From Tetrahymena thermophila SB210 (lineage: Eukaryota > Ciliophora > Oligohymenophorea > Hymenostomatida > Tetrahymenidae), in contig NW_002476421.1 in assembly GCF_000189635.1 (NCBI RefSeq), forward strand, positions 62,001-126,000: DNA of 64,000 nucleotides. The letters are read 5' to 3'. Positions 1 through 64,000 of this stretch are shown in pieces (the stretch's first letter is position 1; the number at the start of each line of letters is the position of its first letter). A program made the translations under genes and the position numbers. Below the pieces are notes generated by a model. It saw nothing but the letters and a program-made list of their open reading frames with translations, was not told where the DNA came from and ran no database searches.

Positions 1-104
1 TTACCATCTTGTAAATTATCTCCAAGTAAATCAAGTAAATTTAGATGATTATTTTGTTTTTCAAATAAAATTTTATCTTTTTCTAGACTAATTTTCTTGA
101 CGCA
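1..104 (-). CDS. possible internal exon of a gene running off the left edge
   Basis: On the minus strand the first ~100 bases read without TGA as a hydrophilic, helix-like segment (ISLEKDKILFEKQNNHLN, then LLDLLGDNLQDG). It is preceded by a CAAG that could be a splice acceptor. A second short coding-like stretch lies near 190-235, followed by a GTATAT donor-like site, but the two do not join in a common frame with any site I could find. No family is recognised. The gene, if real, continues to the left of the window. Confidence 0.3.
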
Positions 105-673
105 TTAATTAGTAAAATCAAATGATATTAAATGTGTCAAAGTAAACAATAATAAATGCTATAAATAGATGATATTTCTAAAGATGCATATACCTGTTCA
201 TATTAATTATCTCATTAAAATTATTTTGCTCAAAGTAAATAAATAGCATAAAAATATCTGATTTAGCATGAAAACTTAGTAAATACTTTTAAGCAAATAT
301 GTAAAATTTCGCTCATTCTATTCTATTTCTCTATTTATTTCAATCTATTTGAATTTTTATTAGATGAATTCTAGATTAATTAATTTAAACAATTTTTTTT
401 TCTTTTTGACGTCAATTAAGATTTCCAGAAAAGTTAATTTTTAATTTCTGATTTTGTAATTTATTTTAATTTTGAAAAAAATTCCTATCAAGTTTATTTC
501 CAATTTTACTTTTCATAGAAGTAATTTGGAAAAAAAGGTTAAAATTTAAAAGTAATGAATAAATTATCTTGCTTCACTAAAATATACAAAAGAAGGCATA
601 AATACTTGTAAATTAAAAATAACTTAGCAATTAGATTTTGAATTAAATTAACTTAAATATTTAAAATATAATT

Positions 674-2092
674 TCATTTTTTATTTTTATAATAGTGCTA
701 ATAATTTGCTTTTTTTTCCTTTATTTATTGCTAATGCTGCTTAATTTAATTTTTTTTGAAAACTATTGAGAAAGCATCTAGGGCTCTTTGTCTTGACTCT
801 TCATAGTTAACAATTCTTTTTGGGTAGGTATCTTCATTAAAATCTTCAACCCAAGTTTTAACGTATTTGAAATCAGGATCATACTTTTTTTGTTGCATTA
901 CAGGATCTAATACTCTAATGTATGGGGCTTAGTCTGTTCCTGAACCATTTACCCACTGCCATCCTCCTACATTAGCTGCTAGGTCGTAATCTATTAACTT
1001 TTAGGCAAAGTACCTCTCGCCCCATCTCCAATCGATAAGTAAATTTTTAGTTAAGAAGCTTGCAGCAATCATTCTAAGCTTATTAGGTAAGTAACCTGTT
1101 TTATTTAGTTACCTCATTCCTGCATCTAATAAAGGGTAACCAGTTTTGCCTTCGCACCATGCCTTAAACTCCTCTGGGTTGTTTCTCCATTCTACTTTAT
1201 TATAAGCCTTTTTGAAATTTTCTGTAGCAAATAGAGGAAACTAATCTATCATCATCATAAAGAACTCTCTCCAGCAGAGCTCATCAAGATATTTCTAATT
1301 AAGGAGAACGGCTTTCCTAACAAGCTCTCTGATAGAAACAGTGCCAAATCTCAAATGAACACTCATCAAAGATGTTTTAATGTGAGGGTAATCTCTTGTC
1401 TTATCATAATTTTTAACCAATTCTTCATCTAACTAGCTTGGTGGAAACTCTATTCCTGTTTTTTAAAACCCTATCTATTCTAAAGTAGGAAAAGGAACTT
1501 CTACTTAGCTTTTCCAGTAATTATTCATGAGTGACTCTGATTTGTAACTCTAATAATCAGGTTCACTAAGTAAAGAGATCCATTTTTTACTGAAAGGAGT
1601 ATAGACCTTAAATGCACTTCCATCGTCTTGATGTACTTCTTTAGCTTCAAAAATAACCTAGTCCTTAAAATCTTTGAATCCTATTCCTTTACTGTTTAGT
1701 ATCTCTTTAATCTATTAATCTCTCTTTTTTGCGTATGGTTCATAGTCTCTGTTTGTGAATACACAAGAGATATCAAATTCCTCCATAAGACTCTTGAAAG
1801 CACTTTCTGCATTAGAATGTTTGACAACCATTGTTGATCCATGTTTTCTAAGGTTATCTTACATTTAACTCAAATAATTATGAATGAATTCTACTCTGCA
1901 ATCCTTTTTATCTTCGAGCTCATTTAAAATGTCTTTGTCAAATATAAACAGAGGTACGACAGGTATAGATTCCTTTAAAGCATGATAAAGCCCAACGTTG
2001 TCAAATAATCTAAGATCTCTTCTAAACCAAAACAAATTCACTTTTTGTTTCTTTTGATTTTCACTAAATTATTTGCTATTTAATATATCCAT
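674..2092 (-). CDS. class I CPD photolyase (deoxyribodipyrimidine photo-lyase)
   Basis: A flavoprotein that uses blue light to split cyclobutane pyrimidine dimers in DNA. The frame is intronless and 472 residues long, the usual length for bacterial-type class I photolyases. It opens with [15 protein letters not shown], the N-terminal antenna-binding Rossmann domain. The FAD-binding helical domain follows, with [30 protein letters not shown] and [19 protein letters not shown], then [14 protein letters not shown] with the preceding Asn and the GTDxAPYxR block are typical of CPD photolyases rather than (6-4) photolyases or animal cryptochromes (known from the family). The C-terminus is a short Gln/Lys-rich tail beyond the conserved domain, ending at TGA. 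The start is the first ATG before the conserved WFRRDLR block. A cryptochrome with signalling use cannot be excluded from sequence alone. Confidence 0.93.
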
Positions 2093-3571
2093 TTTTTAAC
2101 TTTGTAGCCTAAAAGCTGTTTTCAGTAGAATTTACAAATTTTAATTATTTCTCATAAGATTATTTCAAAAGATTTTAATAAAAAATTGTTATAAATAATA
2201 CAATTAACTTGATAAATCCAAAGTAATAAATTTACTCGAATATTCTTCACTACTTTAAATTTAAAGTATTCTTATGTTCTACTTATAAATCCATATTTTA
2301 TTAAAAATATTTGAATAAAATTTCATTTTCGTTAAATGAATATTTAATAAATTATATGTTGATAATTATTTTCTTAAATTTAATATTTCGTTTTTAAATG
2401 ATTAAACTCATTTATAAAATCAAAAATTTATAATTTATTTTGCACCTATAGTTTTAATTTTGAATCAGGCAATAAATTAGTTTAAAATAAATTTTTAATT
2501 TACTAAAAATTGTTTTTATCAAATTTAAATACCAGGATTTCAATATATTAAATAAATTAACACCAACCCAGGCTTTATATATATTTTATTTATAAAATAA
2601 GTAAATATTGTATATTACTATTTATCAAAACCCAAATTTTTTATTTTGGATTCTTAAAAATTTTCTGAAAATTGCCTTAATATAAATTAGATTTAATTAA
2701 TGAAAGTGTTCGATATTTAACAAATGATATTATCTTTATATCAAAGCTTATTTGAACTTTTTATCATTTTAGAAAATAGTTTTCAATATTTAATTTACAC
2801 AATAAAATATTTCAACTTTTTATTAGCTTCTCAAAATAAAATTTACAATTCATTTAATATTTAAAATTGAAGAATAATTTTTTTAAATGTGAGAAAGGTG
2901 GAATTAAATTTAATTGCTTGCATCTATTAAATTTTAAAGATCATATGAAAATTTATCTCAACAATTTAAATAAATTAATTAATGTATTAGTAAAAATTGA
3001 ATTTTAAATTCAATCAAAATCTTTAGGTTTTATTGAATTAATCAATTTTTATCATTTATTATATTTATTAAAGTTATTAAGTTTATTTTTGGGAAAGACT
3101 TGTCTTTAGATAGATTTTAAAAAATTAATTAAATATTCATTTTAAAAAATATTTTTTGAATAATAAATATTTGTTTGATTTGATGATTAAAGAATGAATG
3201 AATATTTTTTGTAATTAATTAAATAGATTGAATTATATATATTATTGAAAATAGTGATTTAGGATTGAATGTCTATTATTTGTTAATTAATAATTTGATT
3301 TTTAATTTGAAAAAATTTAATAGAAAAGTATAACTAAATCTTAATTTACTTTGCGAATTTAGATCTTCTAGTTTTAATAGTAGCAAATCTTGCTAACATA
3401 TAAACAAACAAAAAATACATAAATACTACAAAATACAGAATAGAAATCATTTTAAATTTATATAATAAATTAGAAGTTTAGCTTAAAATAATGTAAATAG
3501 ATTAGCGAATATTTAAATGGTTAAGCAGCCATAAAGTCTTGAGTTTAGCAGATAAAATACAAGGGTAAAAT
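2093..3571. other. AT-rich intergenic spacer
   Basis: Very AT-rich spacer between divergently oriented genes (photolyase on minus, CH/ARM gene on plus), so it should contain both promoters. I see only A/T homopolymer runs and no coding frame, repeat or RNA gene that I can support. Confidence 0.7.
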
Positions 3572-6500
3572 ATGGAGGGAATTTATGAATTGGATTCAAA
3601 TACAACGAAGCAATTCGAAGTGGGTTCAAAAATAGGAGAACTTTTAGATAAGATAAATAAGAATAACCATAATTACACAGGGTATATGAGTTTAGATAAG
3701 TTAAAAGATTCAAATACAGCTGCATCTCGATTATATAATTGGAATATATTGACGGATGCAATGAAAAAAATGGGAATTACTTTAGATTAAGATATTAAGT
3801 CATTAATAGTTGCAGGTGATACGCAAATGTTGGCAGAAGTTTTAAAGGATATTTATGAATTTGATATGAATCAGCTAGAGAAGATTTCTATTCCTAGCTC
3901 TGCAAATTCTTTGATAGTATTAGCAAATAAAAAGTAGGAATATTATTAATAAATATATTTTTCTATGTAATTAGTCCAACCCAAGAAGTAGTTTGAAAAG
4001 AGGTTTAAAATCTGCAAATTAATCATATAATCCCTACGAAGAGAATAGAAAACAGAAGATTGAGCTAAAGCAAGCAAAGTGTAACAAAAATTGATGTTAT
4101 GAGTGATATAAATGCTTTTTTTATAAAATAAAACTAGTGGACGGTGAAGCAGGCGTTGATTTAAACAATTTAGATGTCTAAAAGAATCTATCAGAAACAT
4201 AGTCATTATTAGAATTTTTCTTAATAGGTATATCCAGACACTTCATGCTGAGACCTAAGTAGGTAGGAGAATTATAATTTACATTTAATTTTATATATCC
4301 TAGACTGAAATTATTTTATCAACTTTAAATTAATGAATTAAGAATGAAGGCATAAATGATAAATAATAAATTGTAATTATCTACAATTAACAAAGCGATC
4401 TTAATGATCAATTAAATTTTATTAAACAAAGTTGAAATAGTAGATTTGTCTGAATGGATCAAAAAAGTTTTTTGTAAATAATTTAACATTTTATAGGTGT
4501 TTTGGTTTAAGTTATTGTGCTTATTCAAAGTATCAATGGAAATCTAAAACATAAATTGAATTGCTTCAAATATAAATAATGCAAAATGGAATTACAAAAA
4601 AATAATTTAAGTCTTTTAAATAAATAAATTGATATTTCTTAAAAACAAACTTTTTAGATTTTTATTTAAACTATTAAAAAATTCAGAGCATTGTTTTAAA
4701 AATAAATTTTCATTTTTGTTTTAAAATGTGTGTTTTATTTTTTATTATTTTGGAAATTTTGTTATAAATATTTTATAAAAATAGGCAGCCACTCTTTTAT
4801 CCAACGGAAACAAATATTTTGCTCATGTCTTAGTCAAAGGTTTGAAAAGTGATTTTAATCCAGTAGAAAAATTTTTGTAAGATATCTATGTGAATGTGAA
4901 GAGATTGCTTTTATTTATTGAAGTGGAAGAAGCTAATATTCCTATTATTTTGAATACTCTTAAACCAGGTTTATTATCTAAAAATGAAGAAGTTTCTCTT
5001 TGGAGTTGTCGTATTTTTAGTAAAATGTCTTTTGATTTAGCCAACTTAGAGCTTCTTGCTCCTGCTTATGACTGGTTCACTTCATAAATGGGTGGTCTAT
5101 ATAGTGCTGTTATGTGCCTAAGAAGACATCAAAATTTAAAAGACACGATTGTCAGTTTTATGGTTTAAATCAGCAGATACAATTTAACTGATTTTTTAAC
5201 TGTTTAACTAAGAAAAATAATTGAAAATAACAAAGAGTATATTGATTTCATCAACCTAATTTTTTCATCATTAACAAGTACAAAAATGAGCAAAGAAGAA
5301 GTAAATCATTTATTTTAAAATTTTAAAATTTTAATATTTTTAATATTTAAGTTTAAATGTTTTTAATATCTGTTTGATTAAAAAACAAATTTTTATTTTA
5401 TAATAAAGTTATTGAATTCTAAGATCATTGAATATTGGGTGGATAATTGCTTAAAAATGGCAGAAAATGATCCTCTGAAAAATTAAATTAATGATAGAGA
5501 AAGTGCATTATCTCTTTTAGTCAATATTTGGAAGAGCTATCCACTATACATTGAAGAAACACCTCAGCTAACTGAAAAAATTTTAGATTTATTAAAAAAG
5601 GGAAGTAGAGATAAAAATTTTTGTCTTTAAATAGGTTCGTTTGCTAAGTTATTTGAGCTTTTAGATTATCTTGCTACAGATAGGAATCCTTTGGCAGCAC
5701 TAATTTATAAAAAACTTACTTTTTCTTTTATTGAAAACCATGCTGATATTGAATTAAGATAATTTATTCTTTTAAATTTTTCAAGAGCTTTTAAAAAATT
5801 TAACACAATTCCAACCGAAATATTGCTCGAGCCTTTAATAAGATAAATTTAGGTAATTAATATCATTAATGTAATTTTATTGTTAATATATTTTTTTATA
5901 GGTTAGCTAAAATTCATCTTACATTTTGAATATTTGTGACATAGAATTTTTGAGAATTAGTTCGACTCATCCAAAATTAAAATTAAAAATGTGCATCTAG
6001 CTAATTGATCTGTTATCTAAAGTATACTTAAATGATTTAGTATATTCTTAGTCTATTTTTGATCCTATAAGCTAAATGATTGCTCGCTTTGTTGAGGATG
6101 AAGCATTTTAAGAATATTTAGTGAAACTTACAAAGATAGCTTTGGCTATGTTTTTTAACAGTTGCAAAAATAAAAAAGGGAATAAATAAAAATATGATAA
6201 ATATGGTTAGAATTTATATGATGCTCTTAACGAGGCTAACGAAACAGAAATTATAAATGCTTAAAAAAGAGGTTTGATAATCTAATTATTAAAATGGATC
6301 ATCGAATAATAGTGTTCAAATCTAAATGATTAACTTAAGCCTTTATTAGTACATGTTTATTTATAGCTCAAGCAAATTAAGCAAGAAAATAAAGGTAAAT
6401 AAAGCTCATATTGGTTTAAATATTTTAATTCAAACTTCTTTTATATATTTATTAAAGGAGTTGTGATGCTTTTAGGATTGTTGGGAGACCCTGAAGCAAT

Positions 6501-9263
6501 TATTTAAGAAATTGAAGAGCAAAACTAAATCTAAGAGTAAGAAGAGAGAGACAGACAAGCTAGAATAGATTAATATAATTAGATGTATAGTGAATAATAA
6601 TTAGAAAATGATTCTAAATAATAGCAAAAAAGATATTATAAAGGGGAAAATTATGACGATGATAAGCCTAAACAAAACTAAGAAAATATATGGGTAGAAA
6701 ATATATTTGATAACAATTAAGAAGGAGATAAGTAATCTAAAATGGATGATGAGTTTTATTAAAAAAATGGTAAATTATTAAATTTAATAATATCAAGTGC
6801 TTCAATGATAATAAATAGGAATAGGATTGAAGTAAAAAAATAGTGAGAAACAAAAAAAGCCAGAATAGGAAAGAAATTTGAATTCAAAGGCTATCATGCA
6901 AATAGAGCAGATTAAAATGAGGAGAGAAGAAGAATAAAAAAGAAAGTAATAAGAAGAAGAGCTTAAGAAATAAAAGAAAGAGTAATAAATAAAAGCCGCT
7001 GTAGAAGAAATAAATAAAAGAAATGCCAAGTTAGGAGTTGCCAAAGAAGGAGATTCTAAAATCCCCTTAAAACTCATCTATGATTAGAACACTTTGCCTA
7101 AAGATATCAGCAAAATTGAATAAATACAACTTATTAATATTGAAGAGCTCGAAGAGAGAGACAGAGAAACATTAGGCATGGCCTTAAAAAAATATCACAA
7201 ATCTATAAAGGCTCTTTTCACTAAATACCAAAACAGCACAACAACAATTAAAAAGTAATTAAAGTCTATTTTTTCATTTAAATATTTAGCATTTGAAAAA
7301 TAAAAAAAATTAATTTATATTTTCTTCTAATTAATTCAATTCAACAAATGTATGTTTAAGCCATTTATTTATTTAATTAATTAATTTAAAATTGATAGAG
7401 GAGACTTCTTTGCTTAAATGAGAGAAAAAATTGATTTGATTTCTATTCAAGATATTGGCAAAATGATAAAAGAAAACGACTTACTTGATTTGTGTACAAA
7501 GGAAGAACTTGTTTAGTTGATAAAACTGATAAATGCCAAGACTGTTGAAAAAGTAAGCAAGACTTATATTGAGGAATCAACTTGATTTTTTTAATTATTT
7601 ATAAAAAGGGAGATACTAGTCCTCTTGATTTAGATGATTTCAGTAAATATTTGGTGTAATTTGCTTTGCTAATTTACAGCAGACCACCAAAGGATATGAG
7701 AGGCTGCCATGCTGGTTAAATATTTGAGTAGTTATTTAAACATATTGCAGCTGCAACTAAAAAAAGAGGTGAGAATTCCTAGATTTATTCTAACCCAGAG
7801 TTTTTTAACGTTCCTCTACACGAGTAGTAAGAGATTAATAAAATTAATAATGCTTTGCTTATTAATCGCGATTATCCTATCCCTGAAAATTATAAGAAAA
7901 TAGTAGATAAGGATATGCAGCTAAATTATAGTCTAAACAAAAAAGCGTAAATAGGTATTCCTCAGGGTTACCTCTATGGATATTAAATAATAAATGATTT
8001 ATTTAACAAGTTATTTAAGTAATTAATTAAGAAAATAATTTCATAAATTTAATATTTCTTTCATTATTTATCTAGAGTAAATATAATTGAACCAATAACT
8101 AAAATAACTCTTGTAGACAAAGTAAAACCTAAGCCACCTTCTTAAGCAGGATTACCTCGTAAGGCTGCAAGTGTTTAAAGCAAAGAAAATCAAGAATAGC
8201 CATAAAGATAACCTCTAATTAATAACCAAGAACCAGAGGAAAAGCAAGTTAAAAAAAATATGAAGACTGGTTAAATAGGAAGATTAAGTATGTTAGTTAA
8301 TTTTTGTTTAAAAATGATGTTTTTCATTTTATTTATTTATTAATTTATAGATAATTTGAGGAGCTTTGGAGATATCAATTAGTCAGAGCAAGCAGCGCCT
8401 CCTCCTCCTATCCCTTAATTTAAGTCTTAGCAGAACGCGAACGCATAAGAAAGAGGAAGGACAAGAAGTCCATAGAAATAAATCATGAATAAAGTACTTT
8501 AAAGTAAAATTGAATAGTAAGAAAATGAGCTGAAGTAAAAAAAATCAAAAGATGTACGGATTAAGCAAAGATAATAAGTAAATTTAATAAAAAGTTTCAA
8601 TTAACTTTCAATAAATTGATAATGTACTATCTATCTACAAAAGGAATTAAAAGAAGAGTTAGAGAAGATAAAGGAACTAAAGAAGGAGTAAGAATTAAAG
8701 TAAAAAGAAGAAGAAAAATAAAAAAGGTTAGAGCAAGAGGAGGCTGAAAGAAAGAAAAGAGAAAAATTTTTGAAAGAGCAAGAGTTGAAAAAGTAAAAGG
8801 TGAGAGAACATTAAATAAAACTAGAAGAAGAAAAAAAATAAAAAGAGTAGCATATCATAGATTAAAAGAAAGAATTAGAATAGCAAAAGAAAAAAGAAGT
8901 TGATGAGTTTATGAAAAAGCAGAAGCAAAAAATTGAAAAAGACCTTTAGGAACTAAAGTTGTAATAGCAAAAAGAAAGAGAAGAGTAAGAAAAATATAAA
9001 GAGCAAGAGAGACTAAAAGAAGAAAAAAGAAAGAAAAAGGTAATTAATTCATTAATTAATTATCTACAAATAATAAATTAAAATTTTTAAAATCTTCTTA
9101 CATTTAATTGATCTAATTTATGTTTTTTTTTTAAATAAATTAATAGAATCTCTAAATTCTCTTGAGTGCTTAAGACAAAAAAAAGAATGACCCATAAGGA
9201 GAAAACAAAGAAGAAGAAAATAAAAACGATTAAAGTGACACACAACAATAATAACAATAATGA
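3572..9263 (+). CDS. large CH-like / armadillo-HEAT / coiled-coil protein, probably ciliary or cytoskeletal
   Basis: I do not recognise this protein as a named family. Fourteen exons: 3572-3916, 3975-4080, 4138-4529, 4785-5300, 5409-5852, 5902-6394, 6458-6769, 6819-7254, 7399-7552, 7609-8018, 8076-8287, 8351-8577, 8644-9039 and 9147-9263. They sum to 4560 nt (1519 aa). Residues 1-110 resemble a CH_2/SPEF-type calponin-homology domain (VGSKIGELLDKINKNN, then SRLYNWNILTDAMKKMGITL). Residues ~150-750 are helical repeats of armadillo/HEAT type (NKAILMINQILLNKVEIVDL; VSLWSCRIFSKMSFDLANLE). Next come a Lys/Glu/Gln coiled coil, a globular part around residues 980-1220 (SRPPKDMRGCHAGQIFEQLF) and a second long charged coiled coil ending in an Asp/Asn tail and six glutamines before TGA. 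The 6395-6457 intron has a length divisible by three and could be retained. Architecture suggests an axonemal or basal-body protein; that is inference. Confidence 0.8.
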
Positions 9264-11520
9264 CGATGATAATAATAATAAAAATAGCAATAATAAAACA
9301 AGTAATAATACAAATATGATTGAACATAGTACAATAAAAAATTTTAGATAAATGAAATTTAAAAAAATGTATTTATTTATTTAAATTATTTAAATGAGAG
9401 ATTGATTCTCTTATCAATTAATAAGTTTATAATAATTCTTAGAATAGAGTTTTAACAATATTTTTAATAAGTGCGCCATTTATCTTATTTGTAAATAACT
9501 ATAGTTTGATAAATTTTGAATGGTATTTCTTCAAAAACTAATTTATATCTCAAAAAATATCAGAAACTAAAAAATAGTTAGTAAATTTTTTATTTTGTAA
9601 CTCTCAACTAATTTAAAAAGTTAGCATTTTTAGTAAATAATTGAAGTAAAAATAATTTTAAAATTATTAAGTTTTAAGTAAATAGATAGATAGATAAATA
9701 AATAAATTATTAATAATAAATCTAAAGCAGTTTCTATTTTTAAAATAATTACTGTACAGTTAAATTTACGTTAAAAAACTTTTTAAGGCTTGTGGTGATG
9801 AATTTCCTCTAAAAGTGAGAAGTCTATTAAAAAGCGATTTATATTAATTTTAAAAGAATTGGAAAATCTAAAATTTTCTGTTAACATTATATAAAACTTT
9901 AGAAAAGAACTATTTTTAAAAATAAGTATGTATCCCAAATAAAAAATTGGTAGAAAATTACAAAAACAAGCCATATATCTATTTTAGAAACTTAGAATGA
10001 ATACTATAAAATTTATTATCAAATGAATAAGATGCTTAAATACTACAAACAATATATATTTAATTAACTTCATTTATATTAATTCTAAATTATCATTGAT
10101 ACAGTTTGAACATAAAAACATAGATTTTGTAATTATAAATTATTTATGTTATAAATAGAAAAATGAAGCAAATATGTCACGAAAAAAAAAAATATTTCCT
10201 TTTATTTATATCAATCTATTTTTGATGTGAATCCATCTATTTTGAATTATTTATACATGTATATTTTAACCTCTAAAAATATATGCAGCACAATTTACTT
10301 TGATTTTGCTATTATTTTAATTCACTATTAAATTATTTATTACTTTGATTATTTTTATACGATAAAATTGGTCGAGTGATTCATTATACGATTTGATTTC
10401 TGTGGTTGTAGCTTTTTAATTAACAATAAGAAATTGATTGATCAGTTACTAGAGCATTTTTAGCAAGGGTAATAATGAGAAAAATATATAAAAAAAAATA
10501 GTTTTTCATTTTTTATTAGTAGAAAAAAAGTTTTTTTTATTGTTTAAATAGCTGTAGTTAATTATTCTACTTTTAGGAAATGTAAAATCAACAAATAGCT
10601 TTAATTTTATTTATCTTTTTGGCATATACAATCATTTACATTTATGGACTCAATGAATATGATTTCATCATCTAATCAATGATTTAGTTATATTATTAAT
10701 TTATTTCCTTTTAAATGTATCTACTTTTAATTTATTTTTAAGATAAATTAACGTCAGAAGGAAAATTAATAATAAATTTTGAATCTAAGCAATTATATTG
10801 GCTAACTAAATCAGATTAAAAAACTGTTCAATTTAGGTAACCAATAAAAAATTTAAATCAATCATAAATCAGCCAATCAATCATTCAAAAAACAAACCAA
10901 CCAATCAATCTATAAGCTGTAGTCTCAATAAAGCCTTTGATTAGTTAAGAAGCTTATGTTATTAAATTTTTACTCATTTTTAGAAAAATTTACTGAATCA
11001 ATAAAATAAAACAATTTATAATCACTTTTATTAAATATTTGATGGAATTCAATATAAAATGGTAAATTAAATAAATAAAAAAATTATTTTTTTTTTCAAT
11101 TTCTTAAATTAATATTCATCTTTTAAAATAAAATAATAAGTAAAAAATCTCAAAAGAAAAATTGCAAAACATTATCACTTCACTAAAAATAGACGTACCT
11201 GATAAAAATACGATTTAAAAAGATAATTCTAGTGATAGTCTTAGTATCTTCTATTTAGTTTTAGATACTTTTTTTAAATAATTATATCAAATGAATTTTA
11301 AAAATTGTTACAATAAAAGCCAAGGAGTTTTTACCCTTCAATAAATATAACAAGAAAACTTTAAAGTATATTTTTGTTACTTCTCTATGATTAAGTAAAA
11401 TATTGAGTTCCAATTGGTTTATATGTTAATCAAAAACTAAAAAAGTATAAATAAATAAATAAATAATAAATTAAAAATTAACATATCAGAAAAAGACTAA
11501 ATAAAACTTGAGAACAACTA
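9264..11520. other. intergenic spacer inside duplication unit A
   Basis: Non-coding, AT-rich, with a short GATA/AATA tetranucleotide stretch near 9680-9710 and CAAT/CCAA-rich runs near 10860-10915. Its sequence from ~9590 on is repeated at 16760-18634 with scattered substitutions and indels. I see no coding frame or RNA gene in it. The part just before 11521 is probably the promoter of the membrane-protein gene, because it is among the better conserved spacer parts between the two copies. Confidence 0.6.
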
Positions 11521-13989
11521 ATGGATCTTTTAAGGTTAGACGTATTTTCTTCAGAATTTTACTTTAATTTAGGCTTCAACCGCTCAAGCAGAAAAGGGAG
11601 CTATACAGGATTACTTTTGTCTTTCTTGAGTGCAGTTACAGTCTTGTCTTACTTCATCTATCTGCTTTATCTTTATTTTAATAATCTAATTGATACAAAG
11701 TATAGGTCGTAAAGCTTTATTACTTAAGATAGAATAGATGTACCACTGCAATAAAATTTGATTGCTTTTTAATTTTAAACAGATGTAAATCAAACAGTCG
11801 AATAGTTATAAGCGAAAGAAAATAAGACTTATCTAGTCTACTATGCAGAATTGCTATATTAATCTGGTACCGATACTTAACTTCTACACCTTGATATTGT
11901 TTAATGTTAAGATCCTGAGCTTTAAGGATTCAATTGCATAGACTATTCTAAAATTAGCAATTACACTCTTTATTTTAACCCAAAAACAACTGAAACATCT
12001 ATGATCATTTTATATTTTTATGGTTGCTTAGATGTAGATAGAGTCAAGAAAACTATTCCTGACAATTGCGCCACACAATAAGAAATAAATGCATTAGTAG
12101 ATTCTCCTTTAATGATATAAAATATCAAATTATACACTCAATAGTACAATACAACATCTAAATAAATACAGACAAATTTCAGAAATTTGTAGAATTATAT
12201 TTAATCGGACTCTTCGCAATAAGTACTTTTAAAGGTGTAAACGCAACAGACCAAAGTAAACCAAGGATTAGTGTTTCAGTCACAAGAATAATTCTCTTCA
12301 CCAATTTCATTCTTACAAAATACTCAAAGTTTTGATAAGGCTGGCTCACTTAAATTAGGTTTTGGACCTTATAATAATATTCTTCTATAACTTGATGAAA
12401 TCATTTTAGAAGTAGAAATTACATATCCTACTATCACAGAAATATTAGCGCTTGTAAATAGTGTTGTAGCTATTTGTATGAGTTTGAAAGTTCTTGGCAG
12501 GCTTCTTTCTTAAAAGCTGATCAAATAAGACTTGATTATGCTCTTTTTGCAAAATTTATTCCAAGATAAATATGAGGAGATTGTAATAAAGAATAAATTA
12601 ATAGATTAAAAAGAAACAGATTCTTTATTTAAAGAGATATAAGGAAGTTCTACCTAACAAAAATAATAATAATAATAATAACAATAATAATAGAGCTGTC
12701 ATATCCAACTTGGAAATTAAACAGATAATTATGAATTAAAACAAAGCTAAGATGAAGGAGGAAAAAAATAGGATTTTGTAGATAATTGCCTTAAAGATTC
12801 AAGGGAACCGTAACATTATAGACTGAATAAAAGATAAGTATAATCTCAAAATTTACAGAAAGGGGTATGTGGATTTGATAAAAAAGAGGATGTTTTGAAT
12901 TTTTAAGATCCCACTGAAGTCAATTAAAATGATGAAGATTTTATAGATATTTTTGTACCTAGTTTTTTGACAAAATCAAGAGAGTCTGTGGAAAAAAGCT
13001 AAAGCATCAACTCAGATCATCCTATTTTAGACATTTAAAACCCTAATTTTTAGGATGAAGTTATAAACCAAAGCGAACTTACAAAAACTGAAGGAAATTC
13101 TCCATATCAAAATAAATAAAAAAAATATATTAAAAAAATATCAAATACTAGTGAAGGCTTGGGAACATTAGAATAAATGATTACTTCACCTAAAACCAAT
13201 AGACCTTTTATTTCTCCAAAAAAAAGCTCTGAATTAATTTCTCTTCCTAGAGAGGAACCTCTCTAATAGTAATTTAAGTAATAACCTTTAAAAAATCCAT
13301 AAAACAACCAGAATATTGAAATGACAACTTTTGAGGAGTAAAGAAAGAAAAAATACAGTCTGGACTTATTACAAAGAATATCTTCTTTTAAATAAAAGAT
13401 TACATAAAATAATGTTATTAAATAATAACTTGAAAAAATTTTATTTAAAAAAAAGTATTTCATTTTAATTAAAATAAATAAAACTTATTTAATTTTTTAT
13501 AAATAAAATAGAATTGTTGATAAAAAAAGTTACCTTTTAAGTTTAGGAATAGAAGATAAATCAATGAAGAAAATTTATGGATAAATGCACAAACATCTTG
13601 ATATCTACTAGATTTATAAGGATCTCATTTTATTGAAGAAAGCTATGATGATTATTTTGGATTAAGAATAATTGGCTGCCCTGCAACTAGTAGGTTGCTC
13701 AACAGAGTTTCTTGAAATTGATGACTTCGATGAAAGCTAAAACATTAAAAAAATGAGTAAATAAATGAATAAATTGATTTATATTTATTAATAAAGAATT
13801 TACTAAAATTTATTAGTTTAATAAAATAGATTGAGTCATTTTGAGAAAAGCCAAGCACTTTCTGATAACTTTGATTTACAATAAGAGTTTATCAAAAACT
13901 TTTATTAAAAATGTAAAGATAAGCCATAAATTTCAGAAATTGATAAAAGAATATTATCATCTATTGTATTCAAAGATAGATCAAGTTGA
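11521..13989 (+). CDS. two-pass membrane protein with long Gln-rich cytoplasmic tail (tandem paralogue 1)
   Basis: A lineage-specific membrane protein; function unknown. Three exons (11521-13454, 13512-13756, 13817-13989) give 783 residues ending at TGA. A short N-terminal stretch (MDLLRLDVFSSEFYFNLG) precedes membrane segment 1 at about residues 30-52. A ~250-residue, probably lumenal or extracellular domain follows, with cysteines in QDPELQGFNCIDYSK and FYGCLDVDRVKK. Membrane segment 2 is at about 306-330 (LVNSVVAICMSLKVLGRLL). The tail of over 400 residues contains a ten-Gln run written with TAA, CAA and TAG near 12662-12690. The C-terminal part is more conserved between paralogues (LKKAMMIILDQEQLAALQ; VGCSTEFLE). 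The first intron could be read through in frame here, but its 1-nt length difference from the sister copy supports splicing. Putative membrane proteins with this layout are common in ciliate genomes. Confidence 0.85.
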
Positions 13990-14700
13990 TTTAAATATGT
14001 TTTTTTATTGATGTAGATATTCATATTTTTTGTATGTTTTGAATAATTTTTATCAAAAACAAAAATTAATTCATTTATTTTTTATTTTTTATTAAATTTA
14101 TATATATATTTATATTATCTTTTAAATTAAATAAATAAAAGTAAGGACTTATCGATACTAAAAAGCAAATAATAGTGATTATGGCTATATAAATAAAATA
14201 CTCAGCAGAAAAGAATTGATTCATAATAGAATATATAACTTACTGCGTAATAGTTAAAAAGCTAATATTATTAATAATTTTATGATGTTTTTATGTATTA
14301 AAAATTTGAGAATATTTATATTTATTTATTAAGATAGTTTTTTTATACCATTATTATCAATATTTTTTGTTTATATTTGATAAAAAAAATAAATAAATCT
14401 TAATCAAATTTTTACTTTTTAAATTATCAAAAAATTTTCTTTTTGTGATTCAACAAATATTTTATATTTACAAAAACATTTTTGAAAAATTTAATTTATT
14501 TATTTATTAATCTAAAGTATTTAAACTCAATTAATATTAATTTATATTTTAAAACCAGTATTAAATAAGTATATTAACTTTGTCTAATACTTTTTCTAAT
14601 CAAGCTGTTAAATTTTGAATTATTAAAATTTAGATAGATATCTAGTAAAAAAAAATAAGAGTCACAAATAAATAAGTAATAAATTTTGAGTAGAACATAA
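13990..14700. other. intergenic spacer between the two genes of unit A
   Basis: AT-rich spacer with no coding frame. It is repeated with indels at 20600-21310 in unit B. Confidence 0.6.
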
Positions 14701-16094
14701 ATGACTACTATGCATAGATTTTTAGACAATTTATATGAGCTCAGCATTTTAAGTAGAAATGGATTGAATGTAATGTAAGAGTTTTTGAGAGTTTGTGAAA
14801 GAAATTCTGATTTAGAAGATTAAGTTATTTGCAAATTAGCTAGTTATTTTAAATCATTGAGTGCCTCAGATTGTTATGATTTATCAAGTAGATTATTCTA
14901 AAATTTCAAACAATAATAAGAAGCCTAAAGCAGCAACGATGTATACAACTAGTAGACATTTGCTCCTTTTAATCAACAAAAACTTCCATGTAAAAACTAA
15001 AAAAAATAATTACAAAATCTGCAAAATAAGGAAAATAAAAATAATACCTTGCAATTATTATCACCTAATTTGAATAATAAATTAGATTTTAACATAAAAA
15101 AGTATGATTGGAAATGAAAATTGTAAGTGAATGATCAATTAAAATAGCTCTGTCGTATTATTAATAAAAAATATTGTAAGTTAGGATTTGTATTAATAAA
15201 ATAGCATTAAAATTCCAGCAATAAATCTATTAGATAGTTGAGCCCATAAGCTGTTAAAATGAGCAATCATATAAAATAACAATTAAATACTTTCTTTGAA
15301 TAAAAAGAGGTCTAAAAAAACCTTTTGAAGAATAACAACATATAAAAGTTATTAGATTAAAAATAACTAAAAAGAAATGAATCGAGTGAAGATTTAAAAA
15401 ACCAATATCTGTCTTAAAGATAACTATAAAACACTTTAAGACAAACAAACAGCCCAGAACCCCTAAAGAAATAGAGAAGCAGTTTAAGTATCAGCCACAA
15501 CTTAGGTAGTTTACAAAATAATATACAATAAATAAATAGTTAAATTAGCTCTCCACAAAAGTTAGTTAATAATCAAAGCATAAATTAGTATAACTCAATA
15601 AAAAATCTTAAGGAATCTTTGAATAAACAATTGAATGAGTCAAACCTACATTTAAAAATGAATATTAGTAATATCAGATTATCAGATTAAATTATCTGAA
15701 TTTAAAAGAATCGTATAAGTTGATTCATGAATAACAGAAGCAGATTTAATTACAAACCAAGAAGTGGTCTAACTGATTGATTCAATAAACTAAAAACATT
15801 ATGCAAAATTTTGCACCTTTAAACCTTCCATTAATAAAGAAAATTAAAACTATGAAAAATAAAAAATAGAGAAAGAAGCAATCCTTTTGAAAGAATGTAT
15901 AAAGATGGAGTAAACATAAAGCTAAAAAGTCACAAATACTCTCTCATATAAAGAGCTGTCTAGAATTAAAAGATTGTACATTCCATCCAAACCTACAAAA
16001 ATCTAATTCAAAACCAAGAATTGTTCGATTTGCAGGAACTCTTACTAAATTTTCTTAATCTCCTAATGATTTTAAATAAGAAAATGAATTATGA
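14701..16094 (+). pseudogene. decayed copy of the 21311-22699 gene
   Basis: Aligned by eye, this copy follows the intact gene of unit B along its whole length but no longer encodes the full protein. The frame from the conserved ATG runs 138 codons to TGA at 15115-15117, where the intact copy has TGG (GATTGGAAATGA versus GATTGGAAATGG). Further on there are several small indels against the intact copy. For example, one base is missing in AATAACAGAAGC near 15732 and in GGAGTAAACATA near 15909, and the run at 15669-15690 has an inserted repeat of CAGATTAT. The coding-like pattern stays visible to 16094. TGA is the only stop in this code, so it is a true early stop. A truncated 138-residue product might still be made. 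Sequencing error could account for one change but hardly for all. Confidence 0.82.
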
Positions 16095-16465
16095 ATTATT
16101 TTATATTTATTTAAATTGCTCTTTTAGAAAAATACTATTTAAATTAAGTTAAATATTTCTCCTAATCTTTCATTTACTAATTTAAACACTTTGAAATTAT
16201 TTTATTAAAATAAATATTATTTACAGTTAAAATTCAAAAAATTTCAAATTAAAATTGAACTAATTTGGGCATTTATTTATTTTAATCAAACTCATTAATT
16301 AATTTTTTTTGATAGATTTAATACCTAAAATATGAAAAATAAATTAATTGATTGAATAAAATTTTTAAATTATTAAAATATTTAATTTATAAATAATAAA
16401 AATGAGAAAAATATATCGAGATATGAAATAAATCTGTAAAATGAAATGAATTATTATATTTGATT

Positions 16466-16692
16466 AATTTATTGGTTGGAACCCAATCATTCGGAAAAAA
16501 TATTAATTTATTTGTTTTATTAGAATATATTATTTATATTATAATATTTACTAATATATTGATATATATTATATAAATATTAAGATATATTATTAATTTA
16601 AATAATAAGAAATTTTTAACTTATAGACAATATAAAATCATACATAAAAAAGTCAAGGAATTTTTTATTCCACTGACGTCGCGTTGCCAATA
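16466..16692. other. unique spacer between duplication units
   Basis: About 230 bases present once, between the end of unit A and the start of unit B. It holds a small palindrome-like run (TTGGTTGGAACCCAATCA, near 16472), a stretch of ATATT repeats, and an unusually GC-rich patch CCACTGACGTCGCGTTGCCA near 16670-16690 just before the unit B homology begins. Its position marks it as the junction of the duplication. Confidence 0.6.
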
Positions 16693-16759
16693 TCTATAAT
16701 TAATTATCTATAAATAATAAATGAAAATTTTAAAAATCTTCTTACATTTAATTAGTAAA

Positions 16760-18634
16760 ATTTTTATTTTGTTAACTCTCAACTAATTTAAAAAGTTAAC
16801 ATTTTTAGTAAATATTATAGTAAAAATAATTTTAAAAATAGTAAGTTTTATTGAGTAGATAGATAGATATATTGTTAATAATAAATCTAAAGCAGTTTAT
16901 ATTTTTTAAATAACTGTACGTACAGTTTAATTAATGTTAAAAAAATTTTTAAAAGTCTTGTGGTGATGAATTTCTTCTAAAAGTGGTAAGTCTATTAAAA
17001 AGCGATTTATATTAATTTGAATAGAATTCAAGACTCTAAAATTTTCTGTCAACATTATATAAAATGCCATAAAAGAGCTATTTTTTTAAAAATAGCTATG
17101 TATTCCAAATGTGTAGAACATAAAAAGCTACATAACTATTTTAGAATCTTAGAATGAATACAATAAATATATTATAAAATGAATAAGATGCTTAAATACT
17201 ACAAACACTCTACATTTAATTAACATCATTTATATCAATTCTAAATTATAATTAATACAGTTTTAACATAAAAAAATAGATTTTATAATAATGGTTTATT
17301 TATATAAAAAATGAGAAAAGCTAAAATTTCACTTATAAAACAAAAATATTTTTCCTTTTATTGATATAAATCTATTTTTGATAAGAATCCGTAGATTTTG
17401 AATTATTTATGTATGTATATTTTAACCTCTATATGCCTCACAATTTTCTTTGATTTTGTTATTATTTTAATTCACTTTTAAGTTATTTATTACTTTGATT
17501 ATTTTTATGAAATAAAATTGGTTGAAGGTTAATTATACGAATTCTGTGGTTGTAATTTATTAATTAACAATTAGAAATTGATTGATCAGTTACTAGAGCA
17601 TTTTTAAAAAGTGTAATAATGAGAAAAATACAAAAAAAGTTTTTTTTTATTGTTTAAAAAGCTGTAATTAATTATTCTACTTTTAGGATATGTGAAATCA
17701 ATAAAAAGCTTTAGATTTTATATATTTTATCGGAGTAGACCGTAATTTACATTTAAGGACTCAATGAATATGATTTTATCATCTAATCGATGATTTAGTT
17801 ATATTGTTAATTTATTTCCATTTAAAATGCATCTACTTTTAATTTATTTTTTAATATAAATTAATGTAAGAAGGAAAATTAATAATAAATAGAAATTTCT
17901 TAATCTAAGCAATTATATTGGCTACTAAATCAGATTAAAAAACCGTTCAATTTAGATAACCAATAAAAAATTTAAATCAATCATTAAATCAGCTAATCTA
18001 TCATTTAAAAAACCAACCAACCAATCGATAAGCTGTAGTCTCAATAAAGCCTTTGATTGGTTAAGAAGTTTAGTTTTTAAATTATAACTCATTTTTAGAA
18101 AAATTTACCGATTGTATAAAATAAAATAATTTATTAATCACTTTCATGAAATAATTTAATGGAATTCAATAAAAAAGGGTAATTTAATTAAATAAAATAT
18201 TATTTTTCAATTTCTTAAATTAATATTCATCTTTTAAAGTAAAATAATAAGTAAAAAATATCAAAAGAAAAATTGCAAAACATTATCACTTCACTAAAAA
18301 TAGATGTACCTGATAAAAATACGATTTAAAAATATAATTCTAGTGATAGTCTTAGTATCTTCTATTTATTTTTAGATACTTTCTTTAAATAATAATAACA
18401 AATGAATTTAAAAAATTGTTACAATAAAAACCAAGGAGTTTTTACCCTTTAATAAATATATCAAGAAAACTTTAAAGTAAATTTTTGTTACTTCTCTATC
18501 ATTAAGCAAAACATTGAGTTTAAATTGGTTTATATGTTCAAGAAAAACTGAAAAAGTATAAATAAATAAATAAATAATAAATTAAAAATTAACATATCAG
18601 AAAAAGACTAAATAAAATTTGAGAATAACAACTA
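16760..18634. other. intergenic spacer inside duplication unit B
   Basis: Counterpart of 9590-11520. It is AT-rich and non-coding; no separate feature was found beyond the duplication itself. Confidence 0.6.
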
Positions 18635-20599
18635 ATGGATCTTTTAAGGTTAGACGTATTTTCTTCAGAATTTTACTTTAATTTAGGCTCCAATCGCTCA
18701 AGCAGAAAAGGGAGCTATACAGGATTACTTTTGTCTTTCTTGAGTGCAGTTACAGTCTTGTCTTACTTCATCTATCTGCTTTATCTTTATTTTAATAATC
18801 TAATTGATACAAAGTATAGATCTTAAAGCTTCATTACTTAAGATAGAATGGATGTACCACTGCAATAAAATTTGATTGCTTTTTAATTTTAAACAGATGT
18901 AAATCAAACAGTCGAATAGTTATAAGCAAAATAAAATAAGACTTATCTAGTCTACTATGCAAAATTACTATATTAATCTGGTACTAAGACTTAAGTTCAA
19001 TATCTTGATATTGTTTAATGTTAAGATCCTGAGCTTTAAGGATTCAATTGCATAGACTATTCTAAAGTAAGCAATTACACTCTTTATTTTAACCCAAAAA
19101 CAACTGAAACATCTATGATCATTTTATATTTTTATGGTTGCTTAGATGTCGATAGAGTCAAGAAAACTATTCCAAACAATTGTGCCACATAATAAGAAAT
19201 TGATAAATTAGTAGATTCTCCTTTAATGATATAAAATATCAAATTATACACTCAACAGTACAATACAACATCTAAATAAATATAGACAAGTTTCAGAAAT
19301 TTATAGAATTATATTTAATCGGACTCTTCGCAATAAGTACTTTTAAAGGTGTAAACGCAACAGACCAAAGTAAACCAAGGATTAGTGTTTCAAACACAAG
19401 AATCATTCTCTTCACCAATTTCATTCTAACAAAATACTCAAAGTTTTGATAAGCTTGGCTCAATGAAATTAGGTTTTGGACCTTATAATAATATTCTTCT
19501 ATAACTTGATGAAATCATTTTAGAAGTAGAAATTACATATCCAACTATCACAGAAATATTAGCACTCGTAAATAGTGTTGTAGCTATTTGTATGAGTTTG
19601 AAAGTTCTTGGCAGGCTTCTTTCTTAAANNNNNNNNNNNNNNNNNNNNNNNNNNNNNNNNNNNNNNNNNNNNNNNNNNNNNNNNNNNNNNNNNNNNNNNN
19701 NNNNNNNNNNNNNNNNNNNNNNNNNNNNAAAAAATATATAAAAAAAATATCAAATACTAGTGAAGGCTTGGCAACATTAGAATAAATGATTACTTCACCT
19801 AAAACCAATAGACCTTTTATTTCTCCAAAAAAAAGCTCTGAATTAATTTCTCTTCCTAGAGAGGAACCTCTCTAATAGTAATTTAAGTAATAACCTTTAA
19901 AAAATCCATAAAACAACCAGAATATTGAAATGACAACTTTTGAGGAGTAAAGAAACAAAAAATACAGTCTGGACTTATTACAAAGAATATCTTCTTTTAA
20001 ATAAAAGATTACATAAAATAATGTTATTAAATAATAACTTGAAAAAATTTTATTTAAAAAAAAGTATTTCATTTTAATTAAAAAAAATAAAACCTTATTT
20101 AATTTTTTATAAATAAAATAGAATTGTTGATAAAAAAAGTTACCTTTTAAGTTTAGGAATAGAAGATAAATCAATGAAGAAAATTTATGGATAAATGCAC
20201 AAACATCTTGATATCTACTAGATTTATAAGGATCTAATTTTATTGAAGAAAGCTATGATGATTATTTTAGATTAAGAATAGTTGGCTGCTCTGCAACTAG
20301 TAGGTTGCTCAACAGAGTTTCTTGAAATTGATGACTTCGATGAAAGCTAAAACATTAAAAAAATGAGTAAATAAATGAATAAATATATTTATATTTATTA
20401 AAAAAGAATTTACTAAAATTTATTAGTTTAATAAAATAGATTGAGTCATTTTGAGAAAAGCCAAGCTCTTTCTGATAACCTTGATTTACAATAAGAGTTT
20501 ATAAAAAACTTTTATTAAAAATGTAAAAATAAGCCATAAATTTCAGAAATTGATAAAAGAATATTATCATCTATTGTATTCAAAGATAGATTAAGTTGA
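18635..20599 (+). CDS. two-pass membrane protein (tandem paralogue 2), interrupted by an assembly gap
   Basis: Near-identical sister of the 11521 gene with the same ATG, the same two membrane segments and the same cysteine blocks. The first exon is broken by 100 N at 19629-19728, right after membrane segment 2. By comparison with the sister, the missing part corresponds to about 12515-13118, some 600 bases including the polyglutamine run, so 100 is a placeholder length. After the gap the exon resumes and ends at 20063. Introns 20064-20121 and 20367-20426 match those of the sister. Exons 20122-20366 and 20427-20599 have exactly the same lengths (245 and 173). The first intron is one base longer than in the sister, which supports real splicing. 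No disabling change is visible in the parts present. Confidence 0.82.
19629..19728. other. assembly gap (100 N)
   Basis: A run of exactly 100 N, the conventional placeholder for a gap of unknown size. The flanks map to ~12514 and ~13118 of the duplicated copy, so roughly 600 bases of coding sequence are probably missing. The cause is likely the near-identical duplication plus the TAA/CAA repeat. Confidence 0.97.
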
Positions 20600-21310
20600 T
20601 TTAAATATGTTTTTTTATTGATGTAGATTTTCATATTTTTTGTATGATTTAGATAATTTTTATCAAAAACAAAAATTAATTCATTTATTTTTTATCAAAT
20701 TTTTTGAAATTTATATTATATATAAAATTAAATATATAAAAGTAAGGCCTTATATCGATAATACCAAAAAGCAAATAATAGTGATTATAGTAATAAATAA
20801 AATACTCAGCAGGGAAGAATTGAATCATAATAAACTATATACTTACTACACAGTAGTTAAAGCTAATATTATTAAAAATTTTTACTTGCTTTTATATATT
20901 AAAAATTAGATGAAATTTAGATTTATTGATGAAGCTAGTTTTATTTCACCATTATTATCAATATTTTTTGTTTATATTTGATAAAAAAAATAAATAAATC
21001 TTAATCAAATTGTTACTTTTTAAATTATCAAAAAATGTTATTTTGTGATTCAACAAATATTTTATATTTACAAAAACATTTTTGAAAAATTTAATTTATT
21101 TATTTATTAGTCTAAAGTATTTAAACTCAATTAATACTAATTTATATTTTATAGCCAGTATCAAATAAGTATATTAACTTTTTGTTATATTTTTTCTATT
21201 TATTATTGTTAATCAAGCTGTTAAATTTTGAATTATTAAAATTTAGATAGATATCTAGAGAAAAAAAAATTATAGTCATAAATAAGTAATAAATTTTGAG
21301 TAGAACATAA
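20600..21310. other. intergenic spacer between the two genes of unit B
   Basis: AT-rich counterpart of 13990-14700. An 89-codon open frame at 20640-20909 has no match in the unit A copy and low-complexity composition, so I do not call it a gene. Confidence 0.6.
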
Positions 21311-22699
21311 ATGACTACTATGCATAGATTTTTAGACAATCTATATGAGTTAAGCATTTTAAGTAGAAATGGATTGAATGTTATGTAAGAGTTTTTGAGA
21401 GTTTGTGAAAGAAATTCTGATTTAGAAGATTAAGTTATTTGCAAATTAGCTAGTTATTTTAAATCATTGAGTGCCTCAGATTGTTATGATTTATCAAGTA
21501 GATTATTCTAAAATTTCAAATAATAATAAGAAGCCTAAAGCAGCAACGATGTATACAACTAGTAGACATTTGCTCCTTTTAATCAACAAAAATTTTCATG
21601 TAAAAACTCAAAGAAATAATTAGAAAATCTGCAAAATAGTGAAAATAAAAATAATACCTAGCAATTATTATCACCTAATTTGAATAATAGATTAGATTTT
21701 AGCATAAAAAAGTATGATTGGAAATGGAAATTGTAAGTGAACGATAAATTAAAATAATTCTGTAGTATTATTAATAAATAATATTATAAGTTAGGATTTG
21801 AATAAATAAAATAGCATTAAAATTCCAGCAATAAATCTATTAGATAGTTGAGCCCTTAAGCTCTTAAAATGAGCAACCATATAAAATAACAATTAAATAC
21901 TTTCTTTGAATAAAAAGAGGTCTAAAAAAACATTTTGAAGAATAACAACATATAAAAGTTATTAGATTAAAAATAACTAAAAAGAAATGAATCGAGTGAA
22001 GATTTAAAAAACCAATATCTGTCTTAAAGATAACTATAAAATACTTTAAGACAAACAAGCAGCCCAGAACCCCTAAAGAAATAGAGAAGCAGTTTAAGCA
22101 TCAGCCATAACTTAGGTAGTTTACAAAATAATATACAATAAATAAATAGTTAAGTTAACTCTCCACAAAATTTAGTTAATAATCAAAGCATAAATTAGTA
22201 TAACTCAATAAAAAATCTCAAGGAATCTTTGAATAAACAACTGAATGAGTCAAATCAACATTTGAAACTGAATACTAGTGATGTTAGATTAAATTATCTG
22301 AATTTAAAAGAATCGTTTAAGTTGATTCACGAATAACTAGAAGCAGATTTAATTACAAACCAAGAAGCGGTCTAACTGATTGATTCAATAAAATAAAAAC
22401 ATTATGCAGAATTTTGCACCTTTAAACCTACGATTAATAAAGAAAATTAATACTATGAAAAAATAAAAAATAGAGATATAAGTAATCCTTTTGAAAGACT
22501 ATATAAAGATGGAGTAGAACATAAAGCTAATAAATCACAAATACTCTCACATATAAAGAGCTGTCTAGAATTAAAAGATTGTACATTCCATCCAAACCTA
22601 CAAAAATCTAATTCAAAACCAAGAATTGTTCGATTTGCAGGAACTCTTACTAAATTTTCTTAGTCTCCTAATGATTTTGAATAAGAAAATGAATTATGA
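21311..22699 (+). CDS. uncharacterised Gln/Asn-rich protein with repeated FxPxIN-like C-terminal motif
   Basis: Intronless frame of 462 residues ending at TGA. It is the intact partner of the pseudogene at 14701. The N-terminal ~70 residues (MTTMHRFLDNLYELSILSRN, then VMQEFLRVCERN) look helical and ordered. The middle ~230 residues are rich in Gln, Asn and Ser and probably disordered. The C-terminus has two related blocks, EFCTFKPTINKEN and KDCTFHPNLQKS, with NPFERLYKDGVEHK between them. Motifs of this type (F-x-P-x-I/L-N...RLYxDG/A) recur in proteins of ciliates and other protists, with no function that I can name. It lies downstream of the membrane-protein gene on the same strand, about 700 bases away, and was duplicated with it. 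Confidence 0.75.
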
Positions 22700-24184
22700 G
22701 TTATTTTATATTTAATTAAATTGCTTTTTTAGAAAAATATTATTTAAATTAAGTTAAATATTTCTCCTAATCTTTCATTCACTAATTTAAATACTTTGAA
22801 ATTATTTCATTAAAATAAATATTATTTACAGTTAGAATACAAAATTTTCAAATTAAAATTGAACTAATTTGGGCATTTATTTATTTTAATCAAACTAATG
22901 AATTAATTTTAATAGATTAATAGCTTAAATAAGAAAAATTAATAAATTTATTGTATAAAATTTTTAAATAATTCAAGTATTTAATTTACAATAATAAAAA
23001 TGAGAAAAATATATAGATATTTGATATGGAATAAATATAAAATGAGATAAATTATTCGTACATTTAATTAATTTTATTTTATATTTTGCATGATGTTTTA
23101 TGAAAAAATTAAAAAATTAAAGTTTAATTAAAAAAATATAAAATAAATTATTAACTTTTTGAAGAAAAGTTGTCAATTAATAAAAAAAAATTAAAAAATA
23201 TAAATTTTTATAGAATATTCAATTGAGAAGGGAGGTTTTTTATACAAAAGGTAGAAAAATAGGTTTTCTTACCAAAAATTTGAAATTTTTTATTAACATC
23301 ATTAAATACTAATTATTAAATATTAATAATGAATAAATTACAAAAAATAAATTTGATATTAATTTAAAACAAATTTTATGCAAATATTTTGTTTACACCA
23401 TCCATAAAAGTTACATTTTTTTAAAAAGTAAGTGAGCTAAAATTATTAAACAACTTAAAACTTTTAAAAGAAGATGAATTTTTTTTATTTTTAAGTTAAT
23501 GGTTTATTATAAGGATGATAATAAATGGAATAAATTTAAGATAGGTGATTTAAAATAATTAATAAATCAATAAATTGTTTTTTTAACTCAAATTTAGCAT
23601 ATTAATTTCATTTAAAAGGAAATTTTAGAATTATTTATTGATTCTAATTTATTTTAATCCTGAGGTTTTTAATAATTTTTTAATTAATAGGAAAATTTTC
23701 ATTAAAAACAAAGTAAGGATTATTATTATTATTCATCACTTACTGAATTAATAAATAAACTTTGAAAATAAATGAAATATTTGTAATTAATATCTAACCA
23801 TATCTTTTATATTACTTTTTAAATTGAATGCTAATTTTATTAATTGATTTTTAATTGATGCAAAATTTAATACTTAATAAATTTAGAGTGAATATAAATA
23901 ATCAGTATTTCAAAAAAGGCTTTAATAAGTTTTTTATTTAAATAAACCTCTACTTATAATTTAACCAATTTTTACATTTAAAATTTTGGAAATAAAGGAG
24001 CTAGAGTCTTTATTTTTTATGTAAATTAATTAATTTCTTTTATTTTTTAGAGAAGTGCTTTTGCTGTTTTAAAATATGTAATTAATTAAATTAAAAATAA
24101 AGTATTAAAAATTTGCAACAAACATTAAATATATAGAAGTAATAATAATTAAAAAAAATTGTACTAAAAATTGTTGGATAGTAA
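22700..24184. other. AT-rich intergenic spacer
   Basis: The first ~375 bases belong to duplication unit B; the rest is unique, very AT-rich and full of short homopolymers. I see no gene or RNA in it. The promoter of the 24185 gene should lie at its right end. Confidence 0.6.
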
Positions 24185-26676
24185 ATGAACCTTTTAAAAT
24201 TTGACCTATTTTCTTCAGAGTTTTAGTTTAATGCAGGCTATAATATGTCAAGGAAAGGAAGCTACTAAGGATTAGTTTTAACTTTTATCAGTCTTTTAAT
24301 AATATTTTCATATTTTGTCTATTTGCTTTATCTATATTTTAATAATTTAATTGATACAAAATACAGATCTTAAAACTTCATTACTTAAGATAGGCTAGAC
24401 GTGCCTTTGTAGTAAAATCTTATTTCTTTTTCTTTTTAGTACACATAAGATCTGACAGTTGATCAGTATTCAGCTGTTATGAATAAAACTTATTTAGTTT
24501 ATGTAGCGCATTTCTATTACCAAAAAAATAACATAACTACAATTATAGATCTTGATATAGTTAAGTGCAAAGATCCTGAGTTGTAAGGATTTAATTGCAT
24601 AGACTTTTCCAAGATAAGCAACAACTACACTCTTTATTTTGACCCAAAATCAACACAAACATCCATGATAATACTATTCTTTTATGGCTGCTTAGATGTA
24701 GATAGAATCAAAAAAATTGTTCCAGAGAACTGTGCTACTTAAGAAGAAATAGATAATTTAGTTGATAATAATCTTACAACGTTAAATATAAAATTATAAA
24801 CTCAATAATTTAATACTACTTCAAAATAAATTCAGACAAATTACAGAAACCTGTAAAATTACATTCAATCAGATTCATCTCAGTAGGTACTTTTGAAAAT
24901 GTAAACTTAAAAGACAAAGGTAAATTAGGGGTTTTTATATCAGTCGCAGTAAACCTTTTCTTCCCCTATCTCATTTATGTAAAATACTCAAAATTTCGAT
25001 AAATAGAAATCCCTTAAAGCTGGAGTAGGACCTTATGATAACATTCTTCTACAAATTGATGAAATTATTTTAGATGTTGAAATTACTTATCCTACCATCA
25101 CTGAAATTTTAGCCCTTGTTAATAGTTTTGCTACAATTTTTCTTTTGCTTAAGGTATTAGGTAGATTTTTTTCTTAAAAATTAATAAAACAAGACATATT
25201 TTTGCTGCTTTTATAAAATTTATTCCAAGACAAATACGAAGAAGTTATAATAAAAAATAAATTAATTGATAAAACAGATGTAGATTAGTTATTTAAAGAT
25301 AGATAAATTAATTCTTTATAGAAGTAAAGTCAAAACACTGTAACTGTATTAAAGCAAGATAATATTTAAGACTAAATAAAAAATTAAGATCATATTGAAT
25401 TAAATTAAAATAATTAAGATTTTTTAGATATTTTTGCTTCTGGTAAATGTAGAAGAAATTCACGAGATTAATTATCTTATAATAAGAATAAATAAGGTTT
25501 AATATGCTAGTAAATTGATTTATAAGCTGATAAATAAACTGATATATAAGATAAAAAAGATATTTTAGATCAAAGGAACTAAAACTATACAGAAGAAGAT
25601 TATGTAGATAACTTCATACCAAAATTTTCAACAAAATCAATAGACTATGTCAAAAAAAGCTAAAAAATGAGCTTGAAATCACCTATTTTAAATCTTCAAT
25701 AATAATAAAACAATTTTAAAGATTAAATTATTAATTAAAGTCTTCTCTCCAAATCAAGTGAAATATCATATAACTTCGCTACCAATAAAAGAATATTAAA
25801 CAAACATTATTCAAATAACTGTGAAACTTTTTCTATATTAGATTAAATGATTTTTTCTCCAAAATTAACGAGCGAAACTAATAAATTTTTATTATCTCCA
25901 AAAAAAAATGCTTGTAAAATTGAATCACTTTACGAATAATCTCATTAAAAAAAACAAAGCATTTAAAAGAATCCAAACTATTCATAAAATCATTCCATAC
26001 AAAATATGATCGCTCTTAACTAGATAGAAGAATAGCCCATTTAAAAATCTAATTTAGATTTATTGGTCAAATTATCTTCTTTCAAACAAAAAATTACAGA
26101 AAGTAAAATAATCTAACGAGTTTTGGCTAAATTATTATTCAAAACAAAGTAATCAAAATATTTATTTGTCAAAAAAAAAAATTTTCAATTTATTTGTATA
26201 AAAAAATAGATTTTGTGGCAAGAAAGTTTACTATGAAAAATTAGGATTTGACATTAACTCGATGGATAAAGTTCGAGATTAAGTTAATAAAAATTTGAAT
26301 ATTTACTAGCTTTACAAAGATATTATATTTCTCAAGAAAGCTATTATGATTATCTTAACTAATGAGCAATTAGCAGTTCTTAATCAAGTAGGCTGTTCAA
26401 CAGAATTTTTATCTATGAATGATACTTTTAAAGACAAAAACTTCACTGAAATGAGTAAGCAATTCTTAAATAATATTTTTTCTTATCTAACGAAATTTAT
26501 TAGTTTAAAAAAGTAAATTGAGTCACTTCGAACAACAATTTGCAATTTCTGAAAACCGTGATTTGCAATAAGAGTTTATTTAAAAATTTTATTAAAAATG
26601 CAAAAAAGATAAACATATATCTGAGATGGATAAAAGAATACTATCTTCTATTATTATAAAAGAGAGGTCTATTTGA
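24185..26676 (+). CDS. two-pass membrane protein (diverged tandem paralogue 3), gene structure uncertain near 26.1 kb
   Basis: Homologous over its whole length to the genes at 11521 and 18635 but clearly diverged. It starts MNLLKFDLFSSEFQFN, has membrane segment 1 at about residues 29-51, the cysteine blocks (DPELQGFNCIDFSK; FYGCLDVDRIKK), and membrane segment 2 followed by LGRFFSQKLIKQD. The tail is Gln/Asn-rich without the long Gln run. The last exons are recognisable (GCSTEFLSMNDTF; the intron at ~26455-26504; end at TGA 26674-26676). The frame of the first exon does not join the next exon in the way the sisters do. Either one base is missing near 26100 relative to the paralogues, after which KIIQRVLAKLLFKTK would match the family, or an alternative donor at 26119 is used. 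No partner gene like that at 21311 follows it. Confidence 0.72.
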
Positions 26677-27157
26677 TTTAATTATTACTATTTACAAATT
26701 TATGTGTTTTTTATTGATTTTTAAGATTATTTGAAATTAAATTTTTAAAACAATTTTAAAAAATAACTTAAAATTTATAAATTGACTTTAAGAGACTATT
26801 TGATTGTATATAATAACTATTTAATATATATATATAATTTTTTCATAAAACTTTAGATAAACATATTATAAAAATTTACTTTTTAAAAATGAAATTGAAA
26901 AGATTTTATTTATGAGCTTCATTTGAAAAGCTGTCAAATAATAAATAGACTTAAAAATTAAAAATATATAAATATCAGCAATAAAATAAATAGTTAATTT
27001 AATAATATTTTTTAAAAAGTAATTTTATTGAAATTCAGAATATTTTATCTGAGATACATTTTATATAATAATTTAATCAAAAAATATAATTAAAGAGATC
27101 TCGAATTTGATCATATCTCCACTTGTATATTACTGGCATTAAAAACTTACTATTAAT
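26677..27157. other. AT-rich intergenic spacer between convergent genes
   Basis: About 480 bases between two convergent 3' ends. I see no coding frame or repeat. Confidence 0.6.
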
Positions 27158-30100
27158 TCAGTTATTTTTAAAGCTTAGTAATTCCCAGTTTTAAGTTTGT
27201 GAGAAATAATACATAAAAATAAATAATTTAGGGAATCTTTCATCAAAATAGTTAAACATATCATCAAGAGTATCTCCTACTATATCTTTAGAGCTCTCTG
27301 AAAGCTCGTGATAATGACTTTTTCTGTTCCTTATTAACTATTTAAAAAATTCATTATTAAAAAAAATCTTATTTGAAAAATTTACTCTGATAAGATCTTT
27401 AACCTATCCATAGTTGTAGAATTTAAACACTTTAGTATCTTAAATAAGACTTTTATCTACATTTTTATCCCATCTATTTCCTTCTAAAACATTCAAAGAC
27501 TTTGCTTATTATTCAATCAAGTCTGAATATTTATTTTCAGTATCTAAATTTATTACAATTATCAATATTCACTAAAATATAAAAGTAAATATTTTGATTT
27601 AAAGTTACCAAATGTTTCTATGTAGTCACTAAATTCGCAAATAAAAGAGAACTTTTACAAGGTATTCCAGAAATATGGATGCTTTAAGCATTCTTTTACA
27701 GTCAGTCTTTTACTTTGATCATTATGAATCATTTTTTGGATAAGGTCTTTCAAGGTTTCATCTTCCATTCTCAAGCTGTACTTAAAATTAGCTATGTTTC
27801 TTTCCCTTTCTTTCCTATTTATTTTTTTAAACATTATTTCTTAATTTTCTATTTTTTTAATGTTATGAAATTACTATTCTCCAAAAGGATGACCTCCTTA
27901 AGTGTATATGTAATAGAATACACAGCCAAGAGAGAAAACATCTGTATTATATGTAAGTGGTTAATTATCTATTTATTCTAGTGGTCTCCATCCCCATGTG
28001 CCGATATCATTCGTGAATATGACATTCGTTTTAGAAATATTCTTTGAAAGTCCAAAATCAGCTAATTTAATTTCTTTGTTGTAGTGAATTAAAATATTTT
28101 CTGGCTTTATATCTCTATGAATAACACCTTAGCTATGCAAATAACTCAATCCTTCTAAGCAGTCTTTAAATGTATTTTTCATAGTTGACTTAATGAAAAA
28201 ATCCGTTTTTATATTATATAAAGCTTTCAAATCCTACTCACTTTTCTTCTTGTTTTTTCTATTTGCATAATCTATTAAATCGCTAATGCTTCCAACACAC
28301 TTTTCTAGTCCAAGAAGTATGTGATCTTTTGTTTCCTCAAAATAGTAGTACTTAATTATATTTTTGTGTTGCAGCTTAATCAACATTTATATTTCCTTGC
28401 TAGCTAAGTCTTTATTATCTTTAAGTAACTATTTGACTGCAATTTCTCTTCCTATATTCACATAAACAATATTTATTAAATCAAAAACTATTTTTTATTC
28501 TTAAATATTACCTTAAAATGTTCCTTCAAAAATAACTGTCCCTTAAGCCCCATACCCTAAAACTTTATTTCTATTAATTTAAAGCCCTTTAAATTTATTT
28601 GCATTTTATTCGCTACTCTCTTGGTTCTTTTTTTCTTATTTATTATTTTGCTCATTTTGTTTTTTAATTTCTTCTTCTTGCTCTTTGCTAATTTTTTCTA
28701 AGACTTTATCAGCTTCTTCTTGGGAGTTTTATTTTTAACTGGAAGATTTACCTCCAGAACGACCACTATTTCTTTTATACATAGAAGTAATTCTTTCATC
28801 TTTTAAAATCAGAATAATAACCAAGATAATTAAGAATGTCAGCAAGAATATTGTAATTTTATTATCCTTAGCAAAATTGAATGCTTAACTAGGAATATTG
28901 CTGGCATTCTAGATATCCTTACTATCAGATATAACTTCAATCATCATTCTCCCCTTTCTGAGGTTATCTATGCAAGTCATAACATCTCTGATATAATTTT
29001 TATCATCAAATTTATCAACACTAAAAATCAATCTTTCTCTGCATTACTTATTTTCTAAACACTAATTCTTTAGCTTTGTAGAAATCTACAATGGTATTAG
29101 CTAAAAGTTGCTCCCTTCATTAAACGAAACTATGCCTTTCTCTCCACCTATTTAAATCTATGTGTTATCCTTGATAAAAAAAAATAAATTTTAATTTAAC
29201 AACAAAAAATCAATAAATAAATCTTACATATTCTGAAGATATGAACGTATTGATAAGAGGATTATGCACTATGACATTCTTTTAAAACATGTTTGTAAAT
29301 CCAACTGCAGAAAAAATAGCAATAATTTCCTAATCTGTTTAGAAATCAACTATTTTAATCTTTGATTGCTTTTGCTTAATTTTCAAATCTTAATGCTAAT
29401 CTTACATAAAAATATAATCCTCATTTTCAGTAAGCTGATTTTTTTATAATCCTTTGTATAAAAAGTCTTCATAAATCATCAAATTAACATCTGTGCTGGT
29501 TAAAGCCCAATTTTCTCTTTTGGTAAAAATATTAAGTTGCTTAATAAGTTTCTAGTTGATATTGATAATATAATGATTTAAATAGTTTTCATAATCATCT
29601 TCAATATCTTCAAATTTCTCTAATTCCCCATTTTCAGGATTGACTAAAAGAATCTTTTCTTTGGTAAATGCAATATATTTTGACTCGTTTCCACTCATTG
29701 GACATATTTTAATAACTTGGTCTATTTCATCTCGCATAATTTTCTAAAAATAATGATATTTATTTTAAATTTAATCAATTATTTGTTTATTGTGTATGTA
29801 CTATTGGAGTAGAATCTGATGCTAAAAAGATAAAATTTCCATCAGAAGAGGGCAAAAAATAGTCGTATCTCTCAAAGTTAGATTCCTAATTTCCTGCAAT
29901 AGAGAGTTCAGTAGAGTGCTGATCTTCCATTCCATAATTATCCTACTATTGTTTTTCGTTATTGAATTTGAGCTCGCTAACAACTACTTTCAGATCTGTC
30001 ATCCAATTTAACAACTTTTTCTTTATATTATAGCTATATAATTTGCCATCATTAGTTAATACCTATCAAATAAAATTTAAATTTGTTATGGCTTATAAAG

Positions 30101-30316
30101 TTAAAACAACAACAATAATGATGAATGAAATAAATGATATACTAGATAGGCATCTTTGTCTACTTTAGAATGAGTTAAAGCCGTCTCAGAACTATTATTC
30201 TGAGTCTAGCTTTTTTTATTGCTATGCTAAGCTAAAGTGCCATTTATTAATAAAAGTAATATAAAAATGGCAATAAGTTTTTTTTACTTTTTGAAGAAAT
30301 TTTAAAAGTTATTCAT
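27158..30316 (-). CDS. IRE1: IRE1-type ER stress sensor: lumenal domain, membrane segment, kinase and KEN RNase
   Basis: IRE1 senses unfolded protein in the ER lumen and cuts RNA through its cytosolic kinase-RNase module. Eight exons: 30316-30143, 30062-29802, 29743-29228, 29169-28512, 28451-27875, 27814-27609, 27543-27386 and 27337-27158. They sum to 2730 nt (909 aa). A signal peptide covers residues 1-30 ([17 protein letters not shown]). The lumenal part has propeller-like strands ([34 protein letters not shown]). The membrane segment is at about 422-440 ([18 protein letters not shown]). The kinase has [22 protein letters not shown] (Asp 650), ADFG (Asp 668), [10 protein letters not shown] and [18 protein letters not shown]. 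The KEN domain (about 800-895) has VKDLIR joined across an intron to [12 protein letters not shown], then FDERFPKL. Tyr, Arg, Asn and His matching human Y892, R905, N906 and H910 are present. The start is the ATG that opens the signal peptide. Confidence 0.94.
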
Positions 30317-31432
30317 GTTTTATTTTGTATTAATAATTTATATAAACTTAATGATGAAATAAGGCAGTATAAATCTTATTTACTTTTAATTTTAAACAAA
30401 TTTCTTAAAAAAACTATTGAAATAGATTATCATAAAATATAACAAATACATACATACATAGATAGATAGATACCTACATAATTTTCTGAAAATACTGCTT
30501 AAATTATATAAGTAGAAATAAGTATGATTAACTAACTAACTAACTCATTTACTTACACGTAATCAAATACTATTTAAAATAATAAAAATGAAATCTTTTA
30601 TAAGTTATGCATTATTATTTTTTAAATTTAATATGTTTTTTAAAGATAAAGCATTTTAATACACACTTAAGTAACACTAAATTATTAATTTAAATGAGCT
30701 TAAATAGTTTATTTCTATTTAAATTTTTTAATCAATGAATGAATTGAATGTCTTTTCAAAATTAGAATTTTTTAAAGCTTCTACTTTTAGAAAATTCTAT
30801 TTAAAAACTTTCAATAAAATAAATAAATAAATAAACACTTTATTTAAATAGATTTTTAGATTTAAATTTGATTCAAAGCATTTAAAAGAGAAATTAATAA
30901 ATAATATTTTATTAAATAATAATTCTAATTAAAATAAATAAATAAATTGATTTATTTTGTCATTAAAAATATTAAACCAAATCTTGTTAAAATAAATCAA
31001 ATAGCTTTTTCAATTATCTTTTGTTAAAACACGTAATGAATTCATATTCAACTTCATTTTTAATTAAAATAGATATTCCTTTCTTGATCAAAAGTGTCTA
31101 AGAATAATTTAAGATAATGTTAAATAAATTGAATTCTATTTGATATTTTTGGAAAAATTATTTTAAATGAAAAAAAGTTAATTAAATTCATTGATTTATT
31201 AATTATTTAAAATAAAATAATCAAATCTTAAAATTTTAACATTAAAATATTGATAATGACTCTAAATAATAAGAATAATAAATAAATTTTAATATTTAAT
31301 GTTTAAAAAATATTATAAATTAAAATAAAATAAATAATTTTAGTAATTAAATTAAATTATAATTAATTGCAATTTTTTCAATAATAAAATGATTAAATTA
31401 TCTAAAAATTTAGTTAGAATAAAAATAAATAA
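30317..31432. other. AT-rich intergenic spacer with tetranucleotide repeats
   Basis: Contains TACA/GATA tetranucleotide runs near 30447-30475 and a TAAC run near 30528-30545. The rest is A/T homopolymers. No gene is seen. Confidence 0.6.
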
Positions 31433-33765
31433 TCAAATATTGTCATTCAAAATTTCCTAAGCAAATAACTCATTTTGCTCTAATTTTTTAAGTTCGTCTT
31501 CTAGAGTGTCTGCTCCTGGATGCTCATTTTATATAATACTCAAATCGTTTAATATCATGTTGGCTTTATTTGTTGTAAAGTTGTTGATTTCTTGATTTTT
31601 GTTGGTTTATTTAAAGGGCTATCTTGCTGGATTATAGCTTAAATTTCCTTTATTTTAAATTGGTGACCAGTCCTCTTATGAACTTTATTGCTACTGTTAA
31701 TTTTGTTATTGCAGTTTTTATTTGTAATTATATTAAATATCTGTTTAATTTAACAAGGGATTGGTGCTTCCATGATAGTTTTTGAAATCATACTAATTGT
31801 TATTCATATTTTGTTTATTTTAATTTTAAAGTGTTCTTTAGTTTTGATTGATTAATTATTATTGATAATTGCTATAAATATCATTGTGTGATAAATTTGC
31901 TCTATTGTTCATGTTGTTAAATCCAGTCTAATTATAAACTAGCTCATGATTCATGGTTTGGTTCAACTTTTCCTAAAGTAGTCTTTGCTCGTCTTTAATC
32001 GCTCTGATTTTGTTTTCTTTCATATTAATTATTCTCATCATGTCATTGCATTAATTGCTAAACATGTTCTTTTTCTCTGTTTCTATTCTTAATTTATTTT
32101 CCAAAGCACTAATTTCGTTAACCTTTTCCAACTCTGCTTGCTAAAGTTTTTTATTTATATTTTCGATGAATTAAGAAGCTTCCAAATCCTTTTCATTTAA
32201 ACCACTTGCTAATCTAAAATTTTCTTTCTCTAATTCGTCGATTCTGCTTTTTAATTTAGAAGTAGCTTCATCTATTTTTCTTTTGACTTCAATATTGCTG
32301 TTTTCTATTAATTCATTCAGTCTTTATTTACTATTTTATTTTTCTTAAGTTTCTTTATCAAGCTTTTATTCTAATTCATAAATATTTTAGTTTTATTCTT
32401 TAACCTTTCTCGTTTTGAACTCTAGTTCTTCTAGCAACTCTTTCAGTTTTTGTTCATTATTTCTGTTTATTTTTTATAAGGTTTCTTCCTATTTGATAAT
32501 TATAAAAATTAATTTATTTCTCTTTAAAAGTAGAATTAATTTACTTATTCTTAAAGCAAGGTTTATAAATTTTTTTTTTATTGATTTAGGCTGCTAATCT
32601 CTTCTTCTAATTGCTTAATTTCAAATCTTGAAGAACTGGAAGAAGATTTAAATTGATTTTAGCCTAGTTAAATTAGAGAATCTCTGATGATTCTCTCTAT
32701 TTCATTAACAAACTCTTCAGAAGAAATGTCGGCAAGAATGTCTTTTTAGGCATGAGCTTTTATTATTGACTTTAAAGATTGTTTAAATTCAATAAAATCA
32801 GAAGAAGCACTCTTTTTTTATTGCATAATTTTTGTCTTTTATTGGAGAATAGTTCCCTCTAATGCAAAAAATCTCTTTTATTGAGATTTAATCTAAGCAT
32901 TAAACTATTCTTGCAGCAAATTCATTTGTTTTTCAAATTAATTATAAATAGCTAAAACATTATTTTTCATTTAATTATCAAACATTTATTTCGTTTACTC
33001 CAATCTTTCTTGAATTTATAATATTTCTTCCTGTTTCAAAAGCAAATCTTAACTCAGTTTTTCATTTCTATCAACTTGCTCTTTTAAATTTTATTTTAAA
33101 GTTTCCTAATCCTTCGAATAAGATAGCTCCAACTAGTTAAAGCGATAATTCATTATTTTTTCTCTTTACAAAAGTTCAAAGCACTTATTCCTCCACTGTT
33201 CTAATGCTAAAGGATTTTATGTCTAGACTTAGCTTTACAAAGTAGAAATAATATTTTTATAAGTTTCAATAGATTGCTATTCAATAACTTCTTAAGAAAC
33301 ACTTTGTAAATACTGCTAATTAACGAATTATCCATCTATTTTTTAAATTTGTGGAATCATTTTTTTAATCTAATCTTTATAATCATAGAATTAAGTGATG
33401 TTAGCATTTCCCTAAACATTCAATTCTTTGAGATTTTTATTATGTTTCAATTCTTGTAAATCCTTAATATCATTTAACCTATTAAAACTCAAGTCTAATA
33501 CTTCTAAATATTTTAAGTTTTTTAAATTTTTGACTTAAGTAATCAGATTATGTCGTAAATTAATTTCCTACAATAAAGCTAAATCTTGCAATCCATCAAT
33601 CTATTCAATTTAGTTGTCTGCAAGATTTAAAATTTGTAAATGTTTTAACTCATTTAAGTTTTGAATCACTTTAATTTGATTCTTAGAAAGATCCAATTTG
33701 CTAAGTCTTTTGTTATTTGTAGTAAAAGCTTTAATAAGTTCTTTTGATATTTCTTTAATACTCAT
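31433..33765 (-). CDS. N-terminal LRR plus long coiled-coil protein
   Basis: Two exons (33765-32545 and 32488-31433) separated by one 56-nt intron give 758 residues ending at TGA. Residues ~15-150 hold four to five SDS22-type leucine-rich repeats (RLSKLDLSKNQIKVI; LQILNLADNQIEQIDG; LEVLDLSFNRLNDI), closed by an LRR-cap-like stretch (FYDYKDQIKKMIPQIQKIDG). Residues ~170-600 are almost continuous coiled coil rich in Glu, Lys, Gln and Leu. The last ~150 residues are Asn/Gln-rich, ending in an acidic helix (TLEEDLKKLE-like). LRR plus coiled coil is the layout of centriolin, LRRCC1 and several axonemal or basal-body proteins, so a centriolar or ciliary role is possible, but no specific family is established. 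Confidence 0.85.
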
Positions 33766-35471
33766 TTTAAATAATTTTAATAATCAAATCAACTAATTTT
33801 TGAATTTTTAAAAGCTAAATAAAGTTAATATTTTTTATAATAAATAAATAACATATCCATAATACCAGTAAAATAGTAATTTCAAAAAATCAATCAATCA
33901 ATAATTAAATAATGCTGATTGCAGTAAAAATAATATTAAATTTTTAAATTTAGTGAATAATAAAACAACTATCAAACAAATTATTCTAACTAAAAAAATT
34001 AATTGAATAATTATTTTCTATTTAAATCAAAAAATATATTAAAAATGTTAGTTTAATTTTTTAAATTTATTCAAAAATTAGAATAAAATAAATAAAATTA
34101 AACTTGTTGAAAAATTAAGAATAAAATGTTTAAAAAAGATTTTAAAATTAATAAAAATTAAATTATTGTTTTTTTATTAAATCCTCATTTCTCTAATTTT
34201 ATAAATTTAAATTTTATTACTTTAAAAAATAAATTTTATTATTTTAAAATCAAAAGTATTTTATTTTTAAAAAATTAACTAACACTTATTAAGATAATAA
34301 ATTATACTATTTCAAATTTAAGTTAAATTATTATAAAAATAGTTTAAAAAAATTAAAAATTGTATAAAAATTTATCAATAAAAGTAATTTTAGAAAATTT
34401 AACAGAAGTTTTTTAAATAATAGAATTTATGATAAATTAATAAATAATATTTTAAAGAGTTATATTTTTTATTTTGGATTATACTTTCAAATCAATTTGG
34501 ATTATTAAATGATAATAATAATAATAACTATCTGATAGTAAAACTGTTAATCATACTTGCTAATTGAGAAATTTATATCAAAAAAATATTTAGTTTTTGT
34601 TTTTTTTTATTTTAAATAATAAAAAAATCAAAAATACTGCTAAAAATGTGAGAATAACTTAATTACGTTATAAATTGATTAATTATCATTATCTTGTACC
34701 TAATAATTTAAAAGGTTACTAATTAAATTTTAATATCTTTGTAAATTATTGCAGTAAATAAATTGATCTATCTATTTCAATATTTATATGAAATTTCTTT
34801 GTTTGTCAAAAATTAATTTACCAAAAAATTCAGAATTTTGAAAATATTTAGTAATATAGATATCAATTAAGTTAGAGACATTATTATTAATTATTTAAAA
34901 ATAATTTTTAGGAGTACGTTTATTTCATGTAAAGACTATAAAGCTCGTTTGTTTGTAATTATTACAATATTGAATAAAAATATGATAAATTTAAAGGGTC
35001 TAAATTAAAATGAATGAATGAATGAATGAATGAATGAATGAATGTTACAATTTATTATTAAGTTAAAGCCAGTAATATTAAAAAGGAATTGGTATATAAA
35101 ATTATATATTTATTTTTTGTACAAATTAATGAAGAGATAATTCTAAATCTTAAGTTAATTAATATGTATGAGTGTATGTATGTTTGTATGGCTTTGGGCG
35201 TTTTAATTATAGTAATACCTACTAAAAATAACTATGCTGGTGACGGTAAAAGTCATCTTACGCTTTAATATAGTAAATTGCATGCTTTGGAATGCTTAAA
35301 TTTGTTTACTTAAATAAATTTTGATAATTAAATAAAGGTGGCATTTGATATTTAATAATAAGTTCAATTATTTAGAAATTTTGGTGATAATAAATTTTTA
35401 ACTTAAAGATTGAAAATAATCAGAAAAGTATCAATTTAGATTAATTACAAAAATCAAAAAAGCAAGCAATT
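33766..35471. other. AT-rich intergenic spacer
   Basis: Lies between divergent genes and so should hold both promoters. It contains a perfect TGAA tetranucleotide run at 35011-35044 and a TATG/TGTA-rich patch near 35165-35190. No gene is seen. Confidence 0.6.
35011..35044. repeat. TGAA tetranucleotide microsatellite
   Basis: About 8.5 perfect TGAA units in the spacer upstream of the PAP2 gene. Simple slippage repeat. Confidence 0.95.
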
Positions 35472-36976
35472 ATGAAGAGACTAATTCACGTTGCATTTAT
35501 AGCTTATATAATTATAGATAATTTCTACTTAAGGGAAAGTTTGTTTGAGTACACTCTCCCAATCACTAAACATCTACAAAAGAATTATGGCTTCCCTTCA
35601 TTTATTAAATTTAATAGATTTATGGCCTATCTACTCAAGCCAGATATTTGTGCATTGTTTAACATATTTTACATTTGTATCACAAGCAACAAATACTAAG
35701 CCTTGAAGTCTACTATGTTTTAATGCTTTAGTTTGTACGCTCTCCTCTTCTATAAGATCCTCATGAACGATCCTCGCCCTTACTTTGTCGATCCAGAGAT
35801 TAAAGGCTGGGAATGTTACGCAGATTTTGGAAATCCATCAGGTAAATAACTAAATAACTAACTAACTAACTACTTTAACTCCTTTGAAACAAAGGATTAT
35901 TTTTTACTAAAAATGATTAAAATCTTTTCCTAATTTATTATCGAATAAAAAGATAATTGGTTGATAAATGTTTATCTAATCTATTTTGATTTTAATGATA
36001 AAATTATTTGGTGAAAGGAAAATTTTTGTTCAAGAAATTTTATAAATTTTTCATTTTTGCTAATTGGTTTTTGTTTATTTAAAAAGGTCATGCAACAAGT
36101 ATTTGGATGTTTTACGGAATTATGCTTACTGATATTTGGAGAGATATTATTCCAAAGTACAAGGATGATTCCTTAAAGAAATTCTTAATTAATGCTTCCT
36201 TTTTAAGTTTATTTGTGTTCTTATTTGTTGGTATTGTGTTCTGCAGAATATTCTTGGGTGTCCACTCTTTGAACCAAGTTATGATGGGTACAGTATTTGG
36301 CATCTATATTTATTTGATAAACTTATGGTATGCAGACAATTTAATTGAAAAACTTTTTAACTACCTTAGAAACAATAAAATCAACGTAGTATATAAGCTT
36401 ATGTCATTCTCTGTAGCTTATTTCCTTATGATCTAAACTCCTGTTGAAGTCTACAAGATGATTGAAACTGAAGTTCCTGAAGTATGGAGATAAAACATAT
36501 TAAATTCTTGCTAATTTGAAGATCATAACATGTTTTACAAAGTATGTTTTAAGGCATGTGCAACAATAGGTATAGCATTCGGTCCATTGTTTGCTTTGAC
36601 CATCAGCAAAAAGGCCAATCAAATAGTTCTTTTTGAATTTAGCAACAAGTAGATGTAATCAGATTACAAAGTTTTCTCATTAAAAAGCATACTTAAAGCA
36701 CTTTTTGGAACTGCAATCTTCATTTTAGTTTTTGCATTCTTCTATAAAATCTATCCAATTAGCAAAGTCATTAAAACTATTCCAATCATCTACGATAAGT
36801 ATCTTTCAATGACTCTTGGAAGTTTCTTTAGCACATTCATTTTAACATTAGTTTTACCCAAACTTTATGGCAGTGACATCAGACAAAGAAGAAAATCTTC
36901 TAGCCAAAAGTCAGTTGAAGTTGTAAAAAATACACCTGAATAATAACCCCTTCTTAATGATAAGAAATCTGATTGA
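35472..36976 (+). CDS. PAP2-superfamily membrane phosphatase, glucose-6-phosphatase-like
   Basis: A multi-pass phosphatase expected to hydrolyse a phosphomonoester (sugar phosphate or lipid phosphate) at an internal membrane. Two exons, 35472-35841 and 36087-36976, separated by a 245-nt intron, give 419 residues. The three PAP2 signature blocks are present in order. KILMNDPRPYF is at about residue 94. NPSGHATS is at about 121, split by the intron within the Gly codon. FCRIFLGVHSLNQVMMG has the catalytic His near 182. The CRxxLGxHSLNQV form resembles glucose-6-phosphatase (SRxYLAxHFPHQV) more than bacterial PAP2 enzymes. Several hydrophobic segments lie on both sides of the signature. The C-terminus is cytosolic-looking (RQRRKSSSQKS). 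Substrate cannot be told from sequence; a sphingolipid or phosphatidate phosphatase is the alternative. Confidence 0.86.
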
Positions 36977-37385
36977 TTCAAATAAAATAATTTATATATG
37001 CACGTAATTTTAATATATTGCACTAAAAAAAACATGTATATTTTTCAATACTAAATTTAATTTGAATCATCTCTCAAAATTTTAAGAAAGAAACCAATTT
37101 TTTAACCATAAAAAAATTTCAATTTTATCGAATAATTAATTAATTTATTTATTAAATTTGTAAAAGAATAAAAATTTTTAAGTAAATTAAATGTAATTTA
37201 TATAATAAAAGATTTAAATTTAATTAATAAATTTTAATAAACCAAAATAAATAATGAATGAGTGAATAATAGCGACATGCAACACATATTTAGTTTAGAC
37301 AAAAATATTAATTTAATTAATTAATTATTTATTTATTTTATTATAGTAAAGTATTTATAAAGTTATTTTAAAAGTATTATTAAGT
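36977..37385. other. AT-rich spacer between convergent genes
   Basis: About 400 bases with AATT-type runs and no visible feature. Confidence 0.6.
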
Positions 37386-41180
<3,795 letters not shown>

Positions 41181-42067
41181 TTTATTTAAACTAAATTTAT
41201 ATGAATGAATGTATGTGTGTATGTATTTATGTTTGTATTAATTATTCTGAGTTGATTAATTGACTGATTAAATAAATAATGTTTTTTTGTTTGTTTCAAT
41301 TATTTCTAAATTTAATAATTTTTAAATTTCAAAGAGAATCTTTTGATTGAGTGAATAAAAATTATAACCATGCGGGCATAAACGAATAAAGAATTCAATA
41401 TTATTATTTTCAGTGTCAATAAATAATTAAAAAATTACATGTTTTTAAATTCTTCATTTTGCAGGTCAAGTTTTTTCAAATTATAATTCATTTTATAAAA
41501 TATTTCCCAATAAATTTAAAGCAAAAAATTCAAAAAAGTTGAAGAGAATAAAAATACTGACTAGTATATTTTCTTAATTTTTATCAATAATAATTAAATA
41601 TTTAATTAAAATACTTATTTTAATTTAAAACTTCAATAAAAAATTATTTTTATAGATATTCTTTGAGAATATTTGATAACCTTTGGTTTAATTTAAAATA
41701 TTATTATATATTTGAAGGAAGAATTGGTTATAAAATATTAAAAAGTTAATTGAAAGTGAATTAAATGAATGTAATAATTAGGCTAAAGGAAGTTAAGTTG
41801 TAGAAGTAAATATGAAACATAAAACTAGCAGGTAATATTTAGAGATTATAAAATATTAATTTTGTTTTGTAGCTTTTATAAAATAACATGAGGATTTGTT
41901 GCTTGCTATTAGTTTGCCTTCCTTTTAAGCTTGATTTATTATATTATTTATTTTGATTTGAGCATTATTTATTTATTTATGTGTTTGAAGAACAAGAAGA
42001 AGAAAATTAATTATGTGTTTGTTTGATCGATTTTCTTTCTTCTGTCATTATAAATTTTATAGCGAAA
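41181..42067. other. AT-rich intergenic spacer
   Basis: Upstream of the kinase gene and downstream of the RIB43A-like gene (both on minus). Short ATGT-type runs near 41203-41230; no gene is seen. Confidence 0.6.
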
Positions 42068-42889
42068 TCATGGGAAAGGACGCTTCTATCCTCTGGTTTT
42101 AACCATATCAATTTCAGTTCTTTCATAATTTAATTTTTCATTATTTGATTACTTTTCTAAGTCTCTCTTTTGCTTGTCCTAAATTCATTTTAAAATAATT
42201 CATTAACAAAAACCCAAAAAAATTAATTAATTCATTTTATTTATAATCGAAAATTAAAAAACAAAACTGTAATTTTTCAATACTTTATTCTGCTTTTTAT
42301 AATTAATATTAATAATAAAATTTTAATGAAATTTTTTAATTTTACTAATTATTAATTCTCTTCTTTAACGGCTTATCTGATGGAGGCTTTCTTTCTGTTG
42401 AAATCATCTTCTAACATACCTCTTTGGTTATTAGAAATATTATTTAGGTAAAAAGTTATCAATTCAAAAAGCAGTTTGATATGCTAAATGCATTTATTGA
42501 TCAATTAATTAATTATTACCTCATTCTGTTAAGCTCCAAAGTTTAAGTGGCGTAAGCTCTTTCTTCGTTTCTTTCAGCTTCTTCACGCATTTTCTTTTCT
42601 CTTATTTATTGCTCGATCCATTATTTTTGGGTTTCTTTTTGATACTTAATTCTTGCATCATAAGCTATTAAAAAATTTAATTTGATTAATATATATTTCA
42701 TAGTATGCTTAAATTCAATAAATATTTAATAGCTTGCTTCATGCTACTCCATGTATTTTTTGATCGAAATGCCTATGAATAAACTGAATTACCTAAATCT
42801 TCTCCTTCAAATTCCTTTGCGCCTGAACAGCCGTTGATATCAGACCAGTGAGGGTGTTCTCTGAAATATGATTCCTTTACTCTCTTCAT
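42068..42889 (-). CDS. short RIB43A-like protofilament-ribbon protein
   Basis: RIB43A proteins are long helical proteins inside axonemal doublet microtubules. Four exons (42889-42793, 42664-42520, 42421-42346, 42178-42068) give only 142 residues; full-length RIB43A is more than twice that. What is present is the family core: CSGAKEFEGEDL near residue 21, matching the C-x-S-x(4)-F-x-G-E-D signature, then YDARIKYQKETQKQWIEQQI and an Arg/Glu/Lys-rich helix (REEAERNEERAYATQT; LEDDFNRKKASIRQAVKEEN). The usual N-terminal helical half is absent. Only ~30 residues precede the signature, and I found no coding frame further upstream. Either this is a genuinely short paralogue (short and long RIB43A forms are, as I recall, described in Tetrahymena) or an N-terminal exon was missed. 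Confidence 0.82.
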
Positions 42890-43191
42890 TTTAGAAAAAT
42901 TCGATGACTTTATAATTAATTACTTTTTCTTTTAAATAGAAATTTGATTTTTTATTATTATAAATAAACTGAGTTTCAAAATAATTGCCCTAACAATATT
43001 TTAAGGGCTATTCATTCATTTATTTAGTTAGTCCTTCCTATTTCATTCATTTAATCATCCATCAATCATAAAGAAATGCTCGAAATCATAGACTACCTAA
43101 ATAAATACTCTAAAAGAATTTATTTATTTATTAGTTAGTTAGTTAATTATTTCATTTACCTACCATACATACATACAAAACATACATTAAA

Positions 43192-43236
<45 letters not shown>

Positions 43237-44263
43237 AATTCCATTTTTTTCATTACTTTAAATAATGAATAGTTAAAAGAATTAATCAAACAAATTTAAA
43301 GATAAAATAGAGATTGAATTATTTTATTTTATTTATTTTTTCATTTTTTTTATTTAATAATGAATGTTTTTACTTAAATATTTTAATAATAAAACAAAAA
43401 TAAATTTTCACAAATATTGGAAATTTTATAAGCAAATAAATATATTAAATATTATTAATATTGATTATTTTTATTTTGTATAAATATTATTTTATTAGAT
43501 CTCTTCTTGACTTCTACGATATTTTAACTATTAAATTATTATTTATTTAATTTAAGCAAAAATTTTATTTGATAGTTATTATAATAATAAATTAAATTAA
43601 AATAAATTCTTCAATAAAAATGTTAATTTAATTTCAAGTTTTTTCAAATTTATATTCTAGATTTATTTAAAAGTAAAATTAAATTATTTTTCTCAACTTA
43701 TTATTTATTTTTTTAAACCATTTATCAAAATAAAGTTATCTTGCTTATTTTCTGATCAAATAAGTATTTATCTATCTTTCTTTCTGTATGTCTGTATGTC
43801 TGAGATTTCGTATGTTAATTTGTTAGTTTGATAAATAATTCTTGCAAACAAAAGGATTTTCAGTGAAAAGAAAAATGAATAGGAATTGGATAACTCTTTA
43901 TAAATGACAATAGATATTGAGAATATAAAAACAAAATGAGAGTTTATATTTGAGAATGAATGAATTGACTTGATTAATTATCAAAGAAATTCAAAGAGCA
44001 GACAAAAAAGTATTGATCAAGCACGCAAAAGAATTAATTAGCATTTCATATTTTGATAGCTTGATTTTATTTGCTTCTATATGAATTGATTGAACAAACT
44101 AACTAACTAACTAAATGATTATGGATTGGTAAATCAAGATATGAAGATACTACAAAAAAAATAAAAGATAATAAAATACAAACAATTATATCTAGTGAAA
44201 TTTTTTGCAGAAAGCTTTATTATTAAATAGATCAAATAAAAACAATAGTTAGAAAAGAGAGAA
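42890..44263. other. AT-rich intergenic spacer with TA dinucleotide run
   Basis: Divergent promoter region between the RIB43A-like and CSN7 genes. It contains TACA repeats near 43160-43180, an alternating TA run at 43196-43233 and an AACT tetranucleotide run near 44096-44115. No gene is seen. Confidence 0.6.
43196..43233. repeat. TA dinucleotide microsatellite
   Basis: About 19 uninterrupted TA units. Self-complementary and slippage-prone. A shorter TA run lies at ~46933-46955. Confidence 0.95.
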
Positions 44264-45538
44264 ATGACCACTTTGTCAAATAAATATATTTTAGAATTCG
44301 CTGAATCAGCCAAAAATTCTCACACTAACCACTTAGAGTCATTGATTAATCATGCAACTTAACACACTAACATTTTCTAATTCACTGAGCTCCTTTAAGT
44401 TTAGAATATTAAAGACGTATGCATTTTAACATTTTTTTCATTAATAAATGAATACAAAATAATTTGATTTAGCAACCAAAATTAAAAATATATGGAAAGC
44501 CTTCAACATAATTTGATTATTTTTATTTAATAGCTTTAGAATGGTCCTCATAAAAAATCCTACGACTTACTTTGCTTATTTGCCTATTCTACTTATTAAG
44601 ATTGGATCAAAAACAAAGATAAATACCCAAATCTCAATGATTAATAAATTAAGAAACTACGTATGCTTACAATAGTCGATTTAGCTTAAAATGAAAAGGT
44701 TTCTATTTGTTTAAATTAAAGTTAATCTCTTCAATAAGATTAAATAAAATTAATAAAAGATTCACATTTTTTAATTACTTTTAAATATTTTCTAATAGGT
44801 TTTAGGATTTGAATTATTAAAGTATGAATTGGGCATGAACAACTAAGACGAATTAGAAGATTTAATTATTGAAAGCATTTACACTGGAATTATTACTGGA
44901 AAGATTAACCAATCAGATAGAGTTCTTAGAGTAATTAATTGATTTTATCAAAGACTCCATTTTAATATTCAAATACGAAAAATTGATGAAATTTTAACAT
45001 ATCTTACTTATTATCAAAAAATCACTTAAAGATATTCTATTTGTCTACTCAGAAATTAATAAATTGATTAACATATATTAAATTAATCATCAATCGTTTG
45101 AAATTTTCTGATCTCATAAAAAATCAATAAATAAATTCTTAGAAGATATTCTGAAAAAATAATAATATAATTTTATTGATTAAAAATATTAGGTTGGAAA
45201 TGTAATTAGTAGAGACGTTAAGGTAACAGACATTCAAAACATAAAGAACAGATTAGTTAGAATGTACTTAATTAATTAAATTAAAATCTTATTTAATTTA
45301 TTAAATATCTATTTATCAAAATAATAGCTTACAAGAAAACAATAAAGTTTAAGACAAGCTCTAATAAAAAATTGTCTAGCTCGATTCAGAAAAGGCATAA
45401 GATTTAGAAAGTAAGAAATTTATTCAAGAAAGCAGATAAGTAGTCTAGTCTTTATAACAAAACCAAAAGAAGGTAATTAATTATTTTTGCTAAAATCTTA
45501 TTCATATAAATCTTGTATTAAATGAATTATAGAAATGA
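44264..45538 (+). CDS. CSN7: COP9 signalosome subunit 7
   Basis: Subunit of the CSN complex, which removes NEDD8 from cullin ubiquitin ligases. Six exons (44264-44416, 44534-44698, 44799-44930, 45193-45263, 45328-45472 and a last short one from 45533) give 223 residues. The final 60-nt intron may be retained, since it is in frame and leads to the same TGA at 45536-45538. The N-terminal helices read HLESLINHATQHTNIFQFTE and LLQVQNIKDLQNGPHKKSYD. The PCI domain has QIKKLRMLTIVDLAQNEKVL, then ELEDLIIESIYTGIITGKIN and NVISRDVKVTDI, which match the CSN7 pattern (KLRQLTIVSLA; ELEDLIIEAIYADIIRGKLDQ; GRDVRxxDI). A charged coiled coil follows. Length is close to animal CSN7 or slightly shorter. The eIF3m/PCI family is the only close alternative, and ELEDLIIE with GRDV favours CSN7. 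Confidence 0.9.
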
Positions 45539-46993
45539 AAAAATCCTTTGACGACGTAAAACAAATTTACTTACAATTAAAGAGACAAAAACAAAGTTAA
45601 ATAATTAATTTATAATGGCTAATAGTAATTTTAAAAGGCTAATTAATTACAATCTAATATATGTATATATGAGTATATTATTGTGATTAAATAGAATATA
45701 TTTATTTTGTTTGCCAATAATTCTTTAATTCTTTTTAATTTTATATTTTTGTTTTCAATTTACATCTATTTTTTCTTTCTTTATTACTTTGTAATTTTTA
45801 AGTAGAATATTGTTTATTTATTTTTTTTCTAAAACTTAATTTAATTAATGTATTTTAATAGAAATTATTAATAAATTAAAGCTAATTATACAAAAAATAA
45901 TATATTTAGTTGCTTTAGCTGAGTGATGAATGCTCTATCAAAACAATAAACAATATATTATAAAAGTAATATTATTATTATTCTGATTAAATGGAATATA
46001 ATTCATGTATAATTCAGTTGTACAAAATTTCATTCATACATGTATATATACATAAACACCATTAATATGAATATTTATAAGATTTAGCTTTGATTGAGTT
46101 ATTGAATAATTAGATTTTATATTATTAAATAAAAATGTTAAGCTAAAAAACATAAAGAGTTACTTACAATCAAAAGCAATAAGTTAAATATAAAGGGATT
46201 TTTTTAAAAGTAATTTTGCTTTTTCTAACTTTAATAAAAAGATTAATCTGAATATGAAGAATAAATATTTATTTTAAAAATTTGCAAACAGACTGACTGA
46301 CTCGATTTTTTACTCTAAAAAAAATAAGTGAAAAATATTTACTCAAATAATTTGTTGAATAAAACATGAATAAAGAGAACCAGATTAGATAATATATTCT
46401 GATATTAAATAAAATTTTAAAGATGCATAATATTGACTTTTAAAATTTGTGAATTTGCAGCTAGTTTAAAAAAAATTTAACACAATTAAACTTGTAATAT
46501 GGACTGGTTCCCTTTTAAACTGATCATCCATTAAAAATATTTTTTATCCAAATTTAACTTTCTCATTTTTAAATATATATTTATCTAATACTAAACTTTA
46601 TATTTAAGGTAAAACTTTGGTTCTGTAGATAACGGTTTATAAATGTGTCACAACAATTATTTAAATAAATGTTTTACATAAATTATTAAATAAATATATT
46701 TTGATACACTATAGAAGAGTAGGGATCCAAGATTTTTTCCCCTGTTCCATCTAAAAATAAAATTTAAAAACATATTCATAAATCCATTCTGCGATAATAA
46801 AAATAATAATAGCATAAACATATATTACTCTTAAATAGAACTTCATTTAATTAAACAAATAACTTAAATAATAATATAAAAATTTTTGAGTTTCTTATTA
46901 GTTACTCTTTTTATTACTCAGTTGAGTAAAAAGATATATATATATATATATATATTTATACTAATTAATTATTTTATACACAAATCTTATCTA
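45539..46993. other. AT-rich spacer between convergent genes
   Basis: About 1.45 kb without a supportable gene. It has a TA run at ~46933-46955 and several short ATGTATATA stretches. No RNA gene was recognised. Confidence 0.6.
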
Positions 46994-49648
46994 TCAATAA
47001 CTGCAAAATAATTTTATTGAGCCATCATTATTTATTATTTAGCCCTTTATTTTTTCATCATTTTTGAATTCACCTTCAAATCGACTACCATTATTATAGT
47101 AAATTATTCCTTGGCCTTCTCTTTTGCTGTTAACAAATTCTCCTACATATTTATCTTTATTAATCATCAAAAAAATCCCTTTTCCATGAGCAAATCCATT
47201 TTTAAACTCTCCTTCGTATTTAGCTCCATTAGAATAATATAGTATTCCTTTTCCATCTCTTTAATTATCTTTGAATTCTCCTTTATATTCATTTCCATCA
47301 AAATAATAAAATATTCCCATGCCTTCTTTTTTGCCGTTAATAAATTCTCCTACATATTTATCTTTATTAGCCATAAAAAGTGTCCCTTTTCCATGAACAA
47401 GTCCGTTTTTAAATTCCCCTTCGTATTTAGCTCCATTAGAATAATATATTATTCCTTTTCCATCTCTTTTATTATCTTTGAAATCTCCTTCATATCTATT
47501 TCCATCAAAATCATAAAATATTCCTATTCCTTCTTTTTTGTTCTTAATAAATTCTCCTACATATCTATCTTTATTGGTATGAAAAAAAGTCCCTTTCCCA
47601 TGAGCAACTCCATTTTTAAACTCCCCTTCATATTTTGCTCCATCAGAATAATTTAGTATTCCTTTTCCATCTTTTTTATTATTTTTGAAATCTCCTTCGT
47701 ATTTTTTTCCATCAAAATAATACAATATTCCCATGCCTTCTTTTTTGTCCTTAATAAATTCTCCTACATATCTATCTTTATTGGTATGAAAAAAAGTCCC
47801 TTTCCCATGAGCAACTCCATTTTTAAACTCCCCTTCATATTTTGCTCCATCAGAATAATTTAGTATTCCTTTTCCATCTCTTTTATTATTTTTGAAATCT
47901 CCTTCATATCTATTTCCATCATAATAATACAATATTCCCATACCTTCTTTTTTGTTTTTAATAAATTCTCCTATATATTTATCTTTATTACTCTTCAAAA
48001 AAGTCCCTTTTCCATGAGCAAATCCATTTTTAAACTCCCCTTCGTATTTAGCTCCACTAGAATAATATAGTATTCCTTTTCCATCTTTTTTATCATCTTT
48101 GAAATCTCCTTCGTATCTATTTCCATCAAAATAATACAATATTCCCATGCCTTCTCTTTTGTTGTTAATAAATTCTCCTACATATTTATCTTTATTAGCC
48201 ATTAATAAAGTTCCTTGCCCATGGGCAAATCCATTTTAAAATTCCCCTTCGTATTTAGCTCCATCATTATAATATAAAATTCCTATTCCATTTATTTTAT
48301 CGTCTTTGAACTCTCCTTCGTATCTGCTTCCATTAGAATATAATAATATGCCTTAGCCATTTCTTTTACTATACTTATACTATCCTTTATGTAACTCTCC
48401 GTTTGCACAAATTAGGGTTCCTTTACCATCTGCAAAGCCATTTTTGAAATTTCCTTCGTATCTATTTCCATTAGAATAATACAAAATTCCATAACCTTCT
48501 CTCTTATCATTTATGAATTCTCCTTCATATCTATTTCCATTAGAATAGCTTAAAATTCCTTTTCCATGCATTTAATTACTTTTCCACCACCCTACATAAC
48601 TATTTCCATTCTTAAAGGACTAACATCCTAAACCTTCTTTTTAATCATTTCTCCAAGAGCCATAATATGAAATATTTAGTTCATGACTTTAATTATATAT
48701 TTAGGTTCCTAGACCATGTCTTATATTATTTTAAAGCTCTCCTTAATATTAACCATCTATATTTTAAATATTATTTTAAAGTATTATGGATATAGAATCT
48801 AATTAGTCAATTGAATCAATAAGCTTTAGTCTCTACTCGGGGTCCTTATGCATCATTTTAAATGCAATTTAAAGAAGATCTTCAAATTCAGGAGATTTTA
48901 TATGCTCGAAGTTACCATTTTTTAAGTTTAAAATACTTTAGTAATTGCAAAAATCTACTCTACATAATTATAATAAAATCGAGCCTAATGAGTAAATATC
49001 AGATTCTAATTTAATATTTCCTTCATCTTACTCTAAAGGTGAATAAAAATATGTTAACCCGTTATCCAAAGTTTGTGATTTATCCAAGCTTAGTAGTTTT
49101 GAAAGACCAAAGCCACAAATCTAAAGGTTTAAATTATTTCCTATCAAAATATTTTAAGGTTTAATATCGCTATGAATTAAATTTTTTGAATGAATTTCAA
49201 TCATCCCTTAAATTAAGTTTTTCATAATTTTAATTATTTCTCCTTTTGTTAATTCCTACTACTGAAGATATGTTGATAGATCTCCAAATGTACAAAATTC
49301 AGATACTAGAAATAATGATTCATTAACATCATCGTAAATTTAGGTGTGGCATTTGTTAACATTTTGGTGATTAAATTATTTAAAATTATTAAATTCTTTT
49401 TAAACTTCGTTTAAAGAAGCTTTGTCTTGTGTTATCAATTGTTTTATTGCAACAACATTATTATTCGAGGTATCTAATACTTAAAAAACTAATCCAAATT
49501 CTCCACAATTAATCAATTTTTAAACTAAATATTATTTAGTTTTAAGAAAATCTATTGCCTTCAAAATTGTTTTACTATAAATTTAACTTTTCTTAGATTC
49601 TAAAAATTATTTGATACTCTGTTCACTTAAAGGATCAAATATATCCAT
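46994..49648 (-). CDS. pseudokinase fused to about 25 MORN repeats
   Basis: Intronless frame of 884 residues. Residues ~40-290 are a protein-kinase domain: glycine loop NCGEFGLV, VVAIKQL (Lys 69), LIHSDIKPQN (Asp 161) and SDIYSLGSILLQL. The DFG metal-binding Asp is replaced (CGFG, Gly 179) and the APE motif reads PLEQ, so catalysis is doubtful. From about residue 300 to the end there are ~25 MORN repeats of 23 residues (consensus RYEGEFKNGKxHGKGxLYYSNG). From ~48200 down to ~47150 they are organised as a 69-residue, 207-bp super-repeat of three MORNs present about five times. Adjacent copies are almost identical in DNA. MORN arrays bind membranes or scaffold cortical structures in protists. 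Kinase-MORN fusions occur in ciliates and apicomplexans; the role here is unknown. Confidence 0.92.
47142..48200. repeat. 207-bp tandem super-repeat within the MORN gene
   Basis: The landmark CTCCTACATAT(T/C)TATC recurs near 47142, 47349, 47556, 47763, 47970 and 48177, a strict 207-bp spacing equal to three 23-residue MORN units. The copies around 47580-47680 and 47787-47887 are virtually identical over about 100 bases, which indicates recent duplication or gene conversion. Confidence 0.92.
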
Positions 49649-50595
49649 AGTTTTAATAAGAAATTCTAACTTCTATATTCTAACTAATTAATTTTTATAT
49701 TCGATAAATAAATAATTATTGCTATATCTTTATATTTAATTTTTGATTTTTATTAAATCTACAGGAAATTTATTGTAAAAGAATACTTTAATTAATTAAT
49801 TCCTTACAGTAAGTACATTTAGAATCAATTATTTAACATTTTTTTTATTCAGTCTTTGTCAAAAATTAAAAAAATTAAATGACAAAAAAGTTACTAAAGG
49901 AAATTTGGAAAGGTTAATTCTTAAAATTAATTATCTACAATCATTTACTATTTAAAACAAAATATTAACACATATATCCATAATAATCAATAATATTTAC
50001 TAACTATATGATTAAAAAGATATATTATATCTACTCAAGGCATTTAAAATTTTTATATTAGATGTATAATAAATTAAAAATCTATTTTAAATTATAAATT
50101 TTATATCTAAAGTTACATAATTAAATAAATAAAATAAAGATTTTATTTATGATAAAAATTAAAATAAAATCATTTATTTCTTTAATTAATCTAATTTAAA
50201 AATTATTAAATTTTTATTTTTCCATACCCACATGAATTCAATATCAGGAAGTGCTAATTTTAAATTTATTTTAGTTATTTCTATTTTAAATTCATTTATT
50301 TGTTTAAGCTATTTATAAATTTTTAGTTTTTTAATTAATTAATTAATTATTTATCTAAAGATACATTGATTGTATTTATGCTTTTATTATTTTTTGTAAT
50401 TAAATGTATCTATCTTTTTTAGAAATATCAAATACAATTAATTTAAGTAAATTAAGAAGAGACCAAGTAGAAATAATAAATAACATAGGATAGAGTTTAA
50501 AAGGAAAAGATATAAATACAGACAATAGATTAATAAATAATACAAGATTTTATAAATATTTTCAGTGAAATATTTTTCAAAAAAAGTTAATAAAA
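49649..50595. other. AT-rich divergent promoter spacer
   Basis: Lies between two divergent genes. No feature is recognised beyond AT-rich low-complexity sequence. Confidence 0.6.
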
Positions 50596-53500
50596 ATGAG
50601 TGAAATGATTTTACAAGAAAAAAAACAAGAAACAAATCGAGAATTTGAAATATATTTGCAACTTCAAAAGGGTTTACAAGAATAACAACCAGCTTAGGAG
50701 AATTTATAGAATTTGTTTGAAATTGAGGATTTACTCAAAAGGACAGAAGATGAGTAGTTAATCAATACAATTTATTTGCACTTGACTAAGCAATTTCATC
50801 ACTTTAATCAAAATGTACAATATTAAATATATCTTGTATTCTAATCTACAGCTGAAAGCAAATACTAAAAAGTTTTCAATAAAAATGAAGTTTTAGATAT
50901 GCTTTAAGATCATATTAGGAGCTTGGATTAAATGACTAGGACCATAGCTATAAAAATTGTGGGATTGCTCACTCCCTTTTACTTGACTTCAATAGAAACC
51001 TTTCATCTTATTATTGATATTTTGCTAAAATCTGATTATCATGAGGAAATTAACTCTTCAATTCATGTCTTAGGTAAATCAAATAAATTTACATTAAATG
51101 GTTGTTTGTTTGTTTCTTTGATTGTATTTTTTTGCTTAATTTTACAATTAATTTGTTTCATTTATTATTAGGTAATTTCGTAGAAGGAGGCAGTAGCAAT
51201 GAATTCGCTTTAAGATTATTAAATAAAGGAGATTTGATTTTAAACAAATGTGGCGAGGGAGTTTATTTGGATCTACTGAACAGAGTAAAGCTACATAATA
51301 GAGTTATATAAATCAATTTTTATAAGCAAGTTATTTCATTGATTTGCTCAAATCCGAGTTCAAGCTTAAGAAAAAAGCTTAAACTGATTATACGCGCGTG
51401 CAGATCTAATTAAGATATAGCAATTGATTTTTTTAATTTTTGTGAGGATAATTTTGAATAGTTTGCATCTGAAGAACCACAATTTATAAATAAGCATGTA
51501 AGCCAAAGCTCTTCTATCTCGAATGATGGAAGTTCTTCTTTATCATAAACACTCATTAAATTGAGTGCTAAGAGTAAAAGTGGTGTTTCAAATTCAGGCT
51601 CAAGTTTCAATCAAAAGCTAAAAAATTTAGGAAAATCTTTAAACTAAATTTTAGAAAAGAAAGCTAAGTCAGCTGCACTAGAAAAATAGTTAGCTTGTGT
51701 AGTCGAAGCAATTTTACTGGTTTATGAATGGACTAGACATTTTAGCATAACTCCATCTCATTTTCTGAATGAAAAAATAATAAAGAACATCAACAAATTT
51801 AATATTTAAGTAACAAGAGAATACATCCTTTTTAATGAAGATGTTGATAAATCAGAATTTTCTCTAACTCCTTCTGAGATTTTTTCAAATCCAGCTATAA
51901 CATCTAAATCTATATTAATAAATATTCACAATTTAGTTCGTAGTGAGGAAAGAAGAAGATGTTTAAATATTCTCGAAATGGATGATTATGACTGTAAATA
52001 TATTGATAAAAACTTTTAATGTCTCTAACAAGTTACACTCAGTTTGGCGACTCCAAACGATGCTGCCTTACTGTTTAAATCTTTTTCCAATACTTTTCAT
52101 AAACTTTCCTTTCAGATAATATCTAAAAATCATGAGAATATATAAGAATTTTATGAAAGGCACTATCCTAAATTTGCCTGCTTACTTGCTTTCCTTTCAC
52201 CCATAGGAACTTTATAAATTTATTAAAATCACATTGTGCAGCTGTTAAAGGATAGAATTTTTAAGATGTACTTTTCTTTGTTCAAGTTGGCAATATAAAA
52301 TAAATATTATGCTTAGTTTTTTAATATTGTGAACTTAACAGTTTGTCACCTCTACAATAAATTAATTGACAAGAGTGAGCTCTAAAAGCTAATCACTTCA
52401 GAATTCATTATGAACTTAAAAATTTCTGACACAAAATCCAGCATCTCTGAAATAAAATTGCTAAAAAAAATTGCATCATAGTTTGCTGTTTATAATTTAT
52501 ACGAATCTGCTCATTCTATTCTTTCTATCATTAAAATCTTAATTAAAAATCTAGACAGTTCGGTTACTAAAGTTTCAATTTAAGATGAAAACCTAGGTAA
52601 TGAAGGAACTGATGAAGAAAAGCTCGATTTCCAAATGAAATTGCTTAGCTTACTATAATAAACAGATAAACAAGTTGAAGATCAAATAATACTTAAACTT
52701 TATGATATTCTTTTATTATTTTCTAAAGAGAGTTGCCATATTTTTGAAACATAATTTATGGAGTTCTTTTGTTCTTACTATTAATATCTACAAGATCCAA
52801 GTTAAAATGAAAACTTTACAACTGTGTTGAATTAGATTGAAATTCTTTTATCTAATAAATTCAATATAGATGCAACATCAAAAGCTTCAATAAGATTTAT
52901 ATAAAAATTAATTTATTACATAGATAAAAATCTATCAGTTTTAAGCCAAAAAAATAAGCCAAACTAAAGTGAAAATTACTTTTAATATTCAGGATAAATG
53001 GAAGAAGAAGGTTAAAGTAATGAAGAAGAATCTGCTCTGAAAGAGGAGTTAGAGAGTATTTTAGCTGATAGAAATTCAAGATACAGAAGTAGATTAGAGG
53101 AAGAAGATGCTGATTTTGATATTGGAGATTATGAAGCGTATGGAAATTATTAGCTTGATTATTTTATAGACGGAAGATAAAATTTAGTTGAAAAATTACT
53201 AGCTAATCCCAATAAACTAATTTAAACCTTAAAATAAAATCCTTTGATTATTCCAAGAAGTTTATTCGTGTAAAAAAATAGATAGCCGAGCATAAAAGTG
53301 CAAATAATTCCACTTTCAGAATACTCAGTTAGAGCAGAGAAAGGTTTATTTTTGAATGGATAGATTTACTTAAATAATTTTACAAAGAAATTAGATAAGA
53401 GTAAAATTTAGTTGAAAGTGGAAGTCAAATAAGAAATTTTAGCTTAAGAATGCATTTAAAAGCATATTTCCACTCGTCAATAAATAATTAACAACTGTCC

Positions 53501-53714
53501 AACTCCCAAGATATTCTCAGAAAAACTATATAATAATAAAAAAGAAAACTAAAAGCTTCCCTAAAATTAAAGAAGTATTCCTTTTTCTACTCTAATTTTA
53601 TTTCCTCACATTGGACATTTCAACATACATTTATAAGTAGAACTAATCTGTCATAATACAAGTAGCGTACTTATCACTTCTCATTCACAGTTAATCTAAA
53701 TAAAGGCAATATGA
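50596..53714 (+). CDS. probable Integrator complex subunit 7
   Basis: INTS7 belongs to the Integrator complex, which cleaves and terminates snRNA and other Pol II transcripts. Two exons (50596-51073 and 51172-53714) give 1006 residues, close to the ~960 of animal INTS7. The N-terminal third is HEAT-like: QMTRTIAIKIVGLLTPFYLT and HEEINSSIHVLGNFVEGG correspond in position and pattern to the INTS7 segments VARAITLRMLGSLASI and EVEAAIFAAANFSAQS. The middle is helical, with an acidic insertion near residues 800-840. The C-terminal ~180 residues look like a beta domain. IPRSLFVQKNRQPSIKVQII and FSTLILFPHIGHFNIHLQVE resemble the INTS7 segments VPRLFFQSLQTTSVKLAV and FSTQFLLNFAILGTHNITVE (compared from memory). 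Two resemblances in the right order, plus length, support the call; a generic ARM-repeat protein is the alternative. Confidence 0.68.
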
Positions 53715-56092
53715 ATATTTTCAAATAAACTTATTACCTACATTAAAAAAAAATATTTCAATATGATTTTATATTATTTGTTTTATTTTGATAGAATAAG
53801 TAAAGCTAAGAAAGAGATGTTCATTCAAATTATAAATGTAATTTATATTTTTTTAAAATTATTTTGCATTTATAAGTAATTATAAAATTATTAACTACCT
53901 TAAAATGATATTAATATTTTTTTTAATTCATAGTTGTAATTATTCTAAATTAAAATTTTAATTCAAATTTAGCAATTTTAAAAAAATAAATAAACAAACA
54001 ACTTTGATAAAATACTTTTTAAAAATTATTTTACATTTATAATTGATAATAAATTTATTATCCAATTGAAAATAAAATCGGTCTGTTTTTTAAATTTAGA
54101 GAATCATAATTGTAATTATTCTCAATTATAATTGTAATTCAAATTAAGCAATTTAAAAAATAAATAAAGTACTTTTTGAAAATTATTTAACATTTATAAA
54201 TAATGATAAAGTAATTAGCCAATTTAATATGAAATTGGTCTATTTTTTAAATTTAGAAAATCATAATTTAATGTATTAAACATTTTGGTTAGCTATGATT
54301 ATGCTTCTTAACTTTGTTTTTATAACTACTTTAATAACAGGATTGGTAAGCAACTAAAATTTTAATTCAAATTAAGCAATTTTATAAAGATTTTTAAAAA
54401 ATAAATAAAGTACTTTTTAAAAATTATTTTACATTTATAATTGATAATAAAATAATTATCTTAAAATGAAATTGGTGTTTTTTAAATATAAAAATATCAT
54501 AGTAATTTGTAGATAATTTATATTTCTAAACAATAAATAAATTAGAGAATCATAATTGTAATTATTCTCAATTAAAATTTTAATTCAAATTAAGCAATTT
54601 TATATTTATAATTAATAATAAAGTAATTAACCTATTTGAAATGATATTAGCCTTTTTTTAAATTTAGAGAGCTATTATTTAAATTATTCTCAATTAAAAT
54701 GTAATCCAAATTAAAACAATTTAAAAACTATTTTACATTTATAATTAATAATAAAATATTTAACCTATTTGAAATAGCATAAGTACTTTTTTACATAAAG
54801 ATATTCAGTCATCTATCATTTTAATTATTTTCAATTAATAAAAATTCAAATGAAGCAATTTTATTTTAATAAACAAAAATAAACAAGCAATATTGATCAA
54901 AATTTCGAATGAAATATTGATAAGAAATTTTAATAAAATTACTTTTTAGTTAAAATGTATAAAAAATTTATTAAGTTGCGATTTTAAATACTTATGCATC
55001 TTCACTTTGATTTATTATTTTTTTGCCAATATAACCAGAATAAAATTATTTTTTAAACTAAAATAAAAAAATTTATTTATTTTTTTTTAGATTAAAAATT
55101 GTTAACAAAAAATTCTATTAGAATTAAAAAAAATATATGTAAGATTTTATAATTTTTTTTGAACAGCATTGTTATTTAAATTTCTTAAAATAGAGTAAGC
55201 TTGAATAAGATTTACATAATAATATATATATTTTTTGTTATTAAATAATATCAATTACAATTTATCTTAAAAAAGTGGAAATTAAATAATTCATTTATCA
55301 GTTTCTAATTAATTCATGGAAATTTTTTAATTCTTATATAATTGTCAGCTTTTTCTTTCATAAATTGATACTTTCATATTGTTAAGTAAATTATATTTAA
55401 GATAACAAATATTTTAGAAGTCTTTATTTTTGTCGTTAGCAATTCGTTCAACTTGCTTGTCTTATTTATTATACATTAAATTAATGGACATTCTTTTGAA
55501 ATCGTTAGGTTAATGATAGTAATTTATTTAATATATCAGTTTTTACTCCTTAATTTTTTATTTGATTTTATTTTTAATAGGAGCATATAATTAGATTAAT
55601 TTTAAATTAAGAGATTTTAATTACGTCAAATTATTAAGATTTCTACAAACAATTACGACGATATCCTTCAAATTTGTAAAAAAAAAGTACTTTTGATCTT
55701 ATTTAGTAATTCAAAAAATAATAGGCATATCTTTGAAAGTTTTTTAATTCATATGCATAGTTTTATAGAAAATACTTAGATGTTTTTTTAGTTAAGTCTG
55801 CATAAAGCGTGAAATCTTTATGAAATCTGCTAATAAATTCCGAATTATGATTGAGTATTGTTGAAAAAATTTGATACAGTTGAGAATAGGAAAAAAGAAA
55901 GAGATAATCGAAAACTTAAGAGCTTCTATGAAATTAATAAAAGAATTTTGAATTTGAATAGAAAGATATAAAAGAAAATAGAGACAACTTATTTTATTTT
56001 TTGAGCATAAATACACAGAGAAATTTGAACAATTAATTATAAACAATTTAATAAAATATTAATAATTAAATAAATAAATAAGTTTTTGATCG
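53715..56092. other. intergenic spacer containing a degenerate repeat field
   Basis: About 2.4 kb without a supportable gene. The left half (about 53850-54860) holds a degenerate tandem repeat, listed separately. The right half is AT-rich with slightly richer composition near 55600-56040, where short open frames exist on the minus strand. None of them resembles a protein. Confidence 0.6.
53850..54860. repeat. degenerate tandem repeat, unit roughly 160-200 bp
   Basis: A block reading approximately ATTTACATTTATAATTGATA, a run with TAATTA(T/G)CCAATTTGAAAT, TTTTTTAAATTTAGAGAATC, ATAATTGTAATTATTCTCAA and TTCAAATTAAGCAATTT recurs about six times between 53850 and 54860. Substitutions and small indels separate the copies. 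Copies start near 53855, 54030, 54185, 54420, 54600 and 54735. Drift suggests an old array. It is non-coding in all frames. Confidence 0.75.
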
Positions 56093-57118
56093 ATGAAACG
56101 TCAAACTATCTTTATTGTCGCTGCCTTATTGTCAGCTGCTTTAACTGGTTTCTACACCTATGAAGCCTTAAAGCACAAGGAATTCAAGTACTCCGACAGA
56201 TTGAAATAACTCGCTGAAGAAGTCAACAATGCTAACACTACCTGGAAGGCTGGTGAGAACATTAAGTGGATTAACGCTGATATTGCTGGTGTTAAGGCTC
56301 ATTTGGGTGCCTTAGAAGGTGATAACGGTGAAAACCTCCCTGTTTCTAATGCTGTTAAGGCTGATTTACCCACTGCTTTCGATGCCAGATAATAATGGGG
56401 TGACAAGTGTACCTCCTTATGGGAAGTTAGAGACTAATCTAACTGTGGTTCTTGCTGGGCTTTCGGTGCTGTCGAATCTCTTACCGATAGACATTGCATC
56501 CACCTTGGTCAAGACATCAGACTCTCTGCCTAAAACATGTTGACTTGTTGCGCTACCTGCGGTTAAGGTTGCAACGGTGGTTATCCCGCTTCTGCCATGA
56601 GCTACTACGTCAAGACTGGTTTGGTTACTGGTGATTTATACAACACCACTGGTTGGTGCCAAGCTTACAGCTTCGCTCCTTGCGCTCACCACGTCGATAC
56701 CCCCCTCTATCCTGCTTGCACTGGTGAATTACCCACCCCCAAGTGTGCTAAGACTTGCGACTCTGGTTCCGGTTAAACCTACACCGTCCACAAGGGTTCC
56801 AAGGCTTACTCTGTTGGTAAGACCCAAGAAGCCATCATGACTGAAATCTAAACCAACGGTCCCGTTGAAGCTGCCTTCACTGTTTATGAAGATTTCTTAA
56901 ACTACAAGAGCGGTGTCTACAAACACGTTACTGGTAAGGCTTTGGGTGGTCACGCCATCAAGATTGTTGGTTGGGGTGTTGAAAACAATACTCCTTACTG
57001 GATTGTCGTTAACTCTTGGAACCAAACCTGGGGTGACAATGGTACCTTCAAGATCTTAAGAGGCAAGAACGAATGTGGTATTGAAGCTCAAGTCGTTACT
57101 GCTCTCCCCTTAAACTGA
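56093..57118 (+). CDS. cathepsin B-like papain-family cysteine protease
   Basis: A lysosomal or secreted cysteine protease. Intronless frame of 341 residues with an N-terminal signal peptide ([16 protein letters not shown]) and a propeptide of about 80 residues. The mature enzyme begins near [15 protein letters not shown]. The catalytic Cys is in [16 protein letters not shown], His in [12 protein letters not shown] and Asn in [13 protein letters not shown]. Cathepsin B identity comes from CCATCGQGCNGGYP and the occluding loop [13 protein letters not shown], whose two His residues give cathepsin B its dipeptidyl-carboxypeptidase ability (family knowledge). Base composition is strikingly richer in G+C than the rest of the window. 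Codons are strongly biased (GCT, GTT/GTC, ACC, AAG, GGT), the pattern of highly expressed ciliate genes. The start is the ATG opening the signal peptide. Confidence 0.96.
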
Positions 57119-58514
57119 TTTAACTAATAATTAAATAAAATCTATCAATATAAATATTGAGCAAAGCAATTTATTATTTGCATATTCTGTCTGAATATTA
57201 ATTTACTTTATACTCAAACCAAACAAAAATTTAATTAATTTCTTTTATTATTCTTGTTAAGATTCTTTTTTTTTAATGCTTTCAAAAAAATTAATTCAAT
57301 TACAAAATTAGTCAGCCAGCTAATCTAATAATATTTTGATTTTATTCATTTAGCTATATTCAAAATCCTTTAATTTAATAAAATCTAATTAATTAGTTTT
57401 TCATATTAAATGAATCATTTCAAACTCTAAAAAAAATAGTTCGACTTGTTAATGTAAATTAAATCTTCAAGTTTTAGAAGAGTTGATTATTTCATTTTTC
57501 CTTAAGTATTCTGTAATTAATTACTTCATCATTTTCAATTTTGGCTACCAATTAATTACATTTTTTTATTAAATTTTAGTTTTAATTATTTTTCTTTTCA
57601 CTTTATCAATGAATCTAGATAAAATAATTTATTTATTTCAAATTATTATTTTTCTTCAAAAAAAAAAAGATATATTTTAAAATTATTATTTTTCTTCAAA
57701 AAAAGATATTTCTCATATATTAAGGACGCCATATATTAAGGACTTTTTTCAATAAATTGTGAATTAAGGACTAAATTTGATCAAAAGTTTTTATCTGAAT
57801 ATGTCCTTAATATATGAGAAACTACGGTATTTTAAAATTATTAATTTTTTTCAAAAAAAGATATATTTTAAAACGATTTTAAATGAAATTTTGTTTACTG
57901 ATTTTTTGTGATGATAAAACGATTTTTAGATTATGTAAATTCCAACATTAAATTAAATTTTTCTTCAAGAATACATTTATATAAAAATAATGATTTAATT
58001 TTCCTTTATTTGACATTATAAAATTTTCATAAAATTCTTTAGATAGAAGTTAAAAAATATTAATTGATAGACACTCATTTATTAATATTAAAAAATTAGT
58101 TTAAGATAAATTTTTATTAAAAATTATTAAAAACAATTAAAATTTAAAATTATAGATTTTAATTTAAAAAATAGAGACAAAAAACAATGTTTTAAAAAGC
58201 TTGAAAAATATATATAATATAAATAAAAATTTTTAAGAGAAAGAATATTTTTAGTTTCTTGATTAAATAAAATTAAATGAAAAAGAAAATTATTTTTTAT
58301 TGATCCGTGAATTAATATTTTTTGGAGTAAAATTAAAAATTTCAAATAAATTTAAATAGAAAAACTCAATAATAAATGATGTTAAAATAAATTATTTTAG
58401 AACACTTTTTAAGTTTAAATTCAACTTCAATTTATTTATCGTTTTTCTTTTTGATTAAATAATTATTATTTTTCAATAAATTTAACAAACCAAACAATAG
58501 CGTCTTTTAAAAAA
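57119..58514. other. AT-rich intergenic spacer with an inverted repeat
   Basis: No gene is seen. A perfect 19-bp inverted repeat with associated direct repeats lies at 57709-57821 (listed separately). Confidence 0.6.
57709..57821. repeat. 19-bp perfect inverted repeat, about 75 bp apart
   Basis: TTTCTCATATATTAAGGAC at 57709-57727 is the exact reverse complement of the sequence at 57803-57821. The core ATATATTAAGGAC occurs again directly at ~57730-57742. Both sides are flanked by similar ATTATT...TTTCAAAAAAAGATAT stretches (near 57682-57708 and 57838-57862). The arrangement could be a small non-autonomous element remnant or a hairpin. Confidence 0.85.
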
Positions 58515-61500
58515 ATGGAAGTAGAAAATACAAATCATAAATAGAATATAAAAGTTAATTTATTCTAAGATGTAAATGCTATTTTACCATTTAGAATATT
58601 GCAAATTTTATTTATTTTTAATCAAAAGCGATTTTTATAGAATCCTCCTAATGTCCTTTAGATGGAACAATTTTATATGTAAAAATTATTCTTCATTCAT
58701 TTTATTAATCTAAATATTGTTAAAGCAAAAAAAATATGAATGATGAAGGAGCTCATGCCTTAGGAGAATGTTTTTAGGATTACTTCAACTTACAAAAATT
58801 AATTTTACATATTAGGTATAAAACAAATCTTGAATGTAAACCATTTAATCTTAGATTTTTTAATTAAAGGATGAACTAAATTACTCAAAAAGGAGTTTAA
58901 AAATTATCAGAAGGAATTTCTAAATGTTTGAAACTTTAGCATCTAAAAATTGATTTTGCGTAAAAAATTTAAAGATTGAATAATAAAATTTAATTCAATT
59001 AACTTTGAAAATACAGAGCTAATTAAATTAAAGCTAAAGGCTTTGAGTGTTTCGGAGATTCTATATCTTAATTAACACAATTACAAACTCTTGATCTGAA
59101 TTTAAAGTATTAAAAAATTAAATTAAAATAAATATTTAAAAATTTATTCATTTAATCTAGAAAGAATTTCATAGAAACAACTTCTTCGTTTAGTTTCAGC
59201 TTTGGTGGTTGTCTTTTACTGAGAAAATTGAATCTAAATTTAGGGTAAATACTCAGTTTGAGTTTAGGTTTATATTTTCTGTTTATATTAAAGGAGAAAT
59301 TTAATTGAAGATGAAGGTTTGATGAATTTAGGACATGAAATATCAAAGTGTCTACATCTCAAAAAACTAAAGCTAAATTTACAGTAAACATAATTTTTCA
59401 AATTTTCTCTTTAATAAAAATAAATTAAATGATAAAAGAAAGAACAAAATTACTCATGATGGACTTATCAAATTATGTTTAGGGTTAACTAATTGTATAC
59501 AAATTACAAAGCTATTTTTAAAAATGAGGTAAATTCAATTTATTAAAAAAAAATTAATTTAAGCTTCTTTTAAAGTCATAATTTAATAGGATCAACAGGC
59601 CCAAAAGGGATCTTAATTTGTCTTTCAAAGCTCAGCAATTTAGAAAAATTTTATTTAGATTTAAGGTTGCAAATAAAATTATATCAAAAAATTTCTAATC
59701 AAAATATTTTTCTTTAGAAATAATCAAATACTAGATGAAGGAGCATGTTTTATAGGAAATGCTATTCAATCTTGCATAAATTTGGTTTCTTTAAATCTTC
59801 GTTTAGAGTAGATTAATATAATTTACTGTTTCTTATCAAAGAATTTTTTTAAATTATTAAAAGTAATAACAGTATTTAAATTAAAGGCGCAGCTAGCATA
59901 AGTCAGGGAATATAATAATGTAGTAAGTTAGAGTATTTAAATCTGCAACTAAAGTAAATAATAAAATTTATTTTTAACTCAAAACTAATTTTTTAATTTA
60001 GTCATAATAGCATTCAAGAGCAAGGAGCTATGCAGCTTTGCCATATCGGACAATGCTCTAATCTTAAAACTTTATATATTGGTTTAGAGTAACAAAAAAA
60101 ATAAAATAAAATTTTTATTTCAAAATTCTAATGCAAAAAATTAGGTAAAATTATATCTTAAATGAGAGCATGTTTGCATTAGGAAAAGGGATAGCAAATT
60201 TAGTTCATCTTGAAAATTTGGAATTGAATTTAAAGTAAAAAAATATTTGCAAAATAAAATGTTAATTTAATTATTTTATTGAAGAAATAATTCAATCGGT
60301 CATTAAGGTTTCAAAGCATTTTCATCTGGGATCCAATTTTGTTTGAAGCTCTCTCAAATCAATATTGACATACAGTAAAATCAATTCTTTTTAGCTCATA
60401 AATTAGTTATTTCTTTTCATAATCTTAGGGGTAATTTTCTAAATCAGGAGAGTTTGAAAGCATTTAACAGTTCTTTGTTAAATCTGAGTTAAGTGAAAAA
60501 TTTGCAATTAGATTTGAGGTAAATTTATAAAAATTGAAAGACTATTTTTAATTTTTAAACAAATAAAAGAAACAATTGCTTCAAAGAAGAAAACAGTCTA
60601 CTACAAAATCTCCCATTTTTAAAGAATATTAAAGCAAATTCAACAAGAAACAGATTTAATTTATGTAAAATTTTTATTAAAATCCTGAGTTAACTTAATA
60701 TAAATTATAGTGCCAAATCCTCTCAGTGGGTATGTTTTATGCTAATTTATACTATCAAAGAAAGAAATTAATTAATAAAATAACCCTCTTGTTGAGAACG
60801 AAGAAAATAAATAACAAGAAAATTAATTTATGGATGAAGAAGGAGAACACATAGAAGAGGAAGAGGAAGAGGAAGAAGAATAAGATGAAGGATATTAAAT
60901 GAATTATCATGGAAATCATTATAATCATTTTTACAATCAATATTAATATGGTTATTAGCATGGCTAAAATATATAGGTTGATGAAGCTGATTAGGACTAA
61001 GAAATCAGCATAGATTATCGAATTTAGTAAAATTTTAATTTTATTAAAAAATAATCATTTAAGTTCTTTTTAAGCTTTAACTCATAATAGAAAGTTGATT
61101 TGATAGCTTAAGCTTTTGCTATTGCTGATTCTTTAGGTATAGTATCATTGAAACTTAATACTAAGTAAACTATTTTACATTTAAAATAAAAAATATTTTA
61201 AGTTTTTTGAATTGTTTCTTTAAGGTATTGTGTAGAAGATAGAAATTTAAAAGGAAAATCTCATTACGAAATAAAGTAATTATAATAATTAATTAAATTT
61301 TAACTAATTTGTTTTATTTAGGATGACATCTATCACTTAATACCCTTAGTATGTCTAATTATTCAATCTTCAACCAAATGTTTTGACTTTTAATTAGTTG
61401 AAATATTTAGATCTATCATTAAGGTAAATTTACTACTTTTTAATAAAAAAATATTAATAAAAATTTTATTTAGTTCGCAATTTATTCTTGAGAAAGGATA

Positions 61501-62629
61501 CTCCAATATATTGCATAGCATTCAAAGCTGCCAGAATTTAACATCTTTAAGTATTAAATTTAAGTAAATATTTTTAGTTTTCAAATAAATATTAAAATAA
61601 ATATCTATAATATGAAAAGAGAATTAATGTTCAACGAAGAGAATTTTAAGTAACTATCTGCAGTTATAAAATAGCTTACCCTGCTTTCTGTTTTAAAACT
61701 TTAAATTAAGTAAATAAATAAATTAATAATTCATATAATCATTACAAAAATATTTTTTTATTTAAAAGTTACATTTCTTAGGACTACTAGGTACAAGAGT
61801 CATTAAATGAATTATGCTAAGGAATAATTGGATGTTAAAATTTGACTGAGTTAGCTTTGGATTTATCGTAAAATTTTTAAATTTGAAATTAAATCTTAAT
61901 AATTTAACAAATAGGTCTTGTCAAATTTAAGATGAAGGTTTAAATTACATTTCTGAGAATCTCGTTTAACTGAAAAAATTAACTGCATTCGAATTAAAAA
62001 TCAAGTAAAATATTAAAATCAAATTAGCTATCTAAAAATTATTTTATATTTAAGCAACAATAATATTAAATAAGAAGGCTTTCACTCAATCTTAAAATTA
62101 TTATAAAGCTTTAAAGAAATGAATAAGCTTTCCCTGTCATTTGGGTAATTAATTAACTAATTTTTAAATATCTCTATTTTTAATTATATTTTAAATAAAG
62201 AGAAAATTAAATACCAAACAGCTGCTTAATTGATCTAAGTAGAGTTATTAGCTAAATGAAAAATATTTCAACTTTAGACTTAACCATAGAGTAAAATTTA
62301 ACAAAAATATTTATCATTTAATTAATTAATTCATTCATTTTTAAAAGAAATAATTACTTTGATGGATCAGGAGTTATTGAGGTAATTAGATCTATTTGCT
62401 AAAATAGCGGAATCAAATATTTAGCTCTAAGGGTAGGGTAAATAAAATAATCAATCAATCAATAATCATTCATTTATTTTGCTAGTATTTAAATTGAATT
62501 AAAATTTTTATTAAATTTAGAGCATTAGAGAATTTTGTAGATCAAGCTTACAAGCTTAAATAAAAAATAAAAAAGATGAAGAGGTTAGTTATTAAAAATC
62601 TATGTCTTCCTCAAGAAGGAAATTTCTGA
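58515..62629 (+). CDS. ribonuclease-inhibitor-type LRR protein, about one repeat per exon
   Basis: A large LRR protein from about 25 short exons; exon joints were followed but not all fixed. After a short leader (MEVENTNHKQNIKVNLFQD) nearly every exon encodes one repeat. The pattern is N-x-I-x-x-E-G-x-x-x-L-x-x-x-I-x-x-C-x-x-L-x-x-L-x-L-x-L-R/K, with an AT-rich intron of roughly 50-80 nt after the last beta-strand residues. Examples are NDEGAHALGECFQDY (58738), ILDEGACFIGNAIQSC (59728), SIQEQGAMQLCHIGQC (60007) and IKQEGFHSILKLLQS (62062). Between two repeat groups, at about 60820-61020, an acidic run (EEEEEEEEE) and a His/Asn/Tyr/Gln-rich linker (MNYHGNHYNHFYNQYQYG) interrupt the array. The gene ends QEGNF at TGA 62627-62629. 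LRRs of this kind are protein-binding; no specific partner can be named. Confidence 0.82.
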
Positions 62630-63575
62630 AAAAAAAAATTGAAACCAAATATTAGAGATATTATTTTTTGTGTAAATTTATTTATGTGTCTTTTTTTTCA
62701 AAAATTTTGAGGAAAATAGCCAAAAATAAATATTTCTTAATTTATTTATTGATTTATTTATTTCAGTAAGTTGATTTTAAATTTAGAATTTTATTTTTTA
62801 TAGGTTTTTATTTAATTTTAATTTGATTTTAAAAATTGAATGAGCAGAAAAAGTTAGTTAAATTTTACATAAATTTTTGTTTGAAAAATTTGTTTAGTCA
62901 TATGATCATATTTATTAAAATATCAAAGTCCTTCCTATGTTACTTAATTCTTTATATATGCTCAATACTTTTAGCAGTTAATTTATTTCTATATTCTTAA
63001 AATTGCATTTTAAACTTAAATTAAAAATCTACATTACCAATAAAATTAATAAATATGTTTTTTTTAATTAACCAATAATAATAAAAATTATATCAAACCT
63101 CAAAAGCTAATAATTTTATTTAATAGTTTATTGCTGCCTTTCTTTTAATTCATTTTGCAGTAAATAGCAAAAAAACATAAAAAAATTATGCTATTAAATT
63201 TCAAATGAGAAAATAAATTTTTTTAATTTTATTGAAACTTATTTTGTAAATTTAGAAAAAAATTTTCAAAAATTTATTAAAGATAAATAAATATTGAAAA
63301 GTAATAAATTATTTTTTTTATATTTAACAGTGAACAAAAAGAATAAATATATAATATTATACAGATTAAAGACTTTAAATAGTAAGTTAATTATTTATAA
63401 AATGAAAAAGTCAATTTTTAATAAAATTTTAGTCAATGTTTTAATTAATTGATTAATTAATTAATTTATTTGTTTAATTATTTTGTGCAGGTTTTTTGGT
63501 AATTAATTAATTAAATAATAAAATGTATGAACTTAATTATTAAGTAAGTAAGTAAGGAATAAATGAATGAATGAA
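62630..63575. other. AT-rich spacer between convergent genes
   Basis: Homopolymer-rich, with TAAG and ATGA tetranucleotide runs near 63541-63575. No gene is seen. Confidence 0.6.
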
Positions 63576-64000
63576 TCAGTTTGGATTCTAAAATAAATAC
63601 ATGTTTTTAGTCTGGAAAAATTTAATTATATTTTGAGGGTTAACAAGAGATTCAAATCTATAAAAGGATGAATTCTTGTCTCCTAAAACAGGACCTCTTA
63701 TGGAATAGACACGGTTGATTTTATCTAAAACTGATTATATTATTTCTAGTAAAATTCTCCAACCAAAAGCCTTTAAAATGCCTACAATATGATAATCACT
63801 GTTTATTGTGTAAGAATCTTTATATTTTTTTGTTCTCTTCTTCTTTCCGTTGCTATTTAAGTTTAGCTAATCTAATTCAGCTTGAGTTTTTTTAAAGAGC
63901 TTATCTTCTAGAGTAATCATAATGCCCTTCTCTTCACATCTAAGAGGATCATAGATAGTAACCTTGATTCCAAGAGGTTCATCTTCCAGACCCATGTAGC
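63576..64000 (-). CDS. C-terminal part of an unrecognised gene running off the right edge
   Basis: Open for 141 codons from the window edge to TGA at 63576-63578, with in-frame TAG codons reading as Gln. The visible part reads MGLEDEPLGIKVTIYDPLRC, EEKGIMITLEDKLFKKTQ, a Lys-rich linker (GKKKRTKKYKDS) and HIVGILKAFGWRILLEIIQS. It looks like a folded domain with a basic linker. I do not recognise the family. The last ~15 residues lie in lower-complexity sequence, so an intron near the end is possible. Confidence 0.65.

What the first reader, a model, noticed from the sequence alone, without database searches (positions are those of the whole stretch)
27158..30316. Complete IRE1 homologue in a ciliate, with RNase catalytic residues kept
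After splicing seven introns the gene gives the full IRE1 order: signal peptide, beta-rich lumenal domain, one membrane segment, kinase with HRD and DFG, and a KEN RNase domain. The four RNase residues (equivalents of human Y892, R905, N906, H910) are all present. The intron that splits the KEN domain removes an apparent insertion exactly between VKDLIR and [10 protein letters not shown] ciliate with reassigned stop codons and a possible IRE1-spliced or RIDD-type target set would be an interesting branch of the unfolded protein response.
Basis: partly seen in the sequence, partly recalled or inferred. Interest (0 to 1): 0.75.

Follow-up and report, generated by a model that had tools for sequence, protein, structure and literature searches.

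The report
Ciliate gene for stress sensor IRE1
The gene encodes an ordinary-looking, apparently complete IRE1, the enzyme that senses misfolded protein in the endoplasmic reticulum and answers by cutting RNA, in a ciliate; it is a member of an ancient known family, and what it cuts in ciliates is the open question.

Summary
On the minus strand, window 30316-27158, eight exons joined across seven GT-AG introns give a 909-residue IRE1. It has a hydrophobic N-terminus, an ectodomain, one membrane segment, a kinase (Pfam E 3.9e-52) and a Ribonuc_2-5A/KEN domain (E 4.1e-28). The best solved relative is yeast Ire1 (E 3.2e-66). All four RNase residues are kept, and removing each cytosolic intron raises the score to yeast and human IRE1. 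It is the only KEN match found in the 101-Mb genome, very probably Tetrahymena thermophila. No profile recognises the ectodomain; its support is weak motif matches. IRE1 in ciliates is expected from published surveys. RNase-selectivity residues are of the promiscuous fission-yeast/human type. No RtcB was found although a control RNA enzyme was, and none of nine bZIP loci carries a pair of classical cleavage loops. mRNA decay (RIDD) is therefore the likelier output; splicing is not excluded. No transcript data were available.

The parts
27158..30316 (-). IRE1 gene, 8 exons, 909 aa, TAA/TAG read as Q, TGA stop
   Evidence: Gene model; Pfam; PDB; score tests
30143..30316 (-). Exon 1: signal-peptide-like hydrophobic segment and start of ectodomain
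30063..30142 (-). Intron 1, 80 nt
29802..30062 (-). Exon 2: ectodomain, including most of the first IRE1-like motif (residues 56-80, whose first three residues are in exon 1)
29744..29801 (-). Intron 2, 58 nt
29228..29743 (-). Exon 3: ectodomain core (172 aa)
   Evidence: fold job never finished
29170..29227 (-). Intron 3, 58 nt
28512..29169 (-). Exon 4: end of ectodomain, membrane segment (about residues 420-440), Lys/Glu/Gln-rich linker, start of kinase
28452..28511 (-). Intron 4, 60 nt, in frame; lies just before the catalytic-lysine strand IAVK
   Evidence: retention costs 30 score units
27875..28451 (-). Exon 5: kinase core with IAVK, HRD, DFG, HPFG
27815..27874 (-). Intron 5, 60 nt, in frame
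   Evidence: retention costs 29-30 score units
27609..27814 (-). Exon 6: kinase C-lobe and start of KEN; holds interface positions S785 and E789
27544..27608 (-). Intron 6, 65 nt; if kept, truncates the protein at 812 aa
27386..27543 (-). Exon 7: KEN domain first half, Y840
27338..27385 (-). Intron 7, 48 nt, in frame, between VKDLIR and LIRNRKSHY
   Evidence: retention costs 25 score units
27158..27337 (-). Exon 8: KEN domain second half with R853, N854, K856, H858

Best explanation
This is an IRE1 orthologue of the ciliate, and the only KEN-domain gene found in its genome. Shown by sequence: a kinase and KEN RNase with the catalytic residues kept, preceded by one membrane segment and an ectodomain that follows a signal-like segment. 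Inferred from the IRE1 family: unfolded protein in the ER lumen makes the ectodomain cluster, the kinase trans-phosphorylates and binds nucleotide, and back-to-back dimers activate the KEN RNase, which cuts RNA at the ER surface. Inferred with less certainty: because its dimer-interface residues are of the promiscuous type (S785, E789, K856 at Sc 988/992/1059), its main output is cleavage and decay of ER-bound mRNAs (RIDD) rather than strict splicing of one transcription-factor mRNA. The 0.9 confidence is for an active IRE1 orthologue; for RIDD as main output about 0.5.
For: Pkinase 517-777 E 3.9e-52 and Ribonuc_2-5A 783-907 E 4.1e-28. The 16 best of 2655 matching PDB sequences (60 shown) are IRE1 (E 3.2e-66 to 1.8e-59), and the next kinase is at 3.5e-21. 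149 of 391 aligned residues are identical to yeast Ire1 and 127 of 352 to human. Each of the four cytosolic introns, if kept, lowers the score against yeast (617 to 587, 588, 494, 592) and human (559 to 529, 529, 426, 534). One KEN match in 101 Mb (2 candidates scored). The interface pattern x, D/E, K/R is the one reported for 175 of 230 IRE1s including human and for S. pombe Ire1. No RtcB was found, while the RTC control rang at 1e-43. None of nine bZIP loci holds two IRE1-type loops.
Against: The ectodomain gives no IRE1 match in Pfam, PDB or NCBIfam; against a profile of two human lumenal domains hmmsearch and hhalign give E 0.013 and 0.12 for a single comparison. Three of six hand-picked motif tests were at chance. 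The residue at Sc R1039/Hs K888 (R1039 is described as involved in RNA substrate binding) is V836 here. The promiscuous interface also occurs in human IRE1, which splices as well as decays, so it does not show RIDD alone. A tRNA endonuclease match implies tRNA splicing and hence some RNA ligase that I did not find. No RNA evidence.
Confidence: 0.9

Rival explanations
1. The same IRE1, but its main job is non-conventional splicing of a bZIP mRNA (HAC1/XBP1/bZIP60-like), with the ends joined by a ligase other than RtcB; membrane-anchored bZIPs would be the natural substrates, as in plants (plant case recalled).
For: Four of nine bZIP loci encode a bZIP followed by a hydrophobic membrane-like segment in the same open frame. 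Peptidase_M50 (site-2 protease family) was not detected (the eukaryotic enzyme may be too divergent for that search), so a non-proteolytic way to free them would be useful. A tRNA endonuclease match is present, so a ligase probably exists.
Against: No bZIP locus has two CNGNNGN loops on perfect stems of 4 bp or more (3 single hits in 9 loci). One twin G|C hairpin pair in L004 is at chance level: 14 pairs in 128,000 nt of the window (0.109 per kb) against about 6.9 kb scanned in the four membrane-bZIP loci. RtcB not found.
Confidence: 0.3
2. An IRE1-derived kinase-RNase whose ectodomain senses something other than unfolded protein, because the ectodomain has diverged beyond recognition.
For: No profile or PDB match to the ectodomain; neutral strand/helix composition.
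Against: Two ectodomain places match IRE1 lumenal motifs in the right order, with 4-5 of 1000 shuffles as good in three of six tests. Lumenal domains of IRE1 are poorly conserved in general: the human IRE1 alpha lumenal domain finds that of yeast (2be1) only at 5.8e-7 over 85 residues.
Confidence: 0.12
3. A decayed copy or an ordinary kinase with a chance KEN-like tail.
For: Nothing beyond the absence of RNA data.
Against: Frame intact over eight exons; the catalytic kinase and RNase residues tested are kept; KEN E 4.1e-28.
Confidence: 0.02

Closest known systems
Saccharomyces cerevisiae Ire1 (PDB 3fbv)
   Same: Kinase-KEN order and the four RNase residues; 149 of 391 aligned residues identical
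   Different: Interface residues S785/E789/K856 instead of E988/K992/Y1059, the stringent pattern; V836 for R1039
Human IRE1 alpha
   Same: Same order of domains; Y892, R905, N906, K908, H910 all kept; placed by PMC8104961 in the same promiscuous interface class; 127 of 352 aligned residues identical
   Different: Ectodomain not recognisably similar by profile; V836 for K888; no RtcB found in this genome
Schizosaccharomyces pombe Ire1 (RIDD only)
   Same: x, D/E, K/R interface code that confers promiscuous cleavage
   Different: Its decay-only output is shown by experiment in S. pombe, not here
RNase L
   Same: Shares the kinase-homology plus KEN module (stated in PMC8104961)
   Different: Here there is a membrane segment and a kinase with IAVK, HRD and DFG, and no ankyrin family among the 14 Pfam matches

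Membership tests
IRE1 | Protein kinase domain with catalytic Lys, HRD, DFG | tested here: met
IRE1 | KEN (Ribonuc_2-5A) domain directly after the kinase | tested here: met
   783-907, E 4.1e-28
IRE1 | RNase residues Y, R, N, H | tested here: met
   Y840, R853, N854, H858
IRE1 | Signal-like N-terminus and single membrane segment between ectodomain and kinase | tested here: met
   Hydropathy only: segments about 11-30 and 420-440; no signal-peptide predictor was available
IRE1 | IRE1/PERK-type lumenal domain | tested here: inconclusive
   No match; weak; 3 of 6 motif tests with 4-5 of 1000 shuffles as good, 3 of 6 at chance; fold job not finished
IRE1 | RNase activity and activation by ER stress | not testable with these tools
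   needs expression and assay
S. pombe-like promiscuous IRE1 RNase (code of PMC8104961) | Any residue at Sc 988, D/E at 992, K/R at 1059 | tested here: met
   S785, E789, K856; rule
HAC1/XBP1-type splicing pathway | bZIP mRNA with two CNG|CNGN-like stem-loops | tested here: inconclusive
   0 of 9 bZIP loci have a pair (about 3.1 kb each, sense strand, perfect stems only); bZIP genes missed, and parts beyond the loci, were not scanned
HAC1/XBP1-type splicing pathway | RtcB or Trl1 ligase | tested here: inconclusive
   RtcB 0 matches with a working control; Trl1 domains PF09511 and PF08302 rang nowhere, so uninformative; PF09414 0 matches

The most novel reading that the evidence does not exclude
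Ciliates run an IRE1 branch that only degrades mRNA (RIDD), without a spliced HAC1/XBP1 partner, in cells reported to lack PERK; transcriptional answers to ER stress come from membrane-anchored bZIP factors. Alveolates would then be split in a complementary way: Toxoplasma and Plasmodium with PERK and no IRE1, ciliates with IRE1 and no PERK.
Probability: 0.3. Interest if true: 0.55.

Novelty: new member of a known kind. Interest (0 to 1): 0.32.

Why it matters
IRE1's two outputs, splicing and decay, are best known from yeasts, animals and plants. A ciliate that can be handled genetically, with one intact IRE1, reported to lack PERK and without detectable RtcB, would let one ask directly which output came first. 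As a gene discovery it is modest, because IRE1 is already traced to the eukaryote ancestor.

Tried and rejected
Ectodomain homology by phmmer on PDB, NCBIfam, Pfam, a two-sequence human profile with hmmsearch and hhalign, and shuffled Smith-Waterman (8 of 500 shuffles as good for IRE1 alpha, 32 of 500 for beta, the two best alignments being short and in different places): not decisive.

IRE1 cleavage loops in bZIP loci: one search scanned four of nine loci in the wrong orientation and is superseded. Hairpins with G|C in the loop in the four membrane-bZIP loci: L003 1 against 1.7 in shuffles, L004 5 against 4.1, L010 2 against 2.3, L008 9 against 5.0 (overlapping entries counted separately; six distinct places). 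The L004 pair at about 1849 and 1870, in the membrane codons, looked attractive but such pairs are expected at 0.109 per kb.

PF09511 and PF08302 rang nowhere, so they say nothing.

Literature on IRE1 in ciliates: I judged by titles and starts of abstracts in the listings (18 of 18 listed; 25 of 57; 10 of 10; 12 of 12; 8 of 8; 2 of 2; 7 of 7; 10 of 99), and opened passages or sections of six papers (PMC3218828, PMC10428556, PMC3710099, PMC3084755, PMC11596743, PMC8104961). I saw no experimental study of IRE1 in a ciliate there; PMC10428556 (passages) discusses ER stress in Cryptocaryon along the animal pathway, and PMC11596743 (passages) says nothing on ciliate IRE1. The Tetrahymena genome paper is not held.

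Species check: PDB searches with two neighbouring genes did not help. The TERT exon of this genome has 66 residues in a row identical to PDB 2b2a; that 2b2a is T. thermophila, and that the telomerase RNA in L011 equals that of T. thermophila, are recalled.

Fold of exon 3 alone was unfinished at each of 20 collections, the last being, so no structural result exists.

Full report
What is there. Translation of the minus strand with TAA and TAG as glutamine, and removal of seven GT-AG introns, gives one open frame from an ATG at 30316 to a TGA ending at 27158, 909 residues. The coding sequence uses 27 TAA and 17 TAG as Gln against 14 CAA and 3 CAG, as expected for a Tetrahymena-type code. Introns are 48-80 nt and 81-90% A+T against 72% in the exons.

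Is it IRE1? Pfam finds a protein kinase at 517-777 (E 3.9e-52) and Ribonuc_2-5A at 783-907 (E 4.1e-28). Of 2655 matching PDB sequences (60 shown) the sixteen best are IRE1, from 3.2e-66 to 1.8e-59; the next, a calmodulin kinase, is at 3.5e-21. Identity is 149 of 391 aligned residues to yeast and 127 of 352 to human. IAVK, HRD and DFG are present, and human Y892, R905, N906, H910 correspond to Y840, R853, N854, H858.

Are the introns real? Three of the four cytosolic introns are multiples of three and could have been read through. Keeping any one of the four lowers the alignment score with both yeast (617 to 587, 588, 494 and 592) and human (559 to 529, 529, 426 and 534). With the KEN intron removed, VKDLIR is followed by LIRNRKSHY and aligns without a gap to yeast and human. 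The three ectodomain introns have no such homology test; they rest on frame and splice signals. RNA evidence was not available.

The ectodomain. It lies between a hydrophobic N-terminus and a membrane segment near 420-440. No Pfam, NCBIfam or PDB sequence matched it as IRE1. Two human lumenal domains used as a profile gave E 0.013 (hmmsearch) and 0.12 (hhalign) for a single comparison. Six motifs chosen by eye from human IRE1 alpha and beta were slid along it. Both versions of the first motif fit best at residues 56-80 (5 of 1000 shuffles as good), and the beta version of the second at 168 (4 of 1000), in the right order; the other three were at chance. So the lumenal domain is likely but not shown. 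A fold prediction of exon 3 was still unfinished at the end.

The genome. The window lies in a 101-Mb assembly of 445 contigs. A TERT exon in it is identical over 66 residues in a row to PDB 2b2a, recalled to be T. thermophila TERT. One KEN match was found. RtcB gave no match, although the same kind of search found an RNA-cyclase family (RTC) at 1e-43, a tRNA endonuclease at 7.8e-11 and the KEN domain itself. PF09414 and Peptidase_M50 gave no match; divergent eukaryotic members could have been missed. Two ligase families, PF09511 and PF08302, rang nowhere and say nothing.

Substrates. bZIP_1 gave nine places and bZIP_2 five, all five among the nine. In four of the nine (L003, L004, L008, L010), picked by eye, a membrane-like segment follows the bZIP in the same open frame (in the whole-protein scan L010 passes the curated cut-off only for bZIP_2 and L004 only for bZIP_1). 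The other five were not assembled across introns nor tested for membrane segments. On the sense strand of all nine, strict CNGCNGN loops with a stem of 3 bp or more occur once and loose CNGNNGN loops with a stem of 4 bp or more three times, never two in a locus. A twin G|C hairpin in L004 is at chance level.

Selectivity. PMC8104961 (passages and one section read) shows that residues at Sc Ire1 988, 992 and 1059 matter for selectivity: E/D, K/R, Y is the stringent pattern; any residue, D/E, K/R the promiscuous one. It reports the second in 175 of 230 orthologues including human, and the first in 33. The ciliate has S785, E789, K856, the promiscuous pattern. This permits RIDD; it does not exclude splicing, since human IRE1 does both. 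One departure is V836 at the position of Sc R1039 / Hs K888.

What is known. PMC3710099 (passages) traces IRE1-like kinase-KEN proteins to the last eukaryotic common ancestor. PMC3084755 (passages with Table 1) finds PERK and no Ire1 in Toxoplasma and Plasmodium. IRE1 in a ciliate is therefore expected. I did not see this particular gene described in print in the listings, which cover open-licence papers only and of which 25 and 74 were shown in part.

Verdict. A bona fide, probably active IRE1 orthologue; a new member of a known kind. Its output is most likely promiscuous cleavage of ER-bound mRNAs, possibly RIDD only, which is the part worth testing.

Noticed in passing
L003, L004, L008 (reverse), L010 (reverse): Four bZIP proteins with a membrane-like segment after the zipper, ATF6/bZIP28/bZIP60-like in layout, in the same genome. 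Possible transcriptional arm of the ER stress response.
   Followed up: partly
own genome: No RtcB match although tRNA endonuclease and RNA-cyclase families are found; the tRNA ligase of this ciliate remains unidentified here.
   Followed up: partly
11512-13986 (+) and 23828-26233 (+): Two long ORFs without Pfam match, 385 of 693 aligned residues identical: paralogues about 10 kb apart.
   Followed up: partly
46997-49858 (-): Protein kinase fused to MORN repeats, 17 matched stretches.
   Followed up: no
677-2164 (-): DNA photolyase/cryptochrome family gene.
   Followed up: no
56090-57115 (+): Papain-family cysteine protease gene in the most GC-rich 2-kb step of the window.
   Followed up: no
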